From assembly GCA_021296325.1 (NCBI GenBank), contig JAGWAR010000002.1, positions 1 to 64,000 of the forward strand: a stretch of DNA of 64,000 nt. Direction: 5' to 3'. The position numbers were made by a program, and so were the translations under genes. Positions 1 through 64,000 of this stretch are shown here, in pieces; the first letter of the stretch is position 1; every line of letters begins with the position of its first letter. The stretch comes from Alphaproteobacteria bacterium (lineage in GTDB: Bacteria > Pseudomonadota > Alphaproteobacteria > GCA-2746255). The notes under the pieces are model-generated. The model saw nothing but the letters and a program-made list of their open reading frames with translations, did no database searches and had not been told where the DNA came from.

Positions 1-584
1 GACAGCCTGGCCTTCACGATCCCGCCCCCATGCGGCAACACCTTGAAGTAACCGCCTTCGCGGCCGATCAGAGGCAAGAAGCGGTTCCAGCGTGAAAAGA
101 CGCGCCTTGCCGTAACCGAATGGTCCCAGGCGTATTGCTTTTCCTGCGGGTCCTTGTCGAAAAGGTACTCGTGGGCTTCGACGAATTCCTTCACGAATTT
201 CCGGTTGACGATCTCGAGATTCGAAAGCACCCAGCAGCGGTCCTCGAATTCCCAGAAATAGCCGAGGCCAACGAAATCCCCTTCACGGGTAATGTAGGGA
301 AAGAAGGGAAAGGCCCGGCAAGCCAGCGTCCGGTTGTCGCGTTCGCAAAAGCGCGCGCCCTTGCATTCGATCGCCCTGCAATCGGAGGACATCTCCTCGA
401 CGATTTGACGCGAGGCGGCATCCACCGGCTTGAAGCGGTGCCATAAATCCGTCCGCGACTTGAGCAGGCGCCATTCGGATTTGTGGGCGATGGGCACGGC
501 GGCTTCCGTCGTGCAACACACCGGGTTGCCGCCATTGAGCGGCGCGCAGCGTTTCCCGCAGTCGTAGCGCGAGAAACCGCGCAT
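1..584 (-). CDS. Cysteine-cluster protein (YkgJ-like), 3' end cut by window edge
   Basis: This ORF is missing from the supplied track because it runs off the left edge. Read on the minus strand from the ATG at 584 it stays open for 194 codons. It begins MRGFSRYDCGKRC and contains a Cys-rich core: CGKRC, VCC, then DCRAIECKGARFC and LAC before RAFPFFPY. Such spaced cysteines with a C-terminal PF/Y segment are typical of the YkgJ/UPF0153 metal-binding cluster proteins, whose function is not defined. The downstream half (GYFWEFEDRCWVLSN) is aromatic-rich. An ATG at 636 in the neighbouring frame gives MAKKKKLKLQPKHFDQVYARF, which looks like a plausible N terminus, so a frameshift or a different true start is possible. 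Family call is moderate; the reading frame itself is well supported. Confidence 0.6.
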   Translation of the reverse strand, partial: MRGFSRYDCGKRCAPLNGGNPVCCTTEAAVPIAHKSEWRLLKSRTDLWHRFKPVDAASRQIVEEMSSDCRAIECKGARFCERDNRTLACRAFPFFPYITREGDFVGLGYFWEFEDRCWVLSNLEIVNRKFVKEFVEAHEYLFDKDPQEKQYAWDHSVTARRVFSRWNRFLPLIGREGGYFKVLPHGGGIVKARL

Positions 585-679
585 AGACCTGATCGAAATG
601 TTTGGGCTGAAGCTTTAGCTTCTTTTTCTTTGCCATGGGCTGGAACATACCAACCGTCTGACAGGATTCAAGTGAAGAT

Positions 680-714
680 AAAAGAAAAGGGCGGCCCGTC
701 TTCATGGGCCGCCC
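680..714 (-). terminator. Rho-independent terminator of the GFA-family gene
   Basis: A perfect 9-bp stem GGGCGGCCC/GGGCCGCCC (689-697 and 706-714) has an 8-nt loop. On the minus strand it is followed by TTTTCTTTT. It lies 30 nt after the stop of the GFA-family gene. Confidence 0.8.
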
Positions 715-743
715 TTCTGCCGCCGCGCCAGTGCGCCGGTGAT

Positions 744-1157
744 TTACGCATCCGGCATCTTGGCAAATTTCGCAAGGCCGTCGTCCGGAATCGAATCCCA
801 CGGCTGGGCGCTTGATGTGTAGAGCTGCATCGCCGGCTTGTAGAGGCTTGGATCGTCCAGGCTGCCTGCCTTTACGGCGATCGTATCCGGCGCCATCTCG
901 AGCTCGGTAAACACCGGCGAGCCGCATTCCGGGCAGAAACCCCGCCGGATCCAACGCCCGCTGTCCGCCTTGAGCTCATGGTATTTCGCCTTCCCTTCCT
1001 GATGGAAACCTTCCTTCGGGAACAACAAGATCGAAGCCATCGCCGAGCCCGAAGAACGCTGGCAGTCGCGGCAATGGCAATTGCCCTCGAGCGCGGGGTC
1101 GGCCGAGGTTTCGTAGCGGATCGCGCCGCACGCGCAGCCACCTTTATACGTCGTCAT
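744..1157 (-). CDS. GFA family (glutathione-dependent formaldehyde-activating fold) protein
   Basis: A 137-aa zinc protein of the GFA/CENP-V fold. The zinc-site cysteines are visible as GGCACGAIRY near the N terminus, NCHCRDCQRSSG in the middle and FCPECGSPVF towards the end. The family takes its name from a formaldehyde/glutathione enzyme, but most members, including short ones like this, have no proven reaction. I chose ATG 1157 (MTTYKGGCACG), which has GGGAG about 10 nt upstream, over the track start at 1208. It stands alone on the minus strand and ends at a good terminator. Confidence 0.85.
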   Translation of the reverse strand: MTTYKGGCACGAIRYETSADPALEGNCHCRDCQRSSGSAMASILLFPKEGFHQEGKAKYHELKADSGRWIRRGFCPECGSPVFTELEMAPDTIAVKAGSLDDPSLYKPAMQLYTSSAQPWDSIPDDGLAKFAKMPDA

Positions 1158-1470
1158 GATTGCCTGTCTCCCGTCTTTGCTTGCTTCACCGTCCGATTTC
1201 CTGCTCAAGCTTTACCCCCTGGATGGGGCGGAAGCAATGCCACCGGGACCCGGCCGGGGACCGAATAGGTCAGCGTCCCTTTACCAGTTCCTGTGGATAT
1301 TTTCGCACCGCGCAAAAAACCTCTCCGAATCCAACAGGGATAGGGCGGCCTTCCGGTGCCGCGCTGCAACACCATGCGGTCAGTTGTGATTCGACAGCCC
1401 CCCCATGGGGAGGGGATGCTGGTGGCCTTCCATCCATCCTGAAGAGCCGCCCAGATAGAGGAGTGCAGGC
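1158..1470. other. Intergenic stretch, no convincing gene
   Basis: About 310 nt between the GFA gene and a small membrane ORF. The track ORFs here (1156-1389, 1160-1474 and the minus-strand 1380-1667) are low-complexity shadows without ribosome-binding sites or recognisable motifs. Any promoter for the small downstream genes should be here, but I cannot name convincing -35/-10 boxes. Confidence 0.5.
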
Positions 1471-1590
1471 ATGACTGCCCGACCGCGTTTTGCCTTTTTC
1501 CGCAGGGAAGCCGACATGCCCTTGAAGATTTTATCGGTTCTCGTGATCGTCCTGCTCATGGCCCTGACCGTCTGGACCGGTGGCTGGTAG
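1471..1590 (+). CDS. Small single-pass membrane protein, 39 aa
   Basis: Too short for the ORF track. ATG 1471 is preceded by AGAGGAGTGCAGGC, a strong ribosome-binding site. The peptide starts MTARPRFAFFRREADMPLK and continues with one hydrophobic helix (ILSVLVIVLLMALTVW), ending GGW. A second possible start is the ATG at 1516 (MPLKILSV), preceded by AGGGAAG, which would leave a 24-aa peptide that is almost all membrane helix. No function can be assigned. The good RBS, the TM-like composition and the lack of a competing gene support it. The next gene on the same strand is another small membrane protein. Confidence 0.5.
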   Translation: MTARPRFAFFRREADMPLKILSVLVIVLLMALTVWTGGW

Positions 1591-1685
1591 GCCGGCAGCC
1601 GCCGGTTGCGTGGACGGCGGCAAGACCTTAGGCTTTTCCGTGCAAGTCGATGAAAACCGTAAGGCAAGCGGAAGGCGGCACGGCT

Positions 1686-1916
1686 ATGACGGAAAAATCG
1701 GATGTTTATAAGTGGGGATTGCGTCTCGTCCTTGGCGGGATGTTCGGCCTCGGTTTTCTATGGACGGCCCATATGTTCGGCTGGGTCTATTCCCTTTTCA
1801 TGACGCCGATCCGTAACGTCGGCTGGCTGGAATGGATGGTCGTTGGCGCCTTTGCCACCGGCATTTTCTGTCACTTGATGGGGTTCATCCGCTTCACGCT
1901 TGGCGAAGAAAGTTGA
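1686..1916 (+). CDS. Small two-helix membrane protein, unknown function
   Basis: A 76-aa protein with two hydrophobic segments (roughly residues 10-30 around LVLGGMFGLGFLW and 44-70 around WMVVGAFATGIFCHL), short charged ends and several tryptophans. I chose the ATG at 1686 (MTEKSDVYKWG), preceded by GGAAGGCGG, over the track start at 1650, which has no RBS. It lies about 95 nt after the 39-aa membrane ORF and converges on the SixA-like gene. I do not recognise the family. Confidence 0.6.
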   Translation: MTEKSDVYKWGLRLVLGGMFGLGFLWTAHMFGWVYSLFMTPIRNVGWLEWMVVGAFATGIFCHLMGFIRFTLGEES

Positions 1917-1932
1917 GCCGGAACAGCCCGGT

Positions 1933-2463
1933 CTAAAGGTCCTTCGGCGCGACGAAACGGACCAGCCGGCCAACCCCCGGCACGACGTCACCCCACCGTT
2001 TGCTTTCGAAACATAATTCCGTGAGGCCCGCGGTCGGGTATTTCCCTTTCAGGCGCCGTAGCGCCTTCGGTTTCGCGTCGGCCCCCGGCAGGCGCAGCGC
2101 CAGGCGGGCGATGCCCGGGTTGTGACCGATCACGAGCACGCAGCCGACCGCGTCCGGCGTACGATGCAGCACATCGAGGATGCGGCTTGGCGAGGCCAGG
2201 TAAAGGCTGCGCAGTTGCTTTGCCGGGATGGAATCGGCGCCGGCGCCGGCCAGCGCCACCCGCGCCAGCGTCCAGGTTTCGACCGCTCGCGCCGCCGCCG
2301 AACAGAGCACCAGCTCCGGCACCAGCCCGCTGGCGCGAAGAAAGGCCCCCATCTTCGGGGCCGCGTCGCGCCCACGCGCGTTCAGCGGGCGGTCGAAATC
2401 GTCGAGCACGCTGCCCGTCTGGTCCGATTTCGCATGGCGTAACAGCAGCAGCGTCTTTGTCAT
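1933..2463 (-). CDS. SixA-type histidine phosphatase
   Basis: A 176-aa member of the histidine phosphatase (phosphoglycerate mutase-like) superfamily. The catalytic RHG-type motif appears as [10 protein letters not shown] at the N terminus and the second catalytic histidine as VIGHNPGI. Short members with RHAKS are usually named SixA; E. coli SixA removes phosphate from phosphohistidine proteins, but the substrate here is unknown. The start at 2463 ([13 protein letters not shown]) places RHA in its usual position; the track start at 2499 adds 12 residues. It is divergent from ppk across a 234-bp spacer that holds the possible Pho box. Confidence 0.85.
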
Positions 2464-2586
2464 GGCCGGCCGGTCAAGGGTTTTCGTCCCACGGCGCAAC
2501 GTCTTGGATTTGGCGCTGCATCATGCCATCGGATGTGTACCGGAGGAAAAGACGGGCGGCAACCGACCGCTGCGTCGCCGGGGCAA

Positions 2587-2633
2587 CTGTCACAGAACCG
2601 TAACAGATCGGGTCCGCCGACCCATGCTAGGAT
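2587..2633 (+). promoter_or_regulatory. Possible Pho box and extended -10 ahead of ppk
   Basis: CTGTCAC (2587-2593), a 4-nt spacer and CCGTAAC (2598-2604) match the PhoB direct-repeat layout (two 7-mers CTGTCAT at 11-bp period) at 6/7 and 4/7 positions. An extended -10 TGCTAGGAT lies at 2625-2633. The 23-bp gap between box and -10 is longer than usual, so this is only a candidate. Confidence 0.35.
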
Positions 2634-2697
2634 TTTGCGATCCGCGTCGGAAAAGGACGACGGAACCCCAGAAACGCAAAAAACGACGGAAAAAGGC

Positions 2698-4875
2698 GTG
2701 GAGGAAGCGAGCAAACCAACGGCGTTGCAGCCGGAAACGGCGTCTTCCGAGGAAAGGGCGGAGGCAACGCCTTCCGGCGATCGCTATATCAACCGCGAAC
2801 TTTCCTGGCTCGCCTTCAACGAGCGCGTCCTGGAAGAGGCATACAACGCCGCGCACCCCCTGCTGGAGCGGTTGCGCTTTCTTTCCATTTCCTCAAGCAA
2901 CCTCGACGAGTTCTACATGGTGCGCGTCGCCGGCCTGAAGGGGCAGGTCCAGGCCCAGGTGACGACGCCAAGCCCGGAAGGCCTGACGCCGGCCCAGCAG
3001 CTTGCCGCCATCAACGAGCGGGTCGCCAGCCTGATGGCGCGCCAGCAGGCCTGTTGGCGCGAACTGCGCGACACCATGGAGGAAAACGGGGTCGAAGTCC
3101 TGCAGACGAGCGAGCTGACGGACGCCGAGCGGCAGTGGCTTAGCCGTTACTTCTTCGACGAAATCTTCCCGGTCCTGACGCCGGTCGCGATTGACCCGGC
3201 GCACCCCTTTCCCTTCATTCCGAATTTCGGCTTTGCCATGGTGCTGGAGCTTTACCGCAGCTCGGACGGCGAAAGCCTCGACAGCCTGCTGCCGCTGCCG
3301 AACCAGCTTGGCCGCTTCATCCGGCTGCCTGGTTCCGGCGTCCGCTTCATCCGGCTGGAGCAGGTCGTGCGCATGCATCTGGCTCGCGTCTTTCCCGGCT
3401 TCGAAGTCCGCCATTACGGTTTCTTCCGGGTCCTGCGCGACAGCGACCTCGAAATCGAGGAAGAAGCGGAAGATCTGGTACGGGAGTTCGAATCCGCCCT
3501 CAAGCGGCGGCGGCGCGGATCGGTGATCCGGCTGACCGTGAACGCCGACATGGATCAGGGTTTGAGGGATTTCGTCATTCGCGAGCTTCGGGTTTCGGAC
3601 GAAGACGTCTTCTCGCTGAACGGCCTGCTCGGGCTTTGCACGATTTCGGAACTGATCGTCGACGACCGGCCAGACCTGCTGTTTCCGCCTTTCACCGCGC
3701 GCTTTCCCGAACGCATCCGCGATCATGGCGGCGACTGCTTCGCGGCGATCCAAGCCAAGGACATCGTCGTTCATCACCCGTATGAAAGCTTCGACGTCGT
3801 CGTGCAGTTCCTGCGCCAGGCGGCGCGCGACCCCGCCGTGGTGGCAATCAAGCAGACGCTTTACCGCACCAGCGACAATTCGCCGATCGTGGCGGCGCTG
3901 ACCGAGGCGGCGGAAGCCGGCAAGACGGTGACGGCCCTGGTCGAACTGAAGGCGCGCTTCGACGAGGAACGCAACATCCGCTGGGCCCGCGATCTGGAAC
4001 GCGCCGGCGTGCAGGTCGTCTATGGCTTCATCCGATTGAAGACCCACGCCAAGGTTTCGCTGGTGGTCCGGCGCGAAGGCACGGAGTTGCGCTCCTATTG
4101 CCATTTCGGCACCGGCAATTACCACCCGGTGACGGCGAAGATATACACCGATCTTTCCTTCTTTACCTGCGACGCAGCACTTTGCCGCGACGCGGCGCGG
4201 CTGTTCAACTACATGACAGGCTATGCGCGGCCGGAACGGATGGAGAAGGTCGCCGCCTCGCCGTTGAACCTGCGCGAAACCCTGCTTGAGCTAATCGAGG
4301 CGGAGGCGGGCCGCGCCGAGGCGGGCGAGCCCGCCGCCATCTGGGCCAAGCTCAACTCGCTGGTCGACCCGGTCATCATCGACGCGCTGTACCGCGCCTC
4401 CAGCGCCGGGGTCCGGATCGAACTCGTCATCCGCGGCATCTGCTGCCTGCGCGCCCAGGTACCGGGCCTTTCCGACCATATTCACGTCAAGAGCATCGTC
4501 GGCCGCTTCCTCGAGCACAGCCGGATCGTCTGTTTCGGCAACGGCCACGACCTGCCTTCCCCGCAGGCGAAGGTCTTTATTTCCTCGGCCGACTGGATGC
4601 CGAGGAATCTGGATCGCCGGGTCGAAACCCTGGTCCCCATCGAGAACCCGACGGTGCATCAGCAGATTCTCGACCAGATCATGACCGCCTGTTTGAAAGA
4701 CGAGTCCCAAAGCTGGTATCTTGAGCCGGACGGTAACTATCGCCGCGCACGGGTCGGTCCAAAGGCTTTTAGTGCCCACCTTTACTTCATGACCAACCCC
4801 AGCCTTTCGGGACGCGGCTCGGCGCTTAGAAAGAACATGGCCCGACATCCACGCCTCGTGCGTAAAGACGATTGA
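2698..4875 (+). CDS. ppk: Polyphosphate kinase 1
   Basis: Makes inorganic polyphosphate reversibly from ATP. The N-terminal domain begins [20 protein letters not shown]. The two catalytic HKD-like repeats include KTHAKV with the presumed phosphohistidine near residue 450, [10 protein letters not shown] just after it, and [11 protein letters not shown] with the second histidine near residue 607. With the GTG start at 2698 (VEEASKPT) the protein is 725 aa, normal for PPK1. The track start at 2533 would add 55 poorly conserved residues and place the candidate promoter inside the gene, so I prefer 2698, although its RBS is only moderate. It overlaps ppx by 4 nt, the usual ppk-ppx operon. Confidence 0.95.
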
Positions 4876-6386
4876 GCTTCACAAAGGTGCGCCGTAGCGT
4901 GGCCCCGCGGGCAAGGTCAGCCCTGGGCCGGGTCGCGGTGATTGATATTGGCTCGAACTCGATCCGCTTGGTGGTCTTCGACGGCCTGAAGCGAGCCTTC
5001 CTTCCGCTGTTCAACGAAAAGGCCATGTGCGGCCTGGGCCTCGGGCTGCGGTCCAGCGGGCAGCTGTCAGAGGAAGGGATGGCGTCGGCGCATGCCAATC
5101 TGGCGCGGTTCGTCGCCATGGCCGGGGCGATGGAGGTGAGCGAGCTGCACATGGTGGCGACGGCGGCCGTGCGCGAAGCGGCGAACGGCCCGGATTTCGT
5201 GGCGGAGGTCGAGCGGCGCTGCGGCCATCCCGTCCGGGTGCTGAGCGGCGCGGAAGAGGCGCATCTGGCCGCCCACGGGGTGTTGGCCGGCCTGCCCGGC
5301 GCCGACGGGATGATGGGCGACCTGGGCGGCGGTAGCCTGGAACTCGTCGCCCTTGACGGCGGCGAACCGGGGGCGTCGGCGACGCTCAACCTGGGGCCGC
5401 TCAACCTGATGGACGTCGCCAAGAACGGGCCGAAGCAGGCGCTCGAGACGATCGAAAGCGCGCTCGACAAGGTGACCTGGCTCGACGCCGTCAAGGGCCG
5501 CGACTTCTACGCGGTCGGCGGCGGCTGGCGCAACCTGGCGCGGCTTCACATGGAGCAGACCGGATACCCGCTGCACGTGTTGCACAACTACATCCTGCCG
5601 AGGGACGAGGCCGAAGCCTTTGCCCGCCTCGTCGCCGGCCTTGGCAAGCGTTCGATCGCCCAGATCCAGGGCATCTCGCGCCGCCGCGCCAAGACCCTGC
5701 CCTACGCCGCCCTGCTGCTGGACTCGCTCCTGCGCCGGGCCCGCCCGGCGCGCCTGGTGGTGTCGGCTTACGGCCTGCGCGAAGGCCTGATCTTCGACCG
5801 CCTGCCGGCCCGCCTGCGCCGCCGTGATCCCCTGATCGAGGGCACCGCCGAACTGGCGACGGTGCATGGGCGTTTCGGCGATCTGGGCGAGGCCCTGGCC
5901 AGCTGGACCGACCCGCTGTTTCCCGACGAGGCGGCAAGCCTGCGCCGGCTGCGCCTGGCGGCCTGTCACCTGTCCGACCTGGCCTGGCGCGAGCACCCGG
6001 ACTACCGGGCCGATCAAGCCCTGCAGCGGATCCTGCACTACCCGTTCATGGCGGTGGACCATCCCGGCCGCGCCTTCCTCGCCGTCACCGTCTCGATGCG
6101 TTACGGCGGCAACACGCTGGCGCCATCCATCGACCCGGCGCTGGCCCTGTTGCCGGATGACGAGATGCGCCGCGCCCGGATCACCGGCCTGGCGCTTCGG
6201 CTAGCCTATACGCTGTCGGCCGGTGTGCGTTCGATCCTGGACAAGACGTCGCTGGAATACCGGGACGGGCGGCTGTGCCTCGAGCTGCCCAACAACGGTT
6301 CGATCCCTTCCGGCGAAACGGTCGAGAACCGCCTCCAGGCCATGGTCGAGGCCCTGGAGGCCAAGAGCGGCAGCATCCTTACCTGA
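4872..6386 (+). CDS. ppx: Exopolyphosphatase (Ppx/GppA family)
   Basis: Hydrolyses terminal phosphate from polyphosphate or pppGpp; actin/Hsp70-like ATPase fold. Motifs seen: [17 protein letters not shown] (phosphate loop 1, residues ~21-38), [24 protein letters not shown] and the second phosphate loop [11 protein letters not shown]. The length of 504 aa fits the family. The start is TTG at 4872, written as TTGA over the ppk stop codon, implying translational coupling; a strong SD is not visible. It ends exactly where the convergent yqgE gene ends, the two stops making TGATCA. Confidence 0.93.
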
Positions 6387-7022
6387 TCAGAGATCGACGG
6401 CGCTGCGGGCGAGCGCGCGTTCCCACTTCGTCTCCGCCGCGTCGTCGAAGACGATGTGCTCGTCGTAAGGAACGGTGACCCAGGTGCCGCGTTCCAGCTC
6501 GCTTTCGAGCTGGCCCGGCCCCCATCCCGCATAGCCCAGCGCGAAGAGGCTGCGCTTCGGCCCCCGGCCGGCGGCGATGTCGCGCAAGGCATCGAGCCCG
6601 ACATCGATGGCAACCTGGGCGCTGACGTCCATGTCCCCGTCGTAGAGCCGGTCCGTCGAATGGAGCACGAAGCCGGCCCCCGGTTCGACGGGGCCGCCGA
6701 AATGGACCCGGACCTCGCCTTCGACGCCCTCGCTATCGAGCCCGAAGCCTTCGAGCAGGGTGCCGACGGGACCGGCCCCGATGGGGCGGTTGACGATGAG
6801 ACCGAAGGCGCTTTCCGCCGTGTGGCGGGCGACGTAGATGACGGTGCCGGTGAAGATGGAGCCCTGCATCTCGGGCGCCGCGACAAGCAGCCAACCGGTG
6901 AGGTCGCGCCCCTCGGGTGCCGGCCCCTCGGGAAAGGTCGTCCCCTTGTTGGCGGTGGCCGGAAAGCCGAGCAGGAGAAGAAACAGCCCCGCTACCAGCA
7001 ACCGAAACGCGCACCGTGCCAT
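6387..7022 (-). CDS. YqgE/AlgH family protein with an N-terminal signal peptide
   Basis: DUF179 (YqgE/AlgH) protein of 211 aa. The family core starts near residue 40 (DLTGWLLVAAPEM) and includes SAFGLIVNRPIG, HFGGPVEPGAGFVLH, LFALGYAGWGPGQLE and W near the C terminus. Most family members begin at the core and are cytoplasmic. Here about 38 extra residues form a typical Sec signal: MARCAFR, a Leu-rich helix, and a likely cleavage after ATA (residue 24). The ATG at 7022 has GGAAGG at good spacing, so the extension is probably real. Function of the family is unclear; it has been linked to gene regulation and stress. Confidence 0.85.
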   Translation of the reverse strand: MARCAFRLLVAGLFLLLLGFPATANKGTTFPEGPAPEGRDLTGWLLVAAPEMQGSIFTGTVIYVARHTAESAFGLIVNRPIGAGPVGTLLEGFGLDSEGVEGEVRVHFGGPVEPGAGFVLHSTDRLYDGDMDVSAQVAIDVGLDALRDIAAGRGPKRSLFALGYAGWGPGQLESELERGTWVTVPYDEHIVFDDAAETKWERALARSAVDL

Positions 7023-7255
7023 GGCCTGAACCTTCCGAATGCCAAGCCCATTCTAGCACGGGCAGGTCGCGTGGAAACGGTGGCGGAGTTTCGCCCGGCA
7101 CGCCGGCCAAATCCGCGCCCATTGCAAGCCGGCCCCGGCAGCGCCAGGCGCCGCTGCAATGGGCTTACGATTCGTTTCCTTGAAGCGGGAGGCGGGCTAG
7201 TCTTCGACAAAGATGGTAACAAAACTCTCCTGCTGTGCGGTGTAAGAGAGGAGCG

Positions 7256-7642
7256 ATGGACAAGGCCAGCAATCGTCAGCAAAAGGACTGGGTGGGCAAT
7301 CCCCGCGGCTATATGGTCGCATGGGGATTGCCAATAGCCGCGTTGATCGTCGCCGTCTTTCTGCCCCCTCTCGCGAGAACCATCGTTGGGACGGCGGCCC
7401 TTCTATGGATGGGCATGGCCTGTCTTGCCAACGCAGCGCGCTGCGGCCGGACACACTGTTACTTTACCGGTCCCTTCTTTCTTGTCCTGGCAGCCGCCGT
7501 AGCCTTGCATGGCTTTGGGATTCTTTGGCTGGGGCCCAATGGCTGGATCTGGTTGGGAACCGCCATCGTGGTGGGTTCCGTTATCCTTTGGTGGTTGCCA
7601 GAACGGGTCTTTGGAAAGTTCGCCCGGTCTTTCAGAGACTGA
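7256..7642 (+). CDS. Small multi-pass membrane protein with CGRTHCYFTGP motif
   Basis: A 128-aa integral membrane protein with about four hydrophobic segments (WGLPIAALIVAVFL, TIVGTAALLWMGMACL, FFLVLAAAVALHGFGIL, WIWLGTAIVVGSVILWWL). Between helices 2 and 3 it carries NAARCGRTHCYFTGPFF, whose closely spaced Cys and His residues look like a metal or redox site. Start ATG 7256 has GAGAGGAGCG directly upstream, which excludes the track start at 7235. It is a single gene between yqgE and the tRNA. I cannot give it a function. Confidence 0.7.
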   Translation: MDKASNRQQKDWVGNPRGYMVAWGLPIAALIVAVFLPPLARTIVGTAALLWMGMACLANAARCGRTHCYFTGPFFLVLAAAVALHGFGILWLGPNGWIWLGTAIVVGSVILWWLPERVFGKFARSFRD

Positions 7643-7700
7643 CTGGGAATAGAACCAAGGATCACTAGGACACCATATGCCTCATCAGCCAACAAGGCGG

Positions 7701-7777
7701 TGGTGGGCCCGGCAGGACTCGAACCTGCGACACGACCGTTATGAGCGGCCAGTTCTGACCAGCTGAACTACGGGCCC
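7701..7777 (-). tRNA. tRNA with CAU anticodon (probably Ile2, possibly elongator Met)
   Basis: Read on the minus strand, the 77-nt sequence folds as a full cloverleaf: acceptor GGGCCCG/CGGGCCC, D arm GTTCAGCTGGTCAGAAC, anticodon loop CTCATAA with CAU, T arm GCAGGTTCGAGTCCTGC, and an encoded CCA. CAU occurs in initiator Met, elongator Met and the TilS-modified Ile2. The 5' G-C pair excludes the initiator. Overall similarity in the acceptor stem favours Ile2, but the choice needs an identity-element model. The gene starts only 20 nt after the rpoD stop codon. Confidence 0.93.
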
Positions 7778-7797
7778 GGTTTCAGGATAGACCCGAA

Positions 7798-9798
7798 TCA
7801 GGTGTCGAGGAAGCTGCGGAGCTTGCGCGAGCGGGAGGGATGCTTGAGCTTGCGCAGCGCCTTCGCCTCGATCTGGCGTATGCGCTCGCGGGTGACGGCG
7901 AATTGCTGGCCGACCTCCTCGAGGGTGTGGTCCGTGTTCATGCCGATGCCGAAACGCATGCGCAGCACGCGTTCCTCGCGCGGCGTGAGCGAAGCCAGGA
8001 CCCGCGTCGTCGTTTCGCGCAAATTGCCCTGGATCGCGGCGTCCAGCGGCTGAACCGCGTTCTTGTCCTCGATGAAGTCGCCGAGATGGCTGTCTTCCTC
8101 GTCGCCGATGGGGGTCTCGAGGCTGATCGGTTCCTTCGCGATCTTCAGGACCTTGCGCACCTTCTCGAGCGGCATGCTGAGCTTCTCGGCAAGTTCCTCC
8201 GGCGTCGGCTCGCGGCCGATTTCGTGGAGCATCTGGCGCGAGGTACGGACCAGCTTGTTGATCGTCTCGATCATGTGGACGGGGATGCGGATGGTGCGCG
8301 CCTGGTCGGCGATCGAGCGGGTGATCGCCTGGCGAATCCACCAGGTCGCATAGGTCGAGAACTTGTAGCCGCGGCGGTATTCGAACTTGTCCACCGCCTT
8401 CATGAGGCCGATGTTCCCTTCCTGGATGAGATCGAGGAATTGCAGGCCGCGATTCGTGTACTTCTTGGCGATCGAGATGACGAGACGCAAATTCGCCTCG
8501 ATCATTTCCTTCTTCGCCTGGTTGGCCTGCTGTTCGCCGTCCTGCACGGTGTGCACGATGCGCCGGAATTCGCTGATGGGAAGGCCGGCTTCCTGCGAGA
8601 TTTCGGAAACTTCGGCGCGGATTTCCTTGATCTCCGGCCCGTGCTTCTTGGCGAAGTTCTTCCAGCCGGCTGCCTTGAGGCGCGCCACCCGGCGCAGCCA
8701 GTTCGGATCGAGCTCGTGGCCAAGGTAGCGTTCGAGGAAGTCCTCGCGCTTCACCTTGCAGGCCATGGCGAGGCGCAGCATGCGCCCTTCCAGCGTCACC
8801 AGGCGCCGGTTGAGAATCTTCATGTAGTCGACGAGGTCTTCGATGCGCGCGTTGTTGAGGGGGACGTCCTCCATCAACTCGACGAGGTCCATGTTCAGCC
8901 GCTCGTAGCGCTTTTCCTGGGCGGGGCTGGTCTTCTGGGCCGTCTGCAGGGCACCGAGGCGCTTTTCCTGGAGGCGGTGGAACTTCTTATAGGTCGAGGA
9001 AATCTCGTCGAAGATTTCGAGGATTTCGGGCAGCAGCTCCTCTTCCATCACCGCCAGCGAAACGGGGGCTTCGTCGTCTTCGCCGTCATCGCCCTTGTCG
9101 CGCCCGTTTTCCTTTTCCTTTTCCTCTTCTTCTTCCTCTTCTTCCTCTTCGCCCTCCTCGTACTCGCCCTCTTTGTATTCCTCCTCGTCCTCGTCTTCTT
9201 CCTCTTCGGCCGCCGAGTTCGTGCCGCCGTAGGTCGCGTCCAGATCGATGATGTCACGCAGCAGGATCGAGCCGTCCATCAGGCCCGTGCGCCAATCCAC
9301 GATCGAGCGAATCGTCGTCGGGCTTTCGCAGATGCCGCCGATCATCTTGTTGCGGCCGATCTCGATCCGTTTGGCAATGGCAATTTCGCCCTCGCGGGAA
9401 AGGAGTTCGACGCTGCCCATTTCGCGGAGATACATGCGAACCGGATCGTCCGTGCGCCCAAGCTCGGTGTCGTTGTAGTTGCCGGCGTTGTCGCTTTCCT
9501 CTTCTTCCTCGTCTTCCGCCTCTTTCTTGGCGTCCGTCGAGCTTTCTTCGTTTTCCTCGGTCTCGACGAGGTTGATGCCCATCTCCGACAGCATGGCCAT
9601 GATGTCTTCGATCTGTTCGGAGGAAGCCTGTTCCGACGGCAGTGCCGCGTTCAGTTCGTCATAGGTGACGTAGCCACGCCCCTTGCCGCGGGTCAGCAGC
9701 TTCTTGACCGCCGCGTTGACGGTATCAATCAGCGGGGAATCGCCCGTCGATTCTTCTGATTTTGCGTTTTCCGTTGCCGGCGCCGTTTTCGCAGCCAT
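7798..9798 (-). CDS. rpoD: RNA polymerase primary sigma factor RpoD (sigma-70)
   Basis: Housekeeping sigma factor of 666 aa. Region 1.1 is at the N terminus ([17 protein letters not shown]), region 1.2 is [21 protein letters not shown], region 2 contains [19 protein letters not shown] and [15 protein letters not shown], region 3 [14 protein letters not shown], and region 4 ends with [22 protein letters not shown]. The non-conserved region carries a long Glu/Asp tract at about residues 195-240. I chose ATG 9798 ([11 protein letters not shown]), with AAGGGG upstream, over the track start at 9861. It is the third gene of a yqeY-dnaG-rpoD minus-strand group and is followed at once by a tRNA. Confidence 0.97.
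9107..9213. repeat. Low-complexity Glu/Asp-coding tract within rpoD
   Basis: Purine-rich GAG/GAA/GAC repeats on the coding strand encode an almost uninterrupted acidic run in the sigma-70 non-conserved region. Such tracts are prone to slippage, so length could differ between strains. Confidence 0.8.
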
Positions 9799-9891
9799 GA
9801 AATCGTAAGCCCCTTCTTGAACCCGAATGCCCTTGTCTCGCGTGGTCGCGGCCCTTGGCAAAAGAAAGGCCGAAACCCTTGAACTGTTTCC

Positions 9892-11694
9892 TTAGTCCCG
9901 CGTCGCCGCCTTGCCGCCGGCCAGATCCTCGGCCGCCGATTCGTCCGAGCGCTTGTGAACCTTCATCCGTTGCCACGCCTCTTCCGTCAACTCGTCCGCC
10001 ATCGCTTGCTTTGCCGCCTGCAAATCCGCCTCCCGGGCCGCCCGATGCAAGCGGTGGAGGGTTTCCTCCCAGCCATCCAGGGCCTGTTCCGACGGCGCCT
10101 CGGGCCGGACGAAGGCCCCGGCGGCGGCGTAAAAATCGGACGTCTGCAGCGGCGCCAGCGCCTCCGAAAAGCCCCGCCCTTCGAGGTGGCGGATCAGCGC
10201 CTCCGAATCCAGCTCGGCCCGGGCGCCGAAAGCCTCGACGATGGCCTGGCGCAGCCGGTCCAGATCTGGAAGCGGGAAAGTGAGGCTTCCGAAGCGCTCG
10301 GCGACCTCGTCATACAGATCGGGATGGTTCAGCACAACCGCAACGAGAATTTGCTGGCATTTTTTCAGCGGATCGGGGGGCGGCGTGGACAGCTTTTCCT
10401 CGACCGGACGCCGGTTTTTGGCCGGTTTTGCGCGGTCCCAGAGGCGGGCGCGGAAGTCGGAGCGGTAATGGGCCTGGACGCTGCGGTCCCGGATGCGGCG
10501 AACCATCTCCTCGAGGCGGCGTTCCAGGGCGGCGCGGCGCTCGGGCGTGTCGGCGGGCCGTTCGCCCAGGCCGGCGTCCCAGAGCAGATCGGCCAGGGGA
10601 CGGGCCTGTTCGAGGCAGCGCCCCATCGCCTCCGCCCCGCTTCCCTGGAGCAGGCTGGCCGGGTCCTCGCCGGCGGGCATCGCCGCAAAACGCAGGGAGT
10701 GTCCGGCGGTAAGCATGGGCAGCGCGCGTTCGGCGGCGCGGGTGGCGGCGCGCGCACCGGCGGCATCGCCGTCGAAGCAGAGCACCGGCTCCGGGGCCAG
10801 CCGCCACAATTCGCGGATCTGGTTTTCGGTCAAGGCCGTGCCGAGGGGGGCGACGGCGTTGCGCAGGCCGGCCCGGTGCAGGGCCAACACGTCGAGATAG
10901 CCTTCCGTGACGATGACCTCGCGGCGGCGGCGCGCCATCTCCCTGGCGGCGGCGAAACCATAGAGGACGCTGCCCTTGTTGAAGAGGCGCGTTTCCGGCG
11001 AATTGACGTATTTGGCGAGCCCTTCGGCCTCGCCGAAGATGCGCCCGCCAAAGGCGATGATGCGCCCGCGGCGATCCGTGATCGGAAAGAGGATGCGCCG
11101 GCGGAAGCGTTCGTAAGGCTCCTTCGGGGGATCCACCGTGACGAGCAGGCCCGCCTCGATCATCTCCTTTTCCGAAAAGCCCTGATCGGTTAGCGCCTTT
11201 TTCATCAGCCCCCGGCCTTCCGGCGCGAAGCCCACGCGAAAGGCGCGGAGCGTCGCCTCGTCGAGGCCGCGGCCTTTCAGGTAGTCGAGCGGACCGGCGC
11301 CGCGGGGGCCAAAGAGTTCCGATTCCGCCCATTTCGCCGCCGCCTCGAGCAGGGTGACGAGGCGGTCGGCCTCGCGCGCCCGGGAGGCGGCCTCGGGGTC
11401 CGGCTTCGGCATGGCCAGCCCGGCCAGCCCGGCCAGCTTTTCGACCGCCTCTGGAAAGGACAGGCCACCCGTCTGCATTTCGAAATTGATGACGTCGCCA
11501 TGGGCGCCGCAACCGAAGCAATGGTAGAAGCCCTTGTCCTCGTTCACGGTGAAGGAGGGCGTCTTTTCCTTGTGGAAGGGGCAAAGGCCGAGATGTTCGC
11601 GGCCGCGGCGCTTCAGCTGCACGCGCCGGCCCACCACGTCGGCAAGCGGCACCCGGTCGCGAATTTCGTCAAGAAACTGGGCCGAGAAGCTCAT
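9892..11694 (-). CDS. dnaG: DNA primase
   Basis: Makes RNA primers at the replication fork. The CHC2 zinc finger is complete (C38, H41 in LCPFHKEKTPSF; C59, C62 in YHCFGCGAHGD). The Toprim domain shows VTEGYLDVLALHRAG and the acidic VLCFDGDAAGARAA motif. The C-terminal DnaB-interaction domain is divergent, as usual. The 600-aa length is normal. It sits between yqeY (56 nt upstream) and rpoD (93 nt downstream), the replication/transcription part of the classical macromolecular synthesis operon. Confidence 0.97.
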   Translation of the reverse strand: MSFSAQFLDEIRDRVPLADVVGRRVQLKRRGREHLGLCPFHKEKTPSFTVNEDKGFYHCFGCGAHGDVINFEMQTGGLSFPEAVEKLAGLAGLAMPKPDPEAASRAREADRLVTLLEAAAKWAESELFGPRGAGPLDYLKGRGLDEATLRAFRVGFAPEGRGLMKKALTDQGFSEKEMIEAGLLVTVDPPKEPYERFRRRILFPITDRRGRIIAFGGRIFGEAEGLAKYVNSPETRLFNKGSVLYGFAAAREMARRRREVIVTEGYLDVLALHRAGLRNAVAPLGTALTENQIRELWRLAPEPVLCFDGDAAGARAATRAAERALPMLTAGHSLRFAAMPAGEDPASLLQGSGAEAMGRCLEQARPLADLLWDAGLGERPADTPERRAALERRLEEMVRRIRDRSVQAHYRSDFRARLWDRAKPAKNRRPVEEKLSTPPPDPLKKCQQILVAVVLNHPDLYDEVAERFGSLTFPLPDLDRLRQAIVEAFGARAELDSEALIRHLEGRGFSEALAPLQTSDFYAAAGAFVRPEAPSEQALDGWEETLHRLHRAAREADLQAAKQAMADELTEEAWQRMKVHKRSDESAAEDLAGGKAATRD

Positions 11695-11750
11695 CTGGCG
11701 TCGATCCGTCCCACGTTATCCAACGGCCTTCCCATATAGGGAAGCGCGTC

Positions 11751-12206
11751 TCAACCTAGCATCTCTTTTACGATGCCGCTCGCCTTCGCAAAATCCATGC
11801 GCCCGGCATAGCGCTCGCGAAGGGCCGCCATGACCCGCCCCATGTCCTTGAGGTTGGAGGCGTCCGCCTCGCCCACCACGGTTTCGACCGCCTGGCGCAG
11901 CTCGTCCCCCTCCATCTGCTTGGGCAGGAAGCGGTTGATGACCTCGACCTCGGCCCGCTCGCGGTCCACCAGATCCTGGCGGCCGCCCTGGAGGTAAAGC
12001 GCGATCGATTCGTCGCGCTGCTTCACCATCTTCTGCAGGAGCTGCAGGATTTCGTCGTCCTCGAGGCCGGCCTCGCCCCGTTCCGGCCGCACGGCGATCT
12101 CGCGATCCTTCAACGCGGCAAGAATCAGGCGAATCGTCGAGACGGCAACCTTGTCCTGGGACTTGAGCGCGGACTTGAGCGCCTCGTTCAGCTGGGTGCG
12201 CAGCAT
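11751..12206 (-). CDS. GatB/YqeY domain protein
   Basis: A 151-aa protein of the GatB/YqeY family, resembling the C-terminal tRNA-interacting domain of GatB. Typical features are LRTQLNEALKSALKSQDK at the N terminus, RLILAALKDREIA, and a C-terminal helical part with DMGRVMAALRERYAGRMD and KASGIVKEMLG. The role is unknown, perhaps tRNA or amidotransferase related. I start it at ATG 12206 (MLRTQLNEALK), because the track's extra 48 residues from 12350 are not family-like. Its RBS is weak. It precedes dnaG and rpoD, in the place rpsU holds in E. coli, and is divergent from carA. Confidence 0.9.
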   Translation of the reverse strand: MLRTQLNEALKSALKSQDKVAVSTIRLILAALKDREIAVRPERGEAGLEDDEILQLLQKMVKQRDESIALYLQGGRQDLVDRERAEVEVINRFLPKQMEGDELRQAVETVVGEADASNLKDMGRVMAALRERYAGRMDFAKASGIVKEMLG

Positions 12207-12337
12207 GCGGTCAGGTATGGAAGATGTATGGACATGATTGCGGAAACCTCTGAAGGTACAGGAATCGAACCGGCTTGGCAACCGTCGGAGATTTGATAAG
12301 CGTCTGATACAAAAACGCTTTTTCGGACAACGCCCCC

Positions 12338-12366
12338 TTGACGGCGGCATGGCTTTTGCTTATGTA
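12338..12366 (+). promoter_or_regulatory. Candidate promoter for carAB
   Basis: TTGACG (12338-12343), a 17-bp spacer and TATGTA (12361-12366) form a plausible sigma-70 promoter about 140 nt upstream of carA, leaving a leader of about 130 nt. The -35 is good; the -10 matches only at its first three positions. Confidence 0.4.
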
Positions 12367-12504
12367 ACGCCGGGTCCCCAGAAAAAACCCGCCCGATCCA
12401 AGGTGCCGGCACGGCGTTGCGAAGCCCCTTGAGCCGAACGGGTTCGCCTGCCGGAAAGACCCGCGAAAAGGACGGCACATGCCTTACGGAACGCTCCGGT
12501 AACG

Positions 12505-13684
12505 ATGACGCCTGCGCAGCCCCAACGGAGCCTGCGTACAGACGGGAGTCCCCCTCCCGGAACGACGGCGGTATTGGTGCTGGAGGACGGCCACGTGTTG
12601 TGGGGCAAGGGCCTGGGCGCCCAGGGGGAGGCGGTCGGCGAGGTCTGCTTCAACACGGCGATCACCGGCTATCAGGAGATCCTGACGGACCCCTCCTATG
12701 CCGGCCAGATCATCACCTTCACCTTCCCCCATATCGGCAATGTCGGCACGAACCCGGAGGACCGGGAGCGCGCCCACCCCGCCGCCCGCGGTTTCGTGCT
12801 GCGCTCCGCCATTTCCGAGCCCTCGAACTTCCGAAGCGCCGCCCATCTCGACGCCTGGGCGAAACAGGAAGGCATGATCGGCATTTCCGGCGTGGACACG
12901 CGCCGGCTTACCCGACGCATCCGGGATGCGGGTGCGCCGAAAGGCATCGTCAGCTTCCCCGGGGACGGGCGCTTCGACCTCGATGCGCTCCACGCCGAAG
13001 CCCGGGCCTGGCCGGGGCTGGAGGGCATGGACCTGGCCAAGGAAGTGACGACGAAGGACGCCTACGATTGGGACGAGACCTGCTGGCGGCTGGGCCGGGG
13101 CTACGACCGGCAGCGGGCGCCCGACCACCACGTCGTCGCCATCGATTACGGGGCGAAGTGGAACATCCTGCGCTCGCTGGCGAATGCGGGGGCGCGCCTC
13201 ACCGTGTTGCCGGCCAGCGCCAAGGCGAACGAGATCTTGAGCCTGAAGCCCGACGGCATCTTTCTTTCGAACGGGCCAGGCGACCCGGCGGCTACAGGGG
13301 CCTACGCCGTGCCGGTGCTGAAGGATTTGATCGCCTCGAGCGTGCCGATTTTCGGCATCTGCCTCGGCCATCAGCTACTGGCGCTTAGCCTGGGAGCGAA
13401 AACGAAGAAGATGTTTCTCGGCCACCGGGGCGCCAACCATCCGGTCAAGGATTTGAAAACCGGGCGCGTCGAGATCACCAGCCAGAACCACGGCTTCGTC
13501 GTCGTCGAGGAAAGTCTGCCCAAGGGCGTCACGATGTCCCACGTCTCGCTGTTCGACGGTTCGCTCGAGGGCCTCGCCGTCGAGGGCAAACCGGTTTTCT
13601 CCGTCCAGTACCACCCGGAAGCCTCGCCCGGCCCCCATGACAGCCACTATCTGTTCGAGCGGTTCCTGCAGCGGATCAAAGACC

Positions 13685-13692
<8 letters not shown>
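12505..13692 (+). CDS. carA: Carbamoyl-phosphate synthase small chain (glutaminase)
   Basis: Hydrolyses glutamine and passes ammonia to CarB for carbamoyl phosphate, the precursor of pyrimidines and arginine. The N-terminal CPSase domain includes [35 protein letters not shown] and NVGTNPED. The class I amidotransferase domain has SNGPGDP, the nucleophile C286 in FGICLGHQL, and [13 protein letters not shown]. The length of 395 aa is standard. The ATG at 12505 has a weak SD. It overlaps carB by 8 nt, consistent with coupled translation of the two subunits. Confidence 0.97.
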
Positions 13693-16942
<3,250 letters not shown>

Positions 16943-17023
16943 GCCTACCGGAGAACCGGAAAGTAGAAGGCCCCTTGCCGGGGTGTGGTTGCCATCGGCG
17001 GGAGGCGGGAGTGCTTTATCGCA

Positions 17024-17497
17024 ATGGACAAGATTCCCATGACCGTATCCGGATTGGAGCGGCTTCAGGACGAGCTGAAGCGGCTCAAATCCATCGACCG
17101 GCCGGCGGTGATCCAGCAAATCGCCGAGGCGCGCGACCATGGCGATCTTTCCGAAAACGCCGAATACCACGCGGCGCGCGAACGCCAGGCCTTCGTCGAA
17201 GGGCGCATCGCCGAGATCGAGGAGATCACCAGCCGCGCCGACGTCATCGATGTCAGCAAGCTTTCCGGCAAGTCGATCAAGTTCGGCGCGACGGTGAAAC
17301 TGGTCGACGAGGACACCGATGAAAAGGTGACTTATCAGATCGTCGGCGCCGACGAATCGGACATCAAGCAGGGCTTGCTTTCCGTCTCCTCGCCCCTGGC
17401 CCGCGCCCTGATCGGCAAGGAGAAGGGCGACTCCGTCGAGGTGACGACGCCGGCCGGTTCAAAGTCCTACGAAATTCTTTCGGTGAAATACCGCTAG
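17024..17497 (+). CDS. greA: Transcription elongation factor GreA
   Basis: Rescues backtracked RNA polymerase by stimulating transcript cleavage. The 157-aa protein has the N-terminal coiled coil ([24 protein letters not shown]), the tip with the acidic pair in [18 protein letters not shown], and the C-terminal FKBP-like domain ([35 protein letters not shown]). Start ATG 17024 ([10 protein letters not shown]) agrees with family starts; a second ATG lies 15 nt later. carB-greA adjacency is common in alphaproteobacteria. Confidence 0.96.
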
Positions 17498-17527
17498 GGC
17501 CGGACGGCGAAGAAGCGTCGCGTGCGG

Positions 17528-18073
17528 TTAGGCGCTTTTTTTCCGGGTAGCGGGCGATGCGTCCCCGGATTGGGCGCGCAGCGATTTCGGCGTGGGCGCA
17601 TCGACGTCGATCGGCACGCCCGGCGTGTATTTCGAGGAACGGATAGCGAGCGCCGATTTGACATGGCCGACGTTCGGCGCCGGCGTGAGGCGCGTGGTGA
17701 GAAAGCGCTGGTAGCTGTCCCAGTCCTCGGCAAAAATCTTGAGCAGAAAATCCGTTTCGCCAGCCAGCATGTGACACTCGCTGACTTCCGGCCAGCTGCC
17801 GACCATCGCCTCGAAGGCTTCGAGGTCCGACTCGGCCTGGCTGTTGAGGCCGACCTGGGCAAAGACGGTGACCCCGAAGCCGAGCTGCTCGGCATCGACG
17901 TCGGCGTGGTAGCCACGGATGTAGCCCGCCTTCTCCAGCGCGCGCACCCGGCGCAGGCAGGGCGGCGGGGAAATGCCGACGCGCTTGGCCAGTTCGACGT
18001 TCGTCATGCGGCCGTCCGTCTGCAGGTCGCGCAGGATCTGCCGATCGATTCGATCAAGTTTCACGCGCGCCAC
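17528..18073 (-). CDS. Lrp/AsnC family transcriptional regulator
   Basis: A 181-aa feast/famine regulator. The N-terminal winged helix-turn-helix is LDRIDRQILRDLQTDGRM...VELAKRVGISPPPCLRRV and the RAM ligand-binding domain follows from about residue 65, with SECHMLAGETDFLLKI. After the RAM domain there is a Lys/Ala/Pro-rich tail. Its ligand and targets cannot be read from the sequence. It converges on greA and is divergent from the ELM1-family gene across 167 nt. Confidence 0.92.
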   Translation of the reverse strand: MARVKLDRIDRQILRDLQTDGRMTNVELAKRVGISPPPCLRRVRALEKAGYIRGYHADVDAEQLGFGVTVFAQVGLNSQAESDLEAFEAMVGSWPEVSECHMLAGETDFLLKIFAEDWDSYQRFLTTRLTPAPNVGHVKSALAIRSSKYTPGVPIDVDAPTPKSLRAQSGDASPATRKKSA

Positions 18074-18240
18074 GATTCGAAAGCTCTCTGTTTCCGGAAA
18101 AATTTGAAATTATATTACTCAATCTTACCCGAGGCGGCCGGGAAGGCAAGCCGCCAATTGGCCGGCCGGTTTTCGCCCCTCCCTCCCCGGCTTCGCCCCT
18201 ACCTCCGGGCCAAGGGGCCGCGTATGCTGCGGGCAAGCCC

Positions 18241-19203
18241 ATGACCGAAAAAAGCTGCTGGATTTTGACGGAAGGCATGGCGGGCACCGAGAACCAGGCG
18301 CTCGGCCTGGCCGAGGCGTTGGGCATGCGCCCGGAGGTGAAACGCGTCCGGGCCCGCGCACCCTGGCGGTGGCTGCCAGCCGCGCTTTGGCCCTGCCCGC
18401 TCGCCGCCCAGGCGTCCGGTGCCGACCCGTTGCGCCCGCCCTGGCCGGACCTGCTGATCAGCGGCGGGCGGAAAAGCGTCGCCATGGCGCTGGCCATCAA
18501 GGCGAAGAGCCGGGGCCGGACCTTCGCGGTCCATCTGCTGAATCCCTATGGCTGCGCGAAAGGCTTCGACCTTGTCACCGTGCCGCGCCACGACCACCTG
18601 GAAGGCAACAACGTCGTCGTGACGGAAGGCGCACTGACCCGGATCACGCCGGCCCGGCTGGCGGCGGCGCTCGGCCGCCACGGCGAGCGCCTGGGCCGGC
18701 TGGCGATGCCCCGCTTCACCGTGTTGCTGGGCGGCGCCAACAAGCATCTGCGCTTCACGCCGCGGGCGGCCGAAGAACTGGCCGTGCTGCTGAAGGCCGC
18801 CGTCGGGGAAACGGGGGGCTCGTTGCTGATTACGCCCTCGCGGCGAACGCCGGCCGAGGCGCTGGCGCGGCTTCGCGCCGGCCTCGAAGGGGTGGCGGCG
18901 GAAATCTGGGAGGGTGGCGGCGACAATCCCTACTTCGCCTATCTGGCGGCGGCGGACGCCATCGTGGTGACGAACGATTCGATCTCGATGGCCTCGGAAG
19001 CGGCCAGCACCGGCAAGCCGGTCTATGTTTTCGACCTCGAAGGGGAGGCCCGGAAATTCCGGACGTTCCACGAAAATCTAAGGGCGAAGGGCATCGCCCG
19101 GCCCTTTGACGGCACGTTCGAACGCTGGGTCTATGCGCCGCTCGACGACACGGCCCGCGTGGCGGAAGCGGTGCGCACCCGGATGGCGTCAAAAGGTGGT
19201 TAA
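18241..19203 (+). CDS. ELM1-family protein (DUF1022), GT-B-like
   Basis: A 320-aa protein of the mitochondrial fission ELM1 family, found in plants and in many alphaproteobacteria. Features visible are CWILTEGMAGTENQALGLAEALG, LISGGRKSVAMALAIK, LLGGANKHLRF, GGSLLITPSRRTPAEAL, and the segment TNDSISMASEAASTGKPVYVFDLEG. The last two resemble glycosyltransferase (GT-B) sugar-nucleotide sites, so an envelope role is more likely than division, but no bacterial member has a firm function known to me. Start ATG 18241 is used; the RBS is weak. It is followed by trxB on the same strand. Confidence 0.85.
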   Translation: MTEKSCWILTEGMAGTENQALGLAEALGMRPEVKRVRARAPWRWLPAALWPCPLAAQASGADPLRPPWPDLLISGGRKSVAMALAIKAKSRGRTFAVHLLNPYGCAKGFDLVTVPRHDHLEGNNVVVTEGALTRITPARLAAALGRHGERLGRLAMPRFTVLLGGANKHLRFTPRAAEELAVLLKAAVGETGGSLLITPSRRTPAEALARLRAGLEGVAAEIWEGGGDNPYFAYLAAADAIVVTNDSISMASEAASTGKPVYVFDLEGEARKFRTFHENLRAKGIARPFDGTFERWVYAPLDDTARVAEAVRTRMASKGG

Positions 19204-19208
19204 AGGCC

Positions 19209-19228
19209 GGCCCTTCCTTGCAAGGGCC
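19209..19228 (+). other. Small hairpin between ELM1-family gene and trxB
   Basis: GGCCCTT (19209-19215) and AAGGGCC (19222-19228) form a perfect 7-bp stem with a 6-nt loop, 5 nt after the upstream stop codon. There is no U-run after it, so it may be an RNA-stability element or a weak terminator. Confidence 0.3.
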
Positions 19229-19268
19229 AGATGAGAAACCTATGTTAGCCTCCGGAGGCAACGCCCGG

Positions 19269-20255
19269 ATGGCACCCATCGTCACGAAAACCCTGATCAT
19301 CGGTTCCGGTGCCGCCGGGTATACGGCGGCGATCTATGCGGCACGGGCGGGGCTTGACCCCGTTCTCGTCCAGGGCATCCAGCCGGGCGGGCAGCTGACG
19401 ATCACGACGGACGTCGAGAACTATCCGGGCTTCGCCGACGTCATCCAGGGCCCCTGGCTGATGGAACAGATGGAGGCCCAGGCGAAACATGTCGGCACCC
19501 GAATCGAATCGGACACCATCGTCGAGGTCGATTTTTCGAAACGCCCCTTCGTCGCCAAGGGCGATTCGGGCAACGTCTATCAAGGCGAGACGCTGATTAT
19601 CGCGACCGGCGCGCAGGCGCGCTGGCTTGGCCTGGAGAGCGAGCAGAAATTTCAGGGCTTCGGCGTTTCGGCCTGCGCCACCTGCGACGGGTTCTTCTTC
19701 CGGGACAAGGTCGTCGCCGTCATCGGCGGCGGCAACACGGCGGTCGAGGAAGCGATCTACCTGACCAACCACGCCAGCAAGGTTTTCCTGATCCACCGGC
19801 GCGACGAGCTTCGGGCCGAGAAGATCCTGCAGGAGCGCCTGTTCCGGAACGAGAAGATCGAACCCGTCTGGAACCACGTCGTCGAGGAAATCCTCGGCAC
19901 GGAAAAACCCGTGCTTGGCGTCACCGGCGCCCGCATCCGCGACGTGAACACGAACAAGACCCGGGACCTGGCCGTGGATGGCGTCTTCGTCGCCATCGGC
20001 CATACGCCGACGACAAAACTGTTCGAAGGCCAGATCGACATGGACAAGGAGGGATACATCCTCACCGCCGCCGATAGCACCCGCACAAACGTGCCGGGCG
20101 TCTTCGCCGCCGGCGATGTCCAGGACAAGATCTATCGCCAGGCCGTCACCGCGGCGGGCACCGGCTGCATGGCAGCGCTGGAAGCGGAGAAGTTCCTCGC
20201 CGCCCATGAATCGGAAGCCGCCCCCGGCCAGGCGCCGGCCAGCGCCACGGCCTAA
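19269..20255 (+). CDS. trxB: Thioredoxin-disulfide reductase
   Basis: NADPH-dependent flavoprotein that keeps thioredoxin reduced in the cytoplasm. It has the FAD-binding GSGAAGYTAAIYAARAGL, the redox-active CATCDG (written SACATCDGFFF), the NADPH-binding VIGGGNTAVEEAIYL with HRRDELRAEKILQ, and the C-terminal GVFAAGDVQDKIYRQAVTAAGTG. I start it at ATG 19269 (MAPIVTKTLIIG), which has GGAGG about 10 nt upstream; the track begins at a TTG 51 nt earlier without an SD. The 328-aa length is typical. The last residues (APGQAPASATA) are an Ala/Pro-rich extension. Confidence 0.96.
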   Translation: MAPIVTKTLIIGSGAAGYTAAIYAARAGLDPVLVQGIQPGGQLTITTDVENYPGFADVIQGPWLMEQMEAQAKHVGTRIESDTIVEVDFSKRPFVAKGDSGNVYQGETLIIATGAQARWLGLESEQKFQGFGVSACATCDGFFFRDKVVAVIGGGNTAVEEAIYLTNHASKVFLIHRRDELRAEKILQERLFRNEKIEPVWNHVVEEILGTEKPVLGVTGARIRDVNTNKTRDLAVDGVFVAIGHTPTTKLFEGQIDMDKEGYILTAADSTRTNVPGVFAAGDVQDKIYRQAVTAAGTGCMAALEAEKFLAAHESEAAPGQAPASATA

Positions 20256-20270
20256 ATCCAAGAACGTTTT

Positions 20271-21401
20271 CTAGCCCGGCTTCTTTTCCCGCTGTTCGAG
20301 CCACCAGCCATATTGGCGGGGCCAGAGCGCGAAATCGGGATCGACGCCCAGCTCGCGCGCCGCGTGCAGCGGCCAGTTCGGGTTGAAGAGAAGCTCGCGG
20401 GCAAGCGCCACGAAATCCGCCCGGCCTTCCCGAACGATCGCTTCGGCCTGCACGGCCTCGCGAATAAGCCCGACGGCGACGGTGGCGATGCCGGCCTCCT
20501 TGCGCACGCGTTCCGCAAAGGGCACCTGATAGCCCGGATGCTGCGGGATCGTCATGAGCGAAACGGGCCCGGTCATGCCGCCGGAGGAACAGACGACGGC
20601 ATCGACACCGCGCATCTTCAGGCCACGGGCAAGCTCGACCGTATCGTCCAGCGTCCAGCCACCTTCCGCCCAGTCCGTCGCCGAGCAACGGAAGAAAAGC
20701 GGCCGCTCCTCGGGCCAGGCATCGCGCACGGCTTCGACGACTTCGAAGGCAAAGCGCGTGCGGTTGGCAAGCGGGCCGCCATAGGCGTCCTGCCGCCGGT
20801 TCGAAAGCGGGGAAAGGAACTGGTGAATCAGGAAGCCGTGGCCGCCATAAATCTCGGCGACGTCGAAACCGGCCGACGCGGCGCGGCGGGCGGCAGCATG
20901 AAACGCATGTTTGACCTTTGCGATGCCCGCTTCGTCGAGGGCGTCCGGCACGACCCAGCCTTCGCCGACCGGGATCGCGGAAGGGGCGACCAGGGGCCAC
21001 GGTCCCTCGCCGCGGGCGGCCTCGGCGGGACCGAGCGGGCCCTTGCCTTCCCAGACGCGCTGCTCGCTTCCCTTGCGGCCGCAATGGCTTAGCTGGATGC
21101 CGGCGCGCGCGCCCTGGGCATGGAGGAAACGGGCGATGCGTTCGAGCGGTGGGACGTGATCGTCCGTCCAGATGCCGAGATCGCCGTGGGTACGGCGCCC
21201 GTGCGCCTCGACGGCGGTCGCCTCGGTGAAGACGATGCCGGCACCCCCCAGCGCGAGCCGGCCGAGATGGGCGAAGTGCCAGTCATCCGCCACGCCCTCC
21301 CTGGCGGAATACTGGCTCATCGGGGAGACGACGATGCGGTTTGGTACCGTCACCCCCCGCAGGCGGCAGGGCTTAAAAAGGGCGGAAGCGGACTGGCTCA
21401 T
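20271..21401 (-). CDS. NADH:flavin oxidoreductase, Old Yellow Enzyme family (YqjM/NamA type)
   Basis: FMN-dependent ene-reductase, 376 aa. The (beta/alpha)8 barrel starts LFKPCRLRGVTVPNRIVVSPM. The substrate-binding histidines appear in GIQLSHCGRKG and the FMN/phosphate-binding motifs as HGFLIHQFLSPLSNRRQDAYGG and ALARELLFNPNW. The Trp/Tyr-rich end is typical of the YqjM group. Such enzymes reduce activated C=C bonds or nitro-compounds; the natural substrate is unknown. Start MSQSASALFKP at 21401. It is last in a minus-strand series after msrP (33 nt apart). Confidence 0.92.
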   Translation of the reverse strand: MSQSASALFKPCRLRGVTVPNRIVVSPMSQYSAREGVADDWHFAHLGRLALGGAGIVFTEATAVEAHGRRTHGDLGIWTDDHVPPLERIARFLHAQGARAGIQLSHCGRKGSEQRVWEGKGPLGPAEAARGEGPWPLVAPSAIPVGEGWVVPDALDEAGIAKVKHAFHAAARRAASAGFDVAEIYGGHGFLIHQFLSPLSNRRQDAYGGPLANRTRFAFEVVEAVRDAWPEERPLFFRCSATDWAEGGWTLDDTVELARGLKMRGVDAVVCSSGGMTGPVSLMTIPQHPGYQVPFAERVRKEAGIATVAVGLIREAVQAEAIVREGRADFVALARELLFNPNWPLHAARELGVDPDFALWPRQYGWWLEQREKKPG

Positions 21402-21434
21402 CCGTCGCAATATAAACCAACCGATGGGTCGGAA

Positions 21435-22412
21435 TTACATGTAAAGGGGTTCGCCGCTCAGGCCCGTGTAGAGGTCGGCCACGAATTCCGCATAGCCGTT
21501 GTAGAGCTGGGTCCGCACGATATCGGAGGTACCGAGCACGCGTTCCTGGGACTGGGCCCAGCGCGGATGCGGCACTTCCGGATTAACGTTCGCCCAGAAG
21601 CCGTATTCGCGCGGCGACACTTTTTCCCAGAAGGTTTCGGAGCGTTCGGAGACGAAGGAGAAACGCACGATCGACTTGATCGACTTGAAGCCGTATTTCC
21701 ACGGCACCGCCAGCCGCAAGGGCGCACCGTTCTGGGGCAGCACCGGCTTGCCATAGGCGCCGGTGACCAGGAAGGCGAGCTCGTGCGTCGCCTCCTGCAT
21801 CGTCAACGCCTCGACATAGGGCCAGGGGTACCAGTGCTGTTTCTGGCCGGGCGCCGTCTTCGGGTCGAGGAAGGTTTCCATCATGACGTATTTCGCTTCC
21901 GCCCGGGGCTTGGCGAAATCCACCAGCGCCTTCATGGGAAAGCCGCTCCACGGCACGACCATCGACCACGCCTCGACGCAGCGGTGCCGGTAGATGCGTT
22001 CCTCGAGCGGCATTTTCTTCAGGAGATCATCGATGCCGATCTCGACCGGCTTTTCGACGAGGCCGTCGAGGACGACCGTCCAGGGACGGATCTTCAGCGC
22101 CTGGGCTGCCTCGCTGATCTTCTTGTGGGAGCCGAATTCGTAGAAATTGTTGTAGGTAGTGACGAATTTCTCGCCCGTAATGGCGCGCCCGCCAACGTAG
22201 CGGGGATTGTGTTCGACGGGATAGAGATGCGCGCTCGGGTCCGCCTCGGCGGCGAAGGCGGAGCCGGCGAGCGAAGCCATCAGCGGCGAGGCGGCGGCCA
22301 GGATCGAGCCCGCGGCGATGTCGCGCATGAGCTGGCGCCGGCTGCGGAAGAGGGCCTCCGGGGTGACGGCGCTTGCGGGGAGTTCCCAGTCGCGTCGGGT
22401 GGGTGATGTCAT
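21435..22412 (-). CDS. msrP: Periplasmic methionine sulfoxide reductase, molybdopterin subunit MsrP (YedY)
   Basis: Repairs oxidised methionine in periplasmic proteins with a Mo-pterin cofactor. The 325-aa protein starts at ATG 22412 (MTSPTRRDWELP), which has GGAGAATGG upstream. A Tat-type signal is seen (RSRRQLMRDIAAG, then an Ala-rich helix ending AFAAEA). The molybdenum-binding Cys lies in RHRCVEAWSMVVPWSGFP, and NNFYEFG, KYGFKSIKSIV and WANVNPEVPHPRW are family motifs. The usual heme-b partner MsrQ (YedZ) is not adjacent; flanking genes are an aminotransferase and an ene-reductase. Mo cofactor genes lie about 12 kb away. Confidence 0.95.
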   Translation of the reverse strand: MTSPTRRDWELPASAVTPEALFRSRRQLMRDIAAGSILAAASPLMASLAGSAFAAEADPSAHLYPVEHNPRYVGGRAITGEKFVTTYNNFYEFGSHKKISEAAQALKIRPWTVVLDGLVEKPVEIGIDDLLKKMPLEERIYRHRCVEAWSMVVPWSGFPMKALVDFAKPRAEAKYVMMETFLDPKTAPGQKQHWYPWPYVEALTMQEATHELAFLVTGAYGKPVLPQNGAPLRLAVPWKYGFKSIKSIVRFSFVSERSETFWEKVSPREYGFWANVNPEVPHPRWAQSQERVLGTSDIVRTQLYNGYAEFVADLYTGLSGEPLYM

Positions 22413-22488
22413 CTTGCCATTCTCCGTTGCCTCTTGGGAGAGGTAAAGGGTGGATGGCCGCCTTGCCACTCAACTTCCCGTGACGGGG

Positions 22489-23694
<1,206 letters not shown>

Positions 23695-24501
23695 CTAGCG
23701 TCCCTTGAAGGGGTTGGGCTTGCGTTTCTCCAGGAAGGCAGCGACCGCCTCGCGGTGGTCTTCCGTGTTGTGGCAGATTGCCTGCAGCGCCGAAGAAGTG
23801 TCGAGCAAGTCGTCGAGGCTGGACGTCAGGGCCTGGCGAAGCAGGATTTTCGTGAAGCGAAGCGCCACCTGGGGGCGGGAGGCGATGTGGGCGGCCAGTT
23901 CAAAGGCGCGGGGAAGCAGCCGGTCCGGTTCCAGGCATTCGAGGGCGAGGCCGATGTCGGCGGCCTCCCTGCCATCGACGACGCGCCCGGTGAAGAGAAG
24001 TTCCGCCGCGCGCTGGGTGTTCACGAGGCGCGAAAGCGCCCAGGTCCCGCCATCCCCGGAAATGATTCCGAGATTGATAAAGGCTTCCGAAAACTTCGCC
24101 TCGGTCGAGGCCAGCACGATGTCGCAGAAAAGCGCCAGATCGCAGCCGGCGCCGATCGCCGGCCCCTGCACGGCGGCGATCGTCGGCACGTTGAGGGCGT
24201 GGAGCGCCTTCGGCAGGCGCTGGATGCCGAGCACGTATTTCTTCTGGAGCACGCCCGGCCCGCCGCCATAGGGCCCTTCCGGATCGGCAATCTCGCGCAG
24301 GTTGCCGCCAGCGGAAAAGGAGCTGCCCTCGGCCGAAAGGATGAGCACGCGCGCGTCCGAGCCGGTCTCGACCCGGTGCAGCACGTCGAGCATCTCTTCG
24401 ACGAGGCCGCCGACGGCAAGCGCGTTGCGGGTGTCGTCCCGAGCCAGCACCAGGTGGCCGATGCCGTCTTTTACAGAGAATTTCACATGTTCATAGGACA
24501 T
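23695..24501 (-). CDS. Enoyl-CoA hydratase/isomerase family protein
   Basis: A 268-aa crotonase-fold protein. The oxyanion-hole segments are FSAGGNLREI and PAIGAGCDLALFCDIVLAS. The first catalytic Glu of the hydratases would fall near the region EAFINLGIISGDGGTWAL, where a Glu precedes AFINLG and an Asp is present in GDGG. The substrate is not predictable; it could serve beta-oxidation or another CoA-ester pathway. Start ATG 24501 (MSYEHVKFSVKDG) has GGAGGCGCTC upstream. It is the first gene of the minus-strand series and is divergent from uvrB. Confidence 0.88.
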   Translation of the reverse strand: MSYEHVKFSVKDGIGHLVLARDDTRNALAVGGLVEEMLDVLHRVETGSDARVLILSAEGSSFSAGGNLREIADPEGPYGGGPGVLQKKYVLGIQRLPKALHALNVPTIAAVQGPAIGAGCDLALFCDIVLASTEAKFSEAFINLGIISGDGGTWALSRLVNTQRAAELLFTGRVVDGREAADIGLALECLEPDRLLPRAFELAAHIASRPQVALRFTKILLRQALTSSLDDLLDTSSALQAICHNTEDHREAVAAFLEKRKPNPFKGR

Positions 24502-24625
24502 ATCCGGAGGCGCTCCTGAAAAAAGGTAGGGTGAATGGCCCGCGCCAGTTTAGCGGGCCTCCCCCGCCCGTGCCACCTGCCGCGAGGGGGTGGCAAGGAA
24601 AGGGGCAAGGCGCCTAAAGTGAGCC

Positions 24626-26761
24626 ATGCGCAACGACATCACACCGCTTGCGCCGGAGGCCCCGCCGCCAGAGGCGGAACGGCCTTTGCGCGTGGTTTCC
24701 GACTTCGAGCCGGCCGGCAACCAGCCGGAAGCGATCACCGAGCTGGTTAGCGGCGTCCGGGCCGGCGAACGCGAGCAGGTGCTGCTGGGCGTTACCGGTT
24801 CCGGCAAGACCTTCACGATGGCTCATGTCATCGAGAGCGTGCAGCGCCCGGCGTTGATCATCGCGCCGAACAAGACGCTGGCCGCCCAGTTGTACAGCGA
24901 GATGAAGGCCTTCTTCCCCGACAACGCCGTCGAATATTTCGTCTCCTACTACGACTACTACCAGCCGGAAGCCTACGTGCCGCGGTCGGACACCTATATC
25001 GAGAAGGACGCCTCGATCAACGAACAGATCGACCGCATGCGCCATTCGGCGACGCGCGCCGTGCTGGAGCGCCGGGACGTCATTGTCGTCGCCAGCGTTT
25101 CCTGCATCTACGGCATCGGCACGGTGGAGTCCTATTCGCGCATGGTGATCGACGTGCGGGAAGGAATGAACCTCGAGCGTAACGATTTCCTGCGCCGCCT
25201 CGTCGAGCTTCAGTACCGGCGGAACGACGTCGACTTTCACCGCGGCACGTTTCGGGTGCGCGGCGATTCGGTCGAACTGTTTCCCGCCCATCTGGAAGAC
25301 CGGGCGTGGCGCGTCTCGCTGTTCGGCGACGAGGTCGAGACGCTGACGGAGTTCGATCCCCTGACCGGCGAGAAGACGGACCGGCTGGCGGGCGTCCGCA
25401 TCTATCCGAACAGCCACTACGTGACGCCGCGCCCGACGATGCAGCAGGCGATCAAGGAAATTCGGGTGGATTTGAAACGGCGCCTCGAGGCGTTCACCGC
25501 CGAGGGCAAGTTTCTGGAAGCCCAGCGCCTTGAGGAACGCACGACCTTCGATCTGGAAATGATGGAAACGGTCGGCACCTGCGCCGGCATCGAAAACTAT
25601 TCCCGCTATCTGACCGGGCGCGAGCCCGGCGAGCCGCCGCCAACGCTGTTTGAGTATCTGGCGCAAGATGCGCTTTTGATCGTGGACGAAAGCCACGTCA
25701 CCGTGCCCCAGCTTGGCGGCATGTACCGCGGCGACTTCCGGCGAAAATCGACGCTGGCGGAATACGGTTTTCGGCTTCCCTCCTGCATCGACAACCGGCC
25801 GCTGAAATTCGAGGAATGGGATCGCATGCGGCCCCAGACCCTGTTCGTGTCGGCCACGCCGGGCTCCTGGGAAATGGAGCGCACGGCCGGCACCTTCGTC
25901 GAACAGGTCATCCGCCCGACCGGGCTGATGGACCCGCCGGTCAGCGTGCGGCCCGTCGAGACCCAGGTCGACGACCTCCTGGCCGAATGCCGGGAATGCG
26001 CGGACAAGGGCCAGCGCGTGCTGGTGACGACGCTGACGAAACGGATGGCGGAGGATCTGACGGAATATATGCACGAGGCCGGCCTTCGCGTGCGCTATCT
26101 CCATTCCGACATCGACACGCTGGAGCGCGTCGAGATCATTCGCGACCTGAGGCTTGGCGCCTTCGACGTGCTGGTCGGCATCAATTTGCTGCGTGAGGGC
26201 CTCGACATTCCGGAATGCGCACTGGTGGCGATCCTGGACGCCGACAAGGAAGGATTCCTGCGATCGAAGACGTCCCTCATCCAGACGATCGGGCGCGCCG
26301 CGCGCAACGTGGATGGGCGCGTCATTCTTTACGCGGACACCATGACGGAATCGATGACGAAGGCGATCGATGAGACGGACCGGCGGCGCGCCAAGCAGGA
26401 AGCCTACAACACCGAACACGGCATCACGCCGGCAAGCATTCGCAAATCCATCGGCGAGGTGCTGCAAAGCGTTTACGAGCAGGACCACGTCACCGTCGAA
26501 CTGGAGGAAGGCGAACATCTCGTCGGTGGCAATCTGCAGGCCCACCTCGCCCATCTCGAGAAACGGATGCGGGAGGCGGCGGCGGATCTGGAATTCGAGG
26601 AAGCGGCGCGGCTGCGCGACGAAATGCACCGTCTCGAGGGACGCGATCTGGAAATTCCGGGCCGTGCGCTCGACGCCAGGACGCTGCCGGGCGGGCCCGG
26701 CGCCCATCCCCGCGCCGCCAAACGCAAGCGGAAATCAAAAAGCCGGTCCCGCCGGCCCTAA
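24626..26761 (+). CDS. uvrB: Excinuclease ABC subunit B
   Basis: Damage-verifying helicase-like subunit of nucleotide excision repair. The 711-aa protein shows Walker [11 protein letters not shown], the beta-hairpin region [21 protein letters not shown], the Walker B segment [13 protein letters not shown], helicase motifs ([17 protein letters not shown]) and the UvrC-binding UVR domain near the C terminus ([23 protein letters not shown]). A basic [13 protein letters not shown] tail ends it. I see no alphaproteobacterial SOS box (GTTC-N7-GTTC) upstream. Its stop overlaps the convergent Kef gene by 4 nt. Confidence 0.97.
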
Positions 26762-28500
26762 GAAGCGGGCGTTTCCTTCGCCGCCTGGCGGGAGCTGCCG
26801 GGGGGCTGAATCTGGTTTGCGAAGGAGGCGTAGTTGTCGGCCCGCGCCTCTTCCATCAGGCGGTTGATATCCTCTTCCGAGGCACCGGAGGCGCGCAGCA
26901 CGGTGCCGGCCAGCTGCAGACTGGCCTCCATCGTTTCCGACACGGCGGCCGTGGCCCCGGCCGCCTCGAGCGCGCGGCCGTGCCGGTAGTCGTGGGCGCG
27001 CACGACGATCGGCAGTTCCGGGAAATGACGACGCAGCTGCGCCAGCGTCTGTTCCGCCGCCTGGACGCCGCTGACCGCGATCAGCGCCGCCAGCGCGCGG
27101 GAGGCACCGGCCGCCTGAAGGACGTCCCGCCGGCTGACGTCCCCGAAAAAGACCGGTAATTCCTGGGCCCGCCAGACGGCCACGTTCTGGGCGTCCATGT
27201 CGACCGCGATGTAGGGGATGCCCTGTTCCGTGAGCAGGCGGGCCACCGTCTGCCCCTGGCGGCCAAAACCGGCGATGATGACGTGGCCGCGCAGGCGTTC
27301 GGTTTCTTCCGAGATCTCTTCGAGTTCGGGTTCGGGCGCGGCGACCATCGCCTTCGAAAGCCAGGCGCCGAGCAGCGCCAACAGGGGCGTCAGCGCCATC
27401 GTCAGCGAGACGGCCGCCAGCAGAAGCTGGGCCGTCGCCTCCGGCAGCACGCCGCCCTGCATGCCGGCAGCGAACAGGACGAAGGCAAACTCGCCGCCCT
27501 GGGCCAGCAGCAGGCCGACGCGCAGGCTGCGGAACCACGGATAGGCAAAGGCGCGGCAAAGCAGCGTGATGAAGAACGTCTTGACCAGCAAAATCGTCGT
27601 CACCAGCACGCCGACGACGGCCAGGTTTTCCAGAATGAACGGCAGGTCGATCAGCATGCCGACGGTCATGAAGAAAAGACCGAGGAAGATGGCGCGAAGG
27701 GGCTGGATGTCGGCGGCGACGTGGTGACGGTATTCCGTCTCGGCCAGCATCATCCCGGCGAGAAAGGCGCCCAGCGCCATGGAGATGCCGACCTGTTCCG
27801 TCGCCCAGCCGATGCCAAGCACGATCAAGAGCGTCATGGCGGACAGGATTTCCGGATTCGCCGTCGAGGCGATCACCCGGTAGATCGGGCGCAGCAGCAA
27901 GCGGCCGACGATGAAGATCGCGACCAGCGCCAGCGCCGCCTTCACCGCGGTCACCCCCAGCACCATCGGAATGGACGCCGCGTCCCCGCCGAGCGTGCCG
28001 GCAAGCAGCAGCAGCGGTCCCACCGCCAGGTCCTGGAACAGCAGCACGCCGAAGGCGGTGCGCCCGACCCGGTTGGCAAGCTCGCCGCGCTCGACCAGAA
28101 TCTGCACGACCAGCGCCGTCGACGACAGCGCCAGCCCCGCTCCGATCAAAATCGCCGCCGGGATCGTTTCCCCCCACCACACCGCCAGCCCGCCCAGCGC
28201 CACGCCGCAGAGAACGACCTGGGTGGTGCCGAGCCCGAACACCAGCCGCGCCATGACGCGCAACCGTTCGACCGAAAGCTCGAGCCCGATCATGAAAAGA
28301 AGGAAGACGACGCCGAACTTGGCCAGCGTCTCGATGCCCTTGACGTCGTCCAGAAGGGCGAAGCCATAGGGCCCGATCAGGGCGCCGGCGACGAGGTAAC
28401 CGAGGATGGGGCTTAGACGGAAGCGCTGGGCGATCGGGACGACGAGAACGGCGGCAACGAGCAGAAAGAGAATGTCGAGGAGAAAGCCCGATTCTGGCAT
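26758..28500 (-). CDS. Kef-type monovalent cation/proton antiporter (CPA2) with RCK N domain
   Basis: A 580-aa inner-membrane transporter. The N-terminal two-thirds is a 12-13 helix Na+/H+ exchanger domain (e.g. [51 protein letters not shown]). The C-terminal third is a TrkA-N/RCK nucleotide-binding domain with [17 protein letters not shown] and an acidic AVDMDAQN. It resembles KefB/KefC, which export K+ under electrophile control, but the ancillary KefF/KefG gene is absent, so specificity is uncertain. ATG 28500 ([14 protein letters not shown]) with GGAGG upstream is preferred; the track start at 29052 is a shadow of caxA. Confidence 0.93.
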
Positions 28501-28645
28501 CCTTTGCCGCGCCTCCTGTCCCGCCCATGCGGGATCTTTAACGTTTGAATGTAACGATGGTGGCCCGGAACTCCAAGGGTCCCTTCGCGCCGCGCCGGGG
28601 GCCATGCTAAAGAAGGGTGGCGCGGTTGCAAAATGGCGGAAAGAC

Positions 28646-29614
28646 ATGATCTGGCTTGAAACGGCGTTCGGCTTCGTCCTGCTTTTCGCGGGCGGCGAAT
28701 TCGTGGTGCGCAGCGCCGTCGGCCTCGCCCACCGGCTTCGCGTCCGCCCGGCCCTGATCGGGTTGACCGCCGTGGCCATGGGCACGTCGCTTCCGGAAGT
28801 GTTCGTAAGCTTGAAGGCGGCCCTGATCGGCGCGCCCGCCATTGCCATCGGCAACGTGGTGGGCAGCAACATCGCCAACGTGCTGCTTGTGGTCGGGGCG
28901 AGCGGTCTGTTGACCACGATTGCCTTCGGGCGCGGGCTTCTGAAACGGGACGGCGTCGCCGTCATCGTTGCCACCCTGGTCTTTCTTGCCGTCGCCGCGA
29001 CGGGAGAGATTAGCCGGCCGGTGGCCGGCGCGTTCCTGGCGAGCCTGATCATCTACATCGTTCTTTGCTACCGCATGGAACGCAGGGATGCGGCGATGGC
29101 CGATCTGCACGCCCGCGAGGCGGCGGAGTTTGCGGACCTGCGCCCGCTTTGGCAGAACCTCGTGATGCTGGCCTTCGGCTTTTCCGGCGTCTTGCTTGGC
29201 GCCGAGCTTCTGATCACGGGCGCCGTCGAGATCGCGCGCCTGGCCGGCCTTTCGGAGGCGGTGATCGGGCTGACGCTGGTCGCCATCGGCACCTCGCTGC
29301 CGGAAATGGCGACCTCGGCCATTGCCGCCTGGCGCGGCCATGGCGACGTGGCGATGGCGAACATCCTGGGCAGCAATTTGTTCAACCTGCTTGGCATTCT
29401 CGGCGTGGTGGGCCTGGTGGTGCCCTTGCCGGTGCCGGAGGAAATCGTCCGTTTCGACAACTGGGCCATGCTCGGCGTCACCCTTGCCTTCGTCTGGCTG
29501 GCCGTGCGCGGCAGCGGATTTTCGCGCCCGCTTTGCGGGCTTTTCCTGCTGGCCTATGGCGTCTATCTCGCCACCCAGTTCGTCGGGTTTTCCGGCGTCG
29601 AGCTCGCCGGCTAG
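28646..29614 (+). CDS. Calcium/cation antiporter (CaCA family, YrbG/CaxA-like)
   Basis: A 322-aa exchanger of the CaCA superfamily. It has two inverted halves of about five helices each, carrying the alpha-repeats: GLTAVAMGTSLPEVFVSL with GNVVGSNIANVLLVVG, and GLTLVAIGTSLPEMATS with ANILGSNLFNLLGILG. These acidic GTSLPE motifs bind Ca2+ in relatives; bacterial members exchange Ca2+ for Na+ or H+. The ATG at 28646 (MIWLETAFGF) has GGCGGAAAG upstream, while the track ORF begins far upstream in the divergent antiporter region. The gene is divergent from the Kef-type gene. Confidence 0.92.
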   Translation: MIWLETAFGFVLLFAGGEFVVRSAVGLAHRLRVRPALIGLTAVAMGTSLPEVFVSLKAALIGAPAIAIGNVVGSNIANVLLVVGASGLLTTIAFGRGLLKRDGVAVIVATLVFLAVAATGEISRPVAGAFLASLIIYIVLCYRMERRDAAMADLHAREAAEFADLRPLWQNLVMLAFGFSGVLLGAELLITGAVEIARLAGLSEAVIGLTLVAIGTSLPEMATSAIAAWRGHGDVAMANILGSNLFNLLGILGVVGLVVPLPVPEEIVRFDNWAMLGVTLAFVWLAVRGSGFSRPLCGLFLLAYGVYLATQFVGFSGVELAG

Positions 29615-29659
29615 GGGGGTGCGCTTGCGAATCCCCGCGCGCTCGCGCATCCTCGAGCG

Positions 29660-30430
29660 ATGACGGATGCAACCCACAAGACCGCGTTGATCACCGGTGC
29701 TGCGCAGCGGATCGGCCGGGCCATCGCGCTGGACCTCGCCCGGCATGGCTGGCGCATCGGCGTCCACTACTACCAGTCGCCAGACGCCGCCCAGGCCGTG
29801 GCCGAGGCGATCCGGGAGGCCGGTTCCGAGGCCGTGCTGCTGGAGGCGGACCTCGCCAGGGAAACGGCGACGGCGGACCTCGTGGCGAAGGCGGTGGCGG
29901 CGCTGGGCCCGCTGGGCCTGCTCGTCAACAACGCCTCCGTCTTCGAGCTCGACACGGTGGAAAGCGCGACGCGCCAGTCCTGGGACGATCACCTGGAGGT
30001 CAATCTGCGCGCTCCCTTCGTGCTGGCCCAGGCCTTTGCGAAAAGCCTGCCGCCGGAAGCCCGCGGCAACATCGTCAACCTGGTCGACCAGCGGGTCTGG
30101 AACCTGACGCCGCACTTTGTTTCCTACACGCTGAGCAAGGCCGGGCTGTGGACCCTGACCCAGACGATGGCGCTGGCGCTGGCGCCGCGCATCCGGGTGA
30201 ACGCCATCGGCCCCGGCCCGACGCTGCCCTCGCCCCGGCAAAGCGAGGCCGAGTTCGCCCGCCAGGCGGCGCGGATGCCGCTTGGGCGCGGCACAACGCC
30301 GGAGGAGATATGCGACGCGCTTCGTTTTCTGCTTGCCGCTCCGGCCGTGACCGGGCAAATGATTGCGCTGGACGGCGGGCAGCATCTCGGTTGGGCCCAA
30401 GGGCCCGCCGACGGCACCGGACCGGAATAG
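29660..30430 (+). CDS. Short-chain dehydrogenase, pteridine-reductase-like (FolM/PTR1 type)
   Basis: A 256-aa SDR. The cofactor motif is ITGAAQRIGRAIA, which fits TGX3RXG, a variant typical of pteridine reductases (PTR1, FolM) and suited to NADPH. NNAS and the catalytic YTLSK are present, preceded by NLVDQRVWNLTPHF. The gene stands 17 nt before folB, so a role in dihydropterin or dihydrofolate reduction is likely. FolM in E. coli makes tetrahydromonapterin and can act as a minor DHF reductase. Substrate is inferred from motif and neighbour only. Confidence 0.82.
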   Translation: MTDATHKTALITGAAQRIGRAIALDLARHGWRIGVHYYQSPDAAQAVAEAIREAGSEAVLLEADLARETATADLVAKAVAALGPLGLLVNNASVFELDTVESATRQSWDDHLEVNLRAPFVLAQAFAKSLPPEARGNIVNLVDQRVWNLTPHFVSYTLSKAGLWTLTQTMALALAPRIRVNAIGPGPTLPSPRQSEAEFARQAARMPLGRGTTPEEICDALRFLLAAPAVTGQMIALDGGQHLGWAQGPADGTGPE

Positions 30431-30447
30431 GAACCGCGACGCGAAAG

Positions 30448-30876
30448 ATGGCGCAACTCACCCTCATCCAGCCGAAACCCCAGGTCGAACCGGCCAAGCC
30501 GCTTCGCCAGGTTTTCGTCCGCGATTTCGTGCTGGCCTGCCAGATCGGCGTCCATCGCCACGAACAGGGACGCAAACAGCGCGTGCGGATCAACGTCGAC
30601 CTCGCCGTCGAGGAAAACGACGCCGCCGCCGAGGACCGGCTCGAGGGGGTCGTCTGCTATGAGAAGATCGTCGCAGGCTGCCGGGCCATCGCGGCGGCCG
30701 GCCACCTCAATCTGGTGGAAACCTTCGCCGAGCGGATCGCCGCGCTTTGCCTGACGGACACCCGCGTCGCGGAAGCCCGCATACGCGTCGAAAAGCTGGA
30801 CGTCTTCGCGGACGTCGGCAGCGTCGGCGTCGAGATCACCCGCACCCGATCGGGGACGGGTCAATCCAACAATTAA
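30448..30876 (+). CDS. folB: Dihydroneopterin aldolase
   Basis: Converts 7,8-dihydroneopterin to 6-hydroxymethyl-dihydropterin plus glycolaldehyde in folate synthesis. The 142-aa protein contains the core VFVRDFVLACQIGVHRHEQG, the catalytic-site region VVCYEKIV, HLNLVETFAERIAALCL with the conserved Glu, and the C-terminal Lys segment VRIEKLD-like (IRVEKLDVFADVGSVGVEI). It has about 20 extra residues before the core. ATG 30448 gives the expected length. It follows the FolM-like SDR in the same operon. Confidence 0.93.
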   Translation: MAQLTLIQPKPQVEPAKPLRQVFVRDFVLACQIGVHRHEQGRKQRVRINVDLAVEENDAAAEDRLEGVVCYEKIVAGCRAIAAAGHLNLVETFAERIAALCLTDTRVAEARIRVEKLDVFADVGSVGVEITRTRSGTGQSNN

Positions 30877-31099
30877 ACCAACGCTTTACTGCAAACACCT
30901 GAAGCCAGAGTTGTGCACAGGGGCGAAGCCTTCGCTTCGGCGTTAACAAATGTGCCGCGGTCACAAACGCTTAATCGAACGGCAAACATTTCCTCTTTAC
31001 GAATCAGATCATTAACGATGATTTCACCCCGGGCAACCGCCATCGAACCGCCCGCAGCGATGCGGATTCGCCTAAATTTCGGGCATGTCATCCTCAAAC

Positions 31100-31122
31100 T
31101 TATCCACAGCTTTGGTGGATAA
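31100..31122. promoter_or_regulatory. Inverted pair of DnaA-box sequences upstream of uvrC
   Basis: The 288-nt spacer between folB and uvrC is noticeably richer in A+T than its surroundings. It contains TTATCCACA (31100-31108), a perfect DnaA box, facing TTATCCACC on the other strand (31114-31122), together an 8-bp inverted repeat. A box-like TTGTGCACA lies at 30911-30919. A weak uvrC -10 (TATACT, 31141-31146) follows. No ORF in this spacer is convincing. Confidence 0.55.
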
Positions 31123-31164
31123 TTCCCCGTCGCCATATCTTATACTTCTTCTAAGAAAACCCGG

Positions 31165-33090
31165 ATGCCCTGCATGGAAAAGGAACCCGCTTTGCGACAG
31201 GACGCCCCGCCCGCCGGCGCGGAAGGCGAAACGGCGACGGCGACCGGGCCCGAGGTGATCGCCGGCTACTTGGCGGGCCTGCCCGAGGTCCCCGGCGTCT
31301 ACCGGATGATCGGGCGGGACGGCAACGTCCTTTACGTCGGCAAGGCCAAGAATCTGCGCAAGCGCGTCACCACGTACCGCAAGCCCGGCCGGCTGGAACC
31401 CCGGGTCGCCCGGATGGTGGCAGAAACCGCCGCGATGGAATTCATCACGACCCATACGGAGGCCGAGGCGCTGCTGCTGGAAGCGAACCTGATCAAGAAG
31501 CTGAAGCCTCACTACAACATTCTGCTTCGGGACGACAAATCCTTCCCCTACATCCTGATCACCGGCGATTCGGACTGGCCGCGGATCATGAAGTATCGCG
31601 GCGCGCGCAAGGAGGCCGGCGAGTATTTTGGCCCCTTCGCCTCGGCCGGTGCGGTCAATCAGACGCTGGCCGCGCTGGAACGCGCCTTTCCGCTGCGCTC
31701 CTGCTCGGACAGCATCTTCGCAAGCCGCACCCGCCCCTGCCTGCAATATCAGATCAAGCGGTGTTCGGCGCCCTGCGTGGCGCGCATTGCCCACGAGGAT
31801 TACGCGCGGATCGTCGAGGAGGCCCGCGACTTCCTGGCCGGGCGTTCGCGCCGGGTCCAGGACGGTCTCGACAAGAAGATGCGCCGGGCGAGCGAGGCGC
31901 TCGACTACGAGAAGGCCGCCGTCTTCCGCGACCGCATCCAGGCCATGACCCAGATTCAGGCGCGCCAGGACGTCGCCGTCGCGGGCCTCGACGCGGCCGA
32001 CGTCATCGCCGTCCATCAGGCGGGCAATGCGAGCTGCATTCAGGTTTTCTTCTTCCGGGCCGGCCAGAATCTCGGCAACCGTTCCTATTTTCCGTCCCAG
32101 GCGAAGGACGCCGAGGCGGCGCAGGTGCTGGCGGCCTTTCTCGGTCAGTTCTACGACAACAAGCCGCCGCCGAAACACGTGCTGCTTTCCCACCGAATTC
32201 CGGACGCCGGCCTGATGGCCCAGGCGCTTTCCCTGAAGGCGGGCCACAAGGTCACCGTCACCCGGCCCGAACGCGGGGCGAAACGCAAATTGCTGGAGCA
32301 CGCGCTTACCAACGCACGCGAGGCGCTTGGCCGGCGGCTTTCGGAAAGCGCCACCCAGCGCAAGCTGCTGGAGGGCGTCGCCCAGGCCTTCGGCCTCGAA
32401 TCGGCGCCGGAGCGGATCGAGGTTTACGACAACAGCCACGTTTCCGGCACGAACGCGGTCGGCGCCATGATCGTGGCGGGGCCAGCCGGGTTCACGAAGA
32501 ACGCCTACCGAAAATTCACCGTCCGCGCGGCCACCGCCGGCGAGATCACGCCGGGGGACGATTACGGGATGATGCGGGAGATGCTGCATCGGCGTTTCTC
32601 GCGGGCGTTGAAGGAAGACCCCGAACGGGCCAGCCCGAACTGGCCGGACTTGCTGTTGATCGACGGCGGGGCCGGGCATCTGAACGTGGCGGTCGAGACG
32701 CTGGCGGATCTGGGCCTGGGCGATCTTGCCGTCGTCGCCATCGCCAAGGGGCCGAACCGTACCGCCGGGCGCGAGCGTTTCTTCCAGGCCGGCCGGACCG
32801 CCTTCACGTTGAAGCCCCGCGATCCCGTGCTGTACTTTCTGCAACGGCTTCGCGACGAGGCGCACCGTTTCGCCATCGGCACGCATCGCTCGAAACGTTC
32901 GAAGGCAATCGGTCAATCGACGCTGGATGCGATTCCGGGCGTCGGCGGCAAGCGCAAGCGCGCGTTGCTGCACCATTTCGGATCGGCCCGCAGCGTCGCC
33001 GGCGCCGGTCTTGACGATCTGGAGAAGGTTGAGGGAATCAGCCGAACGGTTGCCAAAAAAATTTATGATCATTTCCATGGCGGTCGCTAG
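31165..33090 (+). CDS. uvrC: Excinuclease ABC subunit C
   Basis: Dual-incision nuclease of nucleotide excision repair, 641 aa. In order: GIY-YIG domain (PGVYRMIGRDGNVLYVGKAKNLRKRV), a Cys-containing segment (LRSCSDSIFASRTRPCLQYQIKRCSAPC), the UVR motif (KKMRRASEALDYEKAAVFRDRI), the RNase H-like C-terminal nuclease (IEVYDNSHVSGTNAVGAMIV, LLLIDGGAGHLN) and the HhH2 domain at the end (STLDAIPGVGGKRKRALLHHFG). Two close ATGs, 31165 and 31174, are both possible starts; neither has a strong SD. It is followed by pgsA after 57 nt, a frequent pair. Confidence 0.96.
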   Translation: MPCMEKEPALRQDAPPAGAEGETATATGPEVIAGYLAGLPEVPGVYRMIGRDGNVLYVGKAKNLRKRVTTYRKPGRLEPRVARMVAETAAMEFITTHTEAEALLLEANLIKKLKPHYNILLRDDKSFPYILITGDSDWPRIMKYRGARKEAGEYFGPFASAGAVNQTLAALERAFPLRSCSDSIFASRTRPCLQYQIKRCSAPCVARIAHEDYARIVEEARDFLAGRSRRVQDGLDKKMRRASEALDYEKAAVFRDRIQAMTQIQARQDVAVAGLDAADVIAVHQAGNASCIQVFFFRAGQNLGNRSYFPSQAKDAEAAQVLAAFLGQFYDNKPPPKHVLLSHRIPDAGLMAQALSLKAGHKVTVTRPERGAKRKLLEHALTNAREALGRRLSESATQRKLLEGVAQAFGLESAPERIEVYDNSHVSGTNAVGAMIVAGPAGFTKNAYRKFTVRAATAGEITPGDDYGMMREMLHRRFSRALKEDPERASPNWPDLLLIDGGAGHLNVAVETLADLGLGDLAVVAIAKGPNRTAGRERFFQAGRTAFTLKPRDPVLYFLQRLRDEAHRFAIGTHRSKRSKAIGQSTLDAIPGVGGKRKRALLHHFGSARSVAGAGLDDLEKVEGISRTVAKKIYDHFHGGR

Positions 33091-33147
33091 AATGTTGCCG
33101 CAAACGAATCGAGCGGCCAGCCTGTCACGACGCTCTGGACTCAAGCC

Positions 33148-33789
33148 ATGATTGTGAACTTGCCGAATCTGTTGACGATTTCGCGGATCGTCTTTCTTCC
33201 CCTGTTCATCGGCGCTTTTTATCTGGACGGCCCGATCGCCAACTGGGGCACGCTGACGATTTTCGTAGCAGCCGGGATCACCGATTTTCTGGACGGCTAT
33301 TTCGCCCGCGCCTGGAAGCAGCAATCGAATTTTGGCCGGTTTCTCGACCCGATCGCCGACAAGCTGCTGATCGCGGCCGCCATCGTCATGCTGGTCGCGT
33401 TCGACCGCATCCATGGTCTCACCGTGCGGGCAGCGCTGGTCATCCTTTGCCGGGAAATCCTGGTATCGGGCCTGCGGGAGTTTCTGGCCGAAATCCGGGT
33501 CAGCGTGCCGGTGAGCCGCCTTGCCAAATGGAAGACGGCGATCCAGATCACGGCCATCGGCTGCCTGTTGCTGGGGGATGCCGTCCCGGCGTTGCCGTTC
33601 GACGAGCTGGGCGTGGTGGGCATCTGGGTGGCGGCGGTGCTGACGCTGATCACCGGCTATGACTATTTTCGCTCCGGACTTCGCCATTTTTCCGAAGAGG
33701 GGCCCAAGGGAAACGCCGCCCCGGAACCGGCGAAGGAAGACCGGGCCGGCGAAAACGGCGCCAGCGACCTGAAGCCCCTGCGGAAATAG
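33148..33789 (+). CDS. pgsA: CDP-diacylglycerol--glycerol-3-phosphate 3-phosphatidyltransferase
   Basis: Inner-membrane enzyme of phosphatidylglycerol synthesis. The CDP-alcohol phosphatidyltransferase signature D-x2-DG-x2-AR-x8-G-x3-D-x3-D is complete, from DFLDGYFAR to GRFLDPIAD (residues ~46-72). Several hydrophobic helices surround it. After the membrane part, from about residue 180, there is a charged tail (EEGPKGNAAPEPAKEDRAG). The 213-aa length is slightly long because of that tail. ATG 33148 follows uvrC. Confidence 0.95.
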   Translation: MIVNLPNLLTISRIVFLPLFIGAFYLDGPIANWGTLTIFVAAGITDFLDGYFARAWKQQSNFGRFLDPIADKLLIAAAIVMLVAFDRIHGLTVRAALVILCREILVSGLREFLAEIRVSVPVSRLAKWKTAIQITAIGCLLLGDAVPALPFDELGVVGIWVAAVLTLITGYDYFRSGLRHFSEEGPKGNAAPEPAKEDRAGENGASDLKPLRK

Positions 33790-33818
33790 ACGGCGGGACC
33801 GGCGCGAGGGAGCGGCAG

Positions 33819-35591
33819 TTGGAACGGCGTTTCGAACCCATCTTCGGCATCACCGGCCCAAGCGGCAGCGGCAAGACGACCCTGATCACGAAGCTGGTGC
33901 CGGAACTGAAGCGCCGTGGCATCACCGTCTCGACGATGAAGCTTTCCCATCACGACATCGAGGTGGACAAGCCCGGCAAGGACAGCCACGAACACCGCGC
34001 CGCGGGCGCCACGGAGGTCATGCTGGCCGCGAAGGGCCGCTGGACGCTGTTTCACGATTACGCGACGGCGGAAGACGGCCCGGACGTTCGCGCCCTGGCG
34101 GCGCGGATGGCGCCGGTTGACCTGATTCTGGTCGAGGGACGCCAGCCCTGCCCGCTTGGCAAGCTGGAGGTCCACCGCCCGGACACGGGGCGCGAGCTTT
34201 TCTGCAAGGCGGACGCCGAGATCGTCGCCGTCGCAAGCGACGGCCTGGTCAACGGCCTCGACCTGCCCGTGCTGGACCTTAACGACGTGCAGGCGATCGC
34301 CGATTTCGTGCTGAAGCACGTGGACGAAGTCCGGATGAACAAATTGAGCGATGACTGTTTCGACGCGGCCGGCCAGCGCATGCCGATCGGCGAGGCACTG
34401 GAGCTTCTGAAAGCGCGCCTGAGCTGTGCCGTCGGCAAGGAGGAAGTCCCCCTGAACGCGGCTTCGGGGCGCATCCTCGCCGAGGCGATCGTTGCGCCGT
34501 GCGACGTGCCGCCCCACGACAACGCCGCCGTCGACGGCTACGCCGTTTTCTTCGACGATCTCGAAAGCGCGGGCGACACGCGGCTTCCCGTCGGGGGCCG
34601 AGTCAGCGCCGGGCATCCGCTGGAGCGCTTTGCAAAGCGCGGCGAGGCGTTGCGCATCTTCACCGGCGCCCCGGTGCCGGAGGGTCCGGACACGATTTTC
34701 ATGCAGGAGGACTGCACCGAGGAGGGCGACACGGTCCGCCTGCCGGCCGGCATCCGGCAAGGAGCCAATTTCCGCAAGCGTGGCGAGGACCTTCGACAAG
34801 GCGAGCGCGTGCTCGATCAGGGCCGCCGGCTGAGGCCCCCGGATATCGGGCTTGCCGCCTCGGTCGGCTGCGTCGCGCTTCCGGTTTTCCAGCCGCTTCG
34901 GGTCGCCGTCTTTTCGACCGGCGACGAGGTGACGGAGCCGGGACGCGCCCTGCCGGACGGCGCCATCTACGACGCCAACCGCTACATGCTGATGGGGCTG
35001 CTGGAGGGGCTCGGCGCCAAGGTAACCGATCTCGGCATCCTGCCGGACGACCTGCATACGGTCGAGCACGCGCTGAACGAGGCCGCCCGGAACCACGATC
35101 TGCTGTTCACCTCGGGCGGCGTTTCCGTCGGCGAGGAGGACCATGTGCGCAAGGCGGTCAGCCGACTGGGGAGCCTGCATCTCTGGCAGCTGGCCATCAA
35201 GCCGGGCCGACCCGTCGCTCTTGGCCGGGTCGGGCAGATCCCCTTCATCGGGCTGCCCGGCAACCCGGTCGCCGTCGCCGTCACCTTCCTGCGGTTCGCC
35301 CGCGTGGCCGTGCTGCGCCTGGCCGGGGCGACGGTCACGGAGCCGGTGCGCTACCGGGTAAAGGCCGGCTTCGCGATGACGAAGAAGGGCGGGCGGCTGG
35401 AATGGGTGCGCTGCCGGCTTCGCCGCGACGAGGAGGGCGCGCTGGTGGCCGAACGTTTCCCCCGCGAGGGGTCCGGGATCCTGGCCTCGATCGTCGGCAC
35501 GGACGGCCTTGCCGAGCTGCCCGAGGACCTCACCCGGGTCGAAAAAGGCATGGCGGTCGACTTCCTGCCTTACGTAGAGTTGATGCCATGA
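33819..35591 (+). CDS. MobB-MoeA fusion protein (molybdenum cofactor maturation)
   Basis: A 590-aa two-domain protein. Residues 1-~170 are MobB: P-loop FGITGPSGSGKTTLITKLV, TMKLSHHDIEVDKPGKDSHEHRAAGA and VEGRQPCPLGKLEV. Residues ~190-590 are a complete MoeA: DVPPHDNAAVDGYAV, RIFTGAPVPEGPDTIFMQE, FSTGDEVTEPG, TSGGVSVGEEDHV and GLPGNPVAVAVTF. MobB assists guanylation of the cofactor and MoeA inserts molybdate into adenylated molybdopterin. The start is TTG at 33819 with GAGGGAG at good spacing. It overlaps moaD by 4 nt (ATGA). Confidence 0.93.
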   Translation: MERRFEPIFGITGPSGSGKTTLITKLVPELKRRGITVSTMKLSHHDIEVDKPGKDSHEHRAAGATEVMLAAKGRWTLFHDYATAEDGPDVRALAARMAPVDLILVEGRQPCPLGKLEVHRPDTGRELFCKADAEIVAVASDGLVNGLDLPVLDLNDVQAIADFVLKHVDEVRMNKLSDDCFDAAGQRMPIGEALELLKARLSCAVGKEEVPLNAASGRILAEAIVAPCDVPPHDNAAVDGYAVFFDDLESAGDTRLPVGGRVSAGHPLERFAKRGEALRIFTGAPVPEGPDTIFMQEDCTEEGDTVRLPAGIRQGANFRKRGEDLRQGERVLDQGRRLRPPDIGLAASVGCVALPVFQPLRVAVFSTGDEVTEPGRALPDGAIYDANRYMLMGLLEGLGAKVTDLGILPDDLHTVEHALNEAARNHDLLFTSGGVSVGEEDHVRKAVSRLGSLHLWQLAIKPGRPVALGRVGQIPFIGLPGNPVAVAVTFLRFARVAVLRLAGATVTEPVRYRVKAGFAMTKKGGRLEWVRCRLRRDEEGALVAERFPREGSGILASIVGTDGLAELPEDLTRVEKGMAVDFLPYVELMP

Positions 35592-35845
35592 AGCTTTACT
35601 ACTTCGCCTGGGTCCGCGAGAAGGTGGGCGTGAAGGAGGAGGTGCTGACCCCGCCGGAAGGGGTGCGGGACCTGGCGGGCCTGATCGCCTGGCTGAAGGA
35701 ACGCAGCCCGGCCCACGCCGAGGCCCTGGCCGACCCCCGGATGGTGCGGGTCGCCATCAACCAGAATTACGTGGCCGGCAACCCGCCGGTGGGGCCCGAG
35801 GACGAGATCGCCTTCTTCCCGCCGGTCACCGGAGGGGCCCCATGA
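35588..35845 (+). CDS. moaD: Molybdopterin synthase small subunit
   Basis: Ubiquitin-fold sulfur carrier, 85 aa: MKLYYFAWVREKVGVKEE, VRVAINQNYV, and the C-terminal DEIAFFPPVTGG. The Gly-Gly must be the terminus for the thiocarboxylate that supplies sulfur to molybdopterin, but here the reading frame adds Ala-Pro after GG before the stop. It shares 4 nt with both moeA and moaE, so it is tightly coupled to them. Identity is clear; the tail is the odd point. Confidence 0.92.
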   Translation: MKLYYFAWVREKVGVKEEVLTPPEGVRDLAGLIAWLKERSPAHAEALADPRMVRVAINQNYVAGNPPVGPEDEIAFFPPVTGGAP

Positions 35846-36300
35846 TCCGCGTCCAGCAGGAGGACTTCGACGTCGGCGCCGAGCTAGCGAAGCTGGCGGC
35901 CGGCAATCCGGGGATCGGAGGTATTACCTCCTTCGTGGGGACCGTCCGGAATCACGCGGAAAACCAGGAAATTCAGGCCATGACCCTGGAGCACTACCCA
36001 GGTATGACCGAGAAGGCCCTAGAGGACATCGAGGCCGAGGCCCGCCGCCGCTGGCCGCTGGAGGCGAGCCTGATCATCCACCGGGTCGGCCGGCTCGAGC
36101 CGGGGGACCGGATCGTGCTGGTGGCAACCGCCTCGAAGCACCGGGAGGCCGCCTTCGAAAGCTGCCGCTTCCTGATCGACTGGCTGAAGACGAAGGCCCC
36201 CTTCTGGAAGCAGGAGGAGACCGTGGAGGGGCCCCGTTGGGTCGCGGCGCGCGCGGAAGACGACGCGGCGGCGGACCGCTGGACCAAGGAAGGAGCCTAG
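35842..36300 (+). CDS. moaE: Molybdopterin synthase catalytic subunit
   Basis: Converts precursor Z (cPMP) to molybdopterin together with MoaD. The 152-aa protein includes GGITSFVGTVRNHAENQE, LEHYPGMTEKALEDI, IIHRVGRLEPGDRIVLVATASKHREAAFESC and the catalytic-Lys region LKTKAPFWKQEE. It starts with the ATGA overlap of moaD. Its stop TAG and the stop of the convergent ilvE gene share CTAG. Confidence 0.96.
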   Translation: MIRVQQEDFDVGAELAKLAAGNPGIGGITSFVGTVRNHAENQEIQAMTLEHYPGMTEKALEDIEAEARRRWPLEASLIIHRVGRLEPGDRIVLVATASKHREAAFESCRFLIDWLKTKAPFWKQEETVEGPRWVAARAEDDAAADRWTKEGA

Positions 36301-37178
36301 GCCCCCTCGCTGCGGACCAACCGGTCGTAATCCTCCATCAGGGTCCGGGTAAGTTCGCCCACATCGAAGCGGAACTCGCCGATCTCGCGGATCGGGGTCA
36401 CCTCGGCGGCGGTGCCGGTGAGGAAGGCCTCCTCGAAGCCAGCCATTTCCTCGGGCTGGATGGCCCGCTCGACGATCTCGACGCCGCGGGCCCGGGCCAG
36501 GGCCATGACGCTGCGCCGGGTGATCCCGTCGAGGAAGCAGTCGGGGGTCGGCGTCACCAGCGCGCCGTCTTTCACGAAAAAGATGTTCGCCCCCGTCGCC
36601 TCGGCGATGCGGCCCCGCCAGTCCAGCATCAGGGCATCGTCATAGCCTTCCTGCTCGGCGGCGTGTTTCGAGAGCGTACAGATCATGTAAAGGCCGGTCG
36701 CCTTTGTCTGGGTCGGCGCCGGGTTGGGGGCGGGGCGCGCCCATTTCGAGATGGTGAGGCGCAAGCCCTTCAGCCGCGCTTCCTTCGAGAAGTAGGAGGG
36801 CCACTGCCAGGCCGCGATCGCCACGTGGATCTGGGTCTGCTGGGCGGAGACGCCCATCATCTCGCTGCCCCGCCAGGCGACGGGACGGACATAGCCGTCC
36901 TCGATGCCGAGTTCCCGGATGACCTGGCGGCTGGCGTCGTCGATCTCGGCCACCGTGAACGGCAGCGTGAAGCCAAGCGCGCGGGCGGAGGCGAAGAGGC
37001 GTTCAGTGTGTTCGGTCAGCTTGAAGATGGTGCCGCCATAGACCCGCTCGCCCTCGAAGACGCAGCTTGCGTAATGCAGGCCATGGCTGAGTACGTGAAG
37101 TTTTGCGTCGCGCCACGGGACGAGCGAACCATCGTACCAGATGACCCCGTCGCGATCATCGAAGGGCAGCGTCGCCAT
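36297..37178 (-). CDS. ilvE: Branched-chain amino acid aminotransferase
   Basis: Fold-type IV PLP enzyme for the last step of leucine, isoleucine and valine synthesis. The 293-aa protein has DGSLVPWRDAKLHVLSHGLHYASCVFEGERVY, the internal-aldimine Lys region PTQTKATGLYM, MLDWRGRIAEATGANIFFV, and the end-loop FLTGTAAEVTPI. Substrate-side residues such as YVRPVAWRG are as in alphaproteobacterial IlvE. ATG 37178 is used. It is divergent from the MarR-type gene; both promoters must lie in the 93-nt spacer. Confidence 0.95.
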   Translation of the reverse strand: MATLPFDDRDGVIWYDGSLVPWRDAKLHVLSHGLHYASCVFEGERVYGGTIFKLTEHTERLFASARALGFTLPFTVAEIDDASRQVIRELGIEDGYVRPVAWRGSEMMGVSAQQTQIHVAIAAWQWPSYFSKEARLKGLRLTISKWARPAPNPAPTQTKATGLYMICTLSKHAAEQEGYDDALMLDWRGRIAEATGANIFFVKDGALVTPTPDCFLDGITRRSVMALARARGVEIVERAIQPEEMAGFEEAFLTGTAAEVTPIREIGEFRFDVGELTRTLMEDYDRLVRSEGA

Positions 37179-37235
37179 CGCGAGTGTCTTTCCGGGATAA
37201 AAACCCTAGGAATCCCTGTCCCCCTGGAAAGGGTG

Positions 37236-37283
37236 TTGATTCGAGTATCATTCCCATCCATATATGTCAACATGGCTGACATA
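37236..37283 (+). promoter_or_regulatory. Candidate promoter and operator of the petP-like MarR gene
   Basis: TTGATT (37236-37241), 17 bp, then CATATA (37259-37264) is a possible promoter. A perfect inverted repeat TATGTCA-N7-TGACATA (37263-37283) overlaps the -10 and the ATG at 37272. Its position over the start of a MarR gene suggests autoregulation. The predicted transcript start would fall at or next to the start codon. Confidence 0.5.
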
Positions 37284-37769
37284 AAATCCGGAGCGAACCC
37301 CCTCTTTCTCCGCGAGGAGGAGTTACGGCAGGGGATGGAGCTTCTGTTTTACGCCTATCGGGACTTTACCGCCGAGCCGGACGCCATCCTTGCCAAGCAC
37401 AAGCTTGGCCGGGCGCACCACCGGGTGATCTATTTCGTCGGCCGTTACCCGTTGATCAGCGTCAGCGAGCTGCTTGCCATCCTTCGCATCACCAAGCAAA
37501 GCCTGTCGCGCGTCCTGGGCGAGCTCGTCCGCGAAGGGTTCATCACCCAGCAGCCGGGGCAGCGCGACCGCCGCCAGCGTCTGCTGGAACTTACCGCGAA
37601 GGGTGCCGAGCTGGAGCACAAGCTTTCCGAATCCCAGCGCCAGCGCGTGGCCCGCGCCTACCGCGCCGCCGGCGCCGCCGCCGTCGAGGGCTATCGCAAG
37701 GTCCTGAGCGGGATGGTCGACGACGACCGGCGGGCCAAGCTTCCGCGCAACCGCGGCCCCCGGGCCTGA
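37272..37769 (+). CDS. MarR family regulator, PetP-like
   Basis: A 165-aa winged-helix repressor-type protein. The DNA-binding part is LISVSELLAILRITKQSLSRVLGELVREGFITQQPGQRDRRQRLLELT. An N-terminal helix (REEELRQGMELLFYAYRDFT) and a C-terminal helix are for dimerisation. It is followed 36 nt later by an OmpR-type regulator and then a kinase. This order matches petP-petR of Rhodobacter capsulatus, where both act in cytochrome bc1/c expression; assignment here rests on arrangement and general similarity. The ATG at 37272 has no SD and lies within an inverted repeat. Confidence 0.85.
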   Translation: MADIKSGANPLFLREEELRQGMELLFYAYRDFTAEPDAILAKHKLGRAHHRVIYFVGRYPLISVSELLAILRITKQSLSRVLGELVREGFITQQPGQRDRRQRLLELTAKGAELEHKLSESQRQRVARAYRAAGAAAVEGYRKVLSGMVDDDRRAKLPRNRGPRA

Positions 37770-37804
37770 ACCTGATTGCCGGGCGTTCATCGGAACCGCC
37801 GCCC

Positions 37805-38488
37805 ATGACAACGGAATGCAAACATATTCTGGTCGTCGACGACGACACCCGGCTTCGCGGGTTGCTTCGGCGTTACCTTTCGGAAAACGGTTTCCGGGTG
37901 ACGACGGCGCACGACGCGGCGGAGGCGCGGGAAAAGCTGCGCAGCCTCACCTTCGACCTGATCGTGCTGGACGTCATGATGCCGGGTGAAAGCGGCATCG
38001 AGCTGACCGATTCGCTTCGCAAGGAGGACAATTTGCCCATTCTGCTGCTGACGGCGATGGGTGAAGCGGACGATCGCATCAAGGGCCTAGAGGCGGGCGC
38101 CGACGACTACCTGCCGAAACCTTTCGAGCCGCGGGAGCTGGTCCTGCGCATCCAGACGATCTTAAGGCGGGCGCCGCAGGAAGAAGCGGCGGCGGAAATC
38201 CACCTCGGCGATTGCTCCTTCGACCTGGCGCGGGAAGAGTTGCGGCGCGGCGGCGAACTGGTTCGCCTGACCGGGGTCGAGGCCAGCCTGCTGGCCACCC
38301 TTGCCAAACATGCGGGCACCGCGCTTAGCCGGGAGAAGCTGGTCGAGGAAAGCCGCATCCGCGGCAGCGCGCGGACGGTCGACGTGCAGGTAACGCGGCT
38401 TCGCCGCAAGATCGAGCCGGACCCGAAATTTCCCCGCTACTTGCAGACCGTGCACGGGCAGGGTTACGTGCTGCGCCCGGACCGCTAG
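37805..38488 (+). CDS. OmpR-type response regulator, PetR-like
   Basis: A 227-aa two-domain regulator. The receiver has the acidic pocket VVDDDTRL, the phospho-acceptor in LIVLDVMMPGESG and the Lys in YLPKPFEPREL. The effector is a winged helix (LTGVEASLLATLAKHAG ... RTVDVQVTRLRRKIEPDPKFPRYLQTVHGQGYVL). It is placed between the PetP-like MarR gene and a histidine kinase (11 nt downstream), giving a three-gene signalling operon. Target genes are not shown by the sequence; petABC is 15 kb away in this window. Confidence 0.93.
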   Translation: MTTECKHILVVDDDTRLRGLLRRYLSENGFRVTTAHDAAEAREKLRSLTFDLIVLDVMMPGESGIELTDSLRKEDNLPILLLTAMGEADDRIKGLEAGADDYLPKPFEPRELVLRIQTILRRAPQEEAAAEIHLGDCSFDLAREELRRGGELVRLTGVEASLLATLAKHAGTALSREKLVEESRIRGSARTVDVQVTRLRRKIEPDPKFPRYLQTVHGQGYVLRPDR

Positions 38489-38499
38489 GAGAGAAAGGC

Positions 38500-39810
38500 A
38501 TGATCAAACGCTTTCTGCCGCAAACCCTGCTCGGGCGTTCGCTGATGATCATCGTCATGCCGCTGGTGCTGCTGCAGGTGATTGCCACCTATATTTTCTA
38601 CGAGCGCCACTGGGACACGATCACCCGCCGCCTGGCCCGCGACCTGGCCGGCGAAATTACCGTCATCATTCATCTGATGGAGCGCCATCCCGGCGAGGAA
38701 GAGGAGAAGTGGATTCTCGACCAGGCGCTGACCTTCCTCGAAATCCGCGCCTTCCTGAAGGAAGGCGCCGTGCTGCCGCCCGAAGACGCGGCGGCGCCCG
38801 CCTTCAGCTTCCTCGACGACACGCTGCACCACGAGCTCGAGCTGCTGCTGCGCCGGCCCTTCCGGATCGATACCCAGAGCTATGACCGGGAGGTGGAAAT
38901 CCAGGTTCAGCTGCCGGAAGGCGTGCTGAAGGTCATCACGCCGCGCAAGCGGCTGTTCAGCTCGACGACGTACATCTTCATCATGTGGATGGTCGGGATC
39001 TCGCTCATTCTGTTCGCCATCGCGACGCTGTTCATGCGTAATCAGGTACGCCCGATCCGCCGTCTTGCCATGGCGGCGGACCGTTTCGGACGGGGGCTGG
39101 ACGTGCCCGACTTCAAGCTGGCCGGCGCGCTGGAGGTGCGCCAGGCAGCCAGCGCCTTCAACCTGATGCGCGAGCGCATCCAGCGCCAGATTTCGCAACG
39201 CACGGACATGCTGTCGGGCGTCTCCCATGACCTGAAGACGCCGCTGACGCGGATCAAGCTGCAGCTTGCGATGCTGAAGGACAACCCGGACGTGGCGAAC
39301 ATCCAGGCCGACGTCGCCGACATGGAAACGATGTTGGAAGGTTACCTCGCCTTCGCCCGCGGCGAGGGCGGCGAGGAACCGGCGGATGTGAATTTGAGCG
39401 CCCTGCTCCGCGAGGTGGCGGGAAGCGCGCGGCGGGAGGGGGCGGCGATCGACCTGCACATCGAGGGCGAGATCGTGCTGCCGTTGCGGCGCGACGCCTT
39501 CAAGCGCTGCCTGACCAACCTCGTCGCCAACAGCATGCGGCATGCCGAACACATCGCCATTCGGGCCGGGCGGCGGGAGGACAGCGTCGTGCTGACGATC
39601 GACGACGACGGACCCGGCATTCCGGCCGACCAGCGCGAGGAAGTCTTTCGGCCGTTCTATCGGCTGGACACGTCGCGCAACCGGGAAACCGGCGGCATCG
39701 GGCTTGGCCTTGCCATCAGCCGGGACATCATCCGCGGCCATGGCGGCGAGATCGCGCTCGACGATTCCCCGCTTGGGGGCCTGCGCGCCCAGATCCGCCT
39801 GCCTTTTTAA
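38500..39810 (+). CDS. Sensor histidine kinase (EnvZ-like), partner of the adjacent regulator
   Basis: A 436-aa membrane kinase. Transmembrane helix 1 is near residues 14-35 (SLMIIVMPLVLLQVIATYIF), a periplasmic sensor of about 120 aa follows, and helix 2 is near 160-180 (IFIMWMVGISLILFAIATLFM). HAMP comes next (RPIRRLAMAADRFGRG), then the H-box MLSGVSHDLKTPLTRIKLQL, and the ATP-binding N, G1 and G2 boxes (NLVANSMRHA, DDDGPGIPADQREEVFRPFYR, GGIGLGLAISRDII). ATG 38500 lies 11 nt after the regulator. It is the cognate kinase by operon position. Confidence 0.94.
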   Translation: MIKRFLPQTLLGRSLMIIVMPLVLLQVIATYIFYERHWDTITRRLARDLAGEITVIIHLMERHPGEEEEKWILDQALTFLEIRAFLKEGAVLPPEDAAAPAFSFLDDTLHHELELLLRRPFRIDTQSYDREVEIQVQLPEGVLKVITPRKRLFSSTTYIFIMWMVGISLILFAIATLFMRNQVRPIRRLAMAADRFGRGLDVPDFKLAGALEVRQAASAFNLMRERIQRQISQRTDMLSGVSHDLKTPLTRIKLQLAMLKDNPDVANIQADVADMETMLEGYLAFARGEGGEEPADVNLSALLREVAGSARREGAAIDLHIEGEIVLPLRRDAFKRCLTNLVANSMRHAEHIAIRAGRREDSVVLTIDDDGPGIPADQREEVFRPFYRLDTSRNRETGGIGLGLAISRDIIRGHGGEIALDDSPLGGLRAQIRLPF

Positions 39811-39829
39811 CGGGACGCCCAAAAGGGCA

Positions 39830-39855
39830 GAGGCCGTCGGTTGCCCGACGGCCTC
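39830..39855. terminator. Strong convergent hairpin between kinase and phasin genes
   Basis: An 11-bp perfect stem GAGGCCGTCGG/CCGACGGCCTC has a 4-nt loop. On the minus strand it is followed by TGCCCTTTT, so it most likely ends the phasin transcript, and it may also stop readthrough from the kinase gene. Confidence 0.7.
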
Positions 39856-39882
39856 GATGCAGCCCGATCCTGTGGAACGGCG

Positions 39883-40365
39883 TTAGGCCTTCGCAGGCGC
39901 CTTACTGGCCGGCTTGGCCGTCGGTGCCTTGGGGGCCGATTTCACCTGGCCGTTCACCGCCGTGCGGAATTCACCCAGGCTCTCCGAAAAACGTTTCTCG
40001 ATGACATGAAAAATCGCGTTTGCGGATTTCCGCGTGAGGTCCGTAAGCTCGTTGAAATCGGAAACCGTCTCTTCGAAGAGCGTCTCGACGAGGTCTGCCT
40101 GCTTGGCGACCTTTTCCTCCGGCGTGCCGGCTTCGATTACCGCGTTGGCACCCTGCGTGTAGGACTCGAAACAGCCTTTCGCGAGTTCGGCCTGCCGCTT
40201 GGCGAGCAACTGGAAACCGTCGAAGGCGAGCTGGCCGACGGCCGCTGCGGCTTCCAGGTTCTTGCGCTGGCTGGAGAGCAGCGATTCGACCTCGACTTCC
40301 GGCAGACGGATGTCACCGAAGATCTTGGTGACGTCCACGTTCATAAATGGGTTCGCTTTATCCAT
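39883..40365 (-). CDS. Phasin (polyhydroxyalkanoate granule-associated protein)
   Basis: A 160-aa amphipathic helical protein of the phasin family, which coats PHA storage granules. Typical features are NPFMNVDVTKIFGDIRLPEVEVESLLSSQRKN, AFDGFQLLAKRQAELAKG, a long middle helix with no cysteine-rich or catalytic motif, and an Ala/Lys/Pro tail (APTAKPASKAPAKA). ATG 40365 has an AGAGGATG-type SD region. Two PhaR-like sites lie 53-124 nt upstream. No PHA synthase is in the window. It ends at a strong hairpin. Confidence 0.92.
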   Translation of the reverse strand: MDKANPFMNVDVTKIFGDIRLPEVEVESLLSSQRKNLEAAAAVGQLAFDGFQLLAKRQAELAKGCFESYTQGANAVIEAGTPEEKVAKQADLVETLFEETVSDFNELTDLTRKSANAIFHVIEKRFSESLGEFRTAVNGQVKSAPKAPTAKPASKAPAKA

Positions 40366-40417
40366 AACATCCTCTGTTCATTCCCGGCCCGCGTCGGACG
40401 CGATCTGGCCGTTTATG

Positions 40418-40489
40418 TTGCAATGCACAATCAAACAGGAATATGCGCTCGGCGACCCCCACCGTCAAGATTTTTTTTGCACTGCACAA
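40418..40489 (-). promoter_or_regulatory. Two direct 13-bp TGC-rich motifs in the phasin promoter (PhaR-like sites)
   Basis: TTGCAATGCACAA (40418-40430) and TTGCACTGCACAA (40477-40489) differ at one base and sit in the same orientation 59 bp apart, both upstream of the phasin start. PhaR of alphaproteobacteria represses phasin genes by binding TGC-rich sequences, so these are the obvious candidates. Confidence 0.7.
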
Positions 40490-40521
40490 TAATGACGGAA
40501 AATGGCCGTTTTGGCCGCTTT

Positions 40522-41343
40522 TCAGTCGCCGAGCTGGCGCGAGCGGGCAGTGGCGGCGGCAATCGCCCGGTCGATCAGGGCCTGCAGGCCGTCACCGGCG
40601 AGGAGTTCCCCAAGGGCCGCTTCCGTCGTGCCGCCGGGGCTGGTGACGTGCTGGCGCAGCACGTCCGGCGCCTCGTTCGAACGGTGCAGCAGGGCCCCCG
40701 AGCCGGAAACCGTGACCTGGGCTAGCCGCCAGGCCAGCGACGCCGGCAACCCCGCCTTGATGCCGGCCCGGGCTAGGCATTCCGTGAACAGGAAGACGTA
40801 GGCCGGGCCGCTGCCGGAGACCGCCGTGACGACATCCAGCAGGCCCTCGTCGCCGACCCAGTCGCTTTCGCCGACCGCCTCAAGCAGGCGCTGGCAAAGC
40901 GCCCGCTGATCCTCGCTGACGAGGGCGTTCGCAAAGGCGACCGAGATGCCGCGGCGGACGGCGGCGGGCGTGTTCGGCATGGCGCGCACGATGGCGGCTC
41001 CCGCCCCCAGGCCCTCCTCGAAGAACCGGATGCGTTTTCCGGCGACGATGGAAAGAAAGACCGTGCCCTCGCCGACAAACCGGCGGCAGGTTTCGAGCAC
41101 CGCCGCTATCTCCTGGGGCTTGACGGCGAAGACGACGACGGCGGGCCGATAGGCGGCGTCCAGGGCCTCGCCGGAAGGCAGGATGCGAAGCCCGGCCCGG
41201 CAGCGGAAGGCTTCGGCGGCGGCGGGGTTTGGTTCGATGACGGTGACGCGTTCCGGCAACACCCCGCGCTCGAGCCAGCCATCGAGCATGGCGCCGCCCA
41301 TCTTGCCGCATCCAATAAGAAGTAAGGGCTCTTCCAAGGCCAT
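40522..41343 (-). CDS. proC: Pyrroline-5-carboxylate reductase
   Basis: NAD(P)H-dependent last step of proline synthesis. The 273-aa enzyme has the Rossmann motif LLIGCGKMGGAMLDGW, the substrate-side AVKPQEI, MPNTPAAVRRGIS, and the family signature VSGSGPAYVFLF followed by HVTSPGGTTEAAL. ATG 41343 (MALEEPLLLIGCG) is preferred to the track start at 41358. It is downstream of ybjN by 18 nt, in one minus-strand operon. Confidence 0.96.
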   Translation of the reverse strand: MALEEPLLLIGCGKMGGAMLDGWLERGVLPERVTVIEPNPAAAEAFRCRAGLRILPSGEALDAAYRPAVVVFAVKPQEIAAVLETCRRFVGEGTVFLSIVAGKRIRFFEEGLGAGAAIVRAMPNTPAAVRRGISVAFANALVSEDQRALCQRLLEAVGESDWVGDEGLLDVVTAVSGSGPAYVFLFTECLARAGIKAGLPASLAWRLAQVTVSGSGALLHRSNEAPDVLRQHVTSPGGTTEAALGELLAGDGLQALIDRAIAAATARSRQLGD

Positions 41344-41361
41344 GCCCACGCCCGGCAAGGC

Positions 41362-41865
41362 TTAGGCTTCGCCGATGGTATCGAGCAGTGCGAGCCGGAG
41401 CGCCTCGGACGGTTCCTTGTTCCCCCAGAGCACGAACTGCAACGCCGGGTAGAAGCGGTCGCACTCGATCAACGCCGTCTCCATCAGGTCCTCGATCTGT
41501 TCGGAACTCGCCCCGTGCATGCCGCGCAGCGGCAGCGTGTGGCGAAACATCGGCAAGCCGTCCTGGGACCACATATCGAAATGGCCAAGCCACAGTCGCT
41601 CGTTCGCCGAGGTCAGCAGCTCGGCGATCGGCTGGCGTTTCGGCGTCGGCACCCGCAAATCCATCGCGCAGGAAAAATGCAGCGCGTCCGCCTCCTTCCG
41701 CCAGGCGAAATAGAGGTTGAGGTCGCACCACCGCCCCGGCACCTCAGCGGAAAGCTCCTCCCGATTGGCCCGCTTGAACAGCCAGTCGTGATGGATGAGC
41801 AGGTCCTCGATGAGGTCGAGGGGGTTGGACGGACGGCTACGTATGGATGTGTACAGCTCGGTCAT
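41362..41865 (-). CDS. YbjN domain protein
   Basis: A 167-aa protein of the YbjN family, a type III secretion chaperone-like fold of unknown role. The core includes LYTSIRSRPSNPLDLIEDLLIHHDWLFKR, LYFAWRKEADALHFSCAMDLRVP, LLTSANERLWLGHFDMWSQDGLPMFRHTLPLRG and ALIECDRFYPALQFVLWG. ATG 41865 with CAGGGAACG upstream is chosen; the track ORF starting at 42339 is mostly shadow of ubiK. A position directly before proC is common in alphaproteobacteria. Confidence 0.9.
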   Translation of the reverse strand: MTELYTSIRSRPSNPLDLIEDLLIHHDWLFKRANREELSAEVPGRWCDLNLYFAWRKEADALHFSCAMDLRVPTPKRQPIAELLTSANERLWLGHFDMWSQDGLPMFRHTLPLRGMHGASSEQIEDLMETALIECDRFYPALQFVLWGNKEPSEALRLALLDTIGEA

Positions 41866-42005
41866 CAAAACGTTCCCTGGCGGATGACGGGCCCCTGGAA
41901 AACACGAGATATGGGGTACTACCCTCCCGTAATACACCACACCGGCTAAGTTGCCAGAATGTCTGACGCCGCGCAACCGGCGAGTCGGGAACGGGGCGCA
42001 CCGGT

Positions 42006-42284
42006 TCAGGAACGGGGTTCGGACGGGCCCTTCGTCGCCTTCGCCAGGGCCGCCTCGAGGTCCCGGAGGCGTTTTTCCAGCGCTTCCTGTTCGGCGCGGG
42101 CCTTCGCCGCCATCGCCTTGACGGCTTCGAACTCTTCCCGGGTCACCAGGTCCCAGTCCGCCAGCAGGCGGTCGGCCTGCTGGCGGATCGCCTCCCGGAT
42201 CTCCTCGCGAAGCGCACCAAGCGCGCTGGCGGCGCCGCCGGCGAGGCGGGCCAGATCGTCGAAGGGGCGGTTTCCGGAATCCAT
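42006..42284 (-). CDS. UbiK/BMFP-type accessory factor (YqiC family)
   Basis: A 92-aa mostly helical protein. The N-terminal part FDDLARLAGGAASALGALREEIREAIRQQADRLLADWDLVTREEFEAV is the membrane fusogenic/accessory factor (UbiK, YqiC) signature and the rest (ALEKRLRDLEAALAKA) is coiled coil that trimerises. In E. coli UbiK assists aerobic ubiquinone synthesis by binding UbiJ and lipids. The gene lies between ybjN and the divergent hldD. Confidence 0.85.
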   Translation of the reverse strand: MDSGNRPFDDLARLAGGAASALGALREEIREAIRQQADRLLADWDLVTREEFEAVKAMAAKARAEQEALEKRLRDLEAALAKATKGPSEPRS

Positions 42285-42402
42285 GGCAGGGTCCTTTGGC
42301 GAAGGACCGCATTATGGGAAGGGCGCCGGCGCCTGGCAACCGGGCGCACGAGTTGCCCCGGCCGGGCCCCGGTCCTATAAGGGGTCTAAGGAAGGAACAA
42401 CC

Positions 42403-43389
42403 ATGATCGTGGTAACGGGCGGCGCCGGTTTCATCGGCTCAAACCTGCTGGCCGGCCTGGAGGCCCAGGGCGAAGGCCCGCTGGTCGTCTGCGACCGCCT
42501 CGACGACGGGGAGAAGTGGCAGAACGTCGCCAAGCGCAGCCTCTACGACATTGTGCGCCCCGACGAGCTGCCGGCCTTCCTTGAGAATCACCGCGGCGAG
42601 GTGAAAGCGGTTTTCCACCTCGGCGCCATTTCCGACACCACCGTGCTGGACACGGACCGCCTGCTGGAGACGAATTTCCGTCTTTCCGTCATGCTTTGGG
42701 AACACGCCGCCGAGGAAGGCATCCGTTTCTTCTACGCCTCCTCGGCCGCCACCTACGGGGACGGGTCCCAGGGCTTCGACGATGACGGATCGCCGGAGGC
42801 GCTGGCCAAGTTCCGGCCGCTGAATCCTTACGGGTGGAGCAAGCACCTCTTCGACCAACACGTCGCCAAGGCCGTGCGCAACGGCGAGCCGGAACCGCCC
42901 CAATGGGTGGGGCTTAAATTCTTCAACGTCTACGGACCGAACGAATACCATAAGGGCCGACAGAAAAGCGTCATCGCCCAGATCTTCCCGGACGCCAAGG
43001 CCGGCCGGCCGGTGCGGCTTTTCCGGTCGCACCACCCGGACTATTCGGATGGCGGCCAACTGCGCGACTTCCTGTGGGTCGGCGACAGCGTCGACGTGCT
43101 GCTGTGGCTTTATGCGAACCCGAACATCAGCGGACTTTTCAACCTTGGTTCCGGCCGGGCGCGCAGTTTCCTGGAACTTGCCAACGCGCTTTTCGCCGCC
43201 CTCGAGACGGAGCCGCGCATCGAATTCATCGACACGCCGGAAGGCGTGCGCGAGCGTTACCAGTATTTCACCCAGGCGGAGATGTCGCGCCTGCGCCAGG
43301 CCGGCTATGACCGTCCGTTCCATTCCCTGGAAGAAGGGGTTACGCGTTACGTCCGCGACCACCTGAACCAGGCGGACCCCTACCTATAG
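42403..43389 (+). CDS. hldD: ADP-L-glycero-D-manno-heptose 6-epimerase
   Basis: Makes the heptose donor of the lipopolysaccharide inner core. This 328-aa SDR-type epimerase starts MIVVTGGAGFIGSNLLAGL, has FYASSAATYGDGSQGFDD, the catalytic YGWSKHLFD, and the HldD-typical FNVYGPNEYHKGRQKSV and DFLWVGDSVDV. ATG 42403 has AAGGAAGGAACAACC directly upstream, so the track's long upstream extension is wrong. It opens the plus-strand gene run up to ychF. Confidence 0.94.
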   Translation: MIVVTGGAGFIGSNLLAGLEAQGEGPLVVCDRLDDGEKWQNVAKRSLYDIVRPDELPAFLENHRGEVKAVFHLGAISDTTVLDTDRLLETNFRLSVMLWEHAAEEGIRFFYASSAATYGDGSQGFDDDGSPEALAKFRPLNPYGWSKHLFDQHVAKAVRNGEPEPPQWVGLKFFNVYGPNEYHKGRQKSVIAQIFPDAKAGRPVRLFRSHHPDYSDGGQLRDFLWVGDSVDVLLWLYANPNISGLFNLGSGRARSFLELANALFAALETEPRIEFIDTPEGVRERYQYFTQAEMSRLRQAGYDRPFHSLEEGVTRYVRDHLNQADPYL

Positions 43390-43399
43390 GCACGGCCGC

Positions 43400-44203
43400 A
43401 TGCTGACCGCGCTTGCCTTCCCGGCCATTGACCCCGTGCTGTTCGAGTTCGGCCCCATCACGGTTCGCTGGTACGCGCTGGCCTATGTGGCGGGCCTGCT
43501 GCTGGGCTGGTGGTACCTGCGTAGCCTTGCGCGCCGGCCGCCAGCAACGGCGATGACGGAGCGCCAGGCCGACGACCTTTTGCTGTGGGTGACTTTCGGC
43601 GTATTGCTGGGCGGGCGCGTTGGCTATGTCCTCATCTACAATCCCGCGTTTTACCTCGACCACCCGATGGAGATTCTGGCCGTGTGGCGGGGCGGCATGT
43701 CCTTCCACGGCGGGCTGGCCGGCGTGTTGCTGGCCATCGGCCTTTATTGCTGGCGGCACGGGCTTTCCTTCCTGGCCGTCGGCGATCTGGTGGCGTGCGC
43801 GACGCCGATCGGGCTGTTCCTCGGCCGCATCGCCAATTTCATCAATGGCGAGCTGTACGGACGGGCGACGGACCTGCCCTGGGGATTCATCTTTCCGAAC
43901 GGCGGGCCGAAGGCGCGCCACCCAAGCCAGCTTTACGAAGCGCTGCTGGAAGGCGCGTTGCTGTTTCTTCTTCTCTATGCGCTAGTGCGTTACGCGGACG
44001 CGCTGAAGAAGCCGGGGCTTGTGGGCGGCGCCTTTCTCGGCGGCTACGCCGTTTTGCGCTTTGGCGTCGAATATGTGCGCCAGCCGGATTCGCAGATCGG
44101 GCTCATCGGACCGGGGCTCACCATGGGGCAGACGCTTTCCCTGCCGCTTTTCTTCGCCGGCCTCGCACTCTTTCTGTGGGCATGGAGGAAACGGCCCGTC
44201 TGA
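43400..44203 (+). CDS. lgt: Prolipoprotein diacylglyceryl transferase
   Basis: Transfers diacylglycerol from phosphatidylglycerol to the lipobox cysteine of prolipoproteins. The 267-aa inner-membrane protein has the Lgt signature GLFLGRIANFINGELYGR, the catalytic-side His in MSFHGGLAGVLLAI and RHPSQLYEALLEG, and seven predicted helices. ATG 43400 lies 10 nt after hldD. A predicted lipoprotein gene lies 2 kb downstream in the same run. Confidence 0.96.
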   Translation: MLTALAFPAIDPVLFEFGPITVRWYALAYVAGLLLGWWYLRSLARRPPATAMTERQADDLLLWVTFGVLLGGRVGYVLIYNPAFYLDHPMEILAVWRGGMSFHGGLAGVLLAIGLYCWRHGLSFLAVGDLVACATPIGLFLGRIANFINGELYGRATDLPWGFIFPNGGPKARHPSQLYEALLEGALLFLLLYALVRYADALKKPGLVGGAFLGGYAVLRFGVEYVRQPDSQIGLIGPGLTMGQTLSLPLFFAGLALFLWAWRKRPV

Positions 44204-45285
44204 ACGAAATGACCCAGCTGCTCCGCCAGCGCATTGCACGCGGCGGACCCATGGCGCTTGCCGAATACATGGCGCTGGCGCTCGGCCATCCGAAATACGG
44301 CTACTACCAGCAGCACGACCCCTTCGGCCAGGCCGGCGACTTCGTCACCGCGCCGGAAGTCAGCCAGGTCTTCGGCGAACTTCTGGGCGGATGGTGCGGG
44401 ACCGTCTGGGAGACGATGGGCGCGCCGGACCCGTTCCTGCTTGTCGAGCTGGGGCCGGGGCGCGGCACGCTGATGCGGGACGCGCTGCGCACGGCCTGCC
44501 GGAAGGACGGGTTTCAAAAGGCGGCACGGGTGCACCTGGTCGAGACGAGCGAACGGCTGCGGAAGGTGCAGGCGGAAGCGCTTCAGCCCTTTCACCCCGT
44601 CTTTCACGCGCATCCGGGCGACGTGCCGGAAGGGCCGGCGCTGTTCATCGCCAACGAATTCTTTGACGCCCTTCCTATCCGCCAGTTCGAGCGCACGGAA
44701 AGCGGCTGGCGCGAACGTCTCGTCACTTTCGTACCGGAGGAAGACGCCTTTCGCTTCACCCTGGCGCAAGGGAAAACCCACGACCTGCAGATCCCGGCGC
44801 CCTTACGAAAGGCGCCGGCGGGCAGCATCGCCGAGGTTTCACTGCCGGCGCTGGCCCTGGCGCAGGACATCGGCGGGCGGGTAAGCCGGTTCGGCGGCGC
44901 CGCCCTCCTTCTCGACTACGGCGCGACCGAGACGGACGGGCGCGCCACCTTCCAATCCGTCCGCGCGCACGGCTTTCACGACCCGTTGGCGCGGCCGGGC
45001 GAGGCGGATTTGACCGCCCATGTCGATTTCGAATCCCTGGCCGAGACGGCGCGCGCCGCCGGCGCCCGGGCAACGGCGCCGATCCCCCAGGGCGCGCTGC
45101 TGGAACGCCTCGGTATCCACGCCCGCAGCGAACGCCTTGCGGAAGGCGCGGACCCGGCCGACGCCGAGGCCATCCGCGCCGCCTGCCGCCGCTTGATCGA
45201 CCCGGAGGAAATGGGCACCCTCTTTCGGGCCATGGCGATCGCGCATCCGGATCTGGTCGCCCTGCCCGGCTTCGATGACGATTGA
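44182..45285 (+). CDS. SAM-dependent methyltransferase, MidA/NDUFAF7 family
   Basis: A 367-aa (from ATG 44182) class I methyltransferase, bacterial relative of mitochondrial NDUFAF7, which methylates an arginine of a complex I subunit. Motifs: HPKYGYYQQHDPFGQAGDFVTAPEVSQVFGELLG, the SAM loop VELGPGRGTLMRDALRT, and the second conserved loop FIANEFFDALPIRQF; DYGATETDGRATFQ follows later. The start is uncertain: ATG 44182 overlaps lgt by 22 nt, and ATG 44209 is a shorter alternative; both lack a clear SD. A bacterial substrate is not proven. Confidence 0.9.
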   Translation: MEETARLNEMTQLLRQRIARGGPMALAEYMALALGHPKYGYYQQHDPFGQAGDFVTAPEVSQVFGELLGGWCGTVWETMGAPDPFLLVELGPGRGTLMRDALRTACRKDGFQKAARVHLVETSERLRKVQAEALQPFHPVFHAHPGDVPEGPALFIANEFFDALPIRQFERTESGWRERLVTFVPEEDAFRFTLAQGKTHDLQIPAPLRKAPAGSIAEVSLPALALAQDIGGRVSRFGGAALLLDYGATETDGRATFQSVRAHGFHDPLARPGEADLTAHVDFESLAETARAAGARATAPIPQGALLERLGIHARSERLAEGADPADAEAIRAACRRLIDPEEMGTLFRAMAIAHPDLVALPGFDDD

Positions 45286-45294
45286 AACGGTTCC

Positions 45295-46062
45295 GTGCTG
45301 ACGCATCCGACCCTTGAACGCCTGCCTCACGTCGTCCACGCCTTTTTCACCCGCGAGGGCGGAACGAGCGACGGCATTTACGCGTCCCTGAATTGCGGCC
45401 CCGGCTCGAACGACGCCCCGGCGCGCGTCGCCGAGAACCGCCGCCGCGCCATGGCCCGCCTCGGGCTGGAACCCGCCTCCCTTGCGACGGTCCATCAGGT
45501 CCATGGCCGCGACGTCCTTCGGGTCGAGGCGCCGGTGCCGGCGGGCGAAGGGCGGCAGGCGGACGGGCTGGTGACGAACCGGCCCGGCATCGCCATCGGC
45601 ATTCTCACGGCGGATTGCGCGCCGGTGCTGCTGGCCGATCCCGAAGCCCGCGTCATTGGCGCCGCCCATGCCGGCTGGCGCGGAGCCGCCGCGGGCGTGG
45701 TGGAAGCCGTCGTCGGGGAAATGGCGAATCTCGGCGCCCGACCAGCACGCATTCACGCCGTCATCGGGCCTTGCATCGGCGCCGAATCCTACGAGGTCGG
45801 CCCCGAATTTCCCGCGCCGTTCCTGGCGGCGGACCCGACCCACGACCGTTTCTTCAAACAGGCGAAGGCGGGACGTTTTCGCTTCGACCTTGCCGGTTAC
45901 GTCGGGGCGCGGCTGGCCGGGCTTGGCCTTGGTTCCATTGCAAGCGTCCAGGCCGATACCTGCGCGGACGCGACGCGGTTCTTCAGCTATCGCCGCGCCG
46001 TGCTCGCGGGCGAACCGGATTACGGCCGCGCCCTTTCCGCCATCGCGCTGAAGGAGGCCTGA
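45295..46062 (+). CDS. pgeF: PgeF/YfiH multicopper-oxidase-fold (laccase-domain) protein
   Basis: A 255-aa protein of the YfiH/DUF152 family. The metal site is visible as HQVHGRDV, LTADCAPVLLADPEARVIGAAHAGWRG and IGPCIGAESYEV, and the C-terminal SVQADTC. E. coli PgeF (YfiH) corrects misincorporated L-Ser in peptidoglycan precursors; other members act on purine nucleosides, so the role here is open. The start is GTG at 45295; no strong SD is seen. It lies 9 nt after the midA-like gene. Confidence 0.9.
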   Translation: MLTHPTLERLPHVVHAFFTREGGTSDGIYASLNCGPGSNDAPARVAENRRRAMARLGLEPASLATVHQVHGRDVLRVEAPVPAGEGRQADGLVTNRPGIAIGILTADCAPVLLADPEARVIGAAHAGWRGAAAGVVEAVVGEMANLGARPARIHAVIGPCIGAESYEVGPEFPAPFLAADPTHDRFFKQAKAGRFRFDLAGYVGARLAGLGLGSIASVQADTCADATRFFSYRRAVLAGEPDYGRALSAIALKEA

Positions 46063-46068
46063 ACGCCG

Positions 46069-46146
46069 GTGCCCCATCTGGTGCACTTCCTGATTCTTCT
46101 TTTTGCCGCCACCCTTCTCGCGCTGGTGGCGAGCTGCGTTTTTTAG
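46069..46146 (+). CDS. 25-aa lipoprotein-signal-like small ORF
   Basis: Too short for the track. GTG 46069 has AAGGAGG 11 nt upstream, formed by the end of pgeF. The peptide is a single hydrophobic helix ending ALVASCVF, which contains a lipobox-like VASC. Its stop TAG directly abuts the ATG of the next gene, also a lipoprotein. Such a product could be a very small membrane peptide or a translational coupler between the two genes. Real expression is not shown by the sequence alone. Confidence 0.45.
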   Translation: MPHLVHFLILLFAATLLALVASCVF

Positions 46147-47022
46147 ATGCGCCCCTTCCGCCCCGGAGCGTTCCTGGCCAGCCTTGGCATCCTGCTGCTG
46201 ACCGGGTGCGGGCTTCCCCATCCCTTCGCGCCCGAGGCGCGCACGCCGCAGGAACAGGCGGCCCTGCTGCCGCCCCACGGGCAGGGCGTCTGGGTCGGCG
46301 ATTTCCACGGCCTGCCCGCCGAGCAGAGCGTGCGCGTCGCCGGCACCCTGCTGGCCGCCCTGCACGCCGAGGGCATCCCGGCCAGCGCCGCCAACCGCAA
46401 TGAGGCGAGCTTCGTCCTCAACGGCGCGGCGGACGTGACGGGGGACGACCCGGAACGGGTGCGCATCGTCCTTCGCTGGACCCTTACCACCGCCGCCGGC
46501 GAAACGGTCGGCACCGTCGAGGAGACGAACACCCTGCCCAAGGCGCGGTGGGAGAACGACGCCCGCCCGTTGGACCGGCTCGCCCTCTCGGCGGCGGGCA
46601 AGATCGCACGGCTTGCCCGCGGGGACGAACCGCGTCCGCCACCGCCGCCGGCCGTCGCAGTGTGGCCGGTGGACGGTGCGCCGGGGGACGGCCGGCGGGC
46701 GCTTACCTTCGCCGTGCGCACGGCCCTGGCGGATGCCGGCATCCCACTGGCACGGGCGGGCCAGGAGCCAGGCCTGATCCTGCTGGGCGGGGTCGAGCTG
46801 GACGCGGCCGAGGCGGGCCAGCAGGAGGCCCGGCTCAACTGGTCGCTGATCCGCCCGGACGGCGAGACGGTCGGCGCCTTCACCCAGGTGAACCGGATCG
46901 CCGCGGGCCGCATGGACGGTCCCTGGGGGATTCTGGCCAGCGCCATCGCCGCCGGCACGGCGGAGGGGGTTGCCGCGCTGATCGAACGGATGGCGGACGA
47001 AAAACCGGCGGAAACCCAGTGA
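46147..47022 (+). CDS. Predicted lipoprotein, unknown function
   Basis: A 291-aa protein with a lipoprotein signal ([21 protein letters not shown], lipobox LTGC, Cys near residue 21), so it should be acylated by Lgt/Lsp and carried in the envelope. The mature part has two similar halves, each with a segment like [16 protein letters not shown] / [16 protein letters not shown] following an Arg-Trp or Asn-Trp strand, which suggests an internal duplication. There is a Pro-rich linker ([16 protein letters not shown]) between the halves. I do not recognise a family. It stands between pgeF and prs. Confidence 0.75.
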
Positions 47023-47063
47023 CTTGGCGCCGCCTGGCGGGCGGATTCCTTTGCCCTTGGTCA

Positions 47064-47093
47064 TTTACAAGGCGGGCGCGACGCTGCTACATT
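47064..47093 (+). promoter_or_regulatory. Candidate promoter for prs
   Basis: TTTACA (47064-47069), an 18-bp spacer and TACATT (47088-47093) give a fair sigma-70 promoter in the 109-nt gap before prs, starting transcription near 47100. Confidence 0.4.
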
Positions 47094-47131
47094 CCGCCCG
47101 CATTCGGCCGACGGGCCGCGAGGAAATCCGC

Positions 47132-48064
47132 ATGAAGGTGATCAGCTGCAACGCCAATCGGCCCCTTGCCGAGGCCATCTCGACATGGCTCAAGCTGCCG
47201 CTTGCCACCGCCGAAATCCGGCGGTTTGCCGACAACGAGGTCTTCGTCGAGGTCCATGAGAACGTCCGCGGCGAGGACGTCTTCGCCATCCAGCCGACGT
47301 CGTACCCCGCCAACGACAATCTGATGGAACTGCTGGTGGCGCTGGACGCGCTGCGCCTGGGTTCGGCGCGCCGGATCACCGCCGTCATTCCCTATTTCGG
47401 CTATGCCCGCCAGGACCGGAAAACCGGGCCGCGCACGCCGATCTCGGCCAAGCTGGTGGCGAATCTGATCAGCGTCGCCGGCGCCAACCGCGTGCTGACG
47501 CTGGATTTGCACGCCGCCCAGATTCAGGGCTTCTTCGACATTCCCGTCGACAACCTGTTCGCCGCCCCGGTCTTTACCCGCGACATCCGCACACAATACG
47601 ACGGTGAGGAGCTAACCATCGTGTCCCCAGACGTCGGCGGCGTCATCCGCGCCCGCGCCATCGCACGGCGCCTGGACGCCGACCTCGCGATCATCGACAA
47701 ACGGCGCGAGCGGGCCGGTGTTTCCGAAGTCATGAACATCATCGGCGAAGTGAAGGAACGTCATTGCCTTTTGATCGACGACATCGTCGATTCGGCCGGC
47801 ACGCTTTGCAACGCGGCGACGGCGTTGAAGGAAGCAGGCGCTGCGTCCGTCTCGGCCTATGCCACCCACGGCGTGCTTTCCGGCGAGGCGGTGAAACGGA
47901 TCGAGGCCTCCCCGCTTGCCACCCTGGTCGTGACCGACAGCATCAAGGCAACCACGGAAGTCGAAAAATCGAAGTCGATCCGGCAAATCTCGATCGCGCC
48001 GTTGCTCGCCGAAGCCATGCTGCGAATCAGCGAAGAAAGTTCCGTTTCCTACCTCTTTAACTAG
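47132..48064 (+). CDS. prs: Ribose-phosphate pyrophosphokinase (PRPP synthetase)
   Basis: Makes PRPP from ribose 5-phosphate and ATP for nucleotide, histidine and tryptophan synthesis. The 310-aa enzyme includes [22 protein letters not shown], the flexible-loop region [24 protein letters not shown], the metal-binding [15 protein letters not shown], and the PRPP-binding [21 protein letters not shown] 47132 with AGGAAA upstream is preferred to the track start at 47024. It opens the conserved prs-rplY-pth-ychF series. Confidence 0.97.
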
Positions 48065-48134
48065 GGATCAGGAAACGCGGGCGCCGGCACCCCTGGAGGC
48101 CGGCGTCGCAAGTGCCAAGAAAGGAGAACATTCC

Positions 48135-48839
48135 ATGGCCGACATTACCTCCATTACCGCGGAAGTCCGCGAACGGGCCGGAAAGGGGGCCGCCCGTGCC
48201 GAACGTCAGGCAGGTCGCGTGCCCGCCGTCATCTACGGCAACAAGGAACAGCCCGTTACCGTTTCGGTTTCCCCCCGCACGCTGCAACAGGAACTGCACA
48301 AGCCCGGTTTCTTCACGCGCGTCTTCGAGGTCGAGGTGAACGGGAACAAGCATCTCGTGCTGCCCCGCGACGTGCAGCTGCACCCGGTGACGGATTCGCC
48401 GATCCACGTCGATTTCCTGCGCGTCACGAAAGACACGAAGATCAACGTCGGCGTGCCGGTCATCTTCCTGAACGATGAAAAATCGCCCGGCCTCAAGCGC
48501 GGCGGCGTGCTGAACATCGTTCGCCATGAGATCGAGCTGGCTTGCAACGCGATGGAGATTCCCCATTCGCTGACCGCCGATCTCGACGGGCTCGACATCG
48601 GGGACGCCATTCACATCAGTCACATCGCCCTGCCCGAAGGCGTGCAGCCGGTGATTTCCGACCGCGACTTCACGGTCGCCACGATCGCCGCACCTTCCAA
48701 GTTGAAGTCCGCCGAGGAAGAGGCCGCCGAGGCTGCCGAAGCCGAGGCTGCCGAAGCCGAGGCTACCGAAGCCGGCGAAGGCGAAGCCAAGCCCGAAGGC
48801 GAGGCGAAGAAGGAAAAAGAAGAAGAAAAGGGCGAATAG
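48135..48839 (+). CDS. rplY: 50S ribosomal protein L25/general stress protein Ctc
   Basis: The 234-aa long (CTC) form of L25, which binds 5S rRNA. The L25 domain is residues 1-~92 (ITAEVRERAGKGAARAERQAGRVPAVIYG), followed by the TL5-like C-terminal domain (NVGVPVIFLNDEKSPGLKRGGVLNIVRHEIEL ...). After about residue 195 there is an Ala/Glu/Lys tail made partly by tandem 15-bp repeats. ATG 48135 has AAGAAAGGAGAAC upstream. A GC-rich hairpin (CGCCGGC/GCCGGCG) lies in the 70-nt gap after prs. Confidence 0.96.
   Translation: MADITSITAEVRERAGKGAARAERQAGRVPAVIYGNKEQPVTVSVSPRTLQQELHKPGFFTRVFEVEVNGNKHLVLPRDVQLHPVTDSPIHVDFLRVTKDTKINVGVPVIFLNDEKSPGLKRGGVLNIVRHEIELACNAMEIPHSLTADLDGLDIGDAIHISHIALPEGVQPVISDRDFTVATIAAPSKLKSAEEEAAEAAEAEAAEAEATEAGEGEAKPEGEAKKEKEEEKGE
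48729..48773 (+). repeat. Three tandem 15-bp repeats in the rplY 3' end
   Basis: GAGGCTGCCGAAGCC is present twice perfectly and a third time with one change (GCT ACC). Each unit is in frame and encodes Glu-Ala-Ala-Glu-Ala or the Thr variant, so copy number could vary without breaking the gene. Confidence 0.85.
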
Positions 48840-48851
48840 GCGGGCCAGGCC

Positions 48852-49460
48852 ATGCTGCTTTTGGTGGGCCTCGGCAATCCGGGCCCCGAATCCGCGAACC
48901 ATCGCCACAATGCCGGCGCCATGGCGATCGATGCGATCGCCGCGCGTCACGGCTTCGGGCATTTCCGAAGCCGGTTCCACGGCAAGACCGCGACGGGCAC
49001 GCTGGACGGGGAGCAGATAATCGCGCTAAAGCCGGAAACCTTCATGAACGCCTCCGGCGAGGCCGTGGCCGCCGCCGTCCGTTTCTACAAGCTCTCGCTC
49101 GACGACGTGCTGGTCGTGCATGACGACATCGACCTCGCCCCCGGCAAGATCAAGGTCAAGCAGGGGGGCGGCGATGGCGGGCATAACGGGCTGCGCAGCA
49201 TCGACAGCCATCTGGGCCCCGACTACCGCCGCCTTCGCATCGGCGTCGGTCATCCCGGCCACAAGGACGAGGTGGCCGACTACGTGCTGAAGAATTTTTC
49301 GAAGGCCGAGCAGGCCTGGCTCGATCCCCTGATCGCGGCCATCGCCAAGGAAGCGGACCTGCTGGTCACCGACGAGGCGCGCTTCCTGACCCGCGTCGCC
49401 CTGCTGCTTGCGCCGCCGAAGCCCAAGGCACCGTCCGACGAGGGCGAACGTGGGGTTTAA
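48852..49460 (+). CDS. pth: Peptidyl-tRNA hydrolase
   Basis: Recycles peptidyl-tRNA released during translation. The 202-aa protein has LLVGLGNPGPESANHRHNAGAMAID with the catalytic His before Asn, KPETFMNASGEAV, VVHDDIDLAPGKIKVKQGGGDGGHNGLRSI and RLRIGVGHPGHKDEVADYVL. The Tyr/Thr usually found before RHN (YxxTRHN) is replaced here (ANHRHN). ATG 48852 is 12 nt after rplY. Its end overlaps ychF by 11 nt. Confidence 0.96.
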   Translation: MLLLVGLGNPGPESANHRHNAGAMAIDAIAARHGFGHFRSRFHGKTATGTLDGEQIIALKPETFMNASGEAVAAAVRFYKLSLDDVLVVHDDIDLAPGKIKVKQGGGDGGHNGLRSIDSHLGPDYRRLRIGVGHPGHKDEVADYVLKNFSKAEQAWLDPLIAAIAKEADLLVTDEARFLTRVALLLAPPKPKAPSDEGERGV

Positions 49461-50550
49461 CTGCGGCATCGTCGGCCTTCCGAACGTCGGAAAATCCACC
49501 CTGTTCAACGCGCTAAGCGCAACTGCGGCGGCCCAGGTGGCAAACTACCCGTTCTGCACGATCGAGCCGAATGTGGGCCGCGTCGCCGTGCCGGACCCGC
49601 GGCTGGACGCGATTGCAAAGCTTGCGAAATCGGCCAGCGTGGTCCCGACCTATCTGGAATTCGTCGACATCGCCGGGCTCGTGCGCGGCGCGAGTCAGGG
49701 CGAAGGCCTTGGCAACCAGTTCCTTGGCAACATCCGTGCGGTCGATGCGATTCTGCACGTGCTGCGCTGTTTCGAATCGGAAGACGTGACCCATGTGGAC
49801 GAAAGCGTCGATCCGGTCCGCGACGCCGAGACGGTGGACACGGAACTGATGCTGGCCGACCTGGCCAGCCTCGAACGGCGCACGGAGGCGCTGGCCAAGA
49901 AGGTGCGTGGCGGCGAGAAGGCGTTGAAGGCAGAGTTGGCCGTCATGGAACGCGCCCAGGCGACGCTGGCGGAAGGAAAGCCCGCCGCTATGACACCGGT
50001 CGAGGACGACGAACGGCCCATCTTCGAACGCCTGCAACTGCTGACGGCGAAGCCGGTCCTGTTCATCGCCAATGTCGAGGAGGCCGCCGCCGGCGATGGC
50101 AACGCCCGGTCAAAGGCGGTGGAGGACTACGCGACGGCGCGCGGCGCCGGCGCCATCGTCATCTCGGCCGCCATCGAGGCGGAGGTGGCGGCGCTGGAAA
50201 GCCCCGAGGAACGGGCGGATTTCCTGGCCACGCTGGGGCTGAAGGAAACCGGGCTCGCCCGCGTCATCCGGGCGGGATACGGGCTTTTGGACCTGCTGAC
50301 CTTCTTCACGGCGGGGCCGAAGGAGGCCCGCGCCTGGACGGTCGAGAAAGGCACGAAGGCGGCGGGCGCGGCCGGGGCCATTCACACGGATTTCGAGCGC
50401 GGCTTCATCGCGGCAGAGACGATCGCCTATGCGGATTTCATCGCCCACCAGGGCGAACAGGGCGCCAAGGACGCGGGCAAACTACGCCTCGAAGGGCGCG
50501 ACTACGTCGTCAAGGATGGCGATGTCATGCATTTCCGCTTCAACGTCTGA
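49450..50550 (+). CDS. ychF: Ribosome-binding ATPase YchF
   Basis: OBG-family P-loop NTPase that prefers ATP and binds ribosomes. The 366-aa protein has GIVGLPNVGKSTLFNAL (G1), YPFCTIEPNVG, the G3 segment FVDIAGLVRGASQGEGLGNQFL, a coiled-coil region, and the C-terminal TGS domain (LLTFFTAGPKEARAWTV ... RDYVVKDGDVMHFRFNV). The start is GTG 49450 with GAGGGCGAAC upstream; the track start at 49408 lies inside pth. The gene ends 3 nt before the convergent aldolase gene. Confidence 0.96.
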   Translation: MGFNCGIVGLPNVGKSTLFNALSATAAAQVANYPFCTIEPNVGRVAVPDPRLDAIAKLAKSASVVPTYLEFVDIAGLVRGASQGEGLGNQFLGNIRAVDAILHVLRCFESEDVTHVDESVDPVRDAETVDTELMLADLASLERRTEALAKKVRGGEKALKAELAVMERAQATLAEGKPAAMTPVEDDERPIFERLQLLTAKPVLFIANVEEAAAGDGNARSKAVEDYATARGAGAIVISAAIEAEVAALESPEERADFLATLGLKETGLARVIRAGYGLLDLLTFFTAGPKEARAWTVEKGTKAAGAAGAIHTDFERGFIAAETIAYADFIAHQGEQGAKDAGKLRLEGRDYVVKDGDVMHFRFNV

Positions 50551-50553
50551 CGC

Positions 50554-51198
50554 CTATGCCTTTCCCGCGCCATAGGTGCGGAACTTCTCGAGCACAATTT
50601 CCATCTCGGCGTCAGACAAGAGCGCCGGCTCTCCGATCTGCAGGGCTTGCGCGTATTGTTCGGACAAGGCCTCGACCTCGACGGCAAGGTCGAGCGCCTG
50701 GGCCGGCGTCTTGCCAAGGGCGATGAGCCCGTGATTGGCGAGCAGGCAGGCGCGCCGCCCTTCCAGCGCCGCAACCGCGTGGTCCGAAAGCTCCTGGCTG
50801 CCGAAGGTGGCGTAGGGCGCGCAGCGGATCGAAGGACCGCCCGCCACCGCCACCATGTAATGGAAGGCCGGGATCGGACGGTGAAGGCAGGCAAGCGCGG
50901 TGGCAAAGATCGGGTGGGCGTGCAGGACGACATCGACGTCGGGACGTGTCGCCAGGATGTCCCGGTGAAAACGCCATTCCGAGGAAGGCTCGCGATTGCC
51001 TTTGACGCCGCCCTCGAAATCCATCGCGACGAGGTCGGAAGGCGCCATCGCGTCGGGGTCGAGCCCGGAAGGCGTGATCAGGAAGCGATCGCCCTCGCGG
51101 GCACTTAAATTGCCGGAACGCCCGCGGTTCAACCCAAGCGTCACCATCCGGCGCACGGTTTCGATCATCGTCTCGCGCAGATCGGGGTTCGCCTTCAT
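50554..51198 (-). CDS. Class II aldolase, likely Ald2 of the MTA dihydroxyacetone-phosphate shunt
   Basis: A 214-aa zinc-dependent class II aldolase/adducin-fold protein, with [24 protein letters not shown], the acidic residue in [10 protein letters not shown], metal-binding histidines [16 protein letters not shown] and [12 protein letters not shown]. It is translationally coupled (ATGA) to mtnA and follows mtnP. In Rhodospirillum rubrum a fuculose-phosphate-aldolase-like Ald2 next to mtnA and mtnP cleaves 5-methylthioribulose 1-phosphate to DHAP and 2-methylthioacetaldehyde. The related dehydratase MtnB is the alternative, but mtnC/mtnD are absent nearby. Exact reaction is inferred. Confidence 0.85.
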
Positions 51199-52307
51199 CC
51201 GGTCTTTTCCCTGGGCGCGCGGTGTTCGGGGTACAGCGCCTCGAGCCCCACGCGGGAAGGTTTCGCAATCCCGCGTTCGGTGATGAGCCCGGTGACAAGC
51301 CGGGCCGGCGTCACGTCGAAGGCGACGTTTTTGACCCGGCCCCCTTCCGGCAGGAGGCGGACGGTCGCCGGTTCGCCCTTTGGGTTGCTGCCGGTGACGG
51401 TCGCGACCTCCGCTGCGTCGCGTTCCTCGATCGGGATGTGGCCGACGCCTTCCTCCATCCGCCAGTCGATCGTCGTGCCGGGCAGCGCCACGTAGAAGGG
51501 GACCCCGTTGTCGAAGGCGGCGAGCGCCTTCAAATAGGTTCCGATCTTGTTGCAGACGTCGCCGCCGCCGGTCGTGCGATCCGTGCCGACGATGCAGAGG
51601 TCGACCTCGCCCTGCTGCATGAGGTGGCCGCCGGCGTTGTCGACGATGACGGTGTAGGGCACGCCGTGCTGGCCCAGCTCCCACGCGGTGAGGCCGGCGC
51701 CCTGGTTGCGGGGACGCGTCTCGTCCACCCACACATGGACCGGGATACCGGCGTCGTGGGCCATGTAGATAGGGGCAAGGGCCGTGCCCCAATCGACGGT
51801 GGCAAGCCAGCCGGCGTTGCAATGGGTGAGTACGTTGACCGGCGCGGCACCCTTGCGTTGACGGGCCGCCTCGATCAGGGGAAGGCCGTGGCGCCCGATC
51901 GCTTCGTTCTGGGCCACGTCCTCATCGGCGATGGCAGCGGCCCTGGCGTAAGCCGCGGCCATGCGCTCGCCCGGCGCCAAGGGTTCAAGGCGGGCGGCCA
52001 TGTCCTCGAGCGCCCAGCGGAGATTGACCGCCGTCGGCCGGGTAGCGAGCAGGACGCGGAGCACCTCCTTCAACGCCGGATCGGAAGCGTCGGTCCGCAT
52101 GGCGAGCGCCACACCATAGGCCGCCGTCACTCCGATGAGCGGCGCACCGCGGACCTCCATGTCGGCAATCGCCCGTGCGGCGTCTTCCAGCGTCTTCAGG
52201 GAAATGCGTTCGAGGCGAAAGGGAAGTTTCGTCTGGTCGAGGATGCCGACCGACCAGCCGTCGTCGTCGAGCCAGATGGTTCGCGTCGGTCTGCCTTCGA
52301 CTTTCAT
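51195..52307 (-). CDS. mtnA: S-methyl-5-thioribose-1-phosphate isomerase
   Basis: Isomerises 5-methylthioribose 1-phosphate to the ribulose form in methylthioadenosine recycling. The 370-aa eIF2B-like protein has [39 protein letters not shown] with the catalytic Cys, [20 protein letters not shown], and [24 protein letters not shown] with the catalytic Asp. It lies 24 nt after mtnP and overlaps the aldolase gene by ATGA. Confidence 0.95.
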
Positions 52308-52331
52308 CCGAAAGCCTTTCCCTCTTTGCGC

Positions 52332-53213
52332 CTATGCCTTCAGCACGCGGCCGGCAACGGCATCGAGCCTAGCCACGAGCTTGGCATCCCGGACATCCTC
52401 GGCCGTCACGATGGCGTGGTCCAGCGCCCGGTTGCAGCCTTCCGGACAGGGCACCTCGCCGCCGGTAAGCGGCACGACGCCGCGCACCAGCTCGCGCGCA
52501 CGATCGGCATTTGCAAACAACACCTTCAGGATCGCCTCCACGGTAACGCTGTCATGGTCCGGATGCCAGCAGTCATAGTCGGTGACCATGGCGACGGTCG
52601 CGTAACAGATTTCCGCCTCGCGGGCGAGTTTCGCCTCGGGCATGTTTGTCATGCCGATCACGTCGAAACCGGCGCTGCGATAAAACTCGGATTCGGCAAG
52701 GGTGGAGAATTGCGGCCCTTCCATCACCAGATAGGTGCCGCCCTGGACGTAAGCAATGCCCGCGTTCCGGCACGCCTTCTCGACGGCCTGGCTCAGACGC
52801 GCGCAGACCGGCTTTGCCATGGCGACGTGGGCGACGAGGCCGGCCCCGAAGAAGCTTTTCTCCCTTTGCGTCGTGCGGTCGACGAACTGATCGACGATGA
52901 CGAAGGTGCCGGGCGCCAGCGTTTCGCGGAGAGAGCCCACCGCGCTTAAGGAGAGGATCTCGGTGACGCCGGCCCGCTTCATCGCGTCGATGTTCGCCCG
53001 GTAGTTGATGGCGCCCGGCGAAAGCCGGTGGCCGCGGCCGTGGCGGGGAAGAAAGACGAGCGGGCGCCCGGCAAGCTCGCCAAAAAGGAATTCGTCCGAC
53101 GGCGCGCCGAAAGGGCTTTCCAGCGAAATCCAGCGCGTGTTCGCAAGCCCTTCGATCTCGTAAAGGCCGCTGCCGCCGATGATGCCGAGCGCGCCCGATT
53201 GCCTTTCCGCCAT
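52332..53213 (-). CDS. mtnP: S-methyl-5'-thioadenosine phosphorylase
   Basis: Splits 5'-methylthioadenosine with phosphate into adenine and methylthioribose 1-phosphate. The 293-aa phosphorylase has GIIGGSGLYEIEGL, the phosphate-binding LPRHGRGHRLSPGAINYRAN, LSAVGSLRE, YLVMEGPQFSTLAESEFYR, and DVIGMTNMPEAKLAREAEICYATVAMVTDYDCW with the purine-binding Asp. It is the first gene of mtnP-mtnA-aldolase and begins 128 nt after petC, from which it is separated by a terminator. Confidence 0.95.
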   Translation of the reverse strand: MAERQSGALGIIGGSGLYEIEGLANTRWISLESPFGAPSDEFLFGELAGRPLVFLPRHGRGHRLSPGAINYRANIDAMKRAGVTEILSLSAVGSLRETLAPGTFVIVDQFVDRTTQREKSFFGAGLVAHVAMAKPVCARLSQAVEKACRNAGIAYVQGGTYLVMEGPQFSTLAESEFYRSAGFDVIGMTNMPEAKLAREAEICYATVAMVTDYDCWHPDHDSVTVEAILKVLFANADRARELVRGVVPLTGGEVPCPEGCNRALDHAIVTAEDVRDAKLVARLDAVAGRVLKA

Positions 53214-53282
53214 GCGGTCCTTAACCCCCCGATGCGCCGCTGGTGGCGGCTTCGGCCCTCATCCTAGCCCGGCCGGGGCCCC

Positions 53283-53314
53283 AGAAAAAGCAAAGGCCGC
53301 CGAAAACGGCGGCC
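53283..53314 (-). terminator. Rho-independent terminator of petABC
   Basis: On the minus strand GGCCGCCG-TTTT-CGGCGGCC (8-bp stem, 53295-53314) is followed by TTTGCTTTTTC. It lies 27 nt after the cytochrome c1 stop codon. Confidence 0.85.
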
Positions 53315-53340
53315 CTGGAATCCGTAAAGCCGGCAGGGGA

Positions 53341-54114
53341 TCAGTGCAGCTTCGACCAGACCCGCCGTTTCACCGCGTAGAGCATCGCCGTCAACAGGAT
53401 CATGAACAGCAGGACCTTGAGACCGAGGCTTTTCCGCGCCTCCAGTTCGGGCTCGGCCGCCCAGGCGAGGAAGGTGGTGACGTCCTTCGCCTGCTGCTCG
53501 ACGGAGGCCGGCGTACCGTCCTCGTATTCGATTAAATCTTCGTAAAGCGGCTGCGGCATGGCGATCTGATGCCCCGGGAAGGCGCGGTTGTAGGACATGC
53601 CATCCATCATCTCCATGCCTTCGGGCGCCTCGTCCGCGTAACCGGTCATCAGGCTGTACAAATAATCCGCTCCGCCTTTGCGCGCCTTCACGATGAGCGA
53701 GAGATCCGGCGGCAGGGCACCGTTGTTGGAATAGCGGGCGGCCTGATCGTTCGGGAAGGGAGAGACGAAACGGTCCGAAAGCTTGCCGGAACGGTCGAAC
53801 ATTTCGCCTTCGTCGTTGGGGCCGTCCGTGACTGTGGCCTCGGCGGCGATTTCCTTCGCCTCTTCTTCCGAGAAGCCGATGTCCATCAGATTGCGGTAGG
53901 CGATGCGCTTGAGCCCGTGGCAGGCCGAGCACACTTCCCGGTAGACCTGGTGGCCGCGGCGCAGCGCCGCCCGGTCGAAGCGGCCGAAGATGCCGTTGAA
54001 GGTCCATTCCTGGTGCTCGTATTCCGCGCCGCCGGCGGCAATGGCTGGCCGCGGACCGCCCGACAAAAGGCCGAACCCGATGGCAATGACAAGAAGGAGC
54101 GTTACCTTGCGCAT
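53341..54114 (-). CDS. petC: Cytochrome c1 of the bc1 complex
   Basis: Heme c subunit that passes electrons from the Rieske protein to soluble cytochrome c. The 257-aa protein has a Sec signal (MRKVTLLLVIAIGFGLLSGG ... AIAAG), heme motif VCSACHGLKRIAYRNL, the axial-Met region GMSYNRAFPGHQIAMPQPL, and a C-terminal membrane anchor (SLGLKVLLFMILLTAMLYAVKRRVW). It is last in petA-petB-petC, 4 nt after petB. Confidence 0.96.
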   Translation of the reverse strand: MRKVTLLLVIAIGFGLLSGGPRPAIAAGGAEYEHQEWTFNGIFGRFDRAALRRGHQVYREVCSACHGLKRIAYRNLMDIGFSEEEAKEIAAEATVTDGPNDEGEMFDRSGKLSDRFVSPFPNDQAARYSNNGALPPDLSLIVKARKGGADYLYSLMTGYADEAPEGMEMMDGMSYNRAFPGHQIAMPQPLYEDLIEYEDGTPASVEQQAKDVTTFLAWAAEPELEARKSLGLKVLLFMILLTAMLYAVKRRVWSKLH

Positions 54115-54118
54115 CGCG

Positions 54119-55339
54119 TTAATCCTTCGGCGGGCCGGTGGTCGTCACCGCCGCGGCGATGCTTTCCGGCAGGGGTTTCGTTTTCTCAACCAAACCCAGC
54201 AAGGGAAGGATGATCAGGAAGTGCGAGAAATAGTAGGCCGTCGCCACCTGGCCGATGAGGACGAACTTGCCCTCCGGCGGGTTGGCTCCAACCCAGCCCA
54301 GCACGATGCAGTCCACCAGGAAGAGCCAGAAGAACTGCTTGTAGATGGGACGGAAGCGTGCGCTTCGCACCTTCGAGCGGTCGAGCCAGGGAAGCACGAA
54401 GAGAATCAGGAGCGATCCGAACATCGCGATAACGCCGCCAAGCTTGTCGGGAATGGCGCGCAAGATTGCGTAGTAGGGCAGGAAGTACCATTCCGGCACG
54501 ATGTGCGGCGGCGTCGCCATCGGGTTGGCCGGAATGTAATTGTCCGGCTCGCCGAAGAAGTTCGGCGCGAAGAAGACGATCGCCATGTAGGCGATGAGGA
54601 AGACGCCGAGGCCGAAATAGTCCTTCGCCGTGTAATAGGGGTGGAAGGGGATGCTGTCCTGCGGCCCCTTCATGTCGATCCCGAGCGGGTTGTTCGACTT
54701 CACCGTGTGCAGCGCCCAGATGTGCAGGATGACAACGCCGACGATGACGAAAGGCAGCAAGTAGTGAAGCGCATAGAAGCGGTTGAGCGTCGGATTGCCG
54801 ACGGCAAACCCGCCCCACAGCCAGGTTACGATGCTTTCCCCCACCAGCGGCACCGCCGAGAACAAATTCGTGATCACCGTCGTCGCCCAGAAGCTCATCT
54901 GGCCCCAGGGCAGCACGTAGCCCATGAAGGCCGTCGCCATCATCAGAAGCAGGATGACGACGCCGAGCCACCACAGAAGCTCGCGCGGGGATTTGTAGGA
55001 GCCGTAATAGAGGCCCCGGAAAATATGGATGTAGACGACGATGAAGAACATCGTCGCACCGTTCATGTGCAGGTAGCGGAGCAGCCAGCCGTAATTGACG
55101 TCGCGCATGACGCGTTCGACGCTGTCGAACGCATAGTCCACATGCGGCGTATACTGCATGGCCAGCACGATGCCGGTGACGATCATGATCACCAGCGTAA
55201 TCCCGGCGAGCGAGCCGAAATTCCACCAGTAATTCAGGTTCCGGGGCGTCGGGTAATCGACCAACGAATGTTTTGCAAATTCAAAGATCGGCAGGCGGTC
55301 TTCGATCCATTTGCCGATGCCCTTGTCCGGTGAAATCAT
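54119..55339 (-). CDS. petB: Cytochrome b of the bc1 complex
   Basis: Eight-helix di-heme subunit carrying the quinol oxidation and reduction sites. The 406-aa protein shows [20 protein letters not shown], heme-ligand histidines in [24 protein letters not shown] and [24 protein letters not shown], the Qo-site PEWY motif ([20 protein letters not shown]), and [16 protein letters not shown]. It is a single long-form cytochrome b as in mitochondria. It lies 10 nt after petA. Confidence 0.97.
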
Positions 55340-55349
55340 TCGCGGCCCC

Positions 55350-55907
55350 CTAACCGATCCGCACGGTGGTGTCGTCGATGAAGACGTAGGGCGGCACTTC
55401 GAGGTTCTTCGGCGCCGGCCCCTTGCGGATGCGGCCCGAGCTGTCGTAGTGGGAGCCGTGGCAGGGGCAGAACCAGCCGTTCCAGTCGCCGCGCGGGTCG
55501 CCCTGCTTCTGGCCCAGCGGGATGCAGCCGAGATGGGTGCAGACGCCGACCAGGATCAACCATTCCGGCTTCTCTGCCCGTTTCTGGTCGGACTCGGGGT
55601 CGCGCAGATCCGCCACGTCGACGTCCTGGGCCGCCGTGATCTCGGCCGCCGTGCGGTGGCGGACGAAGACCGGCTTGCCGCGCCACTGAATGGTGATCGC
55701 CTGACCTTCCTCGATCGGCGAAATGTCGAGTTCCGTCGATGACAGCGCCAGCACATCGGCGGACGGGTTCATGCTATGGATGAACGGCCAGACGGAAAGG
55801 ACGGCCCCGGCGCCACCGACGGCGCCCGTGGCAAGGATTAGGAAATCCCGACGGCTTGCGCCGTCTTCGTCTGCCGTCGTCTTTCCGGGCCTCGCCTTAG
55901 CTGTCAT
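55350..55907 (-). CDS. petA: Ubiquinol-cytochrome c reductase iron-sulfur (Rieske) subunit
   Basis: [2Fe-2S] subunit of the bc1 complex, 185 aa. An N-terminal Tat-type anchor ([21 protein letters not shown]) leads to the hinge and the Rieske domain with [10 protein letters not shown] and [17 protein letters not shown] 55907 ([11 protein letters not shown]) is chosen; the track start at 55964 would read through the promoter region. It is the first gene of petABC and is divergent from trmL. Confidence 0.95.
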
Positions 55908-55965
55908 GTTTTGGATGTCGCAAATGAAGAGATCGTGGATTGCGTTTCCGGACCAATGGTCCACG

Positions 55966-55993
55966 GGTATACTAAAATTTCAACGCCTTGCAA
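55966..55993. promoter_or_regulatory. Overlapping divergent promoters of petABC and trmL-hemF
   Basis: On the minus strand TTGCAA (55988-55993), 16 bp, TATACC (55966-55971) points to petA. On the plus strand TATACT (55968-55973) with a weak TTTCCG -35 points to trmL. The two -10 boxes share the same bases. Confidence 0.45.
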
Positions 55994-56009
55994 AGCCCTA
56001 GCCCCGGCA

Positions 56010-56486
56010 ATGCGCCTTGCCCTTTTCGAGCCCGATATTCCCCAGAACGTAGGTGCGATCCTTAGGCTCTGTGCCTGCCTGGGCCTGCCGCTCGACGTGA
56101 TCGAGCCGTGCGGTTTCGTTTTCGACGACCGCAGGCTCAAGCGTGTGGCGATGGATTACCTCGACAAGGTCACGCTTTGCCGCCACGATTCGTGGGCCGC
56201 CTTCCTGGGCGCGCACGAACAAGCGGCGCAGGCAGGCCGGCTGGTGCTGCTTTCCACACGCGCGGAAACTCCCTATACGGCGTTCGCCTTTCGCGAAGAC
56301 GACACGCTGCTGCTTGGGCGTGAAAGCAAGGGCGTGCCGGAGACCGTCCACGAAACCGCCGATGCGCGGGTGAAGATTCCACTGCAAAGCGGCCTTCGGT
56401 CATTGAACGTGGCGCTTGCCGCTGCGATGGTGGCGGGTGAAGCGCTGCGCCAGACGGCGGGCTTTCAACCGGGAAACGGAACATGA
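56010..56486 (+). CDS. trmL: tRNA (cytidine(34)-2'-O)-methyltransferase, SPOUT family
   Basis: Methylates the wobble ribose of leucine tRNAs. The 158-aa SPOUT protein has [50 protein letters not shown], and the knotted C-terminal [29 protein letters not shown] 56010 ([13 protein letters not shown]) is used; the track start at 55911 is far upstream, inside the promoter. It is coupled to hemF by ATGA. Confidence 0.93.
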
Positions 56487-57328
56487 CGGCGGACGAGCAA
56501 AAAGCAAGGGCGAGTGCCTGGTTCGAGGCGCTTCGGGACCGGATCTGCGATCGCCTCGAGGCGATCGAGGCGGCCCATGACGGCCCCGGCGCCGAACGGG
56601 AGGCCGGCCGCTTTGCGCGCACACCCTGGCAGCGCGAGGAGGGCGGCGGCGGCGTGATGGCGATCCTCAAGGGCCGCGTCTTCGAGAAGGCCGGCGTCAA
56701 CGTCTCGACCGTCTTCGGAGAATTTACGGAAGCCTTCCGCAAGGAAATCCCCGGCGCCAACGAAAACCCCGCCTTCTGGGCAAGCGGCCTCTCGCTGGTC
56801 GTTCATCCGCGTTCGCCTCACGTGCCGGCGGTGCACCTGAACACGCGCCACATCGTAACGACGAAAGGCTGGTTCGGCGGCGGCAGCGACCTCACGCCCA
56901 CCTTCCCCGATGCGGAGGACACGCAGGCCTTCCACGCCGCCCTGAAGGCGACCTGCGACGGTTACGACGCCGATTGCTATCCGCGCTTCAAGGAAGCCTG
57001 CGACCGTTACTTCTATTTAAAACACCGGGACGAGCCGCGCGGCGTCGGCGGCATCTTCTACGACTATCTGGACAGCGGCGACTGGGAGAAGGACTTCGCC
57101 TTCACCCAGACCGTGGGCCTCGCCTTGCTCGACATCTATCCGGCGATCGTCGCCCGCCACGCACAAACACCCTGGACGGAGGAAGAGCGCCAAGCCCAGC
57201 TCGTCAAGCGCGGGCGTTACGTCGAGTTCAACCTGCTTTACGACCGCGGCACGAAGTTCGGATTGATGACCGGCGGCAACGTTGAGGCGATCCTGATGTC
57301 CCTGCCCCCCGTCGTCACCTGGCCCTGA
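56483..57328 (+). CDS. hemF: Oxygen-dependent coproporphyrinogen III oxidase
   Basis: Aerobic step from coproporphyrinogen III to protoporphyrinogen IX in heme synthesis. The 281-aa enzyme has [85 protein letters not shown] and [19 protein letters not shown]. It is coupled to trmL and faces cca tail-to-tail with no gap. Its place opposite petABC fits heme supply for respiration. Confidence 0.96.
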
Positions 57329-58567
57329 CTAGCCGACGAGTTCCTTCGCCTTTTCGAGGCAGGCCGCGCGGGAAGCCTGGAAGTCGCCGTCGATCCACCA
57401 GGCCTCGAGGCTTTCCAGAAAGGCCCCCATCTCGGGCCCCGGAGGGACGCCGAGCGCCTGCAAGTCTTTGCCTTTCAACGGAAATTCGACCGGCTGCCAG
57501 GCCCTGGCCTCGGCCAGCGCGGCCCTGGCCGCGGCGGCGAACCCCTCCCCTTGCCGCGCCCAGTGCAGCAGGGCCTCGTCCTGCACGCGCTCGGTCCCGA
57601 AGCCGTAAAGGACGCGGCGCACGTCCCGGGCGCGGTCGAACTCGGACGTGCCGATGGGCGAGGTGACCAGCGCCAGCAGGCGGCGCTTCTCGACGTTGGA
57701 AAGTTTGAGCCGGGCGGCAATCTCGCCTACCGCCTCGCCGGTCATGCGGTCCCGGGCCAGCAGGATGGCAAGCCTGCGGACGGGATGACCGCCTACCGTT
57801 TCCTTCTCGCAGGCAATGAGGGCGGCGAGCGCGTCCGTCTCCGTCGCTTCGGGCAACAGGCGGGCGAGGATATTTTCCGCGACCATCAGCCGGACGACAT
57901 CGGCGGCCGCATCGGACGCCAGCAGGCGCAGCATCTCGGCCCGCACCCGTTCGCCGGACAGGTTCGGCAACAGATGCGCAAACTCGCGGCAGGCCTGAAG
58001 CGCCTCGGCATCGGGCGCGGCGGTGCCGTATTCGGCATAGAAACGGAAGAAGCGAAGCAGGCGCAGCACGTCTTCCTGGATTCGCTCCTTCGCGTCGCCA
58101 ACGAAGCGCACGCGGCCCGCGTGCAAATCCCCAATCCCGTCGAAGAAATCGTAAAGCGCCCCGTCCGGGTCGCAGAAGACGGCGTTCATCGTGAAGTCGC
58201 GACGCGCCGCGTCCTCCTGCCAATTGTCCGTATAGACGACCTTGGCGTGCCGACCGTCGGTTTCGACGTCGCGGCGAAGCGTGGTGATCTCGAACGGCTT
58301 ATGATTGACGACCGCCGTCACCGTCCCGTGGGCGATGCCGGTCGGCACCGTATGGATGCCGGCCTTCTTCAGAAGGGCCAGCGCACTTTCCGGTGGTTCG
58401 GTGGTGGCGATGTCAACGTCATGGACGTCGCGGTTCAACAGCGCGTCGCGCACGCAGCCGCCGACGAAACGGGCCAGCGCGCCCTTTGCCGTCAGCGCTT
58501 TCAACACGGCCTGCGTTTCCGGCGCCGTCATCCAGGGCTGGGTTTCCATCTTCCCGGATGGCTGCAA
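57329..58567 (-). CDS. cca: CCA tRNA nucleotidyltransferase / poly(A) polymerase family
   Basis: A 412-aa class II nucleotidyltransferase that adds or repairs the tRNA 3' CCA. Motifs: ARFVGGCVRDALLNRDVHDVDIATT (catalytic DxD), TVPTGIAHGTVTAVV, ETLRR-like EITTLRRDVETDGRHAKV, RRDFTMNAVFCDPDG, and RIQEDVLRLLRFFRFYAEYG. Its best start is TTG 58567, since CGGAGGT lies 7 nt upstream; the ATG at 58549 lacks an SD. It is the last gene of DUF1285-Nudix-cca. Confidence 0.93.
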   Translation of the reverse strand: MQPSGKMETQPWMTAPETQAVLKALTAKGALARFVGGCVRDALLNRDVHDVDIATTEPPESALALLKKAGIHTVPTGIAHGTVTAVVNHKPFEITTLRRDVETDGRHAKVVYTDNWQEDAARRDFTMNAVFCDPDGALYDFFDGIGDLHAGRVRFVGDAKERIQEDVLRLLRFFRFYAEYGTAAPDAEALQACREFAHLLPNLSGERVRAEMLRLLASDAAADVVRLMVAENILARLLPEATETDALAALIACEKETVGGHPVRRLAILLARDRMTGEAVGEIAARLKLSNVEKRRLLALVTSPIGTSEFDRARDVRRVLYGFGTERVQDEALLHWARQGEGFAAAARAALAEARAWQPVEFPLKGKDLQALGVPPGPEMGAFLESLEAWWIDGDFQASRAACLEKAKELVG

Positions 58568-58582
58568 GCTAGGACCTCCGCC

Positions 58583-59182
58583 TCAATCGCGGAGGGCTTC
58601 GCAGAGATTCCTCAACATCCCCGCCGTCGCCCCCCAGATGTACCGATCTCCGTAGGGAATCGCATAGTAGTAGGCGCTTCGGCCACCGTATAGGCGTTCG
58701 TGGCGCAGGTAGTTCGCGGGTTCGAGAAGGTGGCCGAGCGGCACCTCGAAGACGTCGGCAACCTCGAAGCGGTCGGGCTTCAAGGGAAAGGGCGGCGTCA
58801 GCAGGCCCACCACCGGCACCACCTCGAAGCCGGTGCGGGTGAGGTAGGTGTCGAGGCGGCCGACGAGTTCGATGGCGGTGCGCGGAATGCCGAGTTCCTC
58901 TTCCGTCTCGCGAAGCGCGCCGGCCTCGGGGTCGCGGTCGGTGCTTTCCAGCCGGCCGCCGGGAAAACTGATCTGGCCGGCATGGTCCGCCAGATGGTCC
59001 GTGCGCCGGGTGAGCAGAACCGTCATGCCGCCCTCGCGTTCAACCAGCGGCACCAGCACGGCGGCCGGCCGCCAAGGCGCGGGCGGGGCGAGATGGGGCG
59101 AGAGCACGTGGTCGCCGCGCAACGCTGCAGGGTCCGTTTTCGGCTGGTAGGCGGCAAGCTGGGTGGAGACGTGGTAGCGCAT
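58583..59182 (-). CDS. Nudix hydrolase, CoA pyrophosphatase (NudL/YeaB) type
   Basis: A 199-aa Nudix protein. The Nudix box reads GRLESTDRDPEAGALRETEEELGI, preceded by HAGQISFPGG as in CoA-diphosphatases (UPF0035 motif). The catalytic role is cleavage of CoA or related nucleoside diphosphate derivatives. ATG 59182 overlaps the DUF1285 stop (TAATG), which decides the start; the track start at 59401 is a shadow. Gene order with DUF1285 and cca is conserved in alphaproteobacteria. Confidence 0.92.
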   Translation of the reverse strand: MRYHVSTQLAAYQPKTDPAALRGDHVLSPHLAPPAPWRPAAVLVPLVEREGGMTVLLTRRTDHLADHAGQISFPGGRLESTDRDPEAGALRETEEELGIPRTAIELVGRLDTYLTRTGFEVVPVVGLLTPPFPLKPDRFEVADVFEVPLGHLLEPANYLRHERLYGGRSAYYYAIPYGDRYIWGATAGMLRNLCEALRD

Positions 59183-59733
59183 TAGGGCGCCTCCCCGGCC
59201 GGGCCCAAGGCGAAGAAGGCGTTCTTGCTCCACACGCCGAAGGTGGCCTTCTCTTCGACGCCAAGCGCGACGAGTTCGTAATAGACGGAACGGACGATCA
59301 GCGCCTCGAGTCCGTCGCGCACCAGAAGGTAGGGCCGCGGTTCGCGGGTTTGCGGATCCTCCGTGACACGAATCGGATGGTCGGGCCCTGCCTCGATCCA
59401 TGTGTCCACGTTCGTGCGGAACTGAAGCACCCGGTCGCGGCTCCGCCCGGCGACGGCCAGCTCGACCGCCGTGAAGGGGGCGTCCTCGACCTCGACCCGC
59501 CCCTTCTCGACCGGCGTCTCGAGCCAGTAGACGCCGTCGGCGTCCCGTTTGAGCACGGTCGAGAACAGGCGAACCAAGGCCGGCCGCGCGATCGGCGAGC
59601 CCTCGTAATACCAGGTGCCGTCGCGGGCGATGCGGATTGCGAAATCGCCGCAGTCGCGGGGCACGCGCCGGGCCGGCCTGGCCGGGGCGCCTGGGTTCCG
59701 TTCCGGGGTTCTTTCCTGCGGTTGGTCGTTCAT
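59182..59733 (-). CDS. DUF1285 protein
   Basis: A 183-aa protein of the DUF1285 family, function unknown. Family features are CGDFAIRIARDGTWYYEGSPIARPALVRLFSTVL, DGVYWLETPVEKGRVEVEDAPF, LQFRTNVDTWIEAG, HPIRV and PRPYLLVRDGLEALIVRSVYYELV. The first 25 residues (QERTPERNPGAPARPARR) look disordered. It is the first gene of DUF1285-Nudix-cca. Confidence 0.9.
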   Translation of the reverse strand: MNDQPQERTPERNPGAPARPARRVPRDCGDFAIRIARDGTWYYEGSPIARPALVRLFSTVLKRDADGVYWLETPVEKGRVEVEDAPFTAVELAVAGRSRDRVLQFRTNVDTWIEAGPDHPIRVTEDPQTREPRPYLLVRDGLEALIVRSVYYELVALGVEEKATFGVWSKNAFFALGPAGEAP

Positions 59734-59823
59734 TCGGGCCCTTCCAGGGGGCTATACTTCCATCAAGTTACGCCTTTATAACGTAGGTCTTCCCAGGACA
59801 AAGACGAGCGGAAAGATCGGGCA

Positions 59824-61200
59824 ATGGAAGCGGGCCGCCTTCGCAAAACAAACGCCCAGACCGCCGGCGCCCATGTCCGAACCCTGGCCGAAACCTGCGA
59901 TCTTCTGCCGCTCCACGGGCTTAAGCGCGAACGCTACCCCTTCCTTCTGGAAAGCGCGAGCCAGGGCGGCCCCCGGGCGCGCTACGACATCCTGTTCGCC
60001 TTTCCCGAAGGGGAATTGAGTCTGCGCCCGGACCACCCCCTGGAAGGCGGCTTCCTCGAGGCCCTCGACCGTCAGTGGCGGGCGGCGCGGCTGCAGGAAA
60101 CGGCCCCGCCCCTTCCCTTCACCGGCGGCTGGTTCCTTTACCTGGGCTACGAACTGGCGGGCGAGATCGAGCCCACCCTTCGCCTGCCGCCCGCCGGAGA
60201 CGGCTTTCCCATCGCGGTGGCAACCCGCATCCCGGCCGCCATCCTCTGCGACCACGAACGGAACGAGACCCACCTCGTCGCCGAAGCCGGGCGGGCGGAT
60301 TTGCTGGACGCGCTTGAATCCGATCTGCGGGCGGCGGCGAACCGGCCCTGCCGCCCCGGAGGCGGCCCGTTGCTGGCCGCCCCCCTGCACGAAGACCGGG
60401 CCGAGCGCTACCTCAAGGGCATCCGGCGGGTGCAGGACTACATCGCCGCGGGCGACGTCTTTCAGGTGAACCTGTCGCGCCTTTGGAAGGGGCATTTGCG
60501 GACGGGACTTACCCATGCCGAGATTTACGCCCGTCTTCGCGAACGCAACCCCGCCCCCTTCGCCGGCCTTGCCGCGTTTGGCGATCGCGCGATCCTGAGT
60601 TCCTCGCCCGAGCGTCTGGTCGAGCGGCGCGGCACGCGTCTGCAAACCCGCCCCATCGCCGGCACAAGGCCAAGGGGCGAGGACGAGGCCAGCGATCGCA
60701 GCCACGCGCAAAACCTGCTGGCCCATCCGAAGGAGCGGGCCGAGCACGTCATGCTGATCGACCTCGAGCGCAACGATTTGGGCCGCGTCGCCATTCCGGG
60801 CAGCATCACGGTCGACGAATTCATGGGGATCGAGTCTTACGCGCACGTCCATCACATCGTTTCGAACGTGCAAGGCATGGTGCGGCCGGAAACGACGCCC
60901 GGCCAGATCATCCGCGCCGTTTTTCCGGGTGGCACGATCACGGGATGCCCGAAGGTGCGCTGCATGGAAATCGTCGCCGAGCTGGAAGGGGTGGGCCGCG
61001 GTCCCTATACGGGCGCGCTGGGCTATCTCAATCGCAACGGCGACATGGACCTGAACATTTTGATCCGTTCGATCCTGCGTGAAGGGGACGGCGTTTCGAT
61101 CCGCACGGGCGCCGGCATCGTCGCCGATTCGGTGCCCTTGCGCGAACTGGAAGAAACCCGCGACAAGGCCCGCGGCATGCTCCGCGCACTCGCCGGATGA
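59824..61200 (+). CDS. pabB: Aminodeoxychorismate synthase component I (PabB), with TrpE-like active-site motif
   Basis: A 458-aa chorismate-utilising enzyme, placed by ATGA coupling to pabC. Motifs: FTGGWFLYLGYELAGE, GDVFQVNLSRLWKG, FAGLAAFGDRAILSSSPERLVE, RPIAGTRPRG, MLIDLERNDLGRVA, HIVSNVQGMV and FPGGTITGCPKVRCMEIVAELE. PabB enzymes usually have Lys in PIKGT; this protein has Ala, as in anthranilate synthase TrpE. An N-terminal FLLES also resembles the TrpE tryptophan site. Length and the pabC neighbour favour PabB, but a TrpE-like activity cannot be excluded. Confidence 0.78.
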   Translation: MEAGRLRKTNAQTAGAHVRTLAETCDLLPLHGLKRERYPFLLESASQGGPRARYDILFAFPEGELSLRPDHPLEGGFLEALDRQWRAARLQETAPPLPFTGGWFLYLGYELAGEIEPTLRLPPAGDGFPIAVATRIPAAILCDHERNETHLVAEAGRADLLDALESDLRAAANRPCRPGGGPLLAAPLHEDRAERYLKGIRRVQDYIAAGDVFQVNLSRLWKGHLRTGLTHAEIYARLRERNPAPFAGLAAFGDRAILSSSPERLVERRGTRLQTRPIAGTRPRGEDEASDRSHAQNLLAHPKERAEHVMLIDLERNDLGRVAIPGSITVDEFMGIESYAHVHHIVSNVQGMVRPETTPGQIIRAVFPGGTITGCPKVRCMEIVAELEGVGRGPYTGALGYLNRNGDMDLNILIRSILREGDGVSIRTGAGIVADSVPLRELEETRDKARGMLRALAG

Positions 61201-62057
61201 CAAGGGCGGTTCCCAATCTGCTGGTGAACGGGTTGCCAGCGGGCGCCCTCCCGGCCGACGACCGGGGGTTGCGTTACGGCGACGGCGTCTTCGAGACGAT
61301 CAAAATCGGCGAGGGGGCGCCCGAGTTCTGGGCACGGCATCTGCGAAGGCTCAAGCTGGGCGGCGAACGGCTTGGCATCGAGGTCCCGGCAGACGCGACA
61401 CTGGCCAAGGAGGCAGGCGCATTGTTGCGCGGCAGCGGCGAGGGCGTGTTGCGCATCTGGCTCACGCGGGGCAGCGGCGGGGACGGCTACCGGCCACCGG
61501 CGGCGGCGCGGCCCACCCGCATCCTGCGCCTAGACCCTTTCCCGACGCAGCCGGAAGCGGCGCGCGCGCAAGGGGTCGCCATCCGTCTTGCCGAGACGCG
61601 GCTTGGGCAGAACCCGGCGCTTGCCGGCATCAAGCACCTGAACCGGCTGGAACAGGTTCTGGCCGCCAAGGAAGCAACGGAACCCGACATCGCCGAGGCG
61701 TTGATGCTGGACCGGGCCGGCCACGTGATCGAGGGCACGCGAACGAACGTCTTTTTTGTTATCGAAGGCGTTTTGACGACGCCCGATTTAAGCGAGGCGG
61801 GAGTCGCCGGCATTTTGCGCGAGGTCGTGCTGGAGGAAGCGGCGCATGCCGGATACCGGATCGCCATTCGCCCGGTCGAACCGGCCGAAGCCCACCGCGC
61901 CCAGGAATGTTTCCTGACGAACAGTCTTATTCATCTGTGGCCGGTGCGGCGTTTCGCAGAAACGTCCTATGACATCGGCGCCGTTACGCGCGAGCTGGCC
62001 CGGCGCATCGCGGCGCGCGTGCCCGGCGAACGCGGCCTGCCTGCCTTGCCGATGTGA
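61197..62057 (+). CDS. pabC: Aminodeoxychorismate lyase-like PLP enzyme (PabC)
   Basis: A 286-aa fold-type IV PLP enzyme, same family as IlvE and D-amino-acid aminotransferase. It has the N-terminal PADDRGLRYGDGVFETIKI, PLP-lysine GIKHLNRLEQVLAA, HVIEGTRTNVFFVI, and FLTNSLIHLWPVRRF near the end. PabC releases pyruvate from aminodeoxychorismate to give p-aminobenzoate for folate. The neighbouring pabB-like gene, sharing ATGA, is the main support for PabC over an aminotransferase. Confidence 0.88.
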   Translation: MTRAVPNLLVNGLPAGALPADDRGLRYGDGVFETIKIGEGAPEFWARHLRRLKLGGERLGIEVPADATLAKEAGALLRGSGEGVLRIWLTRGSGGDGYRPPAAARPTRILRLDPFPTQPEAARAQGVAIRLAETRLGQNPALAGIKHLNRLEQVLAAKEATEPDIAEALMLDRAGHVIEGTRTNVFFVIEGVLTTPDLSEAGVAGILREVVLEEAAHAGYRIAIRPVEPAEAHRAQECFLTNSLIHLWPVRRFAETSYDIGAVTRELARRIAARVPGERGLPALPM

Positions 62058-62135
62058 CGCTTGCCGGGAACCGGACGGCGACGCATGATAAACGGCGGGG
62101 CAACGTGGCGCCCTGAACCTTCGGGAGGATGCCCA

Positions 62136-62588
62136 ATGAACAATCTTTTCATCCCCGCCCTTGGCGGGATTTACGAGAAGCTTGCTTGTCTTTCCTATCC
62201 CCTGATCCGGATTACGGCCGGGCTTTTTCTGATCCCGCACGGGGCGACGAAACTGTTCGGATGGTTCGGTGGCGACCCGGCAAGGACCGCCGAATTCTTC
62301 AGCAAGATCGGCCTCGAGCCGGCCGGGCCGCTGGTGACCGCCACCGGCATCGTCGAATTCTTCGGCGGGATTTGTCTGGTGCTGGGGCTGCTCACGCGCC
62401 CGGCGGCGGCGGCCATCTTCGTGCTGCTGATCGTCGCCGTCGAACGGGTCCATCTCGCCAAGGGCTTCTTCATCTACAATGGCGGCTATGAGCACGCTCT
62501 GATGTGGGCGTTCATCGTCCTGGCGATCCTGTTCCGGGGCGCCGGGGCGTTCTCCATCGACCGCAGCGTCATCGGCAAGGAATTCTGA
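62136..62588 (+). CDS. DoxX family membrane protein
   Basis: A 150-aa protein of the DoxX family with four membrane helices: LIRITAGLFLIPHGATKLFG, LVTATGIVEFFGGICLVLGLLT, AAAAIFVLLIVAVERVH and HALMWAFIVLAILFRGAG. FNIPHG/KLFGWFGG is the recognisable family segment. Roles proposed for DoxX members vary (redox, thiosulfate or membrane protein complexes), so none is assigned. ATG 62136 has GGGAGG upstream; the track start at 62061 is earlier without an SD. Confidence 0.85.
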   Translation: MNNLFIPALGGIYEKLACLSYPLIRITAGLFLIPHGATKLFGWFGGDPARTAEFFSKIGLEPAGPLVTATGIVEFFGGICLVLGLLTRPAAAAIFVLLIVAVERVHLAKGFFIYNGGYEHALMWAFIVLAILFRGAGAFSIDRSVIGKEF

Positions 62589-62737
62589 GCGAAAAACCCA
62601 TCCCCGCGGCGGCCTGGAACCGGCCTTGAAATAAAATTTCGTGGGCGGGCTGGTTTCTTATCTTTATGCAACGATATAAATATCTTGTTAGTATCCGCAG
62701 TTACGCCAGGGGGATGGCGCCATGAGTGAGAAATAGT
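62589..62737 (+). promoter_or_regulatory. A+T-rich promoter region of korA with a small palindrome
   Basis: Between DoxX and korA the sequence turns A+T-rich. It contains GATAT-AA-ATATC (62673-62684), a perfect 5-bp inverted repeat that could include a -10 (TATAAA). A GGCC-based hairpin with trailing TTGAAATAAAATTT may terminate DoxX. The -35 is not clear. Confidence 0.35.
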
Positions 62738-64000
62738 ATGTCAACCACCGCATCAGCCAAGGTGGAACAGCCCGCTCGAAGCCCGCGTCAGGAACTGGAG
62801 ACGGCGGTGGTCCGTTTCGCAGGCGATTCCGGCGACGGGATGCAATTGACGGGCGGCCAATTCACGTTGACGACGGCTTTGGCCGAGAACGATCTTGCGA
62901 CCTTTCCGGATTTTCCGGCCGAGATTCGCGCACCCGCCGGCACGACCTACGGGGTTTCCGCCTTTCAGATCAATTTCGGTGCGCGCCGCATCAAGACCGC
63001 CGGCGATGAACCCGACGTGCTGGTCGCGATGAACCCGGCCGCGCTGAAAGTAAACCTGAAAGACCTGAAGGAAGGCGGCCTAGTCATTCTGGACACCGGC
63101 AGCTTTACCGAGCGCAATTTGCAGAAGGCGGGTTACGAAAAAAATCCGCTCGAGGACGAAACGCTTGCCCCGTACCGGCCGGTCAAGATCGACATTTCGC
63201 GACTGACCCTGGAAGCGGTGAAGGAGTTCGGCCTTTCCCAGAAAGAGGCGCTGCGCTGCAAGAACCTGTGGACGCTTGGTCTCATCTACTGGATGTACGG
63301 ACGCGACCGGAAGGCCACCACCGCCTGGCTCGAGCAAAAATTCGCCAAGCGCCCGGAACTGGCCAAATCGAACATCGCCGCCATGGACGCCGGCCATGCC
63401 TTCGGGGAAACGGCGGAAATGCCGGCCGAGATCGGCGGCTTCACGATCGGCGAAGCGGACATCGAACCCGGCCTGTACCGCACGGTGACGGGAAGCGAGG
63501 CGCTGGCCTGGGGACTGGTGGCGGGCGCCAAGCTGGCCGGCCTCAAGCTGACCTTTGCCTCCTACCCGATCACGCCGGCCTCGACGCTGTTGCACACGCT
63601 GGCGAAGTTGAAGGCCTATGACGTCGTCACCTTCCAGGCAGAGGACGAAATCGCCGCCGTGTGCGCGGCCATCGGCGCATCCTACGCCGGCACCCTTGGC
63701 GTAACGTCGAGCTCGGGACCGGGCCTGGCGCTCAAGATGGAGGCGATCGGCCTGGCCATCAGCGTCGAGCTGCCGCTGGTCATCGTCAATTCCCAGCGCG
63801 CCGGCCCTTCGACCGGCATGCCGACGAAAACGGAACAGTCGGACCTGTTTCAGGCGGTATGGGGCCGCAACGCCGACAGCCCGGTGGCGGTGGTGGCAAG
63901 CCGTTCGTCATCGGACTGCTTTGACGTGGCGATCGAGGCCGTGCGCCTTGCAACGAAATACATGACGCCGGTGATTTTGCTGACGGACGGCTACATCGCC
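62738..64000 (+). CDS. korA: 2-oxoglutarate:ferredoxin oxidoreductase alpha subunit (KorA), 3' end beyond window
   Basis: The ORF is open for 421 codons to the window edge and is not in the track because it is incomplete. It starts MSTTASAKVEQPARSP. The N-terminal gamma-type domain has VVRFAGDSGDGMQLTGGQF and PDVLVAMNPAALKVNL; the alpha (pyrimidine-binding) domain follows from about residue 245 with TGSEALAWGLVAGAKLAGL, FASYPITPASTLLHTL and SSSGPGLALKMEAIGLA. This gamma-alpha fusion is the KorA type used with KorB to make or use succinyl-CoA with ferredoxin. korB should lie outside the window. Confidence 0.92.
   Translation, partial: MSTTASAKVEQPARSPRQELETAVVRFAGDSGDGMQLTGGQFTLTTALAENDLATFPDFPAEIRAPAGTTYGVSAFQINFGARRIKTAGDEPDVLVAMNPAALKVNLKDLKEGGLVILDTGSFTERNLQKAGYEKNPLEDETLAPYRPVKIDISRLTLEAVKEFGLSQKEALRCKNLWTLGLIYWMYGRDRKATTAWLEQKFAKRPELAKSNIAAMDAGHAFGETAEMPAEIGGFTIGEADIEPGLYRTVTGSEALAWGLVAGAKLAGLKLTFASYPITPASTLLHTLAKLKAYDVVTFQAEDEIAAVCAAIGASYAGTLGVTSSSGPGLALKMEAIGLAISVELPLVIVNSQRAGPSTGMPTKTEQSDLFQAVWGRNADSPVAVVASRSSSDCFDVAIEAVRLATKYMTPVILLTDGYIA

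Follow-up and report, generated by a model that had tools for sequence, protein, structure and literature searches.

The PabB-like gene of the window, by which we mean the whole stretch of 64,000 nucleotides that was analysed, very probably encodes the PabB component of ADCS, which serves p-aminobenzoate and folate synthesis, and its product belongs to the PIAGT subclass, an already known group of PabBs without the catalytic lysine. Its predicted function, judging from the sequence, is the formation of ADC from chorismate together with an amidotransferase. Lysine-free PIAGT PabBs have been described before, structures of them have been solved, and NCBI curates a family for them; the window protein is an ordinary member, and its significance goes little beyond correct annotation. 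The initial annotation had pointed to an Ala in the PIAGT motif of a PabB-like protein next to pabC, which we confirmed (Ala279; Table 1), and had proposed either a PabB able to function without this lysine, or a bifunctional or misassigned relative of TrpE.

Table 1. Coordinates in the window of pabB, its motifs and pabC.
Feature	Position	Strand	Basis
pabB (ADCS component I, PIAGT lysine-free subclass, 458 aa)	59824..61200	+	NF006563, Pfam, 4GRH match, own clade
FLLES codons, residues 40-44; N-terminal site resembling the TrpE tryptophan pocket	59941..59955	+	sequence
PIAGT codons, residues 277-281; Ala279 in place of the PabB lysine nucleophile	60652..60666	+	sequence, alignment
GTITGCPKVRCM codons, residues 370-381; two cysteines characteristic of the A-type PabB clade	60931..60966	+	alignment
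pabC (aminodeoxychorismate lyase, PLP class IV, 286 aa)	61197..62057	+	NF004761, TIGR03461, PF01063

Family assignment and phylogeny of the window protein

The open reading frame starts with ATG, and its product carries the Pfam domains PF04715 (Anth_synt_I_N) and PF00425 (Chorismate_bind). The best equivalog model in NCBIfam was NF006563 (ADCS component I; 626.7 bits, cut-off 514), followed by the family TIGR01824 (PabB-clade2), for which the score fell just under the cut-off (393.5 versus 408.55 bits). In contrast, the TrpE equivalog models all remained far under their cut-offs (TIGR00564, 345.5 versus 517.7; TIGR00565, 196.9 versus 494.65). The top PDB match by sequence was the S. maltophilia PabB structure 4GRH (E 1e-139, residues 18-457 aligned). 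When an AlphaFold2 model of the protein (mean pLDDT 89.4) was used for a fold search, the first three structures were, as by sequence, 4GRH and the Bacillus PabB structures 7PI1 and 7QU9, all of which carry PIAGT in the PDB alignment.

Within the motif TRPIAGTRPR of the window protein, Ala279 aligns with the Lys of E. coli PabB (PIKGT), and we refer to PabBs with one or the other residue as A-type and K-type. The alignment column contains Ala in 50/50 A-type PabBs and 32/32 TrpEs, and Lys in 21/21 K-type PabBs. Moreover, PIAGT is kept in all 90 distinct A-type relatives examined, so that the Ala is neither a chance substitution nor a sequencing slip.

Phylogenetic analysis, which the initial annotation had suggested, placed the window protein in a firmly supported clade of its own, outside both TrpE and K-type PabB. 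In a large tree of 103 proteins (50 A-type PabB, 32 TrpE and 21 K-type PabB rows), each group lay on its own side of a branch, with SH-aLRT values of 100 for A-type PabB and 98 each for TrpE and K-type PabB. A careful tree of 35 proteins gave bootstrap/SH-aLRT values of 100/100 for A-type PabB, 100/97 for TrpE and 100/99 for K-type PabB. Placement of the window protein inside TrpE was rejected by the AU test (p = 0.00036), and so was its placement inside K-type PabB (p = 3e-5).

Several group-specific residues could be distinguished. Asn216 is Asn in 50/50 A-type and 21/21 K-type PabBs but Val in 32/32 TrpEs, Ser259 is common to both PabB types whereas 32/32 TrpEs have Gly, and His343 is found in 50/50 A-type and 18/21 K-type PabBs, with Met in 31/32 TrpEs. 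Thr275 and Gly369 are likewise shared by A-type with K-type PabB, against TrpE. Conversely, Ala279, His308, Leu311 and Thr371 are shared by A-type PabB with TrpE, against K-type PabB. The Lys/Ala position of PI[K/A]GT fails to separate PabB from TrpE; among the sampled sequences, the positions of Asn216, Ser259 and His343 are much better at telling TrpE from either type of PabB.

The N-terminal LLES, which had been likened to the tryptophan-binding site of TrpE, is indeed present as FLLES, but it does not serve as a TrpE marker, because its serine (Ser44) is common to all three groups (49/50 A-type PabBs, 17/21 K-type PabBs and 32/32 TrpEs). Glu43 occurs in 30 of the 50 A-type PabBs. At the positions aligned with Met293 and Phe294 of E. 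coli TrpE (numbered as in its feedback-resistant mutants), most A-type PabBs carry Ala and Gly. Structures of E. coli PabB also hold bound tryptophan, which is non-inhibitory (PMC7617670).

Gene neighbourhood, probable amidotransferase partner and proposed reaction

The pabB and pabC reading frames overlap by four bases, as ATGA, and pabC is thus translationally overlapping. The PabC protein exceeded the cut-offs of NF004761 (282 bits, cut-off 260) and of TIGR03461 pabC_Proteo (274, cut-off 177). A pabC-like reading frame directly adjoins A-type pabB on the same strand in 89 of 92 loci, and in two of the three exceptions the contig ends soon after pabB; pabA was found beside A-type pabB in 0/92 loci. 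The other neighbours in the window (55911-64000) are housekeeping genes, namely those for a SpoU methylase, HemF, a CCA-type nucleotidyltransferase, NUDIX, DUF1285 and DoxX proteins and a 2-oxoacid:ferredoxin oxidoreductase.

The host assembly (1.63 Mb, 91.7% complete) contains two chorismate-binding genes, the window pabB and a trpE in the trp locus on contig C35. Both LLES and PIAGT also occur in this TrpE, which most resembles the TrpEs of Methylobacterium (62%), Cereibacter and Sphingomonas, so that the host is most likely alphaproteobacterial. Dihydropteroate synthase (DHPS/folP) is also present, and no lysine-type PabB was found in this 91.7% complete genome. The initial annotation had named two observations that would speak against its reading, firm grouping with TrpE and the presence of a normal PabB in another place; neither was made.

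The suggested search for trpE and pabA elsewhere in the genome returned, besides the separate TrpE, one amidotransferase over the TrpG/PabA cut-off, encoded directly upstream of trpD on contig C35. The same inventory of one TrpE, one A-type PabB and one TrpG/PabA over the cut-off was obtained in 11/11 genomes checked (the host and ten of the same class). This single TrpG/PabA per genome suggests that the amidotransferase is probably shared by TrpE and the window PabB. A second amidotransferase could be missing from the host assembly, given its completeness; three relatives of the same genus, of which two are about 99% complete, likewise have a single one over the cut-off. Five genomes with lysine-type PabB served for comparison, and in two of these a second amidotransferase gene directly adjoins pabB. 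As a separate observation, one genome of the same genus (G143, contig C4:93833-94036) contains a 97-aa fragment of a chorismate-binding domain between the intact trpE and trpG; the fragment may be a remnant of trpE or the scar of a duplication.

By analogy, a route with two ammonia additions is the most likely one for the window PabB. The TrpG/PabA-type amidotransferase of the trp locus, common to TrpE and PabB, would deliver the ammonia, which would add to chorismate at C2 as the C4 hydroxyl leaves, to give non-covalently bound 2-amino-2-deoxyisochorismate. A second ammonia would then add at C4 while the C2 amine is expelled, to yield 4-amino-4-deoxychorismate, from which the product of the overlapping pabC would form p-aminobenzoate. 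This proposal draws on work on the PabBs of Bacillus subtilis and S. maltophilia, both of the broad PIAGT class. The study of S. maltophilia PabB by Bera et al. 2012 (doi 10.1021/bi301243v) reportedly points to two-ammonia chemistry via non-covalent 2-amino-2-deoxyisochorismate. For Bacillus PabB, the 2-amino-2-deoxyisochorismate route (Schadt et al. 2009) and an amphibolic TrpG are both documented, as cited in PMC8305020 and PMC3174152.

We consider it very unlikely that the window protein is bifunctional and makes anthranilate in addition to aminodeoxychorismate. The proposed 2-amino-2-deoxyisochorismate is also the intermediate of anthranilate synthase, and trace formation of anthranilate is chemically conceivable. 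However, all 11 genomes with A-type PabB have a dedicated TrpE, so a second anthranilate synthase is unneeded, and the PabB-specific residues are kept across the A-type clade; the normal TrpE of the trp locus leaves this part of the initial annotation without positive support. Misassignment of a second TrpE as PabB, owing to the neighbouring pabC, is extremely improbable: the protein shares PIAGT, His308 and Thr371 with TrpE and not with K-type PabB, but this reading conflicts with the AU test, the missed TrpE cut-offs, the PabB-type Asn216, Ser259 and His343 and the canonical TrpE already present, and would leave the genome without PabB despite pabC and folP. The proposal of a PabB working without the lysine, on the other hand, is supported by the separate clade, the pabC partner, the lack of a lysine-type PabB in the assembly and the dedicated TrpE elsewhere.

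Clade-specific cysteines, distribution and comparison with known enzymes

Two cysteines, Cys375 and Cys380 (GTITGCPKxRCM), are present in 90/90 distinct proteobacterial A-type PabBs, and both positions are Ala in nearly all TrpEs and K-type PabBs. The Bacillus PIAGT PabB has Ala and Thr there (TGAPKVRTM). It seems unlikely that the proteobacterial PIAGT PabBs use the cysteines for catalysis or regulation in a manner that has no counterpart in further lysine-free enzymes, for example Bacillus PabB. That one of them replaces the lysine as covalent nucleophile, as their invariance in the A-type clade and near absence elsewhere might suggest, is hardly credible, since the Bacillus enzyme indicates that lysine-free catalysis needs neither, and nothing points to either thiol lying at chorismate C2.

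In the class of the host, A-type PabB has a patchy distribution (9 of 142 sampled genomes), while among gammaproteobacterial hits it is common, and named relatives mostly come from that group. Horizontal transfer or repeated or differential loss are possible explanations for this pattern.

The S. maltophilia PabB (4GRH) matches the window PabB in length, domains, PIAGT and the GCPKVRC cysteines, with about 50% identity, and differs in coming from a gammaproteobacterial host, whereas the host here is most likely alphaproteobacterial. According to Bera et al. 2012, that genome is also said to have no dedicated pabA. PabB of Bacillus subtilis (7PI1, 7QU9) has PIAGT, a TrpG partner in common with TrpE and a reported 2-amino-2-deoxyisochorismate intermediate, but shows 37% identity, has its pabA/trpG adjoining pabB and lacks the two cysteines. 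The TrpE of the host (anthranilate synthase component I) shares the fold, PIAGT and LLES with the window PabB, whereas it is 36.5% identical, falls in a separate clade and, where the window PabB has Asn216, Ser259 and His343, carries Val, Gly and Met. Finally, E. coli PabB (1K0E, 8RP0) has the same fold, PabB-specific residues and pathway step, but belongs to a separate clade with 33% identity, and uses PIKGT with a lysine nucleophile and a dedicated PabA.
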